A DNA stretch of 36,540 bases, from the NCBI GenBank assembly GCA_012744475.1, contig JAAYBV010000112.1, positions 1 to 36,540 of the forward strand, read 5' to 3'. This stretch comes from Phycisphaerae bacterium (GTDB lineage Bacteria > Planctomycetota > Phycisphaerae > Sedimentisphaerales > Anaerobacaceae). This document shows positions 1 through 36,540 of this stretch, piece by piece. Each line of letters starts with the position of its first letter. Position 1 is the stretch's first letter. The notes under the pieces are model-generated. The model did not search any database and was not told the origin of the DNA. It was given only the letters and a program-made list of their open reading frames with translations. Position numbers and translations under genes: made by a program.

Positions 1-335
1 ATGGTAAGATGGTTGTACGACATCGCGGGCACTCCGTAGTCTGAAGTCGTTGAACAACTCCAAGCTACCGGATGCCGCTCGCGATGTCTCTTCTATATCC
101 GTGTTGCGCTTACCATGTGAATTCGCCAGAACTGCCGAGGATACTATGGACAGCCACCTATTCTCTCCTTGCCTTGTCTTCTTCGCTTCTTCGTGCTACA
201 GGCCGCACGCCAATACAAGTCTGCCAGCCAATCGATAAACCTCGGCACAAATATGCTGTGGCGATGGTTCTTGTCTGTCTCTGATTTCTGGTGCCGCGTG
301 TGTCTCAATTGGGTCTATTGTGGAGGGGATTGGGT

Positions 336-375
336 AGAAAAACAAGGGAAGAATGCCTGGGAAAGCATTATTCCC
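336..375 (-). terminator. Rho-independent terminator, minus strand
   Basis: Read on the minus strand, GGGAATAATGC and GCATTCTTCCC pair as an 11-bp stem with one internal mismatch and an 8-nt loop (346-375), followed at once by CTTGTTTTTC. It would end minus-strand transcription coming from the ketopantoate-reductase-like gene about 370 bp upstream, so that gene would carry a long repeat-filled 3' untranslated region. There is no T-run on the plus side. Confidence 0.55.
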
Positions 376-376
376 C

Positions 377-529
377 GTATCTCGTATCTGGTTGTTCGTA
401 TCTCAGGGCACGGGTCACGCATTTACGCTCCGACGCATCTACGCAAGAACGGCAGGCCGAAGGCTGGAGGCTGTAGACCGGAGGGAATCAAGGCGAGCGA
501 CGAGATACGAGATTCGAGATACGAGATAC
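377..529. repeat. Heptad tandem repeat mosaic, copy 1a
   Basis: Three kinds of 7-bp block follow each other. Bases 377-404 are four in-register heptads (GTATCTC, GTATCTG, GTTGTTC, GTATCTC). Bases 455-482 are four heptads of a second family (GGCCGAA, GGCTGGA, GGCTGTA, GACCGGA). Bases 502-529 are GAGATAC, GAGATTC, GAGATAC, GAGATAC, which is the first family in inverse orientation. The first and last blocks can pair as the arms of a long stem-loop. In translation they give the motifs SYLVSRI or RYEIRDT, which is why spurious frames appear. Confidence 0.85.
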
Positions 530-540
530 GGCGTATGCCA

Positions 541-654
541 GGCCGGAGGCTGGATGTACGTAGTTTCCCGTATACGCATCTGCGAAAGAGCAGCAGGCGG
601 GAGACTGGAGGCTGGAGGCGAAGGCATCGCTCGTCGCTCGTCGCTGGTCGCTCG
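541..654. repeat. Heptad tandem repeat mosaic, copy 1b
   Basis: Further 7-bp blocks: GGCCGGA and GGCTGGA at 541-554; GACTGGA, GGCTGGA and GGCGAAG at 603-623; then TCGCTCG, TCGCTCG, TCGCTGG and TCGCTCG at 627-654. The last block is complementary to the GACGAGC heptads at 761-781, so it is the left arm of a second inverted pair. Unit length stays exactly 7 bp although the sequence of the unit changes between blocks. Confidence 0.8.
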
Positions 655-667
655 GGGGGCACGCGTG

Positions 668-715
668 AACGCATCTACGCTTCTACGCTCCTACGCTTCT
701 ACTCTTATACGCACG
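668..715. repeat. Octad tandem repeat (TACGCTTC)
   Basis: Six in-register 8-bp units: AACGCATC, TACGCTTC, TACGCTCC, TACGCTTC, TACTCTTA, TACGCACG. A shorter relative (TTACGCTC ... TACGCAAG) lies at 423-447. The block sits between two arms of the heptad family (627-654 and 754-781), where it would form the loop of the stem. Confidence 0.8.
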
Positions 716-745
716 GGCGAGGGGGGGTAACGCCTTACGGCGTCA

Positions 746-1681
746 CTACGAACGACGGGGGACGAGCGACGAGCGACGATCTTCGTCGATTTGCCGCAGG
801 GCGGTGTAGAGGGACTGCATTTCGGGCAGGGGCAGGGCGTGGCGTTGGCCGCGACGGAGGGGTTCGCCGATGATGGCTTCGGTCTCCATGGGATGGCCGC
901 TGCGGCGGTCGAGGTGCATCGACGTATAGTACGGCTTCATCTTCACCGTCAGGTCCATCATGTGGTCGAGGAAGGCGTCGTCGATGTGCAGGCCATCGGC
1001 CCCGGCGGCGGCCTGGACCTCCTTCATCAGTCGCCAGGCCCGCCCGTGCAGGTCGGGATTCGCCATGATCTTGTCGACGGTCAGGTCCAGCAGGGCCGAC
1101 AGGCCGTTAAAGGGGACATTCCAGATGAGCTTCTTCCATCGGGCCAGGGCGAGATCGTCGGCGATGGTGCACTCGACGCCGGCGTGCTGCATCATGCCGG
1201 CGAACGTGCGCAGCGTGGCATCGGGCGGGCGCTGGAAGTTGCCGGTCTGGAAGAAGCCGTAGTCGAGGTGGTGGATCACGCCGGGCGCAGCGCGATTCGA
1301 GCATAGGAAAGCCAGCCCTCCGGCGATGCGCTCGGCGCCGAACAGCTCGGCCAGACGCTCTTCGTTGCCCAGGCCGTTCTGGGCGGTGAGGACCCGCGTG
1401 GCCGGGCCCACCAGCGGGGCGACCAGCTCCTGATAGTGCGCGTTGGCGGTGGCCTTGAGGCCGATGAAGACGAGGTCCACGGCGCCGATCTCTTCGGGCC
1501 GACGGTAGCAGTTCACGCGGTCGAGATGGAAATCGCCCTGCCAGCTCTGGACGGCCAGGCCGGAGGAGCGGACGGCGTCGTAGTCCCGCCGCATCAGGAA
1601 GTGGACATCGTAGCCCGCGCGGGCCAGGAACGCGCCGTAGAGTCCGGCCATCGCGCCGGCACCGACAACGGCAATTCGCAT
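746..1681 (-). CDS. Ketopantoate reductase family protein (ApbA/PanE-like)
   Basis: A 311-residue member of the ketopantoate reductase family, which reduces 2-dehydropantoate to pantoate with NADPH in pantothenate/CoA synthesis. The N-terminus MRIAVVGAGAMAGLYGAFLA is the Rossmann nucleotide-binding motif (GxGxxxGLYG type). The middle holds LTAQNGLGNEE, matching the family's 'QNGLG' segment, and the C-terminal helical domain contains RWKKLIWNVPFNGLSAL, matching the family's 'K..WN...N..SAL' signature. The start at 1681 is chosen because AAGGAG lies 8 nt upstream and the Rossmann motif begins at once; the frame stays open to 1810 but that stretch is unrelated. The last dozen residues come from tandem-repeat DNA, so the native C-terminus has probably been replaced. 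Many PanE homologues act on other 2-keto acids; the substrate is not proven and there are no pan neighbours. Confidence 0.85.
   Translation of the reverse strand: MRIAVVGAGAMAGLYGAFLARAGYDVHFLMRRDYDAVRSSGLAVQSWQGDFHLDRVNCYRRPEEIGAVDLVFIGLKATANAHYQELVAPLVGPATRVLTAQNGLGNEERLAELFGAERIAGGLAFLCSNRAAPGVIHHLDYGFFQTGNFQRPPDATLRTFAGMMQHAGVECTIADDLALARWKKLIWNVPFNGLSALLDLTVDKIMANPDLHGRAWRLMKEVQAAAGADGLHIDDAFLDHMMDLTVKMKPYYTSMHLDRRSGHPMETEAIIGEPLRRGQRHALPLPEMQSLYTALRQIDEDRRSSLVPRRS
754..781. repeat. Heptad repeat overlapping the 3' end of the reductase gene
   Basis: GACGGGG, GACGAGC, GACGAGC, GACGATC: four 7-bp units, inverse complement of the TCGCTCG block at 627-654. The block lies inside the coding frame of the ketopantoate-reductase-like gene and encodes most of its last dozen residues (RRSSLVPRR). 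Confidence 0.75.
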
Positions 1682-1814
1682 CGCTCGACTCCTTATCCGA
1701 ATCTCCGGTCCGTGCCGAGGACCATCCTGTTTGTGTCCTTCCGGCGGCCATTGTAACCGAGTCCCGGCGGGAGATGCCACTGCCGTTTCCGCTCGCGGCC
1801 GGGGCCGCAAATCC

Positions 1815-1925
1815 GGATCTCGTATCTCGTTGCTCGTATCTCGCAGGGCGAAGCCGGGCCACGAGAGACGAGCGACGAAACATGAGATGCGAGATACAAG
1901 ATACGAGATACGAAACAGGAGCGAC
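1815..1925. repeat. Heptad tandem repeat mosaic, copy 2
   Basis: Left arm 1815-1842: GGATCTC, GTATCTC, GTTGCTC, GTATCTC. Right arm 1863-1925: nine 7-bp units in register (GAGAGAC, GAGCGAC, GAAACAT, GAGATGC, GAGATAC, AAGATAC, GAGATAC, GAAACAG, GAGCGAC). The left arm repeats the unit order of the block at 377-404, including the odd GTTG(T/C)TC unit in third place, so the two are copies of one element. It fills the gap between the reductase gene start and the end of the HNH gene. Confidence 0.85.
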
Positions 1926-1928
1926 GCG

Positions 1929-2675
1929 TCAGTCGTTCGGGAAGTTCAGGTGGGCGTAGGGGCCGTGGAGGCGGCGGGCGGCGGTGTCGTGGGCTCGGGC
2001 GGCGTTTTCTTCGACGTCGAAGAGGCCGAGGTTCTTCTGGCGGCCGTGTTTCTTGACATAGGCGACCCACTTTTGCCGACGACGGTCCCAGGCGACGCCG
2101 AGGTACTGTGACGTCGCAGCTCGTGGGCCGTGGCCAGCGGCCCGCTTGCGGCGGTTGGCGTTGTTCTGCTCGACGGTGCAGTTGCGCAGGTTGGCGAGGC
2201 GATTGTCGAGACCATCGTGGTTGACGTGGTCGCAGACGAGGTGATCGGGCGTGTCCATGATCATGCGGTGCATGAGGATGCGGCGGGAGCGGCCGTTGTG
2301 TTGGACGGTGCGCACGGCGTAGACGGCATCGCGGTTGACCTTGGCGTGCCAGCGGAACTGGGCGAGCCAGGGGTAGTACGCCGGATCGACCTTCGCGAAA
2401 CGGCCCTGGGTCAGCGGGATCTTGCAGTACGGGCCGTGGCGGTCGGTGTGGACGGGCAGGTCCGGACACGGCTCGGGCCGGGCGTCGCGGTCAGCGTCCG
2501 GCTCGGCGGCGTCGCGGAAGCAGGCGCAGACGTCGGTCGGCTGGATGTGCGGCCAGCGGGCCCGTCCGGTGGCGGGGTCGGCCACCGGCGGGTTCCGCAC
2601 GCAACAGAGCGCGCCCGCCACGTCGCGACAATAACGGCAGCGGGCGCACCGTCCGGGTCTCGCCGCATCGTGCAT
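1929..2675 (-). CDS. HNH endonuclease with AP2 DNA-binding domain
   Basis: A 248-residue protein. Residues 1-55 are cysteine-rich (C10, C13, C16, C24, C25, C50, C52), a possible zinc-binding region. Residues 85-145 match the stretch that precedes the HNH motif in homing-type enzymes (IPLTQGRFAKVD, then MHRMIMD). Residues 146-172 are the HNH nuclease core (CDHVNHDGLDNRLANLR, then QNN). Residues 189-246 form an AP2/ERF-like DNA-binding domain (YLGVAWDR, KWVAYV, LGLFDVEENAARAHD, LNF). HNH-AP2 proteins are typically free-standing homing endonucleases of phages and bacteria that spread their own gene. The start has AAAGGA 7 nt upstream. No host intron, integrase or phage gene is next to it; the gene is flanked by repeats on both sides. 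Target and activity unknown. Confidence 0.85.
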   Translation of the reverse strand: MHDAARPGRCARCRYCRDVAGALCCVRNPPVADPATGRARWPHIQPTDVCACFRDAAEPDADRDARPEPCPDLPVHTDRHGPYCKIPLTQGRFAKVDPAYYPWLAQFRWHAKVNRDAVYAVRTVQHNGRSRRILMHRMIMDTPDHLVCDHVNHDGLDNRLANLRNCTVEQNNANRRKRAAGHGPRAATSQYLGVAWDRRRQKWVAYVKKHGRQKNLGLFDVEENAARAHDTAARRLHGPYAHLNFPND

Positions 2676-2691
2676 CAGTGCGTCCTTTGTG

Positions 2692-2716
2692 GAGGCGCCA
2701 AAAAAAGACGCGCCTC
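2692..2716. repeat. Perfect 7-bp hairpin in the HNH leader
   Basis: GAGGCGC (2692-2698) and GCGCCTC (2710-2716) are perfect inverted repeats around an A-rich loop (T-rich in the minus-strand transcript). The hairpin ends 17 nt from the HNH start codon, so it could shape access to the ribosome binding site. It may equally be a remnant of a minus-strand terminator; I cannot decide. Confidence 0.45.
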
Positions 2717-2727
2717 TACAATGGGGC

Positions 2728-2862
2728 GGTGTTGCACGTTTGGGACGAAAAAAACGGCCGATTTTCGCGGTCCGGCGACGCTAAATCCCCATGAGAAAAC
2801 GAGTAAAAAAAATCTGAATGTCACGCGCATTTTGTCGTTTGGGTGTTGCGTGTTTGGGACGA
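2728..2862. repeat. Pair of 21-bp direct repeats in a non-coding gap
   Basis: Bases 2728-2748 and 2842-2862 are identical at 19 of 21 positions (GGTGTTGC, two variable bases, GTTTGGGACGA), 114 bp apart. The DNA between is AT-richer than its surroundings and has several A-runs. The whole gap 2676-3128 contains no gene apart from the FHA promoter and leader; a frame crossing it on the plus strand is an antisense shadow of the HNH gene. Confidence 0.5.
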
Positions 2863-3048
2863 TTTCTCGCGCGTTTCGCGCTTCCTGGCCGAGCGTGGCG
2901 GCCGAGCAGGCGACTTGCCGGCCGGCCGAACAACGCCCTGCCCTCGCGAAAGAGGCGCTCGGCCGACTCGGGCGTAACCATTGGCGCGGTAGCCACTTAT
3001 GTGATTGCGGCGGCCGGCGGGCTGCGGGCGGGCGCATTTGTATAATTT

Positions 3049-3083
3049 GGGGGGTTGTTATGGGACGACATTCGTGGTATAAT
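3049..3083 (+). promoter_or_regulatory. Sigma70-type promoter of the FHA gene
   Basis: TTGTTA (3055-3060), 17-bp spacer, TATAAT (3078-3083): near-consensus. Six Gs (3049-3054) directly precede the -35 box, as in two other promoters of this window. Transcription would begin near 3090, leaving a leader of about 40 nt before the FHA start codon; this rules out the in-frame ATG at 3060, which lies inside the promoter. A second TATAAT at 3041-3046 has no -35 partner. Confidence 0.75.
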
Positions 3084-3128
3084 ACACGTGTTGGACGGTT
3101 CGATAGGCTCACTGTGGAGGCAGGCCGG

Positions 3129-3608
3129 ATGAACGCCGACTTGGTGCTGCTCAGGAAAGGCGGAGCACACAAGACATTCTCACTTCGCAACGCCGTGACG
3201 GTCCTGGGACGCCGGCACGACTGCGACCTGCGGATTCCTCTGCCCACCATCAGCCGTCGGCACTGCGAGATCCAGCAGAACGGCGAGGCCCTGAAGATCC
3301 GCGATCTCGATTCGACCTGCGGGACGTTCGTCAACGAGAAGCGCGTCAACGGCGACAGCCCGGTCAAGGCCGGCGACTACATCCGCATCGGTCCGCTGAC
3401 CTTCGTCTGCCAGATCGACGGCAAGCCGGAGAAGATCGTGCCGCCCAAGAAGGCGCCGCCGGCGCAACCGAAGAAAGCACCGCCGGCGCCCGCCAAGAGC
3501 AAGCCGGCCGACGGACTCGACGACAGCTTCGCCGACCTGGACGCCTCCGGCAGCGCGATCGAGTTCGAAGAGCTGGATTCCGACCTCGAAGACCTCGATA
3601 ACGTCTGA
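3129..3608 (+). CDS. FHA domain protein
   Basis: A 159-residue cytoplasmic protein. Residues 1-95 form a forkhead-associated domain, a phosphothreonine-binding beta sandwich: LGRRHDCDLRIP, SRRHCEI, DLDSTCGTFVN and KAGDYIRIG contain the conserved GR, SRRH and TxxGTFVN positions. Residues 98-125 are a Lys/Pro/Ala linker (PPKKAPPAQPKKAPP) and the tail is very acidic (DSFADLD ... EELDSDLEDLDNV). GGAGG sits 9 nt before the start, and the promoter at 3055-3083 would give about a 40-nt leader. It lies upstream of a secretion-type ATPase on the same strand, 140 bp away. FHA proteins usually recruit threonine-phosphorylated partners of Ser/Thr kinase signalling; no kinase is in the window, so the partner is unknown. 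Confidence 0.9.
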   Translation: MNADLVLLRKGGAHKTFSLRNAVTVLGRRHDCDLRIPLPTISRRHCEIQQNGEALKIRDLDSTCGTFVNEKRVNGDSPVKAGDYIRIGPLTFVCQIDGKPEKIVPPKKAPPAQPKKAPPAPAKSKPADGLDDSFADLDASGSAIEFEELDSDLEDLDNV

Positions 3609-3621
3609 GGCGAACAGGCGC

Positions 3622-3650
3622 GCCGGCTCGTGAATCGCCGGTGGGATTTT
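3622..3650 (+). terminator. Weak terminator candidate after the FHA gene
   Basis: CCGGC and GCCGG pair around a 9-nt loop shortly after the FHA stop codon, followed by TGGGATTTT. The stem is short and the T-run weak, so this may be only partial termination before the separate promoter of the next gene. Confidence 0.25.
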
Positions 3651-3662
3651 CAGAAGCGAGAC

Positions 3663-3691
3663 TTGCCGAAACCGGTCGATTCGAGTACACT
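3663..3691 (+). promoter_or_regulatory. Candidate promoter of the GspE-like ATPase gene
   Basis: TTGCCG (3663-3668), 17-bp spacer, TACACT (3686-3691), each 4 of 6 to the sigma70 consensus. It would start transcription near 3698, about 50 nt before the start codon at 3749, and explains the 140-bp gap after the FHA gene. Confidence 0.45.
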
Positions 3692-3748
3692 TTTCAAGCA
3701 GATCGGTGGTCTATGCTGTGCGAGCGGAAATAGCGAGGTAGTGGATCG

Positions 3749-5353
3749 ATGCTTGGATCGTTTTCGGCTCTCGGAGCGGCGTTTGTGGAAGCCTGCGGCA
3801 GCGAGGTACTCGCCGATTCGCTCGGGCCGGCCCTGCCGTTCCATCCTCTGAAGCTGCTGCTGCTCGTCGGGTGGGTGTACCTTTGCATGTACTGCGTCCA
3901 GCAGGTCCAGTTCGGGCCGCTCGTTCCCGAGAAGTACAAGACGGTTGCGAATCTGGTGTCTCTGTTCGCCGGTCCGATCCTGCTGCTGAGCCTGGTCGTC
4001 GCCGAGACGGTCAGGAAGAGCCGGTCGGGCCAGAGCCGGTTCTTCGACCTGTTGAAGCAGCAGCTCGGGAATGCCCTGACCGGCCTCCGGTCGATGCATG
4101 CCGCTGCCCCGGAAGAAGAGGCGGCGTTCCGCCTGCTCGACTCGTCCGGCCGGACGATCGACGAGGTCTGCGGGCACGGCCAGGGCAAGCAGGCAGACGC
4201 CCACATCCTCGAACAGACCGAGTCCATCGTCGCCGACGCGCTCGAACGGCGGGCCAGCGACATCCTGATCGACCCGCAGGACGCGTCCACGTACAACATT
4301 CGCCTGCGCATCGACGGCGTGCTGCGGAACACCCAGCAACTGGACGCTGCGACCTGTCAGGCGGTGATCAACAGCATCAAGGCCGTCGCCGCCATGGACA
4401 TCTCCGAGCGGCGGCGTCCGCAGGACGGCGCGTTCACCGCCCGGCGCGGCGAGCAGGCGGCGTCGTTTCGCGTGGCCAGCAGCGGCACCGTCAACGGTGA
4501 GAAGCTCTCGATCCGGGTCCTGAACCGGGACGCGGCGGGGTACATGCTGAAGGACCTCGGCCTCAGCGCCAAGCAGAACGACATCATCCGCAAGGCCCTG
4601 TACAAACCCTCCGGGATGATCCTGATCTGCGGCCCGACGGGCAGCGGCAAGACCACCACCATGTACGCCATGCTCAACAGCATCGACCGCCTCACGCGGA
4701 ACGTGATCACCGTCGAGGACCCGATCGAGGCGATGCTGCCGCAGACCAGCCAGATCGAGATCAATCCCAAAGCGGAGATCACCTTCGCCAACACGCTGCG
4801 CAGCGTCCTTCGCCAGGACCCGAACGTGATCTGCGTCGGCGAGATCCGCGACGAGGAGACCGCCGAGATCGCCCTTCGCGCCGCGCAGACCGGGCACCTG
4901 GTCCTGGCGACCCTGCACTGCGACAGCAACGCCAGCGCGATCGCTCGGCTGATGGATCTGGGCGTCTCGCGCCTGCTGCTGTCGCTGGGCCTGAATCTCA
5001 TCCTGTCGCAGCGGCTGCTGCGGTGTCTGTGCGCGCACTGCCGCAAACGCGCCTCGCTCAGTGACACGCAGATCGCCGAATTCAACAAGAAGGGCATCGA
5101 CTATAGCGGCATCTATGAGGCGGGCCAATGCCGCCGGTGCGACAGGACCGGCTACTTCGGACGGACCGCCATCTGTGACATCATGACGGTCGACGAAGAG
5201 CTGAAGGCCCAGATCGCCAACGGCGATTCGTTCCCGGCCCAGATGCGGACCGAAGGCAGCCGGCAGGGCCGGTCGAATCTGCGCAAGCAGGGACTTAAGA
5301 AGGTGGTCACCGGCGTGACCAGCCTCGAAGAACTCAAACGGGTGGTGGGGTAA
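3749..5353 (+). CDS. Membrane-anchored GspE/PilB-type secretion ATPase
   Basis: A 534-residue type II secretion / type IV pilus assembly ATPase. The N-terminus is unusual: about 90 residues with two hydrophobic segments (35-50 and 66-86, GPILLLSLVV) instead of the soluble N1E domain. The ATPase core is complete: N2-type region 150-270 (RASDILIDP, RLRIDGVL), Walker A GPTGSGKT at 295-302, Asp box near 320-326 (TVEDPIE), Walker B around 359-368 (VICVGEIRD), His box TGHLVLATLH at 381-390. A zinc site is formed by C428, C431, C461 and C464 (CxxC pairs). GAGG lies about 10 nt before the start. These ATPases drive pilin or pseudopilin polymerisation from the inner membrane's cytoplasmic face. No platform protein (GspF/PilC), pilin or secretin gene is adjacent, so the machine it powers is unclear. 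Confidence 0.9.
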   Translation: MLGSFSALGAAFVEACGSEVLADSLGPALPFHPLKLLLLVGWVYLCMYCVQQVQFGPLVPEKYKTVANLVSLFAGPILLLSLVVAETVRKSRSGQSRFFDLLKQQLGNALTGLRSMHAAAPEEEAAFRLLDSSGRTIDEVCGHGQGKQADAHILEQTESIVADALERRASDILIDPQDASTYNIRLRIDGVLRNTQQLDAATCQAVINSIKAVAAMDISERRRPQDGAFTARRGEQAASFRVASSGTVNGEKLSIRVLNRDAAGYMLKDLGLSAKQNDIIRKALYKPSGMILICGPTGSGKTTTMYAMLNSIDRLTRNVITVEDPIEAMLPQTSQIEINPKAEITFANTLRSVLRQDPNVICVGEIRDEETAEIALRAAQTGHLVLATLHCDSNASAIARLMDLGVSRLLLSLGLNLILSQRLLRCLCAHCRKRASLSDTQIAEFNKKGIDYSGIYEAGQCRRCDRTGYFGRTAICDIMTVDEELKAQIANGDSFPAQMRTEGSRQGRSNLRKQGLKKVVTGVTSLEELKRVVG

Positions 5354-5358
5354 TCGCC

Positions 5359-5991
5359 ATGGTATTCTGGATCGCCATCCTGGCGGGGGCCGCGTTCGTG
5401 TGGCTGGCGGTGCGCACCGGCTTCTACCAGAGCTGGGGCCTTCTGTTCAACGTCGTCGTATCCATCTACCTGGCGGTCTTCCTGGCGCCGGCGGTGGCCG
5501 ACTGGGCCTCTGCCAGCGGGGGCGCATCGGGTTACGGCCTGACGCTGAGCCTGATGGCCCTGGCCGGCGGGTGTTTCGCCATCCTTTACGGCCTGTCGTA
5601 CGTGTTCCTGACCGGCCAGTTCAGCATCCCCTTTCCCAAGGTCCTGGACGTCCTCGTCGCGGGCGTGCTGGGATTTGCGGCCGGATTCCTCGTGTTGAGC
5701 TTTGCCGCGCTGGTGATCACGCTCAGCCCGCTGGCTCAACACAAGATGCTCAGCACACTGGGCTTCAGCCGGCAGGACCAGAAGGCCAACATCGCCTGCA
5801 TGGCCTGGTGCTGCGACCTGGTCCACCGCGTGGCCCGCTTCGAACCGGCCGATCAAGCCACCCAGGAGGCCATCGACCGTCTTTTCGAGAAGTCCCAGTC
5901 TATTGCCGAGTGCTCCCCGAGCGAGCAGGACGACACCGCGCAGACATCCACACCACCGACGCGGCCCGGCTTGCCTCTGGAAGACTTCTGA
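5359..5991 (+). CDS. CvpA-like integral membrane protein
   Basis: A 210-residue membrane protein starting 5 nt after the ATPase stop, so translated from the same message. Four hydrophobic segments are visible: 1-20 (FWIAILAGAAFVWLAV), 27-48 (LLFNVVVSIYLAVFLAPAV), 60-83 and 98-125 (VLDVLVAGVLGFAAGFLVLS). The last 50 residues are a polar cytoplasmic tail rich in Ser, Thr, Pro and acidic residues. Topology and the alternating small-residue helices resemble the CvpA family (colicin V production protein), whose members support envelope functions. The assignment rests on topology more than on sequence identity. Tight coupling suggests it works with the membrane-anchored ATPase. Confidence 0.6.
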   Translation: MVFWIAILAGAAFVWLAVRTGFYQSWGLLFNVVVSIYLAVFLAPAVADWASASGGASGYGLTLSLMALAGGCFAILYGLSYVFLTGQFSIPFPKVLDVLVAGVLGFAAGFLVLSFAALVITLSPLAQHKMLSTLGFSRQDQKANIACMAWCCDLVHRVARFEPADQATQEAIDRLFEKSQSIAECSPSEQDDTAQTSTPPTRPGLPLEDF

Positions 5992-6051
5992 ACCGGCTCG
6001 CCTCAAACCGCGTAGCTGCTTTCCGTGAAGACGCCAACGGAAAGCGCCGGG

Positions 6052-7107
6052 ATGGATATAAGACCCTACGAGCCGCAAGACGAGGAACGCAAGAGCGATC
6101 TGGACCTGCACGTCACTGTGCGTCCGGGCGTTCGCATTTGTCGGAGGTACACGCACCTGGACGCCCACGCGCGGATGTACGGCCGCTGTCACACGTTTGT
6201 GGCCGAGCACGAGGGCCGGATCGTCGGCGTCATCTCCGCCGCCATCAAAGACGTGCGTCTGGCGGGCCAATCCACAAGAGCCGGCTATCTGTTCGGCCTG
6301 CGGGTCGCGCCGCAGGCGAGGCGTCACGGTGTCGCATCGGCGCTACACGCCAGAGCGGAGCAGGCAACGAAGGACGACGGTGCGGCGGCCACATACGCCA
6401 TCGTCATGGCCGACAACGCTTCTGTGATGCCCCTGACTTCCAAGTTCGCTCTTGCACAGACCGATCGCGTGGAGACCCTGGTCGCGCCGGTTGCACGGCA
6501 GCGCTCCGATCGGACAAACGTGCGGACCGAACACTTGCCGGAGGCCATTGCGCAACGTATCGATCCGTTCTTTGAGAAGCATGATCTGTTCGTCCGGGGA
6601 TCGGAACGATATCCGGCCGCCGGCCAGTTCGTCCTGCACTGTGCGGAGCGGGGTTCATCTTCTGCCGCCGTGACAGTGTCCAGTCACAGTGCCGCCTTTC
6701 AAGACCTGGTCGAGTTCGTGCCCGCCTGCCTGCGTCCTCTTCGCTGCTTCTGGGATACGATACGCCCTCTCGTCACACTGCCTCACATTCCCGTGCGAGG
6801 CCGCACGGTCTCCACGCGATGGATCGGCGAACCGGTCCTCGATGGTCCCGAGGCGATGGGGCTGCTGCACGAAGTGTTCCGCCACATCCACAACAAGGCC
6901 GTGGAGGAAGGCGTGCACTGGCTGATGATGCCGATCCGTTCGTCGGATCCCCGGCGGCAACTGATCCGCGACGCCTTCTCAGCCGGCAGGCTCGCTCGTC
7001 TTCTGCGAGCAGACAGTACCGTTCCGTCGCTGCTGTTGTTCAAGCCGTTCGTCAGAGGATGCACTGTCAATCCGGAACGACTCTACCTCGACACAAGAGA
7101 CTTCTGA
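6052..7107 (+). CDS. GNAT-family N-acetyltransferase
   Basis: A 351-residue protein with an N-terminal GNAT fold. MDIRPYEPQDEE is a typical GNAT beginning, FVAEHEGRIVGVISAAI gives strands 2-3, and YLFGLRVAPQARRHGVASALHARAEQ is motif A, the acetyl-CoA pyrophosphate-binding loop (family consensus Q/RxxGxG/A). The C-terminal half (about 170-351) has no clear motif but could be a second, degenerate GNAT-like domain (GLLHEVFRHIHNKAVEEGVHWLMMPI). I prefer the ATG at 6052; a GTG at 6025 in the same frame lacks any Shine-Dalgarno sequence, while GGAAAG precedes 6052. It follows the CvpA-like gene after 60 bp and converges with the esterase gene, leaving 30 bp between the ends. Substrate unknown. Confidence 0.8.
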   Translation: MDIRPYEPQDEERKSDLDLHVTVRPGVRICRRYTHLDAHARMYGRCHTFVAEHEGRIVGVISAAIKDVRLAGQSTRAGYLFGLRVAPQARRHGVASALHARAEQATKDDGAAATYAIVMADNASVMPLTSKFALAQTDRVETLVAPVARQRSDRTNVRTEHLPEAIAQRIDPFFEKHDLFVRGSERYPAAGQFVLHCAERGSSSAAVTVSSHSAAFQDLVEFVPACLRPLRCFWDTIRPLVTLPHIPVRGRTVSTRWIGEPVLDGPEAMGLLHEVFRHIHNKAVEEGVHWLMMPIRSSDPRRQLIRDAFSAGRLARLLRADSTVPSLLLFKPFVRGCTVNPERLYLDTRDF

Positions 7108-7137
7108 TGCGGCCCGACGTCTTACAGGCCCGCGCCG

Positions 7138-9237
7138 TCAGTTCCCGGACGGGGCCTCAACCGGCTTGGCGTCCGCGCCCCACGGCTCGATCCGGCGCAA
7201 CTGTTTGGACGCGAGGGCGTCGTAGCAGTCGGGCAGATCGAACGACGCCAGGATGTTCGGCACGAACGTCGAGAGAGGCCACGCATAGATCTTCGACTCG
7301 GCGATCTCCGAGTATGAAGTGAGCGCGTTCTTGAGCGTCACCTGGGTGACCCGGTCGCTCAGCACGGCGGCAAACGTCGCGGGAATCGCTCCGGAGCCCT
7401 TGCCCGCCAGATGGACCTCGTCGTACCCCGCGTCGGCGAGCCAGTCCACCACGCGAAGGACATCATGCGTTCGCTGCCCGATGTACGGCCGGTCCAGCAT
7501 GATCGAGTGAATCGCGTAGAAATAGTCGCTGCCGTACGGATCGAAGTAGGAATTCTCGTCGCACGTGTCGGGCCGCGACTCGCCGATGCCTCGGACGTCC
7601 ACCGTGTAGAAATCCGTATTCGGATCGGCCGCAATCAGCCCGGCGGTCAGCGGCTCATCCCGCAGCTCCGCATCGCTGGAAAGATGCGCGACGTACAGAA
7701 TCGCCCGCTTCGTCGTCGCACGCGGTCGCGACAGCAGTTGCTCGTTGCCCAGACGATAAACCACTGCATGGATGCCGGGCTCGGTCTCGACGAGGTAGGC
7801 CGTCCATCGCGGCTTCGGATAGCCCCGCGACCGCCAGTTCCGCAGGATGCGATACTCGGGAGCCGAATCGGGGTCCGACGCCGGCAGGTGCAGTGCATCC
7901 CGGATTCGCTGCTGTAGCGCCGACAGCGAGAACGTGCTCGGCCGCTGTCTCGCCAGCGCCTTCGATTTGTCTTTCGTGAACTCGTACATCGGCCGCGAAT
8001 CCAGCTCGCAGACCTGCCCGCGAGGCGTACACCAGAGCGTCTCGTCCTTCTCGATCGTCAGGTTCGGCTCGCCGGTCGCATCGCTGATGCGCGTGACCGC
8101 GTTGAACCAGCGATACATGGCCTCGCGGTTCTCCTGCGAGTAGCCATGCCCGGTCGGCCCGGTGAACAGGCCGATGTTGTCCTCGGCGTCGAACAGACGA
8201 TACAGACGCCGCAGGCTTCGGTAGGCCGACTCAGCACCGCGCACGTCGAAGAAGTCTTTCTCCTTGGCTAAGATGATGACGGGCTTCGGGGCCATTGCCG
8301 CCAGAAAGTCCTCGTGGTCCAGGCCACAGGCCAGCGCTCGCGGCGGACACTGCTCCGTGTCGGCGGGCAGCTCGTTCTCGAGGTTGCGGCGAAACGTCGT
8401 GACGAAGCACGCCGGCGCCCCCATCGTCCAGCGGCGCTCGACGCCGCACAGCCACGTCGTCATCGTGCCGCCCCCGCTGTTGCCGGTCACGCCGATCTGC
8501 CGCGGGTCCACTTCCTTTCGCGTCAGCAGATAGTCGAGGGCGCGGATGCCGTCCCACGCCCGCCACGAGCCGATGAACTCCCCGACGAGGAACTGCTGGT
8601 TGCCCGCGTGGAGGTGCTCGCGCACGCCGACGCCGATCTCGCTCTTGAGCTGCGCGTTGGGGTATTGCAGCCGCTCGCCCTGGCCGAGGGGATCATAGAG
8701 CAGCACGACGTAGCCCTGTCGGGCCAGGCCCTGGGCGAACGACTGATACGCATCGATGGCCTTGCCCGTGGCGGAATGGCCGCAGGTGCCCACGACACCC
8801 GGCAGCGGGAAATCGCGGCCCTTGGGGATGTAGAGGTTGGCGGTGACGAGGAAGTCCGGGCGGCTCTCGAAGATGACGTTCTCGATGGTGTAGGCGTCCC
8901 GCTCGACGACGGCGGTGATATGCGGATTCAGAGGCGTCTTCTGGGGCCAGGGACCGAAACAGCGATCGATTCTCTCCTGCACGTCCCGCACGAACGCCTC
9001 GGCCTCCTGGCGCGTGCTCAGGGCAGCCCGGCGCTGCTCGCTCTGCCGCTCGATCTGCCGGACCTGGGCGACGAAGTACTCCTGCACCATGTGGGGGAAC
9101 CGGTTCAGCGGTTCGAGGGCGGGCCGCTGCGACGCCGCCGGCGCCGCCGACGACGAGGCCAGGCAGAGTAGAACAGGCAGGACAGTGGCGCGAATGCTTC
9201 GGATCGGCTTGCCGGTCAGTGAGATGGAATGGGACAT
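7138..9237 (-). CDS. Secreted alpha/beta hydrolase (acetyl xylan esterase-like)
   Basis: A 699-residue exported protein. Residues 1-36 are a signal peptide (positive start, then TVLPVLLCLASSSAAPAAS). Residues 100-400 form an alpha/beta hydrolase of the AXE1/dienelactone-hydrolase type: GVVGTCGHSATGKA around 147, YDPLGQGERLQY around 181, the nucleophile elbow GNSGGG at 252-257 (S254), then the Asp region (AKEKDFFD) and GPTGHGYS with the likely catalytic His. Residues 470-690 look like a second hydrolase fold (VDVRGIGESRPD, VHLAGKGSGAIPATFAAV) in which the usual GxSxG elbow is absent (GKGSG), so it is probably inactive. The start at 9237 has GGAGG at normal spacing; the alternative ATG at 9258 lacks one and delays the signal peptide. 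Probably removes acyl groups from polysaccharides outside the cytoplasm; substrate inferred. Confidence 0.8.
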   Translation of the reverse strand: MSHSISLTGKPIRSIRATVLPVLLCLASSSAAPAASQRPALEPLNRFPHMVQEYFVAQVRQIERQSEQRRAALSTRQEAEAFVRDVQERIDRCFGPWPQKTPLNPHITAVVERDAYTIENVIFESRPDFLVTANLYIPKGRDFPLPGVVGTCGHSATGKAIDAYQSFAQGLARQGYVVLLYDPLGQGERLQYPNAQLKSEIGVGVREHLHAGNQQFLVGEFIGSWRAWDGIRALDYLLTRKEVDPRQIGVTGNSGGGTMTTWLCGVERRWTMGAPACFVTTFRRNLENELPADTEQCPPRALACGLDHEDFLAAMAPKPVIILAKEKDFFDVRGAESAYRSLRRLYRLFDAEDNIGLFTGPTGHGYSQENREAMYRWFNAVTRISDATGEPNLTIEKDETLWCTPRGQVCELDSRPMYEFTKDKSKALARQRPSTFSLSALQQRIRDALHLPASDPDSAPEYRILRNWRSRGYPKPRWTAYLVETEPGIHAVVYRLGNEQLLSRPRATTKRAILYVAHLSSDAELRDEPLTAGLIAADPNTDFYTVDVRGIGESRPDTCDENSYFDPYGSDYFYAIHSIMLDRPYIGQRTHDVLRVVDWLADAGYDEVHLAGKGSGAIPATFAAVLSDRVTQVTLKNALTSYSEIAESKIYAWPLSTFVPNILASFDLPDCYDALASKQLRRIEPWGADAKPVEAPSGN

Positions 9238-9304
9238 CAGCGTATCCTCCACGCACATATTGTGTCACGAGCGTCGAGCCCCGAAGTCCATCGACAACGG
9301 GCTC

Positions 9305-9544
9305 CTATGCCATCGGGCACGTGCCGCCGGGGCAACTGCCCATGCCGCAGGCCGGGCCGGCCGCGCACGAGTCACAGGCCGGACCGCTCGATGCCTTGCT
9401 CTGGCCGACCGCAAAGGCCGACAGCAGCTTCTTCATGTTGGTTGAACCGCACTTGGCGCAGGTCTGCTTGGTGGCCTTGCGGCTGGTCTGAAGCACCTCC
9501 ATCACGTGCCCGCATTGTTCGCATCGGTATTCGAAGATCGGCAT
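9305..9544 (-). CDS. FmdB-family zinc ribbon protein
   Basis: A 79-residue protein beginning MPIFEYRCEQCGHVMEVLQ, with C8xxC11 and C29xxC32 forming the zinc ribbon of the FmdB/CxxC_CXXC_SSSS family. The C-terminal tail is unusually rich in Cys and Gly (CDSC, CGMGSCPGGTC), giving six more cysteines that could bind a second metal. AGGGAAAG precedes the start. It lies between the DUF89 gene (58 bp upstream) and the esterase gene (68 bp downstream), all on the same strand. FmdB was named as a putative regulator of formamidase; the general function of the family is not established. Confidence 0.85.
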   Translation of the reverse strand: MPIFEYRCEQCGHVMEVLQTSRKATKQTCAKCGSTNMKKLLSAFAVGQSKASSGPACDSCAAGPACGMGSCPGGTCPMA

Positions 9545-9602
9545 GGCTCTGTTCTTTCCCTTTCGGCGTTCATTGCGTCACAGGACGCTGCCCGGCGAGA
9601 AG

Positions 9603-10508
9603 TCAGGCAACGGTCCGCTTTTTCACCCTCTCTCCGGCGGTCTGCGAGAGCACCGCGTCGCTGCGAATCAGGACCTGGCGGCCCAGCTCGCAATCCAGGT
9701 GGCGCGCCAGGACCGCGCACTTCGGACGCAGCAGGAAGAAGATGTCCCGCTCGCAGTCGTTGAGCGTCTCGAAGTTGCCCTGGCCCTTGGAGATGATCAG
9801 GTCAGCCTTCTCGAAACGCTTGCGAAACATCTTCGAGCAGATTTCGAGGATCGTGCCGGGCGCATCGGCGCCGTTGTCGATCACCTCGACCAGATCGGTC
9901 AAGCCCACCATCTCGGCGTCCGCCAGCAGCACGTCGTTGAGGATCGGCCCGCCTCGCACGACGAAGGTCACCTTCTGACGAGGCATCTGCTCGATCAACA
10001 GGCGGTCGAAGACGATCTCTCCAGCGTTGTCGCCCAGATAGAGAATGTCCGTCGCCTCGGCGATCGCCACTCTGAACTCGGTCAGGGCGTCGAGGTCCAG
10101 CGGATCGGTCAGCGACCGGGCGATGACGCCCTCGACCACGCTCTCGTCGACCGTCGAGTTGACGCCGAAGTCGATGACGTTGCCCGCAATCGCCAGGCGG
10201 ACCGCCGTCTCCATGCGATCGGCCGAACCCGCCACCGTCTCTTCAAGGTCGTCCACCATCTCCATCGCCAACCGGTTGTATCGCTGCTTCACTTGCAGGT
10301 ACGGGTCGGCGACGCCCGTCATCTCGCGAACCATGCGATGCACCTTGCGGGCCATCGCCGGCGGACTCTGACGCATGTCCATGTCATGCCAGAGCCCCAG
10401 CGCTTCGCGCAGCACCTTCTCCTGCATCGCTTCATCGTCGGTGATCATCCGCACCGAATCGAGAACCTGCCGGATCGCGCAGGGAATACAGTCAAAATAC
10501 GTTCTCAT
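9603..10508 (-). CDS. DUF89/ARMT1-type metal-dependent phosphatase family protein
   Basis: A 301-residue DUF89 protein of the short prokaryotic type. Recognisable features are the N-terminal MRTYFDCIPCAIRQ with the CxxC pair C7/C10, the NVIDFG segment at 110-115, the metal-site motif LGDNAGEIVFD at 158-168 (D160, N161), RGGPILND at 185-192 and SKGQGNFETL at 240-249. Eukaryotic and some archaeal DUF89 members are metal-dependent phosphatases that clear damaged phosphometabolites; the short CxxC-bearing bacterial subfamily has no settled substrate. First gene of a probable three-gene minus-strand unit with the FmdB protein and the esterase. Confidence 0.85.
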   Translation of the reverse strand: MRTYFDCIPCAIRQVLDSVRMITDDEAMQEKVLREALGLWHDMDMRQSPPAMARKVHRMVREMTGVADPYLQVKQRYNRLAMEMVDDLEETVAGSADRMETAVRLAIAGNVIDFGVNSTVDESVVEGVIARSLTDPLDLDALTEFRVAIAEATDILYLGDNAGEIVFDRLLIEQMPRQKVTFVVRGGPILNDVLLADAEMVGLTDLVEVIDNGADAPGTILEICSKMFRKRFEKADLIISKGQGNFETLNDCERDIFFLLRPKCAVLARHLDCELGRQVLIRSDAVLSQTAGERVKKRTVA

Positions 10509-10622
10509 AGCACCTCACATCCGTACGGAACTCTTCACAACTTCAGACGAGCATTATGCGCGATCCACAGAGAAAAGGAAATGGTCTTCCCCGGAATCGG
10601 CTCGCTCGCAGCGCGCGGGTCC

Positions 10623-10694
10623 GTCCTTGAGGTCCTTGTGGTCCCTCAGGTCCCTGAGGACTTGAAGGACCCAAAGGACCGAAGAGACCGAAGG
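10623..10694. repeat. Array of eight 9-bp units that reverses sense halfway
   Basis: Eight 9-bp units in perfect register: GTCCTTGAG, GTCCTTGTG, GTCCCTCAG, GTCCCTGAG, then GACTTGAAG, GACCCAAAG, GACCGAAGA, GACCGAAGG. The first four (GTCC-type) and last four (GAC-type) are roughly complementary, so the array can fold about its centre, where CCTCAG/CTGAGG forms a tight hairpin. It lies just behind the GH3 stop codon, in the 10509-10722 gap that holds no gene. The design (short units, arms in opposite sense) equals that of the heptad blocks around the reductase gene, but unit length and sequence differ. Confidence 0.8.
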
Positions 10695-10722
10695 GACGCG
10701 GCAGCACTGCTGGACCGGCGGC

Positions 10723-12981
10723 TCACTTGGCGAACTCGGGCACGGTCAGCAGAACCGACAGCTCGCCGACGCTGATCTTGAACTGGCCTGGCTCGACAAC
10801 CGGCACGTTGTCGCGACCGATGAAGGCCAGGTCGTCCCAGCCCAGCTCGAACCGAACGGTGCGCGTCTGCCCAGCCGGAACGTCCACCTTCTCGAAACGC
10901 TTGAGCTGGCGGACCGCCGGCGTCACCGACGCGACCAGGTCCGACAGATACAACTGCACCGTCTCCTTGGCCGCGATGTCGCCGGTGTTGATCACTTCGA
11001 CCGTCACCGCCACGGTCTGCCCCGGCCGCAACTCGCTCCGGTCGGCCTGGAGGGCGCGATAGACCAGGGATGTATACGACAGGCCATGTCCAAACGGCCA
11101 CTGTGGATGGAACGGGTTCTCACGAGTCTCTTCACTGGGCTTGTGGTCGTAGGTCGTGAAGCCGGCAGCAAACCGCGGATAGGTGTACGGCAGCCTGCCG
11201 CTCGGATTGACGTCGCCGAACAGGACGTCCGCCACCGCCTGGCCCCCTTCCATGCCGGGACAATACGCCGTCAGGATCGCCTGCACATCATCCACGATGG
11301 TGCGGATCACGCGGGGCCGGCCCTCGACCAGCACCAGCACGATGGGCTTGCCCGTCGTGGCCAGTTCTTCGACGAGCTTCAACTGCGGCTCGCTCATCGT
11401 CAGGTCGTCGATGTTGCCGGGCGTCTCGCAGTACGCCGGCTCGCCGATGCAGGCGACGATCGCGTCGACGTTCTGCGCCGCCGCCACCGCGCCGGCGATG
11501 TCCTTCTCCTCGTCGAACGTCACGGAGTTGACGTACGTGACGTTGTCCTCGCCGATCTTGGCGCGGATCGCTTCGAGAATCGTGTATTTCTCCTGCGGAT
11601 ACAGGGCCTCGTTGTCGCCCTGCCAGGTGAGGGTCCAGCCGCTGTTGAGCACCGACAGCAGATTGGCCGTCGGGCCGGTGACGAGCACCCTGGCGCTTTT
11701 GGCCAGAGGCAGGGTCTTCGGCTCGTTCTTCAACAGCGTGATCGCCTCCTGAGCGGCCTGCAGATTGACCTTGCGGCTTGTCTCCAGGCCGACGTTGCCG
11801 AGGAGGTTCTTGTTGGGATAGGGCTTGTCGAACAGGCCGAGCCTGAACTTGACGCGGAGGATGTCGGCCACCGCCTGGTCGATCCGCGACATGGGCACTT
11901 CGCCGTCACGGACCAGCTCCACCAGCGTATCGTAGAAGCTGTAGTCGTACGGGACCATGCTCATGTCCACGCCGGCCAGCACCGCCATCCTGACCGCCTC
12001 GCGACGGTCCTTCGCCACCTTCTCGCGGGTGTGCAGATTCTCGATGTCGGCCCAGTCGCTGACCACGAACCCCTCGAAGCCCAGTTCGCCCCGGAGCAGG
12101 TCGGTCAGGTAGAACTCGCTCGAATGGACGGGCACGCCGTTGATCTCGGAGGAGTTGACCATGCAGGTGACCGTACCGGCGCGAACGGCGGCCGCGAACG
12201 GCTTGACATAATGCTCCCGCAGTTCCCGGTCGGGGATGTAGGCCGGCGTGCGGTCCCGACCCGAACGCGGCATGCTGTAGCCCAAGTAGTGCTTCATGCA
12301 CGTCGCCACCTTGTCCGAGCGGGTCAGGTCGTCGCCCTGCTGGGCGCGGATGTAGGCGGCGCCCATGACCGAGGCGATGTACGCGTCCTCGCCGAACGTC
12401 TCGAAGACGCGTGGCCACATCGGCTGACGAGCCAGGTCCAGGACGGGATTGAAGTTCCACGGGATGCCCACCGCGCGCGTCTCCATTGCGGTGATCTCCG
12501 CGGCCTTCTCCATCAGCCCGACGTTACCGGTGGCGGCCATCGCGATGTTCTGCGGAAAGATCGTCGCGCCCAGCACGTAGTTGGTGCCGTGGATCGAGTC
12601 GATGCCGTAGAGGATCGGGATGCCGAGGCGCGTCTGCTTCGTGGCGACGTCCTGCATCTGCGCGATCATCTCCTGCCAGTTCTCGGGCGTGCGGGCCTGA
12701 CCGCCGCAGTTGAGGATCGAGCCGATGTGATGGTTGACGATGCCGTCGCGCAGCTTCTCCGGGTCGAGGACGAGGTAGCCGTCCTGGCCCGACTTGGCGA
12801 ACGACTCCAGCGTGATCTGCGTCATCTGGCCGACCTTTTCTTCGAGCGTCATCTTCGCCATCAACTGGCGGACTTTGGCCTCGATCAGGGCGTCGGCTTT
12901 CTTCGGCGACGCCTTCTCCGCACTCGAACAGCCCAGAACCGACATCGATCCCGCCACGCATAGAAGCCACAATGCTCTCAT
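10723..12981 (-). CDS. GH3 beta-glucosidase-type lipoprotein
   Basis: A 752-residue glycoside hydrolase family 3 enzyme. The N-terminus carries a lipoprotein signal (MRALWLLCVAGSMSVLGC, lipidated C18), so it sits in a membrane facing outward. The (alpha/beta)8 domain follows, with KMTLEEKVGQMTQ at 43-55, GIDSIHGTNYV at 126-136, GEDAY at 197-201, KHYLGYS at 230-236 and the nucleophile Asp in GFVVSDWADI (D309). The alpha/beta sandwich domain spans about 410-620 (ITLLKNEPKTLPL; GMEGGQAVADVLFGDVNPSGRLPYT), and a C-terminal fibronectin-III-like domain covers about 650-750 (PFGHGLSYTSLVY). AGGAG precedes the start. It hydrolyses terminal beta-linked sugars from oligosaccharides; BglX-like periplasmic glucosidases are the nearest match. 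Exact sugar specificity cannot be read from the sequence. Confidence 0.92.
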   Translation of the reverse strand: MRALWLLCVAGSMSVLGCSSAEKASPKKADALIEAKVRQLMAKMTLEEKVGQMTQITLESFAKSGQDGYLVLDPEKLRDGIVNHHIGSILNCGGQARTPENWQEMIAQMQDVATKQTRLGIPILYGIDSIHGTNYVLGATIFPQNIAMAATGNVGLMEKAAEITAMETRAVGIPWNFNPVLDLARQPMWPRVFETFGEDAYIASVMGAAYIRAQQGDDLTRSDKVATCMKHYLGYSMPRSGRDRTPAYIPDRELREHYVKPFAAAVRAGTVTCMVNSSEINGVPVHSSEFYLTDLLRGELGFEGFVVSDWADIENLHTREKVAKDRREAVRMAVLAGVDMSMVPYDYSFYDTLVELVRDGEVPMSRIDQAVADILRVKFRLGLFDKPYPNKNLLGNVGLETSRKVNLQAAQEAITLLKNEPKTLPLAKSARVLVTGPTANLLSVLNSGWTLTWQGDNEALYPQEKYTILEAIRAKIGEDNVTYVNSVTFDEEKDIAGAVAAAQNVDAIVACIGEPAYCETPGNIDDLTMSEPQLKLVEELATTGKPIVLVLVEGRPRVIRTIVDDVQAILTAYCPGMEGGQAVADVLFGDVNPSGRLPYTYPRFAAGFTTYDHKPSEETRENPFHPQWPFGHGLSYTSLVYRALQADRSELRPGQTVAVTVEVINTGDIAAKETVQLYLSDLVASVTPAVRQLKRFEKVDVPAGQTRTVRFELGWDDLAFIGRDNVPVVEPGQFKISVGELSVLLTVPEFAK

Positions 12982-13314
12982 GGTTCGCTCCTTCTTCTTT
13001 CCCGGCCTCGAACGACCCCATGCGGCGTCGCCGCTGTGCCCTTTGCATGCACGCGCCGAGTACCGCCGTCATACAAAACGACCGCTCGACATGCTAACAG
13101 AGGGCGACCAAACGCGGAAACACAAAATTCGCCGCGTCGCCGCACCGAGGCGATCCCCCAAGGGCCGACCCAACCACGACTTTGTCATTTTGAGTCCCGA
13201 TGCACATCGGGATCGAGGAATCCGGCCGCGAATCAGACGCGCACCCGGTCTCTGGCCAGACCCTCGGCTGCACTTCGTTCCGCTCGGGGTGACAATCAAA
13301 ATGAGCGGCATGCA
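12982..13314. other. Intergenic region with inverted-repeat element
   Basis: No gene is visible. The half next to GH3 serves as its leader. Bases 13182-13305 form an element of the widespread 'GTCATTCTGAG ... GAATC ... GCTC..GGTGACA' kind: TTGTCATTTTGAG at the left, an internal dyad CCCGATGCACATCGGG (13197-13212), GGATCGAGGAATCC, then TTCCGCTCGGGGTGACA and TCAAAATGAG at the right. CATTTTGA and TCAAAATG are perfect inverted ends. The end overlaps the 3' tip region of the flavoprotein gene. Confidence 0.6.
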
Positions 13315-14400
13315 CTATGCGCGGCCTTCCTGGGAAGCGACCATGTGGACGCATTGCACGCCGGATTTCATGATGGCCTTGCGCAGCGTAGGGTTGAACA
13401 CCACGCGAGATTTCCAGCTCTTCAGCAGGAGGTTGGCGCGCAGCAATCGCAGCTCGTCGCGATATCGCTTCTCAAAGCCATCGCGCGTCGCATGCAAAGC
13501 ACGAGCAAGCGCCAGCGCGCTGCGAAAGGCGTAGCTGAACCCTTCGGCGGAACTCGGGCTGATCGCGCCGGCCGCTTCGCCGATCAGGGCAATCCGGCTC
13601 GACCCGGGGACGACGTCCGCCAGCCTCGTCGGGCGGACGATGTAGGCGCCCTCCCGCCGCAACGTCCGTCCGAACTCAAAACCCAGGCGCCGCAGCTTGT
13701 CCTTCAGCAGCTCGAACCTGGCCGATGCTGTCCGGCCGGGCCGCAGCGCCGCGCCGATGAGCAGGTGGTTGGCCTTCGGGATCGTCCAGCCATAGTAGTC
13801 GGTGATCTCGCGGTCGAAGAGCGACGTGAAATAGGGGAGATTGTGGTCCTTCTCGACCCACTCCTGGATGGCGATGTACCGCGCCGGATACGGCCTCTGC
13901 GGCAACAGCAGACGGCGGACTCGGCAATTCGCTCCGCCGGCGCCCACAAGGATTCTCGCCCTTTCCGTGTAAAGCTCGCCGCCCTGACGAAGCGACAGCG
14001 TGAACCCGTCGGGATCGCGAGCGAACGACACGAACCGGCAGTCCGTCCTGACGTCGACCGTCGACGGGACCATCGACAGCAGCCAGTGGTCGAATCGCTG
14101 CCGGTCCATGTTGATGTAGTGGCGTTGATAACACCGTTCCAGGCCCTGCCGGAGGTCCACCGCCTTGACGACGAACAGTTGCGGCTCTTCCAGCACATCC
14201 TTGGGCAGGCCCAGGCCGAGGACGGAGAGCATTCGCTGGGCGTCGGGCGCCAGCAGCCCACCGCAGCACTTGGGCGGCGCGAGCATTCCGCCACCCTCGA
14301 TCCGCCGCTTCTCGATGAGCAACACGCGATAGCGCAGTCCAATCAATCTCGCCAGGGTGGCCCCCGCCGGCCCCGCTCCCACAATCGCTACATCGTACAT
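13315..14400 (-). CDS. FAD-dependent oxidoreductase, geranylgeranyl reductase family
   Basis: About 361 residues. The N-terminus MYDVAIVGAGPAGATLARLI is the FAD-binding Rossmann motif, ending in LLIEKR. Then comes KCCGGLLAPDAQRML, matching the 'KxCGGGL' segment of the geranylgeranyl reductase / CbrA-like group. VGAGGANCRVRR is the second nucleotide motif, YYGWTIPKANHLLIGAAL the substrate domain, and IALIGEAAGAISPSSAEGFSYAFRSALALA the GD-type FAD motif of the p-hydroxybenzoate hydroxylase fold (Asp replaced by Glu). Such enzymes reduce polyprenyl chains of lipids, quinones or chlorophyll, or are uncharacterised flavoproteins. A GTG two codons upstream (14406) is an alternative start; neither has a strong Shine-Dalgarno. 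A candidate promoter lies at 14519-14547. Confidence 0.8.
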   Translation of the reverse strand: MYDVAIVGAGPAGATLARLIGLRYRVLLIEKRRIEGGGMLAPPKCCGGLLAPDAQRMLSVLGLGLPKDVLEEPQLFVVKAVDLRQGLERCYQRHYINMDRQRFDHWLLSMVPSTVDVRTDCRFVSFARDPDGFTLSLRQGGELYTERARILVGAGGANCRVRRLLLPQRPYPARYIAIQEWVEKDHNLPYFTSLFDREITDYYGWTIPKANHLLIGAALRPGRTASARFELLKDKLRRLGFEFGRTLRREGAYIVRPTRLADVVPGSSRIALIGEAAGAISPSSAEGFSYAFRSALALARALHATRDGFEKRYRDELRLLRANLLLKSWKSRVVFNPTLRKAIMKSGVQCVHMVASQEGRA

Positions 14401-14493
14401 CGTCACCGCACGCCCGTTCGACTATCCTCGGTCGCCGCATCTCTCCACCGCTCCGGCTTCTTCGCGGCCTGGGTGTCGCGACACGCCGGACGG

Positions 14494-14547
14494 ACCAGAT
14501 CCCGCATCTGGTGACGATATTGTGACCGAACGCGCCGCGCCGGGCAA
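14494..14547 (-). promoter_or_regulatory. Candidate promoter with downstream dyad, flavoprotein gene
   Basis: On the minus strand TTGCCC (14547-14542), a 17-bp spacer and CACAAT (14524-14519) form a plausible sigma70 promoter. Directly downstream, ACCAGAT and ATCTGGT (14494-14512) are perfect 7-bp inverted repeats around 5 bp, covering the expected transcription start. This position is typical for an operator, but no regulator gene is adjacent. Confidence 0.4.
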
Positions 14548-14563
14548 GGCCAAACCGGGCGCA

Positions 14564-15160
14564 CTACTGCCTCGGCACGCGGCTGTAGGCGACTTCGGTG
14601 TCGTCTTCGGTGAATGTCACCGAGACATCCCAGCGCGTGTCGAACAGATAGGCGTACTGCGCGACGGCCGCCTGAGGACTTTCCGCATAGGCCTGGGCGA
14701 ATTTCGCGTGCTCCTGGCCATGCTTGACCAGAGCCAGTGTGCTCGTCGCGGCGGTGCATTGGTTGCACAGTGCAGGATTCTCCGCCAGCAGGCCCTCGAT
14801 CTTATCGGCATCCGGATGACCGTTCGTGACGATCAGCCTGCCGCCGCCGTACTCGTGGCCCAGCCTGACAGGCTGTGACATGTCGATATCGTTGCCTCGC
14901 ATCAGGGCGCGGAATCCTTTGCCGAAAGCCTCCAGTTGCTCGTCGGCGAAGGCCTGCATGTCCGCCAGCGTGATGGCTCTGCCCGGCTCGACGCCGAACA
15001 GCGAGGGCAATTGCAGGACGGCTTGTGCCTCGCCCGAGAGCGTGAGCGCGTCTTCCGTTTCCGCCTCCGGGCTGCCCGTTTCCGCCGGCGCCTCAGTTCT
15101 CGTCCGAGTCGTCTGATAAATCTGGTTCAACGCCCGCGAGCAATCCACCGTATCGATCAT
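14564..15160 (-). CDS. Conserved-looking protein of unknown function
   Basis: A 198-residue protein I do not recognise. It lacks a signal peptide and membrane segments. Residues 1-40 are polar and probably disordered (TTRTRTEAPAETGSPEAETED). DALTLSGEAQAVLQL at 37-51 resembles the 'D.V.LS.EA' motif seen near the N-termini of many flagellar-assembly and secreted-substrate proteins. The rest is a mixed alpha/beta region with a CNQC pair near 132-135 and EDDTEVAYSRV at the end. AAAGGA precedes the start at normal spacing, and codon use matches the neighbours, so it is a real gene. It is monocistronic or shares a transcript with the flavoprotein gene 157 bp downstream. Confidence 0.6.
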   Translation of the reverse strand: MIDTVDCSRALNQIYQTTRTRTEAPAETGSPEAETEDALTLSGEAQAVLQLPSLFGVEPGRAITLADMQAFADEQLEAFGKGFRALMRGNDIDMSQPVRLGHEYGGGRLIVTNGHPDADKIEGLLAENPALCNQCTAATSTLALVKHGQEHAKFAQAYAESPQAAVAQYAYLFDTRWDVSVTFTEDDTEVAYSRVPRQ

Positions 15161-15401
15161 CGCCTCAGTGTCCTTTCAATCTGCGCGTCCTTGTGCCTGC
15201 AAACCGATGCCCGTGTAGATATGCACATTCCGTGCCAGAGGAGGTTCTACGCCTGGGAATCAGCAAAATGGCCCTACGGAGAAATGGAACCCGGACTCGC
15301 GCCGCTTTCGAGGGTGAAGATTCATCCCGGCAAGAGGAAGATTCTTCCGTGCCCCCCGCGAGGGACGCGTGGTCCGCCGCCGGCGATGTCACGGTGTTCT
15401 T

Positions 15402-16391
15402 CTACAGCAACGCGGCGGCGGCTTTGGCCGAGTAGGTGATCACGATGTCGGCGCCGGCGCGTTTGATCGAGGTGAGGATCTCCATCATGGCGGCGTCGTG
15501 GTCGAGCAGCCCCCTTTCGGCCGCGGCGTGCAGCATCATGTACTCGCCGCTGACGTTGTACGCGGCGATGGGACAATCGAACCGCTCTCGCGCGCGATGG
15601 ATCACGTCGAGAAAGCTCAGGGCCGGCTTGACCATCACCATGTCGGCGCCTTCTTCGATGTCCAGGGCGATCTCGCGGAGCGCCTCGCGGGCGTTGGCCG
15701 GGTCCATCTGATACGTCTTGCGGTCGCCCAGACCGGCGGCGGCCATCTCCGCCGACGGCGCCGACTCGGCGGCGTCGCGAAACGGACCATAGAACGCTGA
15801 GGCAAACTTGGCCGCATACGAGAGGATTGCGACGTGGTCGAACCCGTTCTTTTCCAGAGCCTGGCGCATCGCGCCGATGCGGCCGTCCATCATGTCCGAC
15901 GGCGCCACGATGTCGGCGCCCGCCTGGGCATGCGACAGCGCCATCTTCGCCAGCAACTCGCACGTGGCGTCGTTGTCGAGCCGGCGGTCCTTGATCACGC
16001 CGCAATGTCCCGTGGTCGTGTAGGCGCACAGGCACACGTCGGTGATCACGAGCAGATCAGGAACCCGCTTCTTGATGGCCCGAATCGCCTGCTGAACCGC
16101 CCCGTTCTCCGACCAGGCCTCAGAACCCTTCTCGTCCTTCGTCTCGGGCAGGCCGAAGAGCAGTACCGCCGGAATGCCCAGGTCCGCCACCCGCGCCGCC
16201 TCATCGGCGATGCAATCGGCCGAGAGATGGAAGCAGTCCGTCATCGATGCAATCGGCTCTCTCACGTTGCGGCCGGGACAGGCGAAGAGCGGATAGACCA
16301 GGTCGTCAACGCAAAGCCTCGTCTCGCGCACCATCCGCCGCATCGTGGCGCTCGTGCGAAGCCGCCGCATTCGGATTTCCGGAAACCCCAT
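15402..16391 (-). CDS. hemB: Delta-aminolevulinic acid dehydratase
   Basis: A 329-residue porphobilinogen synthase, which condenses two 5-aminolevulinate molecules into porphobilinogen, the second common step of tetrapyrrole synthesis. Length is standard for bacteria. It shows the N-terminal MRRLRTSATMRRMVRET (equivalent to the family's RxRR segment), the metal-site DVCLCAYTTTGHCG with C120, C122 and C130 (the zinc-type triad), and the two substrate-binding lysines K195 in SYAAKFASAFYGPFRDA and K255 in VMVKPALSFLD. AGAGGAG lies 8 nt before the start. It follows the BNR/LamG gene after 88 bp and ends the tetrapyrrole cluster. Confidence 0.96.
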   Translation of the reverse strand: MGFPEIRMRRLRTSATMRRMVRETRLCVDDLVYPLFACPGRNVREPIASMTDCFHLSADCIADEAARVADLGIPAVLLFGLPETKDEKGSEAWSENGAVQQAIRAIKKRVPDLLVITDVCLCAYTTTGHCGVIKDRRLDNDATCELLAKMALSHAQAGADIVAPSDMMDGRIGAMRQALEKNGFDHVAILSYAAKFASAFYGPFRDAAESAPSAEMAAAGLGDRKTYQMDPANAREALREIALDIEEGADMVMVKPALSFLDVIHRARERFDCPIAAYNVSGEYMMLHAAAERGLLDHDAAMMEILTSIKRAGADIVITYSAKAAAALL

Positions 16392-16479
16392 CGTATAGAC
16401 TCCTCTGGACGCAAGCTGACGCTGTTATGCCTTCTGCCAACGGATTCCATATACCTGTTCGGCGTCGCCCGGTCAACAC

Positions 16480-18210
16480 TCAGCGAGGATTCAGACCGGC
16501 GCGGTAGTTGCCGACGGCTTCGCTGGTGCGCAAGGGGCGGCCGTAGACACGCAAGCGATGGATACATCCGTTGAAACTCGCAGCGACGCCGAGCGGCTTG
16601 CCGGCGCCGGCCCGTTCCAGATCGGCGTCGAAGCGTCCCCACCCGAACTGGCGAGCCGGACCGCCATCGCAGAGCCTGCCGTCGACGACGAACGTGATGA
16701 CCCTCGCTCCGGCGTCGACGTTGGCGACAATGTGGTGCAGCGTATTGGCCTTGAGAAGTCCGCTGTCGCAACTCCAGCGGCTTTCGACATCGCCATCGCA
16801 CAAGACGATCTCGACCGCGCCGCCTGGCGCCGTTCGCACGCAGATCCCCTGCCCCTGCTCATTGCGGCTGTCCAGGATCGTCTGGCCGGGCGCGAGCGTC
16901 TGGAACTCGATCCACAGATCGATGGCAAACCCTGCAAGACCGGCGATTGGCTCATCGAGCGCGACCGTTGTGTTTTCGAACTGGCTCCAGAGCCCTTCGA
17001 GCAGAATACGGTCGACCGGGTGGACGCGGGCGATGGTCTTCTGCGTCTCGGTGAGATAGAACTGTCCACCGTCTTCGATCAGATCGGGATAGCTCATGCG
17101 GACGCGCGGATCGTCGTCGTAGAGCACGATCTCCGGCTGCGACCAGCGGATGACCTTGCCCTCGGGTGAATCGGCCTCGATGCCCCCGCAGAGCCAGGCG
17201 GGATTGCGGCCTTCGTAGGATCGGCCGCCGTGATTGTGGAACCAGTAGAGATATCTGCCGTTCGAGCACTTCCAGGCGAAGTTGGCGGCGCGTGGGTGCT
17301 TGATGGGCCGGCCATCGGCATATCGCATGTACTGTGGCGGGCTCCAGGTACGTCCGCCGTCGCGGCTGTACGTGCAGGCCGGATGGCCGTCCGTCGTCCG
17401 GTACACGCAGAAGAACGAACTGTCGCTGAGCACGCTGAAGCTCTGCTCTTCAGCCACAGGCCCGCCGCCGGCCGGAGCGCGCAGGCCGACGTCGCCAGAA
17501 GGAAGCGTCTGCCAGGTCACGCGCTGCGGGTCGGCCTGCGTCAGAAGGTTCTCGCTGCGGAGCAGCACACCCTCGGTGCGGGCGAGAAAGCCCTGCCCGA
17601 ACCGGCCGACCTTGTGCAGAGGAACATAGGCGGCGCCGTCGTGGATGAAGGGCCTGCCGACGTTCCAGAAGAAGCGGACCGCACCGGCGTAAGGGTTCTC
17701 GCGGTCGATCTCGAACTCGCGCACGGGGATGGGAAACCGCTGCTTCGACCACGTGCGGCCGTGGTCGTCGCTGTACTTGAAAACGTAGTAGCCAAGCGTG
17801 TCGACGCGGGTGCACCAGCCGCCCTTGTAAGGTGGGTCGTCGGCCTTGACACGCCGCACGTTGTCGCTGTTGTGGTTGTAGAAGGCGAAGACCCGTCCGG
17901 TCGGCGCCTTCAGCAGCACCGCGTACGACGCCTCAGGCCCATCGGCCGGCTCGACGTCGACCGGCGGCGACCAGGTCCGGCCCCGGTCGCTGCTGCGCAG
18001 CGCCACCACGTGCTGACCGCTGGCGCCCTCGTGGCCCGAACCGGTCGTCAGGATGCAGAGCCATGCGCCGTCATTGGTCCGGACGATGTACGGCTGGTCG
18101 GCGTAGTTCTCGGTGGGAATCTCCCAGCCGGTGCGAATGTTGCGAAGATCTTCGGCGCGGACGAACGGGACCACCGCCAACGCAAGCAGCAGCACGGCGT
18201 ATTTCGTCAC
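16480..18210 (-). CDS. Secreted BNR (sialidase-fold) protein with LamG-like domain
   Basis: A 576-residue exported protein with a GTG start preceded by AAGGGGG. Residues 1-19 are a signal peptide (MTKYAVLLLALAVVPFVRA). Residues 30-395 form a sialidase-like beta-propeller with three clear Asp-boxes: SSDRGRTWS (73-81), SDDHGRTWS (147-155) and SRDGGRTWS (282-290). Residues 405-576 look like a concanavalin/LamG domain (LWIEFQTLAPGQTILDSRN; LHHIVANVDAGARVITFVVDG; NGCIHRLRVYGRPL). The propeller may bind or hydrolyse sialic-acid-like or other acidic sugars, but the Arg triad of true sialidases cannot be assigned by eye. It lies between cobA/hemD (34 bp) and hemB (88 bp) on the same strand, an odd place for a secreted glycan protein. 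Confidence 0.82.
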   Translation of the reverse strand: MTKYAVLLLALAVVPFVRAEDLRNIRTGWEIPTENYADQPYIVRTNDGAWLCILTTGSGHEGASGQHVVALRSSDRGRTWSPPVDVEPADGPEASYAVLLKAPTGRVFAFYNHNSDNVRRVKADDPPYKGGWCTRVDTLGYYVFKYSDDHGRTWSKQRFPIPVREFEIDRENPYAGAVRFFWNVGRPFIHDGAAYVPLHKVGRFGQGFLARTEGVLLRSENLLTQADPQRVTWQTLPSGDVGLRAPAGGGPVAEEQSFSVLSDSSFFCVYRTTDGHPACTYSRDGGRTWSPPQYMRYADGRPIKHPRAANFAWKCSNGRYLYWFHNHGGRSYEGRNPAWLCGGIEADSPEGKVIRWSQPEIVLYDDDPRVRMSYPDLIEDGGQFYLTETQKTIARVHPVDRILLEGLWSQFENTTVALDEPIAGLAGFAIDLWIEFQTLAPGQTILDSRNEQGQGICVRTAPGGAVEIVLCDGDVESRWSCDSGLLKANTLHHIVANVDAGARVITFVVDGRLCDGGPARQFGWGRFDADLERAGAGKPLGVAASFNGCIHRLRVYGRPLRTSEAVGNYRAGLNPR

Positions 18211-18244
18211 GGGCTATGACCCCCTTTCCACCTGCTTCGCGAGG

Positions 18245-19774
18245 TCAGGTGGGCCGCTCGGCCGCTTCGATGGCGTCCAGCAGCCCATCGGTGGTGTACT
18301 CGGCGGCCGTCAGATCGACGCGAACGCCGAGCTTCTTCAACTGCTCCGAAGTCACCGGGCCGATCGAGGCGACTCTCGCACGGCCGGCGTTGACCGCTTC
18401 CGGCCCGATCGCGTCGAAGAAGTTGCGGGCCGCGGACGGGCTGGCGAATGTCAGCCAGTCGATCTGTCCGTCTTCGATCTGCCGGCGCAGCGCCTCGGCA
18501 TCGCCCGTCTTCGGAACCACCGTGTACAGCGGAACGTCTTCCACGATCGCGCCGCCTTTCTGCAGGACGTCCACGAGATCGTCCGTCGCCAACTCGGAGC
18601 GCAGCGACAGGACCTTCTTGCCGTTCAGATTGGCAAAAGCGACAAGCTGCCAGCCCAGCTCGCGTCCGGTGAACACGGTCGGCACGAAATCGGCCTTGAT
18701 CCCGTACTGTGCGAGGGCCGCCGCGGTCTTGGCGCCGAGCGTCGCCAGCTTGTTCGAGGCGAACACGCGGGCGTCTTTGCCCAGGGCCGCCATCGCGTCG
18801 AAGAAGACCTTCACGCCGTTGGGGCTGGTGAAGATCACCCAATGGTAGTCGGCCAGGTGCGTCAGGGTGCGGAGGAATTCGTTGCCGTCCGTCAGCGGCT
18901 GGATCGCGATGGTGGCAAACTCGACGGGCCGGGCGCCGCGATCGAGGATCTTCCTGGCGAATTCTGCGTTGCCCGCCGCATCGCGCGTCGTGACGATGGT
19001 CTTTCCGAACAAGGGCTGCCGCATGAACCAGTTCAGCTCTTCGTCGCCGCCGGCCGCAGCACCGACGATAATCAGTGCAGGCGGCTCGATCTTCGCCTTC
19101 TGAGACGCTTCGACGATCCCGCACAGCGGCGCACGCACTACCCGCTGGCTGGGCAGCGTCGCGTCGGCGACGAGCGCCACGGGCGTATCGGCCGCCCGGC
19201 CGTGCGCCGTCAGCCGCTCGGCGATCAGGCTCAGCGAGCCGATTCCCATGTAGAAGACGAGCGTTCCGGGAAAACGGGCCAGCACGTCCCAGTCGATGTT
19301 GGTGTCTTCCTTGCCGTCGGCTTCGCGGCCGGTGATGAACGCGACCTGCGAGCTGTACCGCCGGTCAGTCAGCATGATCCCGGTGTACTCCGACGCTGCA
19401 ATCGCCGCCGTAACGCCGGGCACGATCTCGAAACCCACGCCCGCCTCGTTCAGCGCGATTGCCTCCTCCGTAACGCGTCCGAAGATGCACGGATCGCCCC
19501 CTTTGAGCCGCACCACGATCTTGCCTTCGAGGGCCTTGCTAACGAGAAGCTGGTTGATCTGGTCCTGCGTGAACGAACCGGCGCCGATCCGCTTGGGGAC
19601 GTGGATGATCTGGGCATCGAGCCGCGCGTGCTCCAGCAGAGCGGGGTTGGCCAGCTTGTCGCAGAGGATGCAGTCGGCGATTCGAATCCGCTCGGCCCCG
19701 CGCAGGGTGATCAGGTCCGCCCGACCGGGACCGGCGCCGACCAGGTACACGAAACCTTTCTTAGCCTGTGACAT
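18245..19774 (-). CDS. cobA-hemD: Fused uroporphyrinogen-III C-methyltransferase / uroporphyrinogen-III synthase
   Basis: A 509-residue bifunctional enzyme. Residues 1-245 are the SAM-dependent uroporphyrinogen III methyltransferase: VYLVGAGPGRADLITLRG at 9-26, VVRLKGGDPCIFGRVTEE at 87-104 and EIVPGVTAAIAASEYTGI at 116-133. Residues 255-505 are uroporphyrinogen III synthase (GKTIVTTRDAAGNAEFARKL-like start; WVIFTSPNGVKVFFDA; DWLTFASPSAARNFFDA). HemD closes hydroxymethylbilane to uroporphyrinogen III, and CobA methylates it to precorrin-2 for siroheme and cobalamin. The start at 19774 overlaps the end of hemC by 14 nt; the frame extends further upstream but that part only shadows hemC. The fusion is known in Gram-positive bacteria, planctomycetes and others. 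Confidence 0.95.
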   Translation of the reverse strand: MSQAKKGFVYLVGAGPGRADLITLRGAERIRIADCILCDKLANPALLEHARLDAQIIHVPKRIGAGSFTQDQINQLLVSKALEGKIVVRLKGGDPCIFGRVTEEAIALNEAGVGFEIVPGVTAAIAASEYTGIMLTDRRYSSQVAFITGREADGKEDTNIDWDVLARFPGTLVFYMGIGSLSLIAERLTAHGRAADTPVALVADATLPSQRVVRAPLCGIVEASQKAKIEPPALIIVGAAAGGDEELNWFMRQPLFGKTIVTTRDAAGNAEFARKILDRGARPVEFATIAIQPLTDGNEFLRTLTHLADYHWVIFTSPNGVKVFFDAMAALGKDARVFASNKLATLGAKTAAALAQYGIKADFVPTVFTGRELGWQLVAFANLNGKKVLSLRSELATDDLVDVLQKGGAIVEDVPLYTVVPKTGDAEALRRQIEDGQIDWLTFASPSAARNFFDAIGPEAVNAGRARVASIGPVTSEQLKKLGVRVDLTAAEYTTDGLLDAIEAAERPT

Positions 19775-20714
19775 CGCCTTTGTCCCTGTCCTTCTCCAGG
19801 TCGTCGACAATCTGTCTTCCGCCGGCGTCGAGCAGATTTTGCGCCACGTTCCGGCCCAGCTCATGCGGATGCGCCTTCGGTCCGGCCATTCGCGACCGCA
19901 GCAGACGGCGTCCGCTCGGGTCCGCGACGAATGCCTCCAGCACGATTTCGTCGCCAGCCACTTCCGCATAGGCGCCGACCGGGGCGTGGCAGCCGCACTT
20001 CATCGCTGTCAGCACCTCGCGTTCCGCATCGGTGGCGGCCCGCGCATCGGCATCGTCGATCGTCGCGACGATCTCGTTCGTCGTCGCATCGGCGCTGCGG
20101 GTCTCAGCCGCCAGGGCGCCCTGGGCCGGAGCGGGAAGGAACTGGTGCGGATCGAACACAAACGAAATCGCGTCGGTCAATCCAAGTCGCTCCAGTCCGG
20201 CCCGCGCCAGGACGATCGCGTCGAAGTCTGCGTCGCGCAGCTTGCGGATGCGGGTCGGGACGTTGCCCCGGACGGGGACCAGTTCGAGGTCGGGCCGCAA
20301 GTGCCGCAACTGGGCCGCACGCCGCAGGCTGGATGTGCCCACCCTCGCGCCGGCGTCCAGCTCGTCCAGCGAACCGATCTTCCTCCGCGCCAGCAGACAG
20401 TCCTCGGGCCAGCGCCGCTGGCAGACCGCCGCCACGATTAACCCTTCGCGCGGGCGCGTGGGCAGGTCCTTGAAGCTGTGCACGGCAAAATCCGCCTCGC
20501 CCGCCAGCAGCACATCCTCCAGACGCGAGGTGAAGAAGCCGGTGTCCTTGAGTTGCCAGAGAACCGTCTGACGGTCGCGGTCGCCCTCGCTGGTCACTTC
20601 CCGGATGCGAATTTCGACGTCGGGACAGCGGCGCTGGATCGCGGCAATGACGCTCTGCGTCTGCACGAGGGCCAGATCGCCCCGGCGCGTCGCGACGGTC
20701 AGCGCCCGGCTCAT
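19761..20714 (-). CDS. hemC: Hydroxymethylbilane synthase (porphobilinogen deaminase)
   Basis: A 317-residue enzyme that polymerises four porphobilinogens into hydroxymethylbilane. The N-terminus TVATRRGDLALVQTQSV matches the family's 'IGTRxSxLAxxQ'. Other signatures are EGDRD near 43-47, FAVHSFKDLPT at 76-86 with the catalytic Asp, GTSSLRRAAQL at 126-136, VPVRGNVPTRIRKL at 146-159, and PAPAQGALAAE at 195-205. The dipyrromethane cofactor cysteine is C242 in CGCHAPVGAYAE. The start codon shares ATGA with the hemA stop, so translation is coupled. The frame is open far upstream (to 21791), but that part is the antiparallel-frame shadow of hemA. Confidence 0.95.
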   Translation of the reverse strand: MSRALTVATRRGDLALVQTQSVIAAIQRRCPDVEIRIREVTSEGDRDRQTVLWQLKDTGFFTSRLEDVLLAGEADFAVHSFKDLPTRPREGLIVAAVCQRRWPEDCLLARRKIGSLDELDAGARVGTSSLRRAAQLRHLRPDLELVPVRGNVPTRIRKLRDADFDAIVLARAGLERLGLTDAISFVFDPHQFLPAPAQGALAAETRSADATTNEIVATIDDADARAATDAEREVLTAMKCGCHAPVGAYAEVAGDEIVLEAFVADPSGRRLLRSRMAGPKAHPHELGRNVAQNLLDAGGRQIVDDLEKDRDKGDVTG

Positions 20715-21982
20715 TGGCCGCCCTTGTCTTGCGAGAGGAACATCCGGTTGATCAGGTCGACCGCCTGGAGCTGCTCGACGGTCGGCTCGCCGGCGCCATC
20801 CTTGATGATGCTGATCGGCCCGTGCAGCATTTTCTTGATCAGCGACTCGGCGAACGCCTGGAGCTTCTCGCCGTTGCCGTCGCCGAAGTCGCCGGCGTAA
20901 CGTCGGGCCTCGCTGCGCGCCAGATCGAGTCCGGCCTGCGTCAACCGCGCGATCACGGGAACCAGGTCGAGCGACTCGTACCACTGCGAGAACACGCCGA
21001 CGAACTCCTCGACGATGGCGCGGGCCTTGGGCACCTCGCGGTTGCGCCGGTCGCGGTTGGCGCCGATCTGCTCGTTGAGGTCGTCGATGTTGTACAGCGT
21101 CACGAAATCGAATCGCGTCATCGTCGGATCCACGTCGCGCGGCACGGCGATGTCGATGATCAGCAACGGCTTGGTCCGGCCGGACAGATGCCATGCGGAG
21201 TTGTCGTAGGTCAGGACCGGCTCGGTTGCGCCCGTCGAGCTGACGATCAGATCGACGTCGCGAAGCTGGCCGACGATCTCGGGCAGACCGATCCCCTTGG
21301 CCGTACCGAAACGCCGGGCCATCGCCCGCGCCTTCTCCACGTCCCGGTTGGCGATCACCAGGTTCGCCAAGCCCGCCTTGGTCAGGTAGCGGACCACCAG
21401 CTCGGCGTTCTCGCCGGCCCCGATCACCAGCGCGCGGGCGTGGCGCAGGTTCACCTTGTCGCGGGCCAGCTCGACGGCCGCCAGACCGATCGAGACCGCG
21501 CCGCAGTTGATGTCCGTCTGCGTCCGAACCGCCTTGCCCGCGCGGAAGGCGTGGTGGAAGAGCCGGTGGAAGATCAGCCTGCTCATGTGCGATTCGAGCG
21601 AATCGGTGTAGGCGGCCTTGACCTGGGCGAGGATCTGGTTCTCGCCGACCATCTGCGAGTCCAGACCGGCCGCGACCTCGAACAGGTGCCGGGCGACGTC
21701 CATTCCCGTCGTCTGGCGGCTGCGCCGGGCCCACACGCCGGCCGCCTCGGCCCCCTGCGAGGCGAGCAACTCGCCGAGCAGCGCCCGGCAATCGCAGTCC
21801 TTTCTCGCGTACAGGTAGAATTCGAGCCGGTTACACGTCTGGAGGATCACCGCCTCGCTGACGCCCCCGCTGTGGTGCAGGGCCTTGAGCATCCCCTGCC
21901 GCTGCTCGGGCGCAAAGGTGACCTTCTCCCGCAGCTCCACCGGGCAGTCGTGATACGTCAGATTGTCCAATACCAGCTTCAT
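20711..21982 (-). CDS. hemA: Glutamyl-tRNA reductase
   Basis: A 423-residue glutamyl-tRNA reductase, the entry enzyme of the C5 pathway, which reduces glutamyl-tRNA to glutamate-1-semialdehyde. The catalytic Cys is C50 in LQTCNRLEFY; GLDSQMVGENQILAQVK is the family signature near 106-122; VIGAGENAELVVRYL near 187-201 binds NADPH; VSSTGA and IDIAVPRDVDP follow; the C-terminal dimerisation helices contain LIKKMLHGP. First gene of the heme operon, with a promoter at 22005-22034 and only a very short leader without a clear Shine-Dalgarno sequence. Regulation of HemA stability by heme is known in enterobacteria but not visible here. The next pathway gene, hemL, is not in the window. Confidence 0.95.
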   Translation of the reverse strand: MKLVLDNLTYHDCPVELREKVTFAPEQRQGMLKALHHSGGVSEAVILQTCNRLEFYLYARKDCDCRALLGELLASQGAEAAGVWARRSRQTTGMDVARHLFEVAAGLDSQMVGENQILAQVKAAYTDSLESHMSRLIFHRLFHHAFRAGKAVRTQTDINCGAVSIGLAAVELARDKVNLRHARALVIGAGENAELVVRYLTKAGLANLVIANRDVEKARAMARRFGTAKGIGLPEIVGQLRDVDLIVSSTGATEPVLTYDNSAWHLSGRTKPLLIIDIAVPRDVDPTMTRFDFVTLYNIDDLNEQIGANRDRRNREVPKARAIVEEFVGVFSQWYESLDLVPVIARLTQAGLDLARSEARRYAGDFGDGNGEKLQAFAESLIKKMLHGPISIIKDGAGEPTVEQLQAVDLINRMFLSQDKGGQ

Positions 21983-22004
21983 TCGACCGTCAAATCCGCG
22001 CAGA

Positions 22005-22040
22005 AAGATACCCTAAAGCTATACAGTGTAACAACCCCCC
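22005..22040 (-). promoter_or_regulatory. Promoter of the heme operon
   Basis: Minus strand: TTGTTA (22034-22029), 18-bp spacer, TATCTT (22010-22005). Six Gs (22040-22035) abut the -35 box, giving GGGGGGTTGTTA, the same 12-mer as at the FHA promoter. It lies 27 nt behind the stop codon of the mini-TOPRIM-like gene, so hemA can be transcribed independently or by read-through. The predicted leader to the hemA start is only about 16 nt. Confidence 0.6.
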
Positions 22041-22066
22041 GGTTCACCATCAAGCGCCCAGCCGCG

Positions 22067-22537
22067 CTACTCGCCTTGATGGACCCATTGGCGGAGCAGG
22101 CCCATGCCCTCCGCATCCCGACCTGTCAGCTCGGTGAGGAATTGCCGGAATGTCTGCCTGTCCTCATAGTGGGGAATGCCATGCAGACGACGGGGATCGC
22201 TGGGCAGGCCATAATCCTGGGGCTTGATTCCTGACGAGACGGCCCGGGCGATCAGCCAGTCCTCCAGCCTCGGACAGACGACGATGAGCCTGCGCTCGGC
22301 ATCACCCCGGTGAACGAGCAGGCGCAATCCTCCAGCCGCTCGTACCTCGTCATAATTGGCCAGATCGCGGGGTTGCGCGCTGCTTGGGTCTTCATCGATG
22401 ACGCCGATGGCACGATCGAGCTTGAGCACCCGTTTGACCACCTCGCCCTTGCACCGCTCGTGGCGCAAATGTTTCTTCGTGATTCCGAGGGCGCGCAGCA
22501 CCGCGGCATCCGGATAGCACTCCACCAGAACCCTCAT
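22067..22537 (-). CDS. Mini-TOPRIM-like protein paired with AAA ATPase
   Basis: A 156-residue protein overlapping the ATPase gene by ATGA, with GAGGGAG just before its start. I do not recognise a named family, but the pattern fits a minimal TOPRIM fold: RVLVECYPDAAVLRAL (E6, with D10 four residues on, as in the 'hhEGxxD' motif) followed by RAIGVIDEDPSS, where D48 and D50 form the DxD motif, and then RRLIVVCPRLEDWLIARAV (E92/D93). TOPRIM domains cut or join nucleic acids using Mg2+ bound by these acidic residues. Proteins of this kind follow AAA ATPases in several anti-phage systems. Sequence support is by eye only; a DUF4276-like or DUF4435-like relation is possible. Confidence 0.55.
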   Translation of the reverse strand: MRVLVECYPDAAVLRALGITKKHLRHERCKGEVVKRVLKLDRAIGVIDEDPSSAQPRDLANYDEVRAAGGLRLLVHRGDAERRLIVVCPRLEDWLIARAVSSGIKPQDYGLPSDPRRLHGIPHYEDRQTFRQFLTELTGRDAEGMGLLRQWVHQGE

Positions 22538-23517
22538 TTCTCTCCCTCAAGGAAACGGTCCAGATTGAAGAAGGGGTCGGCCTCCATCAAATCGGAAACC
22601 TGCTCGCCGGTCAACGGTTTGACCTTGGTCTGATAGTCTTCGAAGTACGTGATGAAGACCTGCACCGCATCCTGAGGAGCCTTCTCGATCACCGCCGAGA
22701 GCAAGTACGGATTGTGCGTCGCGATGAAGAACTGGTTGGTCTCGTCCAGCGCGATCCGCTCGCCCAGATACTTCGTGTAGTACGGAAACGCATTCGATTC
22801 CGGCTCCTCGAACACCAGCACCGAATCCTTGTTCGACGCGATCGCCACCGTATAGAAGATAATCCGACGCAGCGTATCTGAAACCAGTGAATACGGAAAA
22901 CTGAAGACCAAATCGTCCGCCTGTCTTTGAACCTCGAAGACTCTATCCTGGGGCCTCAGTACTAATTTCAAGCCATATTTCTGAAAGAACTCGCCCATCA
23001 GCCCTCGAAGATCGCTTGAGCCAAACACAACGGAGAAGAGATTCGCACCGTTCGGAGGCTTCAGGGCGCCCGGTTCTCTGTCATCGTATACCAAGGAATC
23101 TCTGAAACGAAAGAACCTGATCGGCATCTTCGAGAAAATCACGGATGGACGTTCCACCGAATGCCCCTCATAAGTCAGAAATCTCAACGCGTTGTCTTCT
23201 TCGTGGAACAGGAAGTCTGAGCCATCGCTCTTGACGGCAACATGGAGTCTGGGGCGCGACTGGTCAGATAGCGATGCCGTCACGGCAATCTCTTGGTCCA
23301 ACAACTGATCGTAGAACAGGTTTGGCAAGGTCTGAAAGCGAACAAAGCCGGGCAGAGGCTCGTCGGCCGGGTGTCCACACCACGAGAGGAGGGCAAGTGC
23401 CTCAAGGATATTGGACTTGCCAGTATTGGGCTCGCCGATGAAGAGGTTGACCTTCTTGCAGTCGATATCCAACTGGCGAACGGACTTGAAGTTCGCGATG
23501 CTCAGCTTCGTGATCAT
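22534..23517 (-). CDS. AAA-family (SMC/OLD-like) ATPase
   Basis: A 327-residue ABC/SMC-type ATPase of the AAA_15/AAA_21 group. ITKLSIANFKSVRQLDI is the typical opening strand; Walker A is GEPNTGKS at 28-35, followed by NILEAL. The centre (80-200) is divergent. Near the C-terminus VLVFEEPESNAFPYY is Walker B with its catalytic Glu, and NQFFIATHNPYLLSAV is the H-loop. It lacks a fused TOPRIM domain, unlike OLD nucleases; the next gene supplies a candidate one. The start at 23517 has GGAG at proper spacing; the open frame extends 20 codons further through the promoter. Base composition is visibly less GC-biased than in the hem genes, which hints at acquisition. Function inferred: ATP-driven sensor or effector controller of a defence module. 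Confidence 0.85.
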   Translation of the reverse strand: MITKLSIANFKSVRQLDIDCKKVNLFIGEPNTGKSNILEALALLSWCGHPADEPLPGFVRFQTLPNLFYDQLLDQEIAVTASLSDQSRPRLHVAVKSDGSDFLFHEEDNALRFLTYEGHSVERPSVIFSKMPIRFFRFRDSLVYDDREPGALKPPNGANLFSVVFGSSDLRGLMGEFFQKYGLKLVLRPQDRVFEVQRQADDLVFSFPYSLVSDTLRRIIFYTVAIASNKDSVLVFEEPESNAFPYYTKYLGERIALDETNQFFIATHNPYLLSAVIEKAPQDAVQVFITYFEDYQTKVKPLTGEQVSDLMEADPFFNLDRFLEGEK

Positions 23518-23579
23518 GGCCGCATCTCCTGCAGCACCTGCCCGGAAAACCGACGGGCTCTCCGCCCGCCCTGCCACCT

Positions 23580-23613
23580 ATTGTACCGGCGCCCCCACCG
23601 GTGACAACCCCCC
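23580..23613 (-). promoter_or_regulatory. Promoter of the ATPase/TOPRIM-like pair
   Basis: Minus strand: TTGTCA (23607-23602), 16-bp spacer, TACAAT (23585-23580), each 5 of 6 to consensus. Six Gs (23613-23608) precede the -35 box. It is divergent from the plus-strand promoter at 23650-23678, with about 40 bp between the two -35 boxes. Confidence 0.65.
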
Positions 23614-23649
23614 AGACAGAGCAGGGCCCGGCCCACGGGATGAAGCGGC

Positions 23650-23678
23650 TTGTCGTTTGGGAGTCGTGCTGCTATAAT
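23650..23678 (+). promoter_or_regulatory. Promoter of the secreted orphan gene
   Basis: TTGTCG (23650-23655), 17-bp spacer, perfect TATAAT (23673-23678). Start of transcription would be near 23685, about 70 nt before the ATG at 23757. Confidence 0.65.
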
Positions 23679-23756
23679 ACAGGGCGTCAGACGGGTAGCG
23701 CGGGGATTTGCTGGAAGCGTAGAACAATATGTGAGTCGGTGCGACAGGAGGGGAAA

Positions 23757-24602
23757 ATGAAAACGTCTTTGTTCGTCGTTGTGATTCTTGTACTGGGTAC
23801 GCATGGCTTCTGCGCCGAGCGTGCGTATGACCCCAACATCAACACATGGTCCGTAGTCACACCACCTCCAGAAAGTGAGAAAGAAGCCTGGCGGGCCTTC
23901 TGGGGGTTCACGGATGACATTCGAACCCAGTTGAGGATTTGGGAACAAATATGGGTGGTTCGCCGAGAGAACGGTAGAGTCCTCGCCTATCTGAAGGGCG
24001 ACTACAAGCCAAAGCCCGGTGAGACTCCAAGCTTCGATACAACTATGGAACTGCCGCAAGGCAGAAGGCAGGCATCCGTATCCAGTAAGGTGGACGACGG
24101 CTGGATCGCCGGATACGACATGGGAGAATTCGGTGCGGCGGTGTACTGGTTCAACGAGACTGGGACACAGAAGTACAAACTCTCCGACTATCACATTCAC
24201 GACTTCCTTCTTGATGGGAAACGCTTCTTTGCCGTTCAGGGTCTCGACCACGGCATATCAAGAGGGTCGATGGTCGAGCTGCGCAAGGAGGGAGGCAAAT
24301 GGGTGTGCGAGGAGTTTCTTCGTCTCCCACAGTCCGGCGAAGCTATCGCGAGGATCGCTCCAGGAGACTACGTCGTCGTCACTTCCAGCATGTTGCTCAG
24401 GGTCAATCTGAAGGAAGAGAAGAGCGTCCTGGTCCCAAAGACTCATTGGATTGGCGCCAGCTCCGTGACCGTCACCGATGATGGATTCGTCTGTGTGGGA
24501 ACGAGGCGATTCGTCGCACGATACAAGCTGGGCAGTGATCCCCAAACGGTTGAGTATCTGATACCAGACGAAAGCTGGCTGAACACAGACAAGGAGAAGT
24601 GA
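23757..24602 (+). CDS. Secreted protein of unknown function
   Basis: A 281-residue exported protein I do not recognise. Residues 1-20 are a signal peptide (MKTSLFVVVILVLGTHGFCA, cleavage likely before ERAYD). The mature part is rich in Trp, Tyr and short beta strands with recurring units (WVVRRENGRVLAYL; GWIAGYDMGEF; FFAVQGLDHG; GDYVVVTSSMLLRV; GFVCVGTRRFVARYKL), which suggests a beta-propeller of four to six blades, although no family motif is evident. AGGAGG lies 6 nt before the start; an upstream in-frame start is contradicted by the promoter. Followed by the repeat at 24645-24675 and then the sigma-factor gene. GC is lower than in the heme genes. Confidence 0.7.
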   Translation: MKTSLFVVVILVLGTHGFCAERAYDPNINTWSVVTPPPESEKEAWRAFWGFTDDIRTQLRIWEQIWVVRRENGRVLAYLKGDYKPKPGETPSFDTTMELPQGRRQASVSSKVDDGWIAGYDMGEFGAAVYWFNETGTQKYKLSDYHIHDFLLDGKRFFAVQGLDHGISRGSMVELRKEGGKWVCEEFLRLPQSGEAIARIAPGDYVVVTSSMLLRVNLKEEKSVLVPKTHWIGASSVTVTDDGFVCVGTRRFVARYKLGSDPQTVEYLIPDESWLNTDKEK

Positions 24603-24644
24603 GGCAAGGCCGGGCTTGTCCTACCGCTTTCCTCGCCCACATCT

Positions 24645-24675
24645 GAACCATCCCAAAGCCCACCGGGCTTGGCGT
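24645..24675. repeat. Dispersed palindromic repeat, copy A
   Basis: GAACCATCCCAAAGCC, then CACC, then GGGCTTGGCG: nearly the same string as copy B at 26567-26596. AAGCCC (24656-24661) and GGGCTT (24665-24670) pair as a hairpin. It lies 43 nt behind the stop codon of the secreted orphan, so it may act as a transcription end or mRNA 3' stabiliser. There is no T-run after it. Confidence 0.5.
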
Positions 24676-24847
24676 ATGCTCTTGCCTGACAGGCCCTTGC
24701 CGTCACACAGAACGCCGAATCCATGAGCCGAATCAACCGGCATAGCTTCATTGGGTGTCTTCCGCAGATTCTGCGCCGATTTTGGCGTCGAATCGAGACT
24801 TATCTACAGAAGTGCAGAGCGGCTCTGTTCAGTATAAGATTAGGCGG

Positions 24848-25405
24848 ATGAAAGACCTCGACGATAGCACGCTGGTACGGCGGGCCTTGCAGGCGGATCC
24901 GGCGAGCTTCGGCGAGCTGTGCCGGCGATACTACCATTCGCTGGTCGCCATAGCGGATTCTGTCCTGCTGGATCATCACCTGGCGGAGGATGCCGCCCAG
25001 GAAACCCTCGCAGCAGCGTGCAGAGAACTCGATCGGCTCAAAGCCCCGGAGCGGTTTGGCCCGTGGCTCGCTTCAATCTGCCGGAACGTCGCCAGGGACA
25101 TGCGGCGGGATTCGCAGAAGCAGCGACGATGTGTTGAGCGAAGCCTGGCCGGCGACGGCCCTGGCGAACCGGACGACTACTGCCTTGGCGAGCCGGACGA
25201 CGAGCAGAGGGCCGTCCTGGCCGCAGCGCTGGCGCGCCTGCCGGAACCGCTTCGAGAGGTCCTGTTCCTGCGGTTCTACAACGAGATGAGCTACCGGCAA
25301 GTAGCCCAGGTCCTTGGCGCCACCGAGCAAGTGATTGATGGCCGCATCCGCCGGGCCAAGAAGAAGCTGGCCATCCTTCTGAATAACGCGGGTTTCGGGA
25401 GGTAA
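24848..25405 (+). CDS. ECF-type RNA polymerase sigma factor
   Basis: A 185-residue sigma-70 family factor. Region 2 covers about 10-80 (LVRRALQADPASFGELCRRYYHSL; AEDAAQETLAAACRELDRL; FGPWLASICRNVARDMRR) with the -10-recognising helix. Region 4 covers about 125-180 (ALARLPEPLREVLFLRFYNEMSYRQVAQVLG; GRIRRAKKKLAILL), the helix-turn-helix that binds the -35 element. The start at 24848 is preceded by AGGCGG, rather close; a GTG at 24755 in the same frame would add 31 unconserved residues. The next gene begins 8 nt after the stop and is very probably its membrane regulator. Redirects RNA polymerase to a stress or envelope regulon; targets unknown. Confidence 0.9.
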   Translation: MKDLDDSTLVRRALQADPASFGELCRRYYHSLVAIADSVLLDHHLAEDAAQETLAAACRELDRLKAPERFGPWLASICRNVARDMRRDSQKQRRCVERSLAGDGPGEPDDYCLGEPDDEQRAVLAAALARLPEPLREVLFLRFYNEMSYRQVAQVLGATEQVIDGRIRRAKKKLAILLNNAGFGR

Positions 25406-25413
25406 CTTATCCT

Positions 25414-26511
25414 ATGAGGCAGAACGACGACAATCGCTGGTTGGACCCATTGCTGGAGCAACAGATCCAGCGCGAACCGGGCGAGTTCGATTTCGCCGCA
25501 TGGACACGGGACCACCCGGACGAAGCCCGCCTGTTGCATCGTGGCTACCAACACACAGGCCGCAACACAAAAACAAGAACCCTTGTAGTCTGGAGAATCC
25601 TCATGGAAAGCAAAGTGACAAGATATTCAGCGGTCGCGGTTGTTCTATTGGCTTTGACATTGGTTCTTCTCAATCCCTTCGGGGGATCAGGAAACGGCGG
25701 CGTTGTGCTCGCGGATGTCCAGAAGAAAGTCGCTGCTATCGAGACAATGATACTGCGAGGAACAAAAACATTCACCTATCCGGGCGAGCCCGACCGCGTT
25801 TTCGAATTCGACGGGACAAAATGCAAATTCGACCTCCTGAAATATCATTCGACTCGGCACGGCCTGGTCGAGGAGGGATACGTCGAGGGCCAATTGTTCT
25901 ATCGAATCACCCTCAATATCCCTCAGAAGCAGACGCTTATTCTGTTTCCGAAGTATAGGAAGTACTTGAAATTCGCTTCCATGGATGCTCTGGCGAAGGC
26001 CATGGAGATCTTTGGAACTCCCAACAGCATCGTTAGTCTGCTTCTTGGCGGCAACCATGAGAGGCTGGGACGAGAGGAGATCGATGGCATCGAGGCTGAG
26101 GCCTTTGCGTTCCAGGACACAGAGCCTTTCGCGCCCCTCAAAGAGCTTCTGCCCAAGACCGTTTTTGATCTTCAGGCCTTCAAAGGCAAGGTCTGGATCG
26201 GAATCGATGAGCAACTCCCGGTTCGGGTAGAAGGCGACCTCACCATCGGCAAGAGCTTCATGACCATGTTCCGCGATCTGAACCTCCACGAAGTCAACAC
26301 GTTCAGTGACTACAACATCGAACTCGACGAAGCTGTCTTCGACACCACGCCCCCTGAAGACTATACGGAACTGACTCTCACCGACATTCTCAAGTTCGTT
26401 CCCACACAGGCCAAGGCCGGCGCCGCCGCACTGGGGATCTTCCCCGCCGGTCTGGTCGTCTGGAGAAAGCGAAACAAAGTGAAGAGAGCCAAGGCCCTAC
26501 AGCGACAATGA
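25414..26511 (+). CDS. Membrane-anchored partner of the ECF sigma factor
   Basis: A 365-residue protein. Residues 1-55 are cytoplasmic and acidic (WLDPLLEQQIQREPGEFDFAAWTRDHPDEARLL). Then follows TLVVWRILMESKVTRYSAVAVVLLALTLVLL-type sequence (about 56-86): a conserved-looking WRxxMESK motif and a transmembrane helix. The rest (95-330) would be outside the cytoplasm and resembles LolA/LolB or RseB-like lipid-sensing beta folds (VQKKVAAIETMILRGTKTF; YKLFP-like KYRKYLKF; DLQAFKGKVWIGIDEQLPVRVEG). A second hydrophobic stretch near the C-terminus (AGAAALGIFPAGLVVW) is followed by RKRNKVKRAK, giving a second anchor. GGGAGG precedes the start. Probably senses envelope state and regulates the sigma factor; it lacks the ZAS motif (HxxxCxxC) of classical anti-sigma factors. 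Confidence 0.7.
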   Translation: MRQNDDNRWLDPLLEQQIQREPGEFDFAAWTRDHPDEARLLHRGYQHTGRNTKTRTLVVWRILMESKVTRYSAVAVVLLALTLVLLNPFGGSGNGGVVLADVQKKVAAIETMILRGTKTFTYPGEPDRVFEFDGTKCKFDLLKYHSTRHGLVEEGYVEGQLFYRITLNIPQKQTLILFPKYRKYLKFASMDALAKAMEIFGTPNSIVSLLLGGNHERLGREEIDGIEAEAFAFQDTEPFAPLKELLPKTVFDLQAFKGKVWIGIDEQLPVRVEGDLTIGKSFMTMFRDLNLHEVNTFSDYNIELDEAVFDTTPPEDYTELTLTDILKFVPTQAKAGAAALGIFPAGLVVWRKRNKVKRAKALQRQ

Positions 26512-26533
26512 CCGTCCTGCGACGAGGGCCTTG
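26490..26533. repeat. 9-bp inverted repeat spanning a stop codon
   Basis: CAAGGCCCT (26490-26498) and AGGGCCTTG (26525-26533) are perfect inverted repeats with a 26-nt loop that contains the stop codon of the sigma-partner gene. It could form a 3' hairpin; no T-run follows. Confidence 0.35.
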
Positions 26534-26566
26534 TGCCCATATTGATGAGTTTCCCCGTTCCTATCC

Positions 26567-26605
26567 GAACCATCCCCAAGCCTGTTGGGCTTGAGGCTGC
26601 CACCC
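26567..26605. repeat. Dispersed palindromic repeat, copy B
   Basis: GAACCATCCCCAAGCC, TGTT, GGGCTTGAGG, then CTGCCACCC. CAAGCC and GGCTTG (26577-26582 and 26588-26593) pair around a 5-nt loop, extended on the minus strand by a T-G pair and two C-G pairs. It lies between the converging ends of the sigma-partner gene and the larger LTD/CotH gene, and could end transcription from both sides. The right part (CTTGAGGCTGCCACCC) recurs in copy C at 36437-36455. Confidence 0.6.
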
Positions 26606-26629
26606 ATGCTGCACTCCCAGCGCTCTTCG

Positions 26630-29600
26630 CTACAGACCGGTGCCGGGGGTGGGGAGTGCGGCGTGCCAAGCGGCGGGGTCGTTGCTGGAGACGTCGGGGG
26701 CCACGTCAATCCGCTGGAGGCTGTCGCCCTGACCGTCGGCGGTGGCGGGCCAGGGGGCGGCGTCGGCGTAGACCACTTCGTCTACAACGACCCACGCAAT
26801 CGGATCCTGGAGATCGCCGGTTGCCTGGGGTTTCTCCAGTGCGATGCGCTCGGCGCCGTTGTTGAGGCCACCCTCCCAAGGCCCGACGATGTCGGCTCCC
26901 GGCGTCAGCGATTCAGCGCCGTAGGCCGCGATGAAGGCGGCCAGGCGCGCGGTCTCGACGAAAGGATCGAACCCGACGACGACCACGCAACCGCCGGACG
27001 CGATCGACAGACCCGTATCGAAGGTGTAGTGCACGCCGCCGTCGAGCCGCCACGGTCCGGCTTCGCTCTCCAGAATGACCTCCGCATCGGTCGGATTGAA
27101 CAACTCGATGAACTCGTCGTTGACGTCGACCGGATGATACATGATCTCGCTGACCATCAAGTCGAGGACCGCCCCAGCGTTGGCGACGTCGCGAGTGGGC
27201 TGAAGCCGGAACCAAAAGGCATCGCCGTCGGGATAGCGGCCCCGAGAAATCCCGCTTTCCTGCGCCTTGAAACGCACGCTGTCGACCACGCGGTCCTGCG
27301 CCGTGCCGGGCAGGTACGATAGGAGCAGGTCCTCGCCCGAGCGGCTCAGGCCGAAACCGAAATCGTCGCCCGATTCCTCGAACGTGAGGAAGTCGCCGGA
27401 CCCGATGGCGGGCGCCGCGACGGGCCACTTCTTCAGATTGCCGGCGTCGTCGCTGAGATAGAAATCGGCCAGAGCCACGCTCGCATTCGTCGGGTTGTAC
27501 AGCTCGACCCAGTCGTCACCACCGGCGGCAAGAAACTCATTGATCACGACGGTCGCTCCGAGATCGGGATCGTCGGCGCCGGGCGAGCCGCCGATGTAGG
27601 CACTGGCCCGCCAGTTGCCCGCGTAGTCGAGCGAGCCGGCAGGCTCATCGAGAATCGCCGAGGCCAGCGGAACCATCGAGTGGCCCGCGCCGTCGGCCGC
27701 AACCGGCCAGCTTGCGCTGTCGCCGTAGGTGAACTCGGCGATCGTCCCGTTCCAGAAATCCTCCAGCGCGACGGTCTCGCCGCCGTTGGCCAGCTTGCCC
27801 TCGTACTGACCCGCGATGAGACTCGACAGGGCCGCGCCGTAGCGAGACAGGAACGCCTGCCTGTTCTTGACCACCAGCACGAACCGTCCCGGGCCAAGGG
27901 TCGTGACATTACTGGCGACAAAGTCGAACGTCACACCCTTGGTCAGTGAGACGCTCGACAGGTCCAGCGTCTCATCGCCGATGTTCTTGAGCTCGATGAA
28001 CTCGAACTCGTCGGCATCCGTCATCGCGTCGGCGGCCGCAGCAGGATGGTACATCAACTCGGTGATGCGCAGGTCCGCCAGGATGCCGGCGGCAACCGGG
28101 TCGCCGGCGGTGAACTGGACCGGGCTGGACCAGTGACTCCAGCGACCGGTGTTGTCCTTCATCCGGCAGCGGACGCGATATGTCCGCCCCGGCTTGACCG
28201 CCGAGGCCGGGATGCGAACGTCCGGGTTGAACTGGGTCAATTCCGCCGATTCCCAGAGCGCCTCGATCTCGTAGCGGCCCGGCTCGCCCCGATAGACCTG
28301 GACCGGAGCCGGTGTCTCGTCGTCGGGTTCCTCCGTCGTCTCGGCGCTGAGCTTCAGATCAATGAAACAGTCCGAGCTGCTGCTGATGTCGGAGTTGAGC
28401 ACTTGGACGGCAATGACGTTGGTCCCCTCGACGAGGAAATCGCTCGGCACACCGACGTCGTACCGAACGAAATCCTGTACTTCGATCGCCGAGACGGCGG
28501 TGGCATCGTGTGCCAGCTCATCGGAGGCGACGTTGTCCTGGAAGACCAGGTGGTTGTTGATCCAGACGTTGATCCCGTCGTCGTACATCGCCTCGAGCAC
28601 GAGCGTGTCGAAAGCGGCGACGTTGGTCGCGTCGAAGGTCTTGCGCAGATAGATCGTAGAGTAGTTGCCCCGCATATCGGGCAGGCTGGTCTGGAGGAAG
28701 GCCTCTCCGAATCCGATGGGCGCACGGCCGACGAGCCAGGCGGCGTCATTGAACTGGAGCGTGCGCCATGCGCCGGCGGTCGCCGAGGGCTCGGCCGTTC
28801 CTTTGAAGTACTTCCACTGCGACCCGTCGGGCACGAAAAGGAACCCGGACGACTCGTCCGGCTGCACCACCTGCGAACCCAGGGCGACCTCGCCGATACG
28901 CCATTTCAATGCGGCGAACGTGCCGGCCCCCTGGGGATCGGCGAACGCGCTGGTGCGAAAGGTCAGGGCGTTGGCGGGGAAATCGGCCGGACCGGTGGCG
29001 GTGATGAGGGGGGTCTGCGGAATCGCGTTGTCTTCGACGTAGGTGTTGAACGCGCGGTTGTTCGAGACGACGTAGTCCTTCATGATCTGGACCATGCCCC
29101 GGAAGTCTTTGGTGGACGCCCGCTGGTAGAAGCGGCCCTGGCCCGACTTGCTCGGATTGACGTAACTGCTGGTCATGATCGGGTTGTAGTCCCACATGGC
29201 CCGGTCGGCGTCGACGAAGGTGGGACCGCCGGTGGGCGGGTCGATGACGTTGGCCAGCTCATCGAGCATCTGCCAGCCCTGGTCGGCGTTGTACAGCAGG
29301 TCGAAGAACTCGCGCAGGCGGTTCTGGAACTCGATGCGGAGGTTGGCGTTGGAGAAGATGCCGTTCCTCGTGAACTCGTCGGCGCCGCCGCCATACATGT
29401 TGTTGGCCCAGGTCAGGTCCAGGTCCCACGGCAGGATGGTCCATCGCTCGGTCGTCGGATCGTGATAGAAGAACCAGTTCTTGCCGCCTTCCATGTCGCC
29501 GTGGTGGATGGCCTCGACCGTGCAGCGGAAGCCATAGTAGGAAGCCAGATCGACGTTCTGCCGCCACCAGGGCTCCTGGGGGCGACTGTGGTAGCCATTG

Positions 29601-31300
29601 ACGAACGCCACCAGGTCGGAGTGGTCGGTCGGCTGGGTCGGTCCCTGGTTGTTCAGGGCGCCGCCGCCGGGGCCGGCGTCTCCGGACCCGCGATCCATCT
29701 TGTAGAGGTTGCCGTCGGGCAGACCGTGCTCGTCGAGGAAACGGCCGTCCATCTGCTCGATGGTCATGTACAGACCCCAGAAGTCGCCGTCGTACTGCGT
29801 GGCGCCGAATTCGTCGGCGTCGTCGATCACCCGAAAATGCACCCAGTTCGTCTTCGACGCCGGACAGCCCATCAGGTTGAACAGCTTGAAGCCCGCGGCC
29901 TCGAACATACCCTGCTCGCCGCGATGCTGGTAGTCGCCCTGCTGGATACAGGCAGAGAAATTGAGCTTGTCCCACTGTGTGTCATAGGGCCGCCCGTAGT
30001 CGTCGCGGGCCTGGAAATAGTGGCCTCGGAGGAAATCGGCCTTGAGCATGTTCTTGCCCATGGCATATCGCCAGACACCGCCACGGGCGCGGAAACGGAT
30101 GTGGTCGTAGACGACGCCGTCGTAGACGATGGTTCCGCGCCATCGATAGTCGCTGCCGCCGTACTGACCCGCTTTGGCGCCGGGCATATACAGGGCGTCA
30201 ACCACGTCCTGGTGGTTGGCGACCAAATGGTACACGGGCAGGCTGGTGAGCACCTCGGGGCTGTATTCAACGACCTCGCCCGTCGCGCCGCCGCTTCCGG
30301 GTCGGATGGCCCCGCTCCAGGCCGGGACGCCGTCATAGACGAAATAGGCGAAGTTGGGTTGCGGATCGTCGCTGTACGGCACCGTAAGGTTGTTTCCCAG
30401 ACCGTCCACTACAAACAGGCGATAGCGAACCAGACGCCGGTGCTTCTGCCGCAACGCGGGAATCTGCACGGTATAGATGTCGTCATGCGCGAACAGGTCG
30501 TCATCGAGGCCGTCGTCGTGCATATCGACCGTCTGCCAGCCATTGGCGTAGGAGGGCATATCGATCGCGATGTAGTTGCCCGGATCGACGATCTGATACA
30601 GCAGCTTGACGAACGCCACCCCGTCCGAGTCTGTGACCTTGGCGGTGATCGTCACGACCTGCCCGGATCTGGGTTGCCTGGGCGTGTGCGCAACCTGGCG
30701 GACGTGGGGCGGAAGATTCTGCAAAGACACCGTGCTGTTCTGCTCGGCCGGCGTGGGCGCCGCCGACCGCCAACTGCCGCCCAGGTCGTTGTCGAGCGAT
30801 GGATGGATCAGTTGCATCGACCGTCCGGTTCCCGGCTGGTTGTCCGAGATCGGATCGCCCACCGTCGGCCAGGGGAAGCCAAGCCGGTAGTTCACCTCGT
30901 CGACAGTGGTCCCGGCGGCGTCGCGCAGGATGACCCGGTCCCCTTCATTGGCGAGTTTGCCGACGTAAGGCCCGTAGACCAGAGACGGCGCGACGTGAAA
31001 GCGGGACACGCCCCTGCCGCCAAGAATGTCGGTGGGGCTTTGCCCGACGACCAGGTAGCCGCCGGCCGGCAGGACCGTCCCGGCGGGAAACGTGTACAGG
31101 ATTCCGCCCGCCAGAGACCACCCGGACAGGCTCATCGGCTCGGGGCCGGCGTTGTGCAGCTCAACGAACTCGAGCAGTTCCGTCTTCACATCAGGATTCG
31201 TGTGCAACTCGTTGATGACAATGGCCCCGTTGACGTGGGCCGAAGCCAGCAGCGTCAGGATCAAAACCGTCGTGCCCAATCTCGATACCCAGTTGCCCAT
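26630..31300 (-). CDS. Large secreted lamin-tail / CotH protein (long paralogue)
   Basis: About 1556 residues. Residues 1-25 are a signal peptide (VLILTLLASAHVNG). LTD 1 covers about 26-190 (VINELHTNPDVKTELLEFVELHNAG). A CotH kinase-like domain follows at about 370-740: DKLNFSACIQQGDYQHRGEQGM, YDGDFWGLYMTIEQMDGRFLDE and the metal-binding LPWDLDLTW. Next is a galactose-binding-like beta domain (TIYLRKTFDATNVAAFD; YDDGINVWINNHLVFQDNV; VEGTNVIAVQVLNSD), a fibronectin-like segment (YRVRCRMKDNTGRWSHWSSP), and three more LTDs at about 1074-1243, 1244-1380 and 1380-1556. CotH domains phosphorylate spore-coat proteins in Bacillus; in exported bacterial giants they may support adhesion or surface assembly. 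Two adjacent ATGs (31303, 31300) are possible starts; GAGG favours the second. Tandem paralogue of the next gene. Confidence 0.88.
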   Translation of the reverse strand: MGNWVSRLGTTVLILTLLASAHVNGAIVINELHTNPDVKTELLEFVELHNAGPEPMSLSGWSLAGGILYTFPAGTVLPAGGYLVVGQSPTDILGGRGVSRFHVAPSLVYGPYVGKLANEGDRVILRDAAGTTVDEVNYRLGFPWPTVGDPISDNQPGTGRSMQLIHPSLDNDLGGSWRSAAPTPAEQNSTVSLQNLPPHVRQVAHTPRQPRSGQVVTITAKVTDSDGVAFVKLLYQIVDPGNYIAIDMPSYANGWQTVDMHDDGLDDDLFAHDDIYTVQIPALRQKHRRLVRYRLFVVDGLGNNLTVPYSDDPQPNFAYFVYDGVPAWSGAIRPGSGGATGEVVEYSPEVLTSLPVYHLVANHQDVVDALYMPGAKAGQYGGSDYRWRGTIVYDGVVYDHIRFRARGGVWRYAMGKNMLKADFLRGHYFQARDDYGRPYDTQWDKLNFSACIQQGDYQHRGEQGMFEAAGFKLFNLMGCPASKTNWVHFRVIDDADEFGATQYDGDFWGLYMTIEQMDGRFLDEHGLPDGNLYKMDRGSGDAGPGGGALNNQGPTQPTDHSDLVAFVNGYHSRPQEPWWRQNVDLASYYGFRCTVEAIHHGDMEGGKNWFFYHDPTTERWTILPWDLDLTWANNMYGGGADEFTRNGIFSNANLRIEFQNRLREFFDLLYNADQGWQMLDELANVIDPPTGGPTFVDADRAMWDYNPIMTSSYVNPSKSGQGRFYQRASTKDFRGMVQIMKDYVVSNNRAFNTYVEDNAIPQTPLITATGPADFPANALTFRTSAFADPQGAGTFAALKWRIGEVALGSQVVQPDESSGFLFVPDGSQWKYFKGTAEPSATAGAWRTLQFNDAAWLVGRAPIGFGEAFLQTSLPDMRGNYSTIYLRKTFDATNVAAFDTLVLEAMYDDGINVWINNHLVFQDNVASDELAHDATAVSAIEVQDFVRYDVGVPSDFLVEGTNVIAVQVLNSDISSSSDCFIDLKLSAETTEEPDDETPAPVQVYRGEPGRYEIEALWESAELTQFNPDVRIPASAVKPGRTYRVRCRMKDNTGRWSHWSSPVQFTAGDPVAAGILADLRITELMYHPAAAADAMTDADEFEFIELKNIGDETLDLSSVSLTKGVTFDFVASNVTTLGPGRFVLVVKNRQAFLSRYGAALSSLIAGQYEGKLANGGETVALEDFWNGTIAEFTYGDSASWPVAADGAGHSMVPLASAILDEPAGSLDYAGNWRASAYIGGSPGADDPDLGATVVINEFLAAGGDDWVELYNPTNASVALADFYLSDDAGNLKKWPVAAPAIGSGDFLTFEESGDDFGFGLSRSGEDLLLSYLPGTAQDRVVDSVRFKAQESGISRGRYPDGDAFWFRLQPTRDVANAGAVLDLMVSEIMYHPVDVNDEFIELFNPTDAEVILESEAGPWRLDGGVHYTFDTGLSIASGGCVVVVGFDPFVETARLAAFIAAYGAESLTPGADIVGPWEGGLNNGAERIALEKPQATGDLQDPIAWVVVDEVVYADAAPWPATADGQGDSLQRIDVAPDVSSNDPAAWHAALPTPGTGL

Positions 31301-31390
31301 CATATCCTCATCCGTTCTCGAATCATGTGGTTGCCCATGTTGGCGGCCGCGCGTTCGTGGTCCGCTCCTCCGCTCCGGGGATCGGCCTGC

Positions 31391-34300
31391 TCAAAACGCC
31401 AGAGCCGCCTCGACGTCGGGGTCATCGGCCCCGGGGGAACCGCCGATGCACGCGCTGGCGCGCCAGTAGTCCTTGTCGTTCGGCGAACCCGCCTCGGCAA
31501 CGGCCACCAGCGAATGGCCCGCACCATCGGCTTCTATCGGCCAGCCGCCCCTGTCATTATACCGAAATTCCGCCACAGTCCCGGCCGAACCATCCACCAG
31601 CGTGACAGTCTCGCCCTCGTTGGCCAGCTTGCCGGCGTATTCGCCCGCGATCAGCGGCGTCAGGTCCGCCCCGTAGCGGGCGAGGAACGCGGCCTGGTTC
31701 CGGACCACCAGGACGAACTGACCAGGGTCGAGGCTCGTGACGCGGCCGCTCGCGAAGTCGAACGTCACCCCTTCGGTCAGCGACACGCCGCTCAGATCGA
31801 GCGCGTGGCGGCCGACGTTCTTGAGCTCGATGAACTCGTACTCGTCGTTGTCGGCGAATGTGTCGCCCGCCAGTTGCGGGGGATTGTACATCAGCTCCGT
31901 GATCCGCAGGTCCATCGCGATGCTGGGCGCGATCCGTTCGCCGGCGAGGAACTGGACCGGCGCCGACCAGTGACTCCAACGTCCCGTGGTGTCCTTCATG
32001 CGGCAGCGCACGCGATAGGCCCGGCCCGGCGTGACGACCGAAGGGGGAACGCCCATGCTGTCGCTGAATCCGGTCAGCTCGTCGCTTTCCCAGATCGCGT
32101 TGATCTCATACTTGCCCCGCCCGCCGCCGGCGGTGGCCGGTGTCTCGTCCGAGGTCTCCTGCCGTTGCCACGCCGCCAGCCGGACGTCGATGAAACAATC
32201 GGAACTGCCGCTGATGGCCGAATTCAGCACCTGTACGGCGATGACGTTGCTCCCCTCGACCAGCCACGCGGCGGGATCGCCCAGATCGGAACTGACAAAA
32301 CTGGCGTTCTCGATCGCGCTGTCGGCGGTGCCGTTGTACGGCAGTTCGGCCGACGAAACGTTGTCCCGGTACGCCAATCGCCCGTTGATCCAGACGTTGA
32401 CTCCATCATCGTACTTGACGTCGAGAGTCAGGCGGTCGAGAGCGGCCAGGTCGACGGCGTCGAAGGTCTTGCGCAGATAGACCGTGGTATAGCCACCGCG
32501 CATGTCGCTCAGTTCGGTGGCGATGAAGGTCTCGCCATAGCCCAGCGGCGTGCGGCCCACCGACCAGGCGGAGTCATCGAACGCGAGCTGGCGCCACAGA
32601 CTCCGCGGCGACGACGGCTCCTGCCGGCCTTTGTAGTACCGCCATTGGGCCTCCTCGGGGAGCAGCACCACGCGTGAGTCCGTATGGACCACCCGCGCCT
32701 CGGGCGAGACCTCCGCCAAGCGCCACTGCATCGCGCCGAACGTGTTGCGGCCCTGCGGATCTTCGAAATGCGACACGCGGAACGCCAAGGCGTCGGCGGG
32801 GAATCCGGCCGGACCGATCGAGGTCACCACTGGCGTCTCGGGAATGTCCGTATCGTCGTCGATGCGCGCGAGGTTCTGGGCGCCCCAGCCGCCGGGACTG
32901 ATGAATTCCTTCATCCGCTGAACCATGCCGGCGAAGTCCCCGGTGGGCGAACTCTCATAGAACGTGCCCCGGCTGGCGGTGCGCGGATGATAGTCCCACA
33001 TGGCCCGGTCGGCCTGCACGAAGGACGGCCCGCCCGCCGGGTCCGCAATCACTGCCGCGCATTCGTCGATGATCTGGCCGCACCGGTCGGCGTTGAGCAG
33101 CAGGTCCGTCAGCTCGCGCACGCGGTTCTGAAAGGCGATGATGCAGTCGGGAAACTCGTGGTAGATGTTCGGGGTCCCGACGCTGTGGCCCTGGAAGAAC
33201 CGCCGGGCGAGCACCTGTTTCCAGTACTCGTCGTCGTCCGTGTAGATATCGGTGTCCCAGGAGTGGTCGAAATCCCACGGGATCATCCACCACTGGCCGG
33301 TTTCAGGATGGGCATAGTACAGGCAGTTCCATCGATCTGTCAGGTCGTAATGATGCACGGCGTCGCAGATGATGCGGTAGCTGTAGTAGACGTCGAGGTT
33401 CGTGTTGTCCTGCCACCACTGGCGGTCGGAGGGATGACGCTGGTAGGCGTTGCAGAAGCCGACGACGTCGCTGTGGTCGGTGACCTGGGTCGGGCCCTGG
33501 TTGTTCTTGTTGCCCGTGCTGCCGGTGCAGGCGAAGTACATCTTGTACAGGTTGCCGTCGGGCAGGTCGCGGGCGTCGAGGAAGCGGCCGTCGGGCTGCT
33601 CGATCGCCAGGTACAATCCCCAGAAATCGCCGTCGTACTGGCTTGGACCCGACTCGGCGGCATCGTCGATGACGCGAAAGTGCAGCCAGTTCATGTGACA
33701 CGAGGGCACGCCCGCCAACTGCATCAGCCGGGTGGTCACCGCCTCGTACATCCCGTGTTCGCCCCGGTTGTGGGTGTTGTCGAACTGGAAGCATGCCGAG
33801 AAGTTCAGCTTGTCCCACTTGGTCTTGTAGGGCCGGCCCTCGTCGTCATGGCCCTGGAAATAGTGCCCCCGATTGAAGTCGAATTTCCACCGGTTCTTTC
33901 CGAAGGCGTAGGTGGCCCAGCCGCCGCGCGGGCGATACCAGATGTGATCGTAGACGACGCCGTCGTAGACGAGGGCGCCGGTCCACTGATACCAGCCGGC
34001 CTCCTCGTTGCAGCGCGCGTCCGGGATGGCATTGAACTGGCAATCCTCGATGTCCTCGTGTTTCGCGATCAGGTGATAGACCGGCAGCGACTGCATCACT
34101 TCCGCCGGGCAGGTAACCACCCTGGCCTGAGCGGCATTCGAGCTGCCGGGTCGGATCGCGCCGCTCCAGGCGGGCACCTCGTCGTAGCAGAAGTAGGCGA
34201 AGTTGGGCTGTGGATCGTCGTCGTAAGGCGCCTTGACAGAAGCCCCATTCCGGTCCCAGGCACTGATGCGATAGCGCACCAGGCGGCGGTGCGTCTGCAC

Positions 34301-35188
34301 ATTGCCCGGCATCCGGACCGTATACACATCGTCGGCGGCCTGCTCGTCGCCGTCGGTCCCATCGTCCACCATCGGGACATCGACCCAGCCCCTGCCGTAT
34401 TCCGGGTCCAGGAAACGCCGGTTGTTGCCGTCGGAGTACTGATAGCGGATGTAGCGGCCCGGATCGACGAGCTGATATTGCAGGACCACCGCCGCTACAC
34501 CGTCGGGGTCCGTGATCTTGGCGGAGATCGTCACGGCCTGGCCGGAACCCGGCTGCTTCGGCGTGTGCCGGACCTGGCGGACCTGCGGCGGCGCATTGCC
34601 GGTCAGCACGGCCTGATTGGCGGCCGCCGGCGTCGGCGACGCCGACCGCCAACTGCCGCCCAGGTCATTGTCGAGCGCCGGATCGATCAACTGCATCGAG
34701 TCGCCTTCGCTGAGCCGATCGGTCGCGACCGGATCGCCCACCGTCGGCCAGGGAAAGCCGAGCTGATAGTCCACCTCGTCCACGACCGTTCCATCGGCAT
34801 CGCGCAGGACCACGCGGTCGCCATCATTGCCGAGTTTGCCAAGGTAGGGGCCGAAGACCAGGGCCGAGGCGAGGGGAAAACGCGCTGCGCCCCTGCCGCC
34901 AAGAATGGCGGCGGGACTCTGCGCCACGATGATGTGGCCGCCGGCCGGCAGGACGGTCCCGGCCCCAAACGTGTACGAGATCCCGCTCGTCAGCGACCAT
35001 CCGGCCAGGTTCACCGGCTCGGAGCCGGCGTTATGGAGTTCGACGAACTCCAGCAGTTCCGTCTTCACGTCCGGGTCTGTGTGCAGCTCGTTGATGACCA
35101 CCGCCGCCGTCGCCCGGCCGCAGGGCACATGGACACAAAGCGACCAGAGCACAGCCGCCAGAATCGGGAATCGCTGCGATAGGGTCAC
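31391..35188 (-). CDS. Large secreted lamin-tail / CotH protein (short paralogue)
   Basis: A 1265-residue protein with a GTG start behind AGAGGA. Signal peptide 1-28 (ILAAVLWSLCVHVPCGRATA). LTD 1 spans about 30-185 (VINELHTDPDVKTELLEFVELHNAGSE). An Ig-like segment lies at 205-320, and the CotH domain at about 365-745 with DKLNFSACFQF, YDGDFWGLYLAIEQPDGRFLD and the metal site IPWDFDHSW (636-644). A galactose-binding-like domain covers 865-1005, a fibronectin-like one 1027-1082, and LTD 2 1095-1250. It ends at GGSPGADDPDVEAALAF, exactly where its paralogue continues into LTD 3, so it lacks two LTDs. Cysteines are more frequent than in the paralogue. The paralogue starts 90 bp downstream on the same strand, so both are probably transcribed from 35296-35325. 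Confidence 0.88.
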   Translation of the reverse strand: MTLSQRFPILAAVLWSLCVHVPCGRATAAVVINELHTDPDVKTELLEFVELHNAGSEPVNLAGWSLTSGISYTFGAGTVLPAGGHIIVAQSPAAILGGRGAARFPLASALVFGPYLGKLGNDGDRVVLRDADGTVVDEVDYQLGFPWPTVGDPVATDRLSEGDSMQLIDPALDNDLGGSWRSASPTPAAANQAVLTGNAPPQVRQVRHTPKQPGSGQAVTISAKITDPDGVAAVVLQYQLVDPGRYIRYQYSDGNNRRFLDPEYGRGWVDVPMVDDGTDGDEQAADDVYTVRMPGNVQTHRRLVRYRISAWDRNGASVKAPYDDDPQPNFAYFCYDEVPAWSGAIRPGSSNAAQARVVTCPAEVMQSLPVYHLIAKHEDIEDCQFNAIPDARCNEEAGWYQWTGALVYDGVVYDHIWYRPRGGWATYAFGKNRWKFDFNRGHYFQGHDDEGRPYKTKWDKLNFSACFQFDNTHNRGEHGMYEAVTTRLMQLAGVPSCHMNWLHFRVIDDAAESGPSQYDGDFWGLYLAIEQPDGRFLDARDLPDGNLYKMYFACTGSTGNKNNQGPTQVTDHSDVVGFCNAYQRHPSDRQWWQDNTNLDVYYSYRIICDAVHHYDLTDRWNCLYYAHPETGQWWMIPWDFDHSWDTDIYTDDDEYWKQVLARRFFQGHSVGTPNIYHEFPDCIIAFQNRVRELTDLLLNADRCGQIIDECAAVIADPAGGPSFVQADRAMWDYHPRTASRGTFYESSPTGDFAGMVQRMKEFISPGGWGAQNLARIDDDTDIPETPVVTSIGPAGFPADALAFRVSHFEDPQGRNTFGAMQWRLAEVSPEARVVHTDSRVVLLPEEAQWRYYKGRQEPSSPRSLWRQLAFDDSAWSVGRTPLGYGETFIATELSDMRGGYTTVYLRKTFDAVDLAALDRLTLDVKYDDGVNVWINGRLAYRDNVSSAELPYNGTADSAIENASFVSSDLGDPAAWLVEGSNVIAVQVLNSAISGSSDCFIDVRLAAWQRQETSDETPATAGGGRGKYEINAIWESDELTGFSDSMGVPPSVVTPGRAYRVRCRMKDTTGRWSHWSAPVQFLAGERIAPSIAMDLRITELMYNPPQLAGDTFADNDEYEFIELKNVGRHALDLSGVSLTEGVTFDFASGRVTSLDPGQFVLVVRNQAAFLARYGADLTPLIAGEYAGKLANEGETVTLVDGSAGTVAEFRYNDRGGWPIEADGAGHSLVAVAEAGSPNDKDYWRASACIGGSPGADDPDVEAALAF

Positions 35189-35295
35189 GCTTGTCCTCTT
35201 CCATGCTCAGTATCGTTCTACGAGGGATGGCCTGGTGCTGCTCCAGACCGCCTGGCGGCCCGGCCGCTGCACCCGCATCCATATCCGCGCTGTCT

Positions 35296-35325
35296 ATCTT
35301 AGCCTATTTGCCCCGGCACGGTCAA
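35296..35325 (-). promoter_or_regulatory. Promoter of the LTD/CotH gene pair
   Basis: Minus strand: TTGACC (35325-35320, 5 of 6), 18-bp spacer, TAAGAT (35301-35296, 4 of 6). The leader to the GTG start at 35188 would be about 100 nt. The region 35189-35480 otherwise contains no gene and separates divergent transcription units. Confidence 0.5.
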
Positions 35326-35480
35326 GCCCGATGGTCCGAAAACACCGTTCCCGGCCCGGCCTGCTGCTTGCCGAACGAGAGGCTCTGTGATAGGCTATCG
35401 GCGTATCGAGGCCCGCCCTTGACCGGCCGCCGCGGCGCGCGGTCCTGCAACGGGCATTCACGGACGAATGGAGACAGATC

Positions 35481-36254
35481 ATGAAGACCCTCATCACGCT
35501 GATGGCTGCGTGCATCCTCATCGCAGGCTGCAAAACCAACCAGGACGGCTCCCAGGCGACCGGCGACGCACAGAAGGCCGGCGTCAAGCGCATCCTTCTC
35601 GTCACCGGGGTTGACCACCCCGCCCACAACTGGCGACAGACCGCCCCGGCATTGGCCAAGGTCCTGCGGGCGGACGGGCGGCTGGACGTGACGGTCACAG
35701 AGGACCCTAACTTCCTGGCCTCGCCGCAGTTACGACAGTACGACGCTGCCGTCATTCACTTCATGGACTGGCAGATTCCCGACCCCGGACCCCAAGCCCG
35801 GCTGGCCCTCCAGCGGTTCGTCCGGGCGGGCAACGGTCTGATGATCGTCCATTTCGGCTGCGGCGCGTTCGAGGAGTGGGACGATTTCGTGCACATGGCC
35901 GGCCGCGTCTGGGACCCGAACATGCGGGCCCACGACCCGCACGGCGCCTTCACCGTGACCATCACCGACGGCGAGCACCCCATCACCAGGGGCCTGGAGT
36001 CGTTCCAGACGACCGACGAGCTGTACACCTGCCTGGCGGGCGAAACGCCCGTACACATGCTGGCGACCGCCCGCTCCAAGGTGGACAACCTGGACTACCC
36101 GATGGCCTTCGTGCTCGAATACGGCAAAGGTAAGGTCTTCCACTGCGCCCTGGGCCACGACGTCGTCGCGATCGAGAACCCTCCTGCCGCCGAGCTGTTC
36201 CGACGAGGCTGCGCCTGGACCGCCGGCCTGCCCCCCGTCCCAAAAGGCAAGTGA
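35481..36254 (+). CDS. ThuA-like lipoprotein
   Basis: A 257-residue protein with a lipoprotein signal (MKTLITLMAACILIAGC, lipidated C17) and a short Gln/Asp-rich linker. The mature part is a ThuA-like domain of the class I glutamine amidotransferase fold: KRILLVTGVDHPAHNWRQTAP at 36-56, YDAAVIHFMDW near 87-97, LQRFVRAGNGLMIVHFGCGAF near 110-130, then DGEHPITRGLESFQTTDELY and a C-terminal YGKGKVFHCALGHDVVAIENP, all typical of the family. GGAGA precedes the start. ThuA was linked to trehalose use in rhizobia; in planctomycetes and Bacteroidetes such lipoproteins accompany sugar catabolism, and a keto-sugar or glycoside role is likely but unproven. Followed by the palindromic element at the window end. 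Confidence 0.85.
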   Translation: MKTLITLMAACILIAGCKTNQDGSQATGDAQKAGVKRILLVTGVDHPAHNWRQTAPALAKVLRADGRLDVTVTEDPNFLASPQLRQYDAAVIHFMDWQIPDPGPQARLALQRFVRAGNGLMIVHFGCGAFEEWDDFVHMAGRVWDPNMRAHDPHGAFTVTITDGEHPITRGLESFQTTDELYTCLAGETPVHMLATARSKVDNLDYPMAFVLEYGKGKVFHCALGHDVVAIENPPAAELFRRGCAWTAGLPPVPKGK

Positions 36255-36277
36255 AGACACAAGCCGTTTGATCGCAG

Positions 36278-36540
36278 GTGTGTGTGAAAATATCGTGGCA
36301 TGTGGGTGGCAGCCTCAAAGCGTAGTGCAACGGAGCTTTGGGGATGGCGAATGGGAGTGGCGCATCCGTACGGAAAGGTCTCTGCGAGGCGATCCATCCC
36401 CAAGTCCTGCGGATCCGTTCGGCTTCGCTCAGGACAAGCTTTGAGGCTGCCACCCTTGGCGGTCTGCGCCCGCAAGGGCATGCTGCCCTGAAATCCTGAC
36501 AGACACGCCGAGCGAGTGTCTGTGAAAATATCCTGGCAGC
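36278..36540. repeat. Palindromic element with flanking direct repeats, copy C
   Basis: GGGTGGCAGCCTCAAAGC (36304-36321) and GCTTTGAGGCTGCCACCC (36438-36455) are perfect 18-bp inverted repeats. Inside them GCTTTGGGGATGG (36335-36347) faces CCATCCCCAAG (36393-36403), a second inverted pair, and AAGTCCTG/CAGGAC a third around GGATCCGTTCGGCTTCGCT. The segment from CCATCCCCAAG to CCACCC matches copy B. Outside, a 23-bp string (GTGTGTGTGAAAATATC and GTGGCA, 36278-36300) returns at 36516-36538 with 21 matches, 238 bp later. The window ends there, so the repeat may continue. No gene is seen in this stretch. Confidence 0.75.

Follow-up and report, generated by a model that had tools for sequence, protein, structure and literature searches.

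Blocks of tandem 7- and 8-bp repeats in the genome of a Phycisphaerae bacterium are probably arms, lacking their gene, of small elements that look selfish and are related to 23S rRNA intervening sequences (IVSs). The blocks lie on a contig of 36,540 nt (C103), which was analysed in its entirety and is referred to here as the window; the genome comprises 5.75 Mb in 118 contigs and is 99.6% complete. What a previous, sequence-only reading of the blocks overlooked is that such arrays elsewhere are the arms of elements carrying a gene for a four-helix-bundle protein. In a full element, a gene encoding a protein of ~120 residues lies between two arms built of tandem 7- or 8-bp units, the right arm repeating the unit of the left in reverse. 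All four unit families of the window arm intact elements of the same genus, namely, GTCGCTC in the same genome (L254), GTATCTC in G005 (L289), AGGCTGG in G001 and G005 (L297 and L294, respectively) and the octad, as inverted pairs, in G004 (L288), and the window blocks are therefore best read as gene-less arms.

Repeat blocks in the window

Tandem Repeats Finder reports seven tandem blocks at 370–785, of which five have a period of 7 and two a period of 8, accompanied by shorter copies, so that the heptads and octads exist as described in the sequence-only reading. The period-7 arrays are located at 376–404 (CGTATCT), 500–530 (ACGAGAT), 595–619 (AGGCTGG), 627–654 (TCGCTCG) and 748–779 (ACGAGCG), and the period-8 arrays at 417–445 and 669–712. 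The proposal that the period stays constant while the units drift is supported. As tandem, chiefly intergenic 7-bp units, the heptads have the properties of heptameric simple sequence repeats, and they are unlike a CRISPR array, as had also been stated, since the 7–8-bp units follow each other head to tail, with no spacers in between.

Of the four unit families, GTATCTC and GTCGCTC form facing arms at 370–785. The first hairpin has a left arm of GTATCTC heptads (370–404) and a right arm of GAGCGAC/GAGATAC heptads (495–536), with an inverted pair 370–404/502–536 that is 80% complementary over 35 nt. In the second, GTCGCTC heptads (626–654) pair with GAGCGAC heptads (748–779), 627–654/749–776 being 86% complementary over 28 nt; its right arm overlaps the 3′ terminus of the neighbouring ketopantoate reductase (ApbA/PanE) gene (746–1681, minus strand; PF02558, PF08546), and an octad block (669–712) lies within it. 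The octad and AGGCTGG blocks, by contrast, face one way and have no inverted partner within the window, so that the opposing arms of the sequence-only reading, which are supported, are limited to the GTATCTC and GTCGCTC families: the octad copies at 417–445 (ACGCATCT), 574–585 (short) and 669–712 share one orientation, as do the AGGCTGG copies at 454–476, 540–554 (short) and 595–619. Of the stem-loops that had been proposed, those at 365–540 (z −3.6) and 620–785 (z −7.0) are backed by RNA folding against shuffled sequences, as is the whole of 365–785 (z −5.1), whereas 410–620 gives no hairpin signal (z +0.3). A third facing pair, beyond the region described previously, joins GTATCTC heptads at 1815–1843 to a right arm at 1861–1913 (z −5.4 for 1810–1916). 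The window is thus best read as a superposition of two paired families and several solo blocks. Neither a PF05635 gene nor a relic of one was found at the blocks, the sole match in the window being at 6825–6968 (E 0.57), and no rRNA match in the window. Comparison of the array site among relatives through the ApbA gene was of no use, as the best match in the genus has 27% identity.

The third hairpin is neighboured by an HNH-AP2 endonuclease-like gene (1929–2621, minus strand; AP2 above the cut-off, HNH_3 below it), for which the genome has 14 matches, including 11 strong ones (window and L202–L215). Arrays or octads begin directly downstream of several of these genes (window, C6, C77). The endonuclease was rejected as the driver of the arrays, because among 11 examples examined by eye inverted arms are present at L210 only; possibly it is another small mobile gene. 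Two dispersed inverted repeats that look MITE-like were recognized by eye in a set of loci (L203, L207, L210, L211, L212, L151 and L168): a palindrome, GGGGCGAAT...ATTCGCCCC, and a longer repeat starting with GTGGCAGCCTCAA and ending with TTGAGGCTGCCAC. Separately, the window contains two very large adjoining genes on the minus strand (26630–31279 and 31391–35128; 1549 and 1245 aa), which belong to one similarity cluster with members also in L162, L191 and L198.

Inverted arrays flank most PF05635 genes tested

The gene carried by the elements belongs to PF05635/TIGR02436, the four-helix-bundle protein of 23S rRNA intervening sequences, and the solved structures among its matches are 2gsc (Xanthomonas XCC0516) and 2rld. 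At least one such gene is present in 53 of 61 genomes (264 matches in all). The seven in our genome, one of which has an in-frame stop, are all located between other genes and by eye have inverted 7/8-bp arms. Their sites include what we take, from the translations, to be groES/groEL, leuC/leuD and the region upstream of dnaX. Both neighbours are co-directional with the gene at 58 of 71 loci and both opposite at only one, the remainder being mixed or cut off. No rRNA match was found in 13 element loci, and a search of phage records gave no match at E 1e-5. In cyanobacterial plasmids, PF05635 genes between arms lie inside cas operons, at cas6/cas4 (L353, L356) and cas10/cmr3 (L355). The protein is known from rRNA insertions (excerpts of PMC11270868), and 18 genes of the family in cas loci have been listed (excerpts of PMC3936711).

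For a quantitative test of the arms, up to 220 bp of the upstream flank of each gene was aligned with up to 260 bp of its downstream flank in reverse complement, with mismatched gene pairs as the null. Once duplicates and two short-flanked loci (L281, L340) had been removed, 101 PF05635 genes were tested. Of these, 71 were drawn from the 264 matches in 61 genomes: 35 represent our own seven and the best match in each of 29 relatives, and a further 36 were chosen by place. The remaining 30 come from three sources, namely, viral contigs, plasmid records (12 of 41) and Atribacteria. Inverted arms exceed the 95% null level for 83 of 101 PF05635 genes against 12 of 407 other genes, and the 99% level for 50 against 4; the control genes are from our own genome and thus differ in composition, which the mismatched-pair null covers. 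The arm period is 7 in 73 of the 83 passing genes, 8 in nine and 9 in one, and it is 7 in three of the 12 passing controls. The importance attributed earlier to 21 bp, or two helical turns, is therefore unsupported, as 8-bp units serve alike in nine of the 83 arm pairs. Two of our own seven genes (L255 and L257) are among the 18 that fail, together with L265, L270, L285, L286, L300, L302, L309, L314, L318, L319, L321, L323, L327, L334, L341 and L354. With slightly different flank lengths aligned, nine of ten further cyanobacterial plasmid loci exceed the 95% level (L367 fails).

The elements have a median outer length of 469 bp (interquartile range 438–526), and the right arm begins at the stop codon (median +1). 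When 12 of them were folded as RNA, the left arm paired with the right over 12 to 59 bases. Complementary bordering sequences, as in IVSs, are found in 83 of 101 elements and, in the window, in two of four unit families and the third hairpin.

Gene and arms behave as one unit

Arm units are alike within an element and different between elements. For elements that share no flanks (3,342 pairs), arm similarity averages 0.21, 0.19 and 0.21 at protein identities of <0.35, 0.35–0.45 and 0.45–0.55, and rises to 0.35 at 0.55–0.70 and 0.52 at ≥0.70. The Spearman correlation is 0.11, a value equalled in 1 of 500 permutations; it is the close pairs that carry the link, as rapid drift of the units would predict. 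An element from Atribacteria (L064) and one from a relative of the same family as our genome (L316) illustrate it, with proteins 70% identical, GTATCTC arms in both and unshared flanks. Judging from these sequence comparisons, the arm unit follows the protein type at unrelated sites. Saturation of dS affects 17 of the 31 close protein pairs; in the remaining 14, dN is always much lower than dS, indicating that the PF05635 protein is under purifying selection.

Several junctions of one operon in our genome contain arrays, and from the translations we take this operon to encode V-ATPase subunits and name one of its junctions atpB–atpD. With the subunit-B-like protein as query, the loci of 20 relatives were compared by eye and the gene was identified by profile. 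An inserted gene between inverted arrays is present in five genomes, each with its own arm unit: GTCGCTC in G000, the octad GTAGATGG in G004, GTATCTC in G005, GTGACTC in G003 and GAAATAC in G017. Six others (G002, G007, G020, G016, G008 and G006) lack arms and have the two genes close to each other, G014 has arms without a gene, and the G001 locus is truncated by a contig end. The AtpB proteins of G004 and G005 are 97–98% identical to our own, yet the elements and arms differ. The element proteins of G000, G004, G005 and G003 are 48–69% identical to each other and only 18–24% identical to that of G017. Elements have therefore turned over among species at this junction. At a different V-ATPase junction, elements with GTGAAGC arms and proteins 86% identical over 98 aa (dN 0.08, dS 1.08) are present in both G000 and G004; from their sequences these elements look orthologous. 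Thus, related elements occur at different sites with unshared flanks, and the atpB–atpD site exists both with and without an element.

Distribution of the repeat units

A genome-wide search for the unit families, which the sequence-only reading had proposed, was run with up to three mismatches and the reversed pattern as control. All four recur far above the control, with 70 sites against 0 for GAGATACx3, 58 against 3 for GAGCGACx3, 9 against 0 for GAGGCTGx3 and 23 against 0 for the octad, and several families cluster near each other across the genome. Units recur also in relatives and other phyla, so the blocks are not confined to this site. In 363 kb of own-genome stretches we counted 80 imperfect period-7 arrays (3 in shuffled sequence), 64 of them intergenic, a number that is not a density because the stretches were chosen for holding arrays; the window and 220 kb of other stretches contain nine (shuffle 0). 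Heptad arrays are also found at true contig ends (L021, L026, L043, L050, L073 and L105); assemblies seem to break at them, and their number is probably underestimated.

Among our genome and 60 relatives, GAGATACx3 with up to two mismatches is present in 27 of 61, all but one of these 27 belonging to one family. Exact GAGATACx4 occurs in at least 119 stretches of named genomes, with hosts including Vibrio, Pseudoalteromonas, Halomonas, Kuenenia, Omnitrophota, Latescibacterota, Chloroflexi and Paenibacillus, and GTATCTC arms are found in Atribacteria too. The 867 kb of GAGATACx4 loci listed contain 244 perfect period-7 arrays (≥2.5 copies) and at most 35 of any other period from 5 to 15; 132 of the 244 are of the seed unit, and, as the loci were selected by one heptad, only the 112 of other units count toward a period-7 excess. 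Variant units at these loci often occur in runs, resembling the outcome of slippage. Among the 119 listed GAGATAC loci of other genomes, 117 lack an exact inverted partner within 900 nt and only one has a PF05635 gene. A common gene beside the arrays in other phyla was also sought and rejected, the largest clusters of open frames covering 15, 13 and 12 of the 119 listed loci and none being near universal. The two main families comprise 98 arrays (≥2 units) in the fetched stretches, against seven genes genome-wide. Solo arms in excess of genes may be decayed, may spread by themselves or may have grown by slippage from small seeds.

Origin of the arrays and alternative explanations

We suggest that an element is cotranscribed with its operon and that its arms pair in the RNA, where RNase III could cut, as it does in rRNA IVSs according to the accessible text of PMC4990558. 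Such cutting would leave the messages of both neighbours usable, and operons would therefore tolerate the element. The PF05635 protein may recognize its own arms and aid movement of the element. Slippage would add and remove whole units; because tandem units make pairing tolerant of slippage, the unit and copy number could drift while the period and the pairing between arms are kept. Gene-less pairs and solo arms, including those of the window, would then be decayed or non-autonomous forms. Counted against the reading of the window blocks as gene-less arms are the lack of a gene or relic at them, the unpaired state of most arrays, including the octad and AGGCTGG blocks, their surplus over genes and the failures in the arm test; nor did a target duplication or a base-exact empty site come to light.

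Reverse transcriptase acting in trans is rejected as a requirement for movement, being absent from 28 of the 53 gene-bearing genomes (rho 0.01), and our own genome has no RVT_1 match at 99.6% completeness. Y1 transposase (Y1_Tnp) has no match in six of the 53, with one weak match in our genome (E 4e-7, a frame of 200 aa); with a rho of 0.27 (p 0.03), it may have a part.

The order of events could also be the reverse, with heptad hairpins being generic intergenic structures and the four-helix-bundle gene a parasite that enters their loops, much as IVSs take the place of loops in rRNA helices. Arrays greatly exceed genes, gene-less hairpins exist in the window and in G014, and rRNA IVSs take the place of tetraloops (excerpts of PMC4990558), all as this scenario would have it. 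We nevertheless hold it to be unlikely, since the arm unit follows the protein type at unrelated sites, even across phyla, and several relatives have a bare, armless atpB–atpD junction. An origin as plain microsatellites, in which polymerase slippage in neutral intergenic DNA creates the heptads and their closeness to the PF05635 genes is coincidental, is more doubtful still. Runs of variant units and the chiefly intergenic position of the arrays agree with it, and both a bacterial heptamer excess and the idea of slippage have been published (excerpts of PMC4692102); but inverted pairs around one gene family at the frequency observed (83/101 against 12/407) are not a slippage product, and slippage would not spread a few unit families across a genome. 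It is thus disfavoured as the whole story, yet may well act on the arms. Finally, it is very improbable that the arrays are binding or processing sites regulating neighbour genes at the DNA or RNA level: of 19 own-genome arrays within 60 bp of a stop codon, 17 do show GTATCTC/GTCGCTC in the mRNA sense, and paired heptad/octad sites of Geobacter were interpreted as regulator sites (excerpts of PMC2700814), but this bias is reversed at the loci of other genomes (11 of 39) and orientation relative to genes is hence not a general rule.

Relationship to known systems

Returning to the gene-bearing elements, these have in common with the 23S rRNA IVSs with an S23/IVP frame, as described in the accessible text of PMC4990558, the protein family, complementary ends and a sporadic distribution, and their median length is comparable to the 428 nt of the Coxiella IVS. 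They differ in being outside rRNA, mostly between co-directional protein genes. Their arms consist of tandem 7/8-bp units, a feature that the stems of rRNA IVSs may or may not share. The window blocks differ further in having no S23/IVP (PF05635) frame, whereas elements elsewhere have the gene, at loci chosen for it.

Three kinds of repeat resemble the arrays, as far as the excerpts of the respective papers go. The GGGAATC repeats of Xanthomonas and GGGGAYT repeats of Nostoc (PMC4692102) are likewise mostly intergenic 7-bp units that drift, and some in Xanthomonas also form inverted pairs; in those excerpts they are interpreted as quadruplex repeats, unconnected to mobile elements and with no link to PF05635. 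The TAACTGA repeats of Beggiatoaceae, Cyanobacteria and Bacteroidetes (PMC4679880) are also tandem heptads scattered patchily across phyla, but have a single fixed unit, lie mostly just upstream of start codons and were proposed to act in translation. The heptad/octad sites of Geobacter metallireducens (PMC2700814) share 7-/8-bp tandem units and opposite-strand pairs at variable distance, and were interpreted as binding sites of global regulators.

Avd of diversity-generating retroelements is a related four-helix bundle (excerpts of PMC10053308), and two of six own proteins match it weakly; such retroelements differ in that our genome has no reverse transcriptase. Like the present elements, REP/RAYT and MITE-like repeats are dispersed inverted repeats of short length that may be moved in trans, but the arms described here have a period of 7 or 8 and element-specific units, and Y1_Tnp is not matched in every gene-bearing genome. 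Moreover, a REP is a single imperfect palindrome with a conserved head, in place of which the arms here are tandem arrays.

The link between heptad arrays and PF05635 genes may be new: no paper making it was found in the open-licence literature, and it is absent from the accessible parts of PMC4692102, PMC4679880, PMC2700814, PMC3936711, PMC10910872, PMC10053308, PMC11270868 and PMC4990558. Tentatively, we raise the possibility that the intergenic 7-bp excess of many phyla is largely the footprint of one four-helix-bundle mobile family, whose ends would be read by unit and period, whose units would drift as protein and arms co-evolve, and which would move without reverse transcriptase or a known transposase. 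The element is a concrete, testable candidate mobile element, and its presence in cas operons suggests insertion rather than a CRISPR function of the PF05635 genes found there. If the broader proposal is true, the commonness of intergenic heptameric repeats and the role of sporadic PF05635 genes outside rRNA would become one puzzle, and a puzzling kind of bacterial repeat would gain a source.
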